A stretch of 8,059 bases of DNA, from NCBI GenBank assembly GCA_029265085.1, contig JAJUJY010000178.1, positions 1 through 8,059 on the forward strand. Direction: 5' to 3'. Within the stretch, counting starts at the first letter, position 1. Each line of letters starts with the position of its first letter. Positions 1 through 8,059 of this stretch are shown piece by piece. The notes beneath the pieces were generated by a model, which saw only the letters and a program-made list of their open reading frames with translations, did no database searches and was not told the DNA's origin. The position numbers and the translations under genes are program-made. The DNA comes from Chloroflexota bacterium (GTDB lineage Bacteria; Chloroflexota; Anaerolineae; Anaerolineales; Anaerolineaceae).

Positions 1-305
1 ACCGGTTTCCAGCTTGCATCAGGGGTAACGGGGGATGGCCAAACCATTCCAAGACTTGCCACCAAAAGAATGGATCCAGCCAGAATCCCCGTATGGATCC
101 AAACCTGTCGTTTGGGAGGGATTTTTTGATTCAGCCAGGCCGCATAGGCATATCCACCGGTGAGCAATACTTGAAAAAACAGCTGCACTGTGGACCAGAC
201 CGCGGGGGTCCCTCCAAAAAATGGCAGAATAAAACGCGATATAAGGGGCTGGATTTGGAATAACAAGAAGGCAGATAAAAAGATGCTTAAAGCATATAGA
301 TTCAT
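1..305 (-). CDS. Spermidine-synthase-like multi-spanning membrane protein, N-terminal part (cut by window edge)
   Basis: Reading leftward from an ATG at 305-303 gives 101 open codons that run off the window. The N-terminus shows FQIQPLISRFILPFFGG followed by TPAVWSTVQLFFQVLL and GGYAYAAWL. This is the hallmark start of the large membrane proteins that carry a C-terminal spermidine-synthase-like (SAM-binding) domain; family members usually have FQ.QPL..+.ILP.FGG.PAVW...+.FFQ. Hydrophobic segments lie at about residues 4-22, 37-58 and 69-89, and a WKP motif follows near residue 99, as in relatives. An SD-like GGAGG (310-314 on the plus strand) sits 4 nt before the ATG. The catalytic domain lies outside the window, so enzymatic activity cannot be judged, and many relatives are not proven polyamine enzymes. 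It is transcribed divergently from regulator 1. An overlapping longer open frame on the same strand (417-19) is out of frame and has no family signature. Confidence 0.85.
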   Translation of the reverse strand, partial: MNLYALSIFLSAFLLFQIQPLISRFILPFFGGTPAVWSTVQLFFQVLLTGGYAYAAWLNQKIPPKRQVWIHTGILAGSILLVASLGMVWPSPVTPDASWKP

Positions 306-321
306 GATGCCTCCTGGGTCT

Positions 322-327
322 ATTGTA
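322..327 (-). promoter_or_regulatory. Possible -10 box for the divergent membrane-protein gene
   Basis: Read on the minus strand this is TACAAT (5 of 6 to TATAAT). Transcription would begin near 315, just ahead of the GGAGG ribosome binding site at 314-310. I see no convincing -35 hexamer at 16-18 bp, so this is tentative and might need an activator. Confidence 0.3.
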
Positions 328-347
328 TTGCGTTCGCGGATTTCTCC

Positions 348-409
348 ATAGCCAATTTGCAAAACAGTTTTGCAAGTATGTTTTATAAATTACGAAATAA
401 TAGCCAATT
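348..409. repeat. Direct repeat ATAGCCAATT, two copies 52 bp apart, in the divergent promoter region
   Basis: ATAGCCAATT occurs at 348-357 and again at 400-409. The 52-bp period is close to five turns of B-DNA, so both copies would face the same side of the helix. The first copy abuts the 19-bp palindrome (shared base 357). They could be half-sites for a regulator that loops or binds cooperatively between the divergent genes. The 12-mer extending the first copy, ATAGCCAATTTG, also occurs inside regulator 2 (5371-5382), which shows that chance occurrence is possible. Confidence 0.45.
357..375. promoter_or_regulatory. Perfect 19-bp palindrome, candidate operator
   Basis: TTGCAAAAC (357-365), one central base, then GTTTTGCAA (367-375): two 9-bp arms with no mismatch. 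It lies between the divergent starts at 305 and 451. No T-run follows it on either strand, so a dimeric regulator site is more likely than a terminator. Its centre is about 82 bp upstream of the predicted regulator-1 transcription start and about 51 bp upstream of the tentative start for the minus-strand gene. I found no second copy in the window. Confidence 0.6.
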
Positions 410-432
410 CCTTTCATTTTGATCTAAGAGTA

Positions 433-441
433 TGCTATATT
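433..441 (+). promoter_or_regulatory. Extended -10 promoter element for regulator 1
   Basis: TGCTATATT fits the extended -10 form TG-N-TATAAT with one mismatch in the hexamer (TATATT, 436-441). The -35 region is weak: TTCATT at 413-418 matches 3 of 6. Transcription would start near 448, only about 2-3 bases before the ATG at 451, implying a nearly leaderless mRNA. Confidence 0.45.
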
Positions 442-450
442 TTGAAAGAT

Positions 451-3177
451 ATGTTAGAGACTCTGCTCCGAACCAAATTGTTTATACCCCAGCGCCGATT
501 AAACCTGGTAACTCGAACCAAATTGTTGGACACCCTCAACCAGGCAAAGCTGCCAGGCGGCAAGTGTATTCTGGTCTCTGCACCTGCCGGATATGGCAAA
601 ACGTCACTGATTGTGGATTGGATTTATGAATTAGGCTGGCCAACTGGTTGGTATTCATTGGATCAAGGGGATAATCAGGCTCGGATATTTTTGAGTTACT
701 TAATTGCCGCTGTACAGGGTGTCATGCCATCGCTTGGCAAAAAAGCAGAGGATTTGCTCTCCTCGGCGTTTTTCGAGGACAGCGAGATTGTTGCCAGCCT
801 GGTAAATGACCTGGCGGTGCAGAACCAGCCATTTCTCCTGGTATTGGACGATTATCAGGCTATTCAAGAGCTGCGCATTCATCAAATTTTGCGTTTGCTG
901 ATCGACAGTTTTCCTGCAACCGGAAGATTGATATTGATCAGCCGGGAAGATCCACCCATTCCGTTGGCCCGACTGCGAGGGAGTGGACAATTAATCGAAC
1001 TACGCCAGGCGCAGCTGATTTTTACCCAGGAAGAGGCTGCCCTGTTTTTACGGTTGGTGATGGGCTTGCAAATTCCCAACGAACAGGTTGCTGTTCTTGA
1101 AGAACGGACTGAAGGATGGATTGCAGGACTTCAACTGGCCGGTCTGGCATTACAAAACATTAAGGACCAGGATCAATTCATCCAATCATTTTCTGGCAGC
1201 CATTATTTCATCCTGGACTACCTGATCGAAGAAGTCCTAAATAAACTTTCAACAGAAGATCAAAAGTTTTTAATGTTTACCTCGATTTTAAGGCGGTTTA
1301 ATGCGGAAATTTGTGCTGCCGTATTAGCGGATGAAGAACATACCGTAGATGTCTGCCAGTCTCGACTCGAACATTTCGAACGATTAAATTTGTTTATTAT
1401 TCCATTGGATACAGAAAGAAATTATTACCGGTATCATCACTTGTTTGGTGATTTGCTGCAAGTTCGTTTGAAAGCAATTTACCTCAAACAGATCCCTGAT
1501 CTACATTTGCGCGCATCGCTCTGGTTAGCTAATGAAAAACAATCGAAAGCAGCCCTGGACCATGCATTAGCAGGCCATCATTATCATTGGGCTGCGGACA
1601 TCATTGAGTCAAATATTCATCAGCATTGGAAAAGTTCTGATTTGGAATTCTTCCAATACATTTCCCAGATTCCAGATGATATCTTGCGTACACGTCCTCC
1701 ACTTTGCTTAGAGTACGCCTGGTTTGGTGTGATTACCGGGCAGCTATCACTTGTGGCAGCGATGGTAGATGCTGCTGAGGCAGTACTTAAACCTGTAAAT
1801 CACTGGCAATCTGAAGAATTAAATGACAAAGACAAGGAATCGATTGCCTTTGCCCGGGTCTTGCGGGCTTATGTCAAGGATTTTGCCAATCAATCCAATC
1901 CGCTTGATCCTGACCTGGACCAGGCTCTTCGTCTTGCAGCAGAAGATCAAGTAGCCATGCGCAATAGTATTGCGGTGGTTCTGGGAACCTTATATTTTAT
2001 GGAAGGGGATTTTATTGCTGCTGAACGATATTTTCTGGAGACCATCCAGCGTGATAAGCAGGCAAATGGAACCAATGCTGTTCCAATAGCGGCCTCTCGG
2101 CTAGCGCGAATTTACATTTTGCAAGGACGATTGCCGGAAGCCGCCCGAATATTACAGGAGAATCTCTTGTATGTTCGTGATCTCGGCATTCGCCGTTTTT
2201 ATGTGCCTGGGAACCTCTGCGTTATGTTGGCGAGTATCTACCGTGAATGGGGACGCAGCCAGGATGCTGAGGATCTTTTTGAGGAAGGGATGAGTTTATT
2301 CCTATCCAGGCCAGTTCCTCAATCTATGCTGGTAGGGCTGGCGCATTTTGCGGAGCTGGCAATGGATCAAGGCCGGTTGGAAGAGGCGGGCAAGCTGATT
2401 GGTCAGGCGGAAAAAATCCTGCAAAAAACGAATATTCATCCGGAAACCATCCAATTGTTGCAATCTAGCCAACTACGATTCTGGGGCTTACAAAACGATA
2501 CCGAGGAGATCAAAACATGGATTGATCGGATGGAATATACATTGCCGCAATTTGATTTTCGCCACGAACTTGAAAACCTCAACCGGGCGAACGCTTATTT
2601 GGCTCTCAACCGTCAAGAAGATGGTCTGAATTTGTTGAAAAAAATCCTGGTTGAAGCGGAAAAAGCGGGCAGAATGAACACAACGGTTTCTGTTTTGGTC
2701 TTACTGGCAAAATATTCATCAATTGAAGCCGGGTTGAGCTTTTTGGCAAGAGCGATATCGATGGCGGAACCGTCCGGCTATCTGAATGTGTTCCTTAAAG
2801 CAGGTGAGCCGCTTTGGCAGCGGCTAGAAATGCTTGCTCAGGAATTTTCAACTTCGGGTATGCAGCAAAAATATTTACCCTATATCAACCGAATATTAGC
2901 TGCCGCTTCTCTTCAGAAAAAGCTGCTGGTTAACCAAACCGTATTGTCCGGACCTGTTTTGCCGCAAGGGTTGGTTGAACCTTTAACGGACCGTGAATTA
3001 GAAGTGCTGCGGTTGGTAGCGGATGGCCTGTCGAACCAGGAAATCGCGGACCGGTTAATTATTTCGGTGCGCACAGCAAAAAAACACATCCAAAATATTT
3101 ATGGGAAATTGGCTGTGGAAGGGCGAGTTCAGGCGATTAATCGAGCCAACGAACTTCACCTTTTGGAACTCAAATAA
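451..3177 (+). CDS. MalT-type STAND ATPase transcriptional regulator with LuxR DNA-binding domain (regulator 1)
   Basis: A 908-aa protein, close to the roughly 900 aa of E. coli MalT. It starts with the family's LLRTKLFIP lead-in. Walker A is APAGYGKT (residues 44-51) and Walker B is LLVLDD (129-134). The SREDPP and LARLR motifs of the STAND ATPase module follow, then YRYHHLF (326-332) at the end of the winged-helix part. A long helical, TPR-like region runs to about residue 835. A GerE/LuxR helix-turn-helix occupies about 841-905 (LTDRELEVLRLVADGLSNQE, then SVRTAKKHI). In this family an inducer binds the TPR region and triggers ATP-dependent oligomerisation and promoter activation; the ligand here is unknown. 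The open frame extends back to a TTG at 370, but homology begins at the ATG at 451, and the extra 27 residues would run through the palindrome and promoter. There is no good SD, only GAAAG at 444-448. It is not the maltose regulator by context: no sugar genes are nearby. Confidence 0.93.
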   Translation: MLETLLRTKLFIPQRRLNLVTRTKLLDTLNQAKLPGGKCILVSAPAGYGKTSLIVDWIYELGWPTGWYSLDQGDNQARIFLSYLIAAVQGVMPSLGKKAEDLLSSAFFEDSEIVASLVNDLAVQNQPFLLVLDDYQAIQELRIHQILRLLIDSFPATGRLILISREDPPIPLARLRGSGQLIELRQAQLIFTQEEAALFLRLVMGLQIPNEQVAVLEERTEGWIAGLQLAGLALQNIKDQDQFIQSFSGSHYFILDYLIEEVLNKLSTEDQKFLMFTSILRRFNAEICAAVLADEEHTVDVCQSRLEHFERLNLFIIPLDTERNYYRYHHLFGDLLQVRLKAIYLKQIPDLHLRASLWLANEKQSKAALDHALAGHHYHWAADIIESNIHQHWKSSDLEFFQYISQIPDDILRTRPPLCLEYAWFGVITGQLSLVAAMVDAAEAVLKPVNHWQSEELNDKDKESIAFARVLRAYVKDFANQSNPLDPDLDQALRLAAEDQVAMRNSIAVVLGTLYFMEGDFIAAERYFLETIQRDKQANGTNAVPIAASRLARIYILQGRLPEAARILQENLLYVRDLGIRRFYVPGNLCVMLASIYREWGRSQDAEDLFEEGMSLFLSRPVPQSMLVGLAHFAELAMDQGRLEEAGKLIGQAEKILQKTNIHPETIQLLQSSQLRFWGLQNDTEEIKTWIDRMEYTLPQFDFRHELENLNRANAYLALNRQEDGLNLLKKILVEAEKAGRMNTTVSVLVLLAKYSSIEAGLSFLARAISMAEPSGYLNVFLKAGEPLWQRLEMLAQEFSTSGMQQKYLPYINRILAAASLQKKLLVNQTVLSGPVLPQGLVEPLTDRELEVLRLVADGLSNQEIADRLIISVRTAKKHIQNIYGKLAVEGRVQAINRANELHLLELK
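469..527 (+). repeat. In-frame 14-bp direct repeat near the start of regulator 1
   Basis: CGAACCAAATTGTT is present at 469-482 and again at 514-527, exactly 45 bp (15 codons) apart. Both copies are read in the same frame as Arg-Thr-Lys-Leu. The first is the usual family lead-in; at the second place relatives more often have a variant such as R.RL. Confidence 0.6.
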
Positions 3178-3231
3178 ATACTCCCCCAAATACGCCTTTC
3201 GTACACTGTGAAAAAGAATCCAGACAGTTAA

Positions 3232-3249
3232 TATAAGGTTGTCCTTATA
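3232..3249. promoter_or_regulatory. 7-bp inverted repeat before the membrane-protein gene
   Basis: TATAAGG, spacer TTGT, then CCTTATA. It overlaps a possible -10 hexamer TATAAC (3246-3251), for which CAGACA (3221-3226) is a poor -35 at 19 bp. No T-run follows, so an operator or RNA hairpin upstream of the 3275 gene is more likely than a terminator for regulator 1. The whole 3178-3274 gap otherwise shows no clear terminator. Confidence 0.35.
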
Positions 3250-3274
3250 ACAATTTGAAATTGAGAGGAAACCT

Positions 3275-3667
3275 ATGAAAACTGTTCCTACTTTATCATT
3301 GAATGCTTTGTTGTTCCCGTTTATCCTGGGAATCATTGTGCTGGCAATTGCTTTGGCTGTGTCGGCAAATAAATCCTTGCCGCTCATTCAAACACCTCGA
3401 GCAGCTTTGATTGTTTTGCTGGTCATTGGCATGACCATGTGCTCATTTGGGATTGGTCAGGTTGCTGCCAGCGGAAAATGGGCATCTCCATTGGCCATTG
3501 CAGGTTATCTGCTTGGCACAGCCTTATTGGTGGTTATTTTTAGCGGGATTTTTGGATGGAAATTACCGGTTCTGCCAACCCCGCGTGATGCGGTCTTGGC
3601 TGCTTCCCTGTTGATTGGTATAAAATACCTGATTGGTACGGTGAGTTATTTCTTTCACTTGTTGTAG
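3275..3667 (+). CDS. Small four-helix integral membrane protein with internal duplication, function unknown
   Basis: A 130-aa, very hydrophobic protein with four predicted membrane segments, at about residues 12-31, 43-62, 73-93 and 105-127. It appears to be built from two copies of a two-helix unit: LPLIQTPR (35-42), which leads into helix 2, recurs as LPVLPTPR (97-104), which leads into helix 4, with 62 residues between them. The ATG at 3275 is supported by AGAGG (3264-3268), six bases upstream. There is no signal-peptide cleavage pattern and no catalytic motif. It lies 97 bp after regulator 1 on the same strand and is followed by a strong hairpin. I recall similar unnamed membrane proteins in Anaerolineae genomes but cannot name a family. 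Candidate roles are a membrane partner or target of the regulator; this is inference from position only. Confidence 0.85.
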   Translation: MKTVPTLSLNALLFPFILGIIVLAIALAVSANKSLPLIQTPRAALIVLLVIGMTMCSFGIGQVAASGKWASPLAIAGYLLGTALLVVIFSGIFGWKLPVLPTPRDAVLAASLLIGIKYLIGTVSYFFHLL

Positions 3668-3687
3668 CTGAACTGGAAAGAATTTGG

Positions 3688-3719
3688 TGGAACTGGCGGG
3701 TAGAACCTTGCCAGTTCCA
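3688..3719 (+). terminator. Strong hairpin between the membrane-protein and small-protein genes, likely terminator or attenuator
   Basis: TGGAACTGGC (3688-3697) pairs perfectly over 10 bp with GCCAGTTCCA (3710-3719). The 12-nt loop can itself form GGT-AGA-ACC. A T-rich but interrupted tract follows (3720-3729, TTGTTGTTTT). It starts 21 bases after the stop of the 3275 gene and ends 33 bases before the next start. The imperfect T-tract suggests partial termination. Confidence 0.6.
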
Positions 3720-3752
3720 TTGTTGTTTTCAAAACCCTGTTGTGGAGGTTCA

Positions 3753-3989
3753 ATGAATGTTGATCGGATAATTTATGAGGTGCGGATTGTTGAAGCATTG
3801 GATGATTATCTGCTGAATTGGTTTTCGGATGTTGAAATCGTGCGCTGCACCGACCCAGGTGAACCGTTGGAAGCGTACACCTTATTTTTTTGTGCTTTAC
3901 CAGACCAGGCTGCTTTTTTTGAGATCTTGTCACGCATCCGCGATTTGAATTTGACAATAATTTCTATTCAAAAGATCTCTAACTGTTAG
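3753..3989 (+). CDS. Small DQ-motif protein, predicted beta-alpha-beta-beta-alpha-beta fold (copy 1)
   Basis: A 78-aa protein. The ATG at 3753 is chosen because GGAGG (3744-3748) lies 4 nt before it; the in-frame upstream extension runs through the hairpin. The residue pattern suggests a first strand (YEVRIVEAL, residues 8-16), a helix ending in NWF, two strands (VEIVRC and AYTLFFCAL), a helix starting at PDQAAF and holding LSRIRDL, and a last strand (LTIISI). This resembles a ferredoxin-like or ACT-like arrangement. I recall short unnamed Chloroflexota proteins with the same 'WF ... PDQAAL..LL.+.RDL.L.L.SV' layout next to MalT-type regulators, but no function is established. It resembles the protein at 7480. 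It lies downstream of regulator 1 and upstream of the nitroreductase gene. A ligand-binding or partner role is inference. Confidence 0.85.
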   Translation: MNVDRIIYEVRIVEALDDYLLNWFSDVEIVRCTDPGEPLEAYTLFFCALPDQAAFFEILSRIRDLNLTIISIQKISNC

Positions 3990-4009
3990 GATGGCTTATC
4001 GTTTTGTCC

Positions 4010-4038
4010 TTGCGAAATTTCTATTCAGCGAGCATAAT
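4010..4038 (+). promoter_or_regulatory. Candidate sigma-70-type promoter for the nitroreductase gene
   Basis: TTGCGA (4010-4015, 4 of 6) and CATAAT (4033-4038, 5 of 6) are separated by 17 bp. Transcription would start near 4045, leaving a leader of about 40 nt with a weak GGAA (4071-4074) nine bases before the ATG. An inverted repeat AATAC-CATC-GTATT (4040-4053) covers the predicted start and could be an operator. Confidence 0.4.
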
Positions 4039-4083
4039 AAATACCATCGTATTAAATTGGTGAAATCTTTGGAAATATAATCG

Positions 4084-4593
4084 ATGGAACTTTTAGAAGC
4101 AATTTTTACCCGGCGGAGTGTTCGAAAATTTACTGGAGAGCCAGTACAAGAAGATAATTTGCAGACGATTCTACGTGCGGGATGTTATGCACCTTCTGCA
4201 ACCAACCGGCAGCCCTGGCGTTTTGTAGTGATTCGTGATCCAAAAACATTAGAGGCAATTTCCAAAATTCAACCCTTTTCCAAAATGATCCCCCAGGCGG
4301 GCTGCTGTATTGTGGTTTGTGGTGATAAGGAACGCCAGGGGATGATGGGCTTTTTGGTGGAAGATTGTTCGGCTGCCATGCAAAATATGCTTCTGGCAGC
4401 ACATGGATTGGGCCTGGGTGCGGTGTGGTGTGGGTTGTATCCGGTGCCTCTTTTTACAAAGCCGGTTGCCAAACTGCTTGGTTTGCCTGCAAAGATTGTT
4501 CCGGTAGGGATGATGGCGTTAGGAATTCCAGCCGAAACACGCAGCGTGGAGGATCGTTTTGACCCCGGAAAAGTTCACTTTGAAAAATGGTAA
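4084..4593 (+). CDS. Nitroreductase-family FMN oxidoreductase
   Basis: A 169-aa protein with clear nitroreductase-fold signatures. RRSVRKF (residues 10-16) is the N-terminal FMN-phosphate-binding motif, and PSATNRQPW (37-45) is the second flavin-contact motif. A long helix (EDCSAAMQNMLLAAHGLG, from 93) leads into GAVWCG (112-117), and GMMALG near the C-terminus completes the flavin site. These enzymes are usually cytoplasmic FMN homodimers using NAD(P)H to reduce quinones, nitro compounds or other electron acceptors; the substrate here cannot be read from sequence. It is at the short end of the family and has no ferredoxin domain. Six cysteines (34, 74, 75, 79, 95, 116) are notable for this length, though no iron-sulfur spacing is evident. 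It lies between the first small protein and regulator 2, whose start is 45 bp after this stop. Confidence 0.92.
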   Translation: MELLEAIFTRRSVRKFTGEPVQEDNLQTILRAGCYAPSATNRQPWRFVVIRDPKTLEAISKIQPFSKMIPQAGCCIVVCGDKERQGMMGFLVEDCSAAMQNMLLAAHGLGLGAVWCGLYPVPLFTKPVAKLLGLPAKIVPVGMMALGIPAETRSVEDRFDPGKVHFEKW

Positions 4594-4602
4594 ATTCACC
4601 GG

Positions 4603-4630
4603 TTGATAAACTGCCTGTCCATAGTAAAAT
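4603..4630 (+). promoter_or_regulatory. Sigma-70-type promoter for regulator 2
   Basis: TTGATA (4603-4608, 5 of 6) and TAAAAT (4625-4630, 5 of 6) are separated by 16 bp. This is the best promoter match in the window. The predicted transcription start, about 4636-4638, falls directly before the ATG at 4639, so the mRNA would be leaderless. Confidence 0.55.
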
Positions 4631-4638
4631 GATGGATA

Positions 4639-7353
4639 ATGCCTAAACCTCTGCTGCTGACAAAATTATATATGCCTCCGCCGCGGCCTGACCGGGTCTT
4701 TCGTTTGCGTCTGACAGAAAGACTGAACGAAGGGCTTGTTTTAGGCCGCAAGTTGACTTTAATTTCTGCCCCGGCAGGGTTTGGTAAAACAACCTGTGTG
4801 GTGGACTGGCTCAGTACGCTGAATTGCCCCTTCACATGGTTATCTTTGGATGCTCTGGATGATGATCCAGGCCGATTTTTTACCTATTTAATTGCAGCAT
4901 TGCAAAAAGTGGATCCATCCATTGGGAGCGAAATTGATGAAGCGCTAAAAATGGGTCAAATTCCTCCTCTGGATGTCATATGTACGACGTTGATTAACGA
5001 TATCCTCAGCGTAGCTTCTCGTTTTTTGCTGGTATTGGATGATTTTCAAACCATTCAACATCGCTCGATTTTAGAAGTAATCGACTTTTTAATTGCCAAC
5101 CAGCCAGAGCAACTGCATATTGTCATGATTACCCGCGAGGATCCCCTGTTGCCTTTGGCTCGGATGCGTGCTAAAGACCAGGTAACAGAAATTCGTGCGG
5201 GCGATCTGCGTTTCACCAATGCAGAATCGAGCAGCTTCCTAAACGAGAAAATGGGGCTTACCCTCACGGCTGACGATATCATCACCTTGGAAAATCGCAC
5301 CGAAGGATGGGCAGTCGGACTGCAGTTGGCTGGATTGTCGATGCGTGGGCGTGAAGATCCCTCTCGGTTTATAGCCAATTTGAGTGGAAATCACCGCTTT
5401 ATCCTCAATTATCTGACCGAAGAAGTGCTTAATCAACAAAGCGAAGAAGTTCAAACCTTCTTGCTGCAAACCTCTATCTTAAATAAATTCACTGGCGATC
5501 TTTGCGATGCAATCACAGGCAGAACGGATAGCGGTTTGCTGTTGGAAAAGCTCTATACGGGGAATTTGTTTTTGGTTTCGTTAGACGATGTGCAGCTGTG
5601 GTACCGCTATCACCACCTTTTCGCAGATTTGCTGCGCAGTCAACAAAATCGAATTTCCAAAGAGCAGATGAACCAGCTTCACTGGCGGGCAAGCCAATGG
5701 TTTGCACAGACGGAAATGCCGGCAGAAGCCATTCGCCATGCTCTTGCGGCAGAGGATTATGCACTGGCTGTTAATCTCATTGAGCAGTACGCCATGCCGA
5801 TGATCCAACAGGGGTATGTTCAAACCGTTGAAGGATGGATGCAATCCGTGCCAAGCGAATGGCATTTGGCCAGCCCGCGGGCTAATCTGGCTTTTGCCTG
5901 GATGTATTTGTTGCGAGGGAATTACGACCGAATCCCAGAGCACATGGAGCGGATTCAAGCTGCTTTAGTGCGGGTGGATCGGTCTGAACAAGAACAAACT
6001 TTGTTGCAGGCAGAATGGCATGCCTTGCAAGCTGGCTTCTTAAATGTGATCGGAAAAACAGCTGAGAGCATTGAACACGCAAATCGCACATTGCAATTGA
6101 CAACCTCGGAACATGCCATGATTCGCAGCATGGCCTATATTGGTATGGCGGGAGCCTATCGGCAGATGGGTGATTACCTCCGGTCTTCGGAGGCATACCA
6201 AAATGCGATCCAGTACAGCCGGGCAACTGAGAATCCGATTTCAGAAATGCTGGCAGTTGCCAATCTGGCTTTAATGGCAATCCAGCATGGCGAACTGCGG
6301 TTTGCGGCGGAAATTGCTGAACGCGGCATAGAGAATAGGAAAAATTCCGGGAAAATGCCGCCGATTGCGGCTTCTGTGTATGGGGCGCTGGGATTGGTTT
6401 GTTATGAATGGAATCAGCTTGAGAGAGCGCAGCAGCTCTATGAAAAAGCAGCTCAATTGGCTCTGTTAGGTGGTCATAATGCGGCTTTAATCTTCACGAT
6501 GGTATTAAAAGCTCGTTTGCAGGCCGTTATGGGTAATGTTCAAGTTGCGGCTCAGCTCATTGGACAGGCAGCCGATTTACTCCCGCGAGGAGCACCCCTT
6601 TGGGTGGGTCCTGAAGTCATATCAACCCAAGTGCAGATTTACCTTAATCAGGATAGCCCTGTTTTGGCTGAGAATGTATTAAAGCAGCTTGGAATTTTCC
6701 CGCTGCCTCAAAATGCTCAGGAACCCAACCCCGCTTTAGGAAATCACTTGATCTACCTGGCTGCAATCCGTTATTGGTTGTACCAGGCCAGGCGAAACAA
6801 TAATTTCACAAGTATAGAATATGAGCTAAACCGCCTTTCCCAATTTATTGAAAATATGCGGAAGGGGCAATTTACAACCCTGTTGTTGCAAGGGCTGCTC
6901 ATGCGTGCACAACTTTATGATTTGACGGATCAGAATGAACAGGCTTTGAATGACCTGGCCCAGGCACTGTTGATCGCTGAACCGGAAGGATATATTCGCA
7001 TATTTGTCGACGCAGGTGTGGTAATTAAAAAACTTTTGTTCCAAGTGGTGCAGGTTGGAAAGCTGCACCCTGCCCAGCAAAAATATGCAGAGCAGGTAAT
7101 CGCGGTGTTTCCAAAGGCAGCACCTCGCCAGGAGCCAACCGCATTGGCTCAAGAATTGGATGAACCGCTTTCTGAGCGCGAAATTGAAGTTTTACGATTC
7201 CTGGCAGACGGCCTGAAATATGATGAAATTGCTGAGCAATTGGTGGTCTCTGTAAACACAGTGCGTTTTTATGTCAAAGAAATTTACAGCAAGCTGCAAG
7301 TCAACAACCGGACCAAAGCTGTTGAAACAGCACGAAAAATACAGCTTATATAA
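4639..7353 (+). CDS. MalT-type STAND ATPase transcriptional regulator with LuxR DNA-binding domain (regulator 2)
   Basis: A 904-aa protein with the same layout as regulator 1. Lead-in LLLTKLYMPPPRP starts at residue 5, Walker A is APAGFGKTT (44-52), and Walker B is LLVLDD (130-135). TREDPLLPLARMR follows, then NRTEGWAVGLQLAG and YRYHHLF (322-328). A TPR-like helical region follows, and a C-terminal LuxR helix-turn-helix spans about 840-904 (LSEREIEVLRFLADGL, then SVNTVRFYVKEIYSKL). Walker A is at the same residue number as in regulator 1, but the TPR regions are strongly diverged, so the two probably sense different signals. Their recognition helices also differ (SVNTVRFYV against SVRTAKKHI), so their DNA sites likely differ. 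The ATG at 4639 is the first residue of family homology, and no SD stands at a good distance. Target genes are unknown; the small protein and flavodoxin genes downstream are natural candidates. Confidence 0.93.
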   Translation: MPKPLLLTKLYMPPPRPDRVFRLRLTERLNEGLVLGRKLTLISAPAGFGKTTCVVDWLSTLNCPFTWLSLDALDDDPGRFFTYLIAALQKVDPSIGSEIDEALKMGQIPPLDVICTTLINDILSVASRFLLVLDDFQTIQHRSILEVIDFLIANQPEQLHIVMITREDPLLPLARMRAKDQVTEIRAGDLRFTNAESSSFLNEKMGLTLTADDIITLENRTEGWAVGLQLAGLSMRGREDPSRFIANLSGNHRFILNYLTEEVLNQQSEEVQTFLLQTSILNKFTGDLCDAITGRTDSGLLLEKLYTGNLFLVSLDDVQLWYRYHHLFADLLRSQQNRISKEQMNQLHWRASQWFAQTEMPAEAIRHALAAEDYALAVNLIEQYAMPMIQQGYVQTVEGWMQSVPSEWHLASPRANLAFAWMYLLRGNYDRIPEHMERIQAALVRVDRSEQEQTLLQAEWHALQAGFLNVIGKTAESIEHANRTLQLTTSEHAMIRSMAYIGMAGAYRQMGDYLRSSEAYQNAIQYSRATENPISEMLAVANLALMAIQHGELRFAAEIAERGIENRKNSGKMPPIAASVYGALGLVCYEWNQLERAQQLYEKAAQLALLGGHNAALIFTMVLKARLQAVMGNVQVAAQLIGQAADLLPRGAPLWVGPEVISTQVQIYLNQDSPVLAENVLKQLGIFPLPQNAQEPNPALGNHLIYLAAIRYWLYQARRNNNFTSIEYELNRLSQFIENMRKGQFTTLLLQGLLMRAQLYDLTDQNEQALNDLAQALLIAEPEGYIRIFVDAGVVIKKLLFQVVQVGKLHPAQQKYAEQVIAVFPKAAPRQEPTALAQELDEPLSEREIEVLRFLADGLKYDEIAEQLVVSVNTVRFYVKEIYSKLQVNNRTKAVETARKIQLI

Positions 7354-7391
7354 TTCCCTGAATTCGATAAAACTACATCTTTTTTGAACAC

Positions 7392-7418
7392 AGACTGCAT
7401 GAAAATGTGGTCTTTTTT
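7392..7418 (+). terminator. Rho-independent terminator after regulator 2
   Basis: AGACTGCAT (7392-7400) pairs with ATGTGGTCT (7405-7413) over 9 bp, including two G-U pairs. The loop is GAAA, and six T residues (7413-7418) follow. It is 38 bp after the regulator stop, so the two downstream genes probably need their own promoter. Confidence 0.85.
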
Positions 7419-7420
7419 AT

Positions 7421-7452
7421 GGTTATTTTGGTTATTCTAAAGATGTAATAAC
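7421..7452. repeat. GGTTATT direct repeat with an inverted GTTATT partner, candidate operator for the small-protein gene
   Basis: GGTTATT occurs at 7421-7427 and 7430-7436 (period 9), and AATAAC, the reverse complement of GTTATT, occurs at 7447-7452. The cluster lies between the terminator and the start of the 7480 gene, where its promoter should be. A -10-like TATATT (7458-7463) sits too close to the ribosome binding site to be convincing. The repeats may be binding half-sites, though AT-rich DNA yields such matches by chance. Confidence 0.4.
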
Positions 7453-7479
7453 TTGATTATATTTATAGAGGATTGGATG

Positions 7480-7701
7480 ATGGATGATATTTGCACCTAT
7501 ATAATTCAGGTGTTCGGCAAGGTCTCAGAAGATGAAATTAATCTGAACAGCCCATATCGGATGACCCTGAATTGTGAAGATAACCAATATACCAGTTTTA
7601 CCGTTAGCACTGATCAATCGGGCATGGTTGGATTGATCCGGCACATCCACGGATTGGGATTTGTGCTTCAATCGGTTGCACGATCAACCAAGACCGCATA
7701 A
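7480..7701 (+). CDS. Small DQ-motif protein (copy 2), diverged relative of the 3753 protein
   Basis: A 73-aa protein. AGAGGA (7467-7472) lies 7 nt before the ATG at 7480 and 4 nt before an adjacent in-frame ATG at 7477, so the start may be one codon earlier; the TTG at 7453 precedes the ribosome binding site and is unlikely. The protein begins with a strand-like CTYIIQVFGKV. Its C-terminal half, YTSFTVSTDQSGMVGL then IRHIHGLGFVLQSV, lines up with YTLFFCALPDQAAFFEI then LSRIRDLNLTIISI of the 3753 protein, sharing the DQ at the start of the helix, the helix pattern and the last strand. The NWF motif of copy 1 is missing. It follows regulator 2 and precedes the flavodoxin gene by 54 bp, with which it is probably co-transcribed. 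Function is unknown. Confidence 0.82.
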   Translation: MDDICTYIIQVFGKVSEDEINLNSPYRMTLNCEDNQYTSFTVSTDQSGMVGLIRHIHGLGFVLQSVARSTKTA

Positions 7702-7706
7702 AAACC

Positions 7707-7719
7707 ACATTATTAATGT
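7707..7719. repeat. 13-bp AT-rich palindrome between the small-protein and flavodoxin genes
   Basis: ACATTA, one base, TAATGT: two perfect 6-bp arms, six bases after the stop of the 7480 gene. It is followed by TTTTG rather than a long T-run, so it is at best a weak terminator. It might be an operator or chance. Confidence 0.3.
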
Positions 7720-7755
7720 TTTGAGAATTGTCAGTAATTTTTTAGGAGAGAGACC

Positions 7756-8059
7756 ATGACAAAGAAAGTGTTGGTTACGTATGCTTCTCGCGCAGGCTCT
7801 ACTGCAGAAATTGCCCAGACGATTGCAGGAGAGTTGGCCATGCGCGGATTCATGGTAGATTTACGCTCCGTAAGAGAAGCAGAGAATGTTGCTCAATACG
7901 ACGCGGTGGTGGTTGGCAGCGCGATCCGTATGAGCCAGTGGATGCCTGAAGCGATGAAATTTGTTGAGAAAAATCAAGTAGTGCTGCAGCAAAAAGACAC
8001 GGCGTTCTTCTCGGTGTATTTGATGAATATGGGGCAGGACGAAGTCAGCCGCAAGGCAC
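7756..8059 (+). CDS. Flavodoxin-domain protein, HemG-like, N-terminal part (cut by window edge)
   Basis: An ATG at 7756 with a strong AGGAG (7744-7748) seven bases upstream, preceded by a T-rich stretch, opens 101 codons that run off the right edge. The protein begins MTKKVLVTYASRAGSTAEIA: a first beta strand followed by the flavodoxin FMN-phosphate loop (TYASRAGSTAEIA, residues 8-20). It continues with AQYDAVVVGSAIRMSQW, the second strand and flavin-contact loop (residues about 45-63). The stretch FFSVYLMN begins the third strand. This is the pattern of flavodoxin-domain proteins related to HemG, the menaquinone-dependent protoporphyrinogen IX dehydrogenase, but without the C-terminus and without heme genes nearby a heme role is not shown. 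It is probably an FMN-dependent electron carrier or oxidoreductase in the cytoplasm. It is the second FMN-type protein to follow a small DQ-motif gene here. Confidence 0.88.
   Translation, partial: MTKKVLVTYASRAGSTAEIAQTIAGELAMRGFMVDLRSVREAENVAQYDAVVVGSAIRMSQWMPEAMKFVEKNQVVLQQKDTAFFSVYLMNMGQDEVSRKA

Follow-up and report, generated by a model that had tools for sequence, protein, structure and literature searches.

The window, by which is meant the whole 8,059-nt stretch of DNA analysed, was found by ORF calling to hold seven open reading frames, all on the + strand and separated by intergenic gaps of 45-123 nt. A sequence-only reading had described the order regulator, small protein and FMN-family protein as occurring twice, with a membrane protein inserted in the first unit; ORF calling and Pfam reproduced these frames, their positions and strand, and the two proteins that it had called a nitroreductase and a flavodoxin matched PF00881 and PF12724 (Flavodoxin_5), respectively. 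An Rfam scan of the window gave no match at E 0.5. The features are:

451..3177, + strand: regulator 1, 908 aa, a MalT-type STAND ATPase with a TPR_MalT region and a LuxR HTH (ORF calling, Pfam, NCBIfam, pairwise alignment)
3275..3667, + strand: membrane protein, 130 aa, about four TM segments (ORF calling, Pfam, simple hydropathy scan)
3670..3717, no strand assigned: candidate box array ahead of small A, with GAACTGG present twice in direct and once in inverted orientation at spacings of 20 and 21 bp, of putative function
3685..3722, + strand: 16-pair hairpin with a T-rich stretch after it, tentatively assigned
3753..3989, + strand: small A, 78 aa, DQ family, predicted ACT/RAM-like fold
4084..4593, + strand: nitroreductase-family protein, 169 aa (ORF calling, Pfam), a putative locus-specific output
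4639..7353, + strand: regulator 2, 904 aa, a MalT-type STAND ATPase with TPR_MalT and a LuxR HTH (ORF calling, Pfam, NCBIfam, pairwise alignment)
7392..7413, + strand: 9-pair hairpin with a T run after it, in the gap separating regulator 2 from small B
7477..7701, + strand: small B, 73-74 aa (starts at 7477 and 7480 equally possible), a divergent DQ-family protein with the same predicted fold
7756..8059, + strand, cut by the window end: Flavodoxin_5 protein (ORF calling, Pfam), a putative locus-specific output

TPR_MalT (PF17874) was matched in regulators 1 and 2 at 160 and 129 bits (cut-off 45), and a C-terminal LuxR-type HTH (GerE, PF00196) at 64.5 and 60.4 bits (cut-off 23.5). Near the N-terminus, the translations of both carry an NTP-binding P-loop (APAGYGKTS and APAGFGKTT), and matches to the AAA models of Pfam were weak and below cut-off. 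Against the NCBIfam MalT model NF003420, the two regulators scored 467.6 and 423.7 bits, under its curated 537-bit cut-off for orthologues of E. coli MalT. Because they share only 31% identity end to end, they were taken to be old paralogues and not the products of a recent duplication. A contig scan whose patterns were taken from variable stretches of regulator 1 returned 18 loci, none of them titled Chloroflexota. To our knowledge, MalT-type and large ATP-binding LuxR (LAL) regulators are common and, for most of them, both the signal and the partner are unknown.

The small proteins proved harder to place: Pfam assigned no family to either, BLASTP returned no alignment between the two, and single-sequence searches of protein databases with small A and small B recovered the queries as sole matches. 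On a plasmid of Candidatus Chlorohelix (Chloroflexota), a 78-aa protein encoded 183 nt after a MalT-type regulator was found to align with small A, and the family came to light only through such a plasmid-borne relative. Small A and small B are identical at 14 of 70 aligned residues, and a two-member small-B profile matched the family profile (six rows, made up of the two window proteins plus four relatives from plasmids) in hhalign at 96% with E 4e-9; judged by these profiles, the two are remote members of one family that escape BLASTP. At E 0.001, the six-row profile matched 7,997 or more protein clusters. No Pfam domain occurred among the 120 family matches listed, and scans of 41 members yielded one weak Pfam match (E 0.029) and at most eight weak NCBIfam matches to unrelated families (best E 0.0064). 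For small B, one relative (43% identical) was found, in a Bacillota genome; its two-member profile matched 1 of 299 genomes of the Bacillota set, namely the genome that had supplied a profile member, and no relative of small B was found on plasmids. Nor were family relatives found in viral contigs and phages. The name DQ is that of the earlier reader, and several members carry DL, DI or DE in its place. The family and its pairing with MalT-type regulators, themselves of a known kind, appear undescribed in the literature searched: among the matches listed, from a search with subscription journals mostly outside its scope, none concerned the pairing or the DQ motif.

The association with regulators was followed first on plasmids, where three family queries gave 11 distinct records. 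In 7 of these a MalT-type regulator lies upstream on the same strand, and the pairs come from Chloroflexota, Cyanobacteriota, Deinococcota and Streptomyces. Besides the Candidatus Chlorohelix plasmid, the distance from regulator to small gene is 97 nt on a plasmid of Deinococcus psychrotolerans (the small protein being absent from the PLSDB gene table), about 150 nt on a Deinococcus KNUC1210 plasmid (with an in-frame stop in the small gene), 0.8 kb in a 10-kb record titled 'Pseudomonas DR48' (with a membrane protein between), 3.6 kb on an Acaryochloris marina plasmid and 3.2-3.3 kb in two near-identical records of Streptomyces anulatus. Four Rhodococcus plasmid records showed no MalT-type regulator upstream; one record is fragmented around transposases, and one match falls at the first bases of its record.

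The genome set comprised 299 genomes of one phylum, referred to as Bacillota on account of the Clostridiales record at its centre. The family gave 14 matches in 12 of these genomes, four of the matches having first been met in a 61-genome draw from the same phylum. Ten adjoin a TPR_MalT place and an eleventh adjoins the HTH end of a regulator at a contig edge, giving 11 of 14 against approximately 0.06 expected by chance for a regulator within 3 kb, or 10 of 13 without G021, a short, weak partial match (E 8.7e-5) that overlaps a disrupted regulator ORF in a different reading frame. The unpaired matches are G397 and G590:C115, in which DLPA replaces DQAA, and the small-B-like G422. Likewise, TPR_MalT is present in 39 of the 299 genomes, and these include 10 of the 12 DQ genomes (1.6 expected, p 2.6e-8). 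From the regulator side the link is looser: with the best few candidates per genome scored, 10 of the 50 places with TPR_MalT have a family gene next to them, as do 9 of the 17 that exceed 100 bits. In the phylum of a Superficieibacter, a search of 299 genomes, run without a positive control there, gave 0 DQ matches. The pairing thus recurs across phyla far above chance, and its recurrence side by side in several of them suggests that the MalT-type regulator has a dedicated partner in the DQ protein.

An old gene order spread jointly by horizontal transfer, with no functional dependence between the two genes, might leave a similar pattern. Several pairs are plasmid-borne, and the distances among regulators correlate with those among DQ proteins (r 0.76, p 1e-4, 15 pairs; r 0.42, p 0.018, n=13 when two of three close relatives are removed), a correlation that could be obtained from shared descent alone. 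However, the arrangement is not fixed: the DQ gene lies mostly downstream, is found upstream in L043 and convergent in L069, and is separated from the regulator by other genes in L021, L035 and L042, yet the pair persists across phyla. Joint transfer without dependence was considered very unlikely.

The remaining neighbours are diverse. Alpha/beta hydrolases stand beside the DQ gene in four loci, three of which are close relatives, and further neighbours, named partly from plasmid annotation, include an S41 peptidase, ApbA (ketopantoate-reductase-like), HlyD/FtsX efflux, DUF6326, DUF308, DUF3784, MMPL and MFS transporters and small membrane proteins. For the membrane protein of the window, the hydropathy scan predicted four TM segments and Pfam gave one weak match, below cut-off. 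The idea that such a protein is a constant third member of the unit was dropped, three or more TM segments being counted in 8 of 32 DQ-flanking genes (some regulators that slipped the filter included) versus 31 of 221 elsewhere (p 0.09).

The sequence-only reading had proposed that regulator, small protein and FMN protein are selected together, perhaps as a redox- or flavin-responsive signalling unit. The first two parts of this proposal stand, the pair recurring in the plasmid records (7/11) and the Bacillota matches (11/14). The third was surveyed with the nitroreductase and FMN_red models, two FMN families, in ten Bacillota genomes that together hold 12 family genes. The models found 70 and 52 places, with some genes counted twice; within 5 kb of the 12 DQ genes there was no nitroreductase place and one FMN_red place (0.47 expected), located in G515 directly downstream of the small gene. 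A single redox- or flavin-responsive module would accord with this gene, with both units of the window, and with a nitroreductase that lies upstream in Deinococcus psychrotolerans, beyond an IS3 element. The absence of enrichment in the Bacillota sample, from a survey in which flavodoxin families lay outside and Chloroflexota were sampled on plasmids only, speaks against it as a general function, and it was ranked the least probable of the explanations weighed. Two FMN proteins in the two units are striking locally and do not generalise in this Bacillota sample; the flavin enzymes look like local cargo, or a locus-specific output of the unit.

MalT binds DNA at arrays of short boxes in promoters. 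Some DQ genes, small A included, are preceded by arrays of a 7-8 bp word in 3-4 copies. Ahead of small A, GAACTGG occurs three times in 48 bp (2/200 shuffles), these being three of its four copies in the whole window; upstream of the DQ genes of Acaryochloris and G590:C24, TCCCCACA and ACCCGACC, respectively, each occur four times (0/200 shuffles for both), and AACCTAAC occurs three times in the DQ upstreams of G013 and G403. With 7 chosen as the word length from three looked at, arrays reached in at most 3/200 shuffles were found in 5 of 18 DQ upstreams compared to 4 of 158 other genes of the same loci (p 0.0006), or 4/16 compared to 3/157 with relatives among the positives merged (p 0.0015); the controls were called genes of at least 100 aa and may include a few over-long family frames. 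Thirteen of the 18 DQ upstreams, that of small B among them, had no array passing the 3/200 threshold.

A three-box element, ACCTAACC-spacer-GTTAGGkT-NN-AACCyAACC followed by GAGTTATAA, was aligned in four genomes of the Bacillota set, of which three are closely related. Its exact right half (core) occurred at those sites only, among eight genomes scanned, and with up to two mismatches the element gave 24 matches in the eight compared to 18 for a reversed control pattern. Three near-match sites outside DQ upstreams were inspected and not counted, G013:C35 lying within a coding frame and G013:C10 and G403:C1 between housekeeping genes. Hairpins followed by T stretches were in mild excess in the window (13 sites versus 8.8 in shuffles), and the ones preceding the two small genes may act as terminators or attenuators; the hairpin ahead of small A may also be no more than its inverted boxes. 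Terminator-like hairpins were present in 8 of 19 DQ upstreams scanned, L070 and L073 included, as a raw count without control.

Box arrays placed between regulator and DQ gene are as would be expected for a target gene, and family members stand beside other genes without a MalT-type regulator in L067, L070 and L073. Both observations would suit a DQ protein that is output only: a small protein that binds a ligand for, or otherwise assists, the enzymes or membrane proteins nearby and makes no contact with the regulator. If DQ were a plain output, it should stay with its enzyme, whereas in these loci the enzymes change and the regulator stays; output alone was considered a serious but somewhat unlikely explanation.

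Models of small A and small B predicted a beta-alpha-beta-beta-alpha-beta order (pLDDT 80.9 and 83.9), a fold like that of ACT/RAM ligand-binding domains, and structure matches to such domains had Z values within the range of a common arrangement. In known proteins, the ACT/RAM-like domains of the matched structures bind ligands. The DQ protein is taken to be an ACT/RAM-like module that probably binds a small ligand. It differs from the ACT and RAM domains of the AHAS regulatory subunit, homoserine dehydrogenase and Lrp/AsnC in being a stand-alone protein, in a family without a Pfam match above noise or a significant match to PDB sequences and with Z values of common-arrangement size only. Ligand binding by such domains, together with the one small gene per regulator in the observed pairs, would also be in keeping with a DQ protein that serves as a co-activator or as a ligand carrier, passing the inducer to the regulator's TPR sensor. 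However, E. coli MalT requires no carrier protein for maltotriose, and the protein partners known for MalT are inhibitors (PMC10427625); a co-activator or carrier role was judged improbable.

The best explanation, given a probability of roughly 0.4, is that the regulator switches on the operon of its small protein and that the DQ protein feeds back on the regulator. At rest, the regulator would be a monomer. Upon binding ligand it would assemble and bind the array of short boxes ahead of the DQ gene, and, once bound, it would switch on both this gene and an output gene, in the window that of an FMN-family enzyme. The DQ protein would in turn control the regulator; its most likely role would be that of an inhibitor or of a ligand-gated modulator of assembly. 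Support for feedback is drawn from the pairing across phyla, the placement of small A and small B in one family, the predicted fold, the correlation of regulator and DQ distances and the box arrays before some DQ genes; regulator binding of the boxes, ligand binding by DQ, contact between DQ and regulator, and the sign of the effect are inferred, with MalT as the analogy for the feedback.

Precedent is provided by E. coli MalT, which is an ADP-bound monomer at rest; maltotriose and ATP drive its assembly, and MalY, Aes and MalK restrain it, with MalY covering an oligomerisation surface (PMC10427625; PMC6468293). The former also describes cooperative binding of MalT to sites in target promoters, and inhibitor control of both MalT and, in animals, CED-4 (PMC10427625). 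The window regulators have in common with E. coli MalT the layout of STAND ATPase, TPR_MalT and LuxR HTH, and control of assembly by a separate protein is what is proposed here for DQ. They differ from it in scoring below the MalT cut-off of NCBI, and the DQ protein, a single domain of 73-78 aa, is unlike a PLP enzyme, an esterase or an ABC ATPase; unlike the MalT inhibitors, it is encoded by a gene that adjoins its regulator. The LAL regulators of actinomycetes have the same general architecture, and a Streptomyces anulatus pair was among those found here; no small partner is mentioned in the LAL literature among the matches listed, as far as these texts were available.

In its widest form, the proposal would make the DQ family a widespread and undescribed group of ACT-like small proteins that regulate STAND transcription factors related to NLRs; in at least five phyla, each such transcription factor would have one dedicated partner that gates its assembly, either by feedback or through a ligand. 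This is possible, and held to be rather doubtful. If true, it would provide the first functional setting for thousands of unnamed small proteins, some of them absent from gene tables, and control by DQ would parallel the inhibitor control described for MalT and, in animals, CED-4 (PMC10427625). The partner model predicts an interaction that is testable with two genes, and the presence of the DQ family beside MalT-type and LAL regulators across phyla offers a handle on how such regulators are controlled.

Two genes of the DQ family on Deinococcus plasmids, each directly behind a gene for a MalT-type regulator, were missing from the PLSDB gene table, and the second of them carries an in-frame stop:
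L036, 5977-6210: DQ-family gene
L037, about 6001-6207: DQ-family gene

A further plasmid record, L035 (10 kb, listed under the name Pseudomonas DR48), contains a pta-like gene, and its regulator and small protein most resemble those of other phyla; the record may have been misassembled, or it may be a piece of foreign DNA. The title of another record (L018, G002) reads Calditrichales, which is probably outdated given that the genomes drawn from its phylum overlapped with those drawn from the phylum to which a Clostridiales genome belongs.

Association with a MalT-type regulator did not extend to every member of the family. No such regulator was found near two variants with DLPA where other members have DQAA, nor anywhere in the whole 20-kb stretch surrounding the sole close relative of small protein B that was found (43% identity):
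L070, 2709-2948: DLPA variant, with a ketopantoate-reductase-like gene and a DUF3784 membrane protein as neighbours
L067, 9910-10188: DLPA variant, between GNAT-like and CPBP-like genes (identified by eye)
L073, 9914-10126: relative of small protein B, preceded by two genes, one for a TetR-like regulator (identified by eye), the other for a 191-aa membrane protein

Within the window, a gene running off the left edge diverges from that of regulator 1; all Pfam matches of its product fell below the cut-off, and we take it to resemble the N-terminus of membrane-bound spermidine-synthase-like proteins:
3-362, minus strand: N-terminal part of a membrane protein

At four Bacillota loci (L045, L066, L072 and L065), three of which are close relatives, a gene encoding an alpha/beta hydrolase adjoins the DQ-family gene or sits one gene further. 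Aes, an inhibitor of MalT in Escherichia coli, is an esterase (PMC10427625); by analogy, the hydrolase at these four loci might likewise act on the MalT-type regulator.
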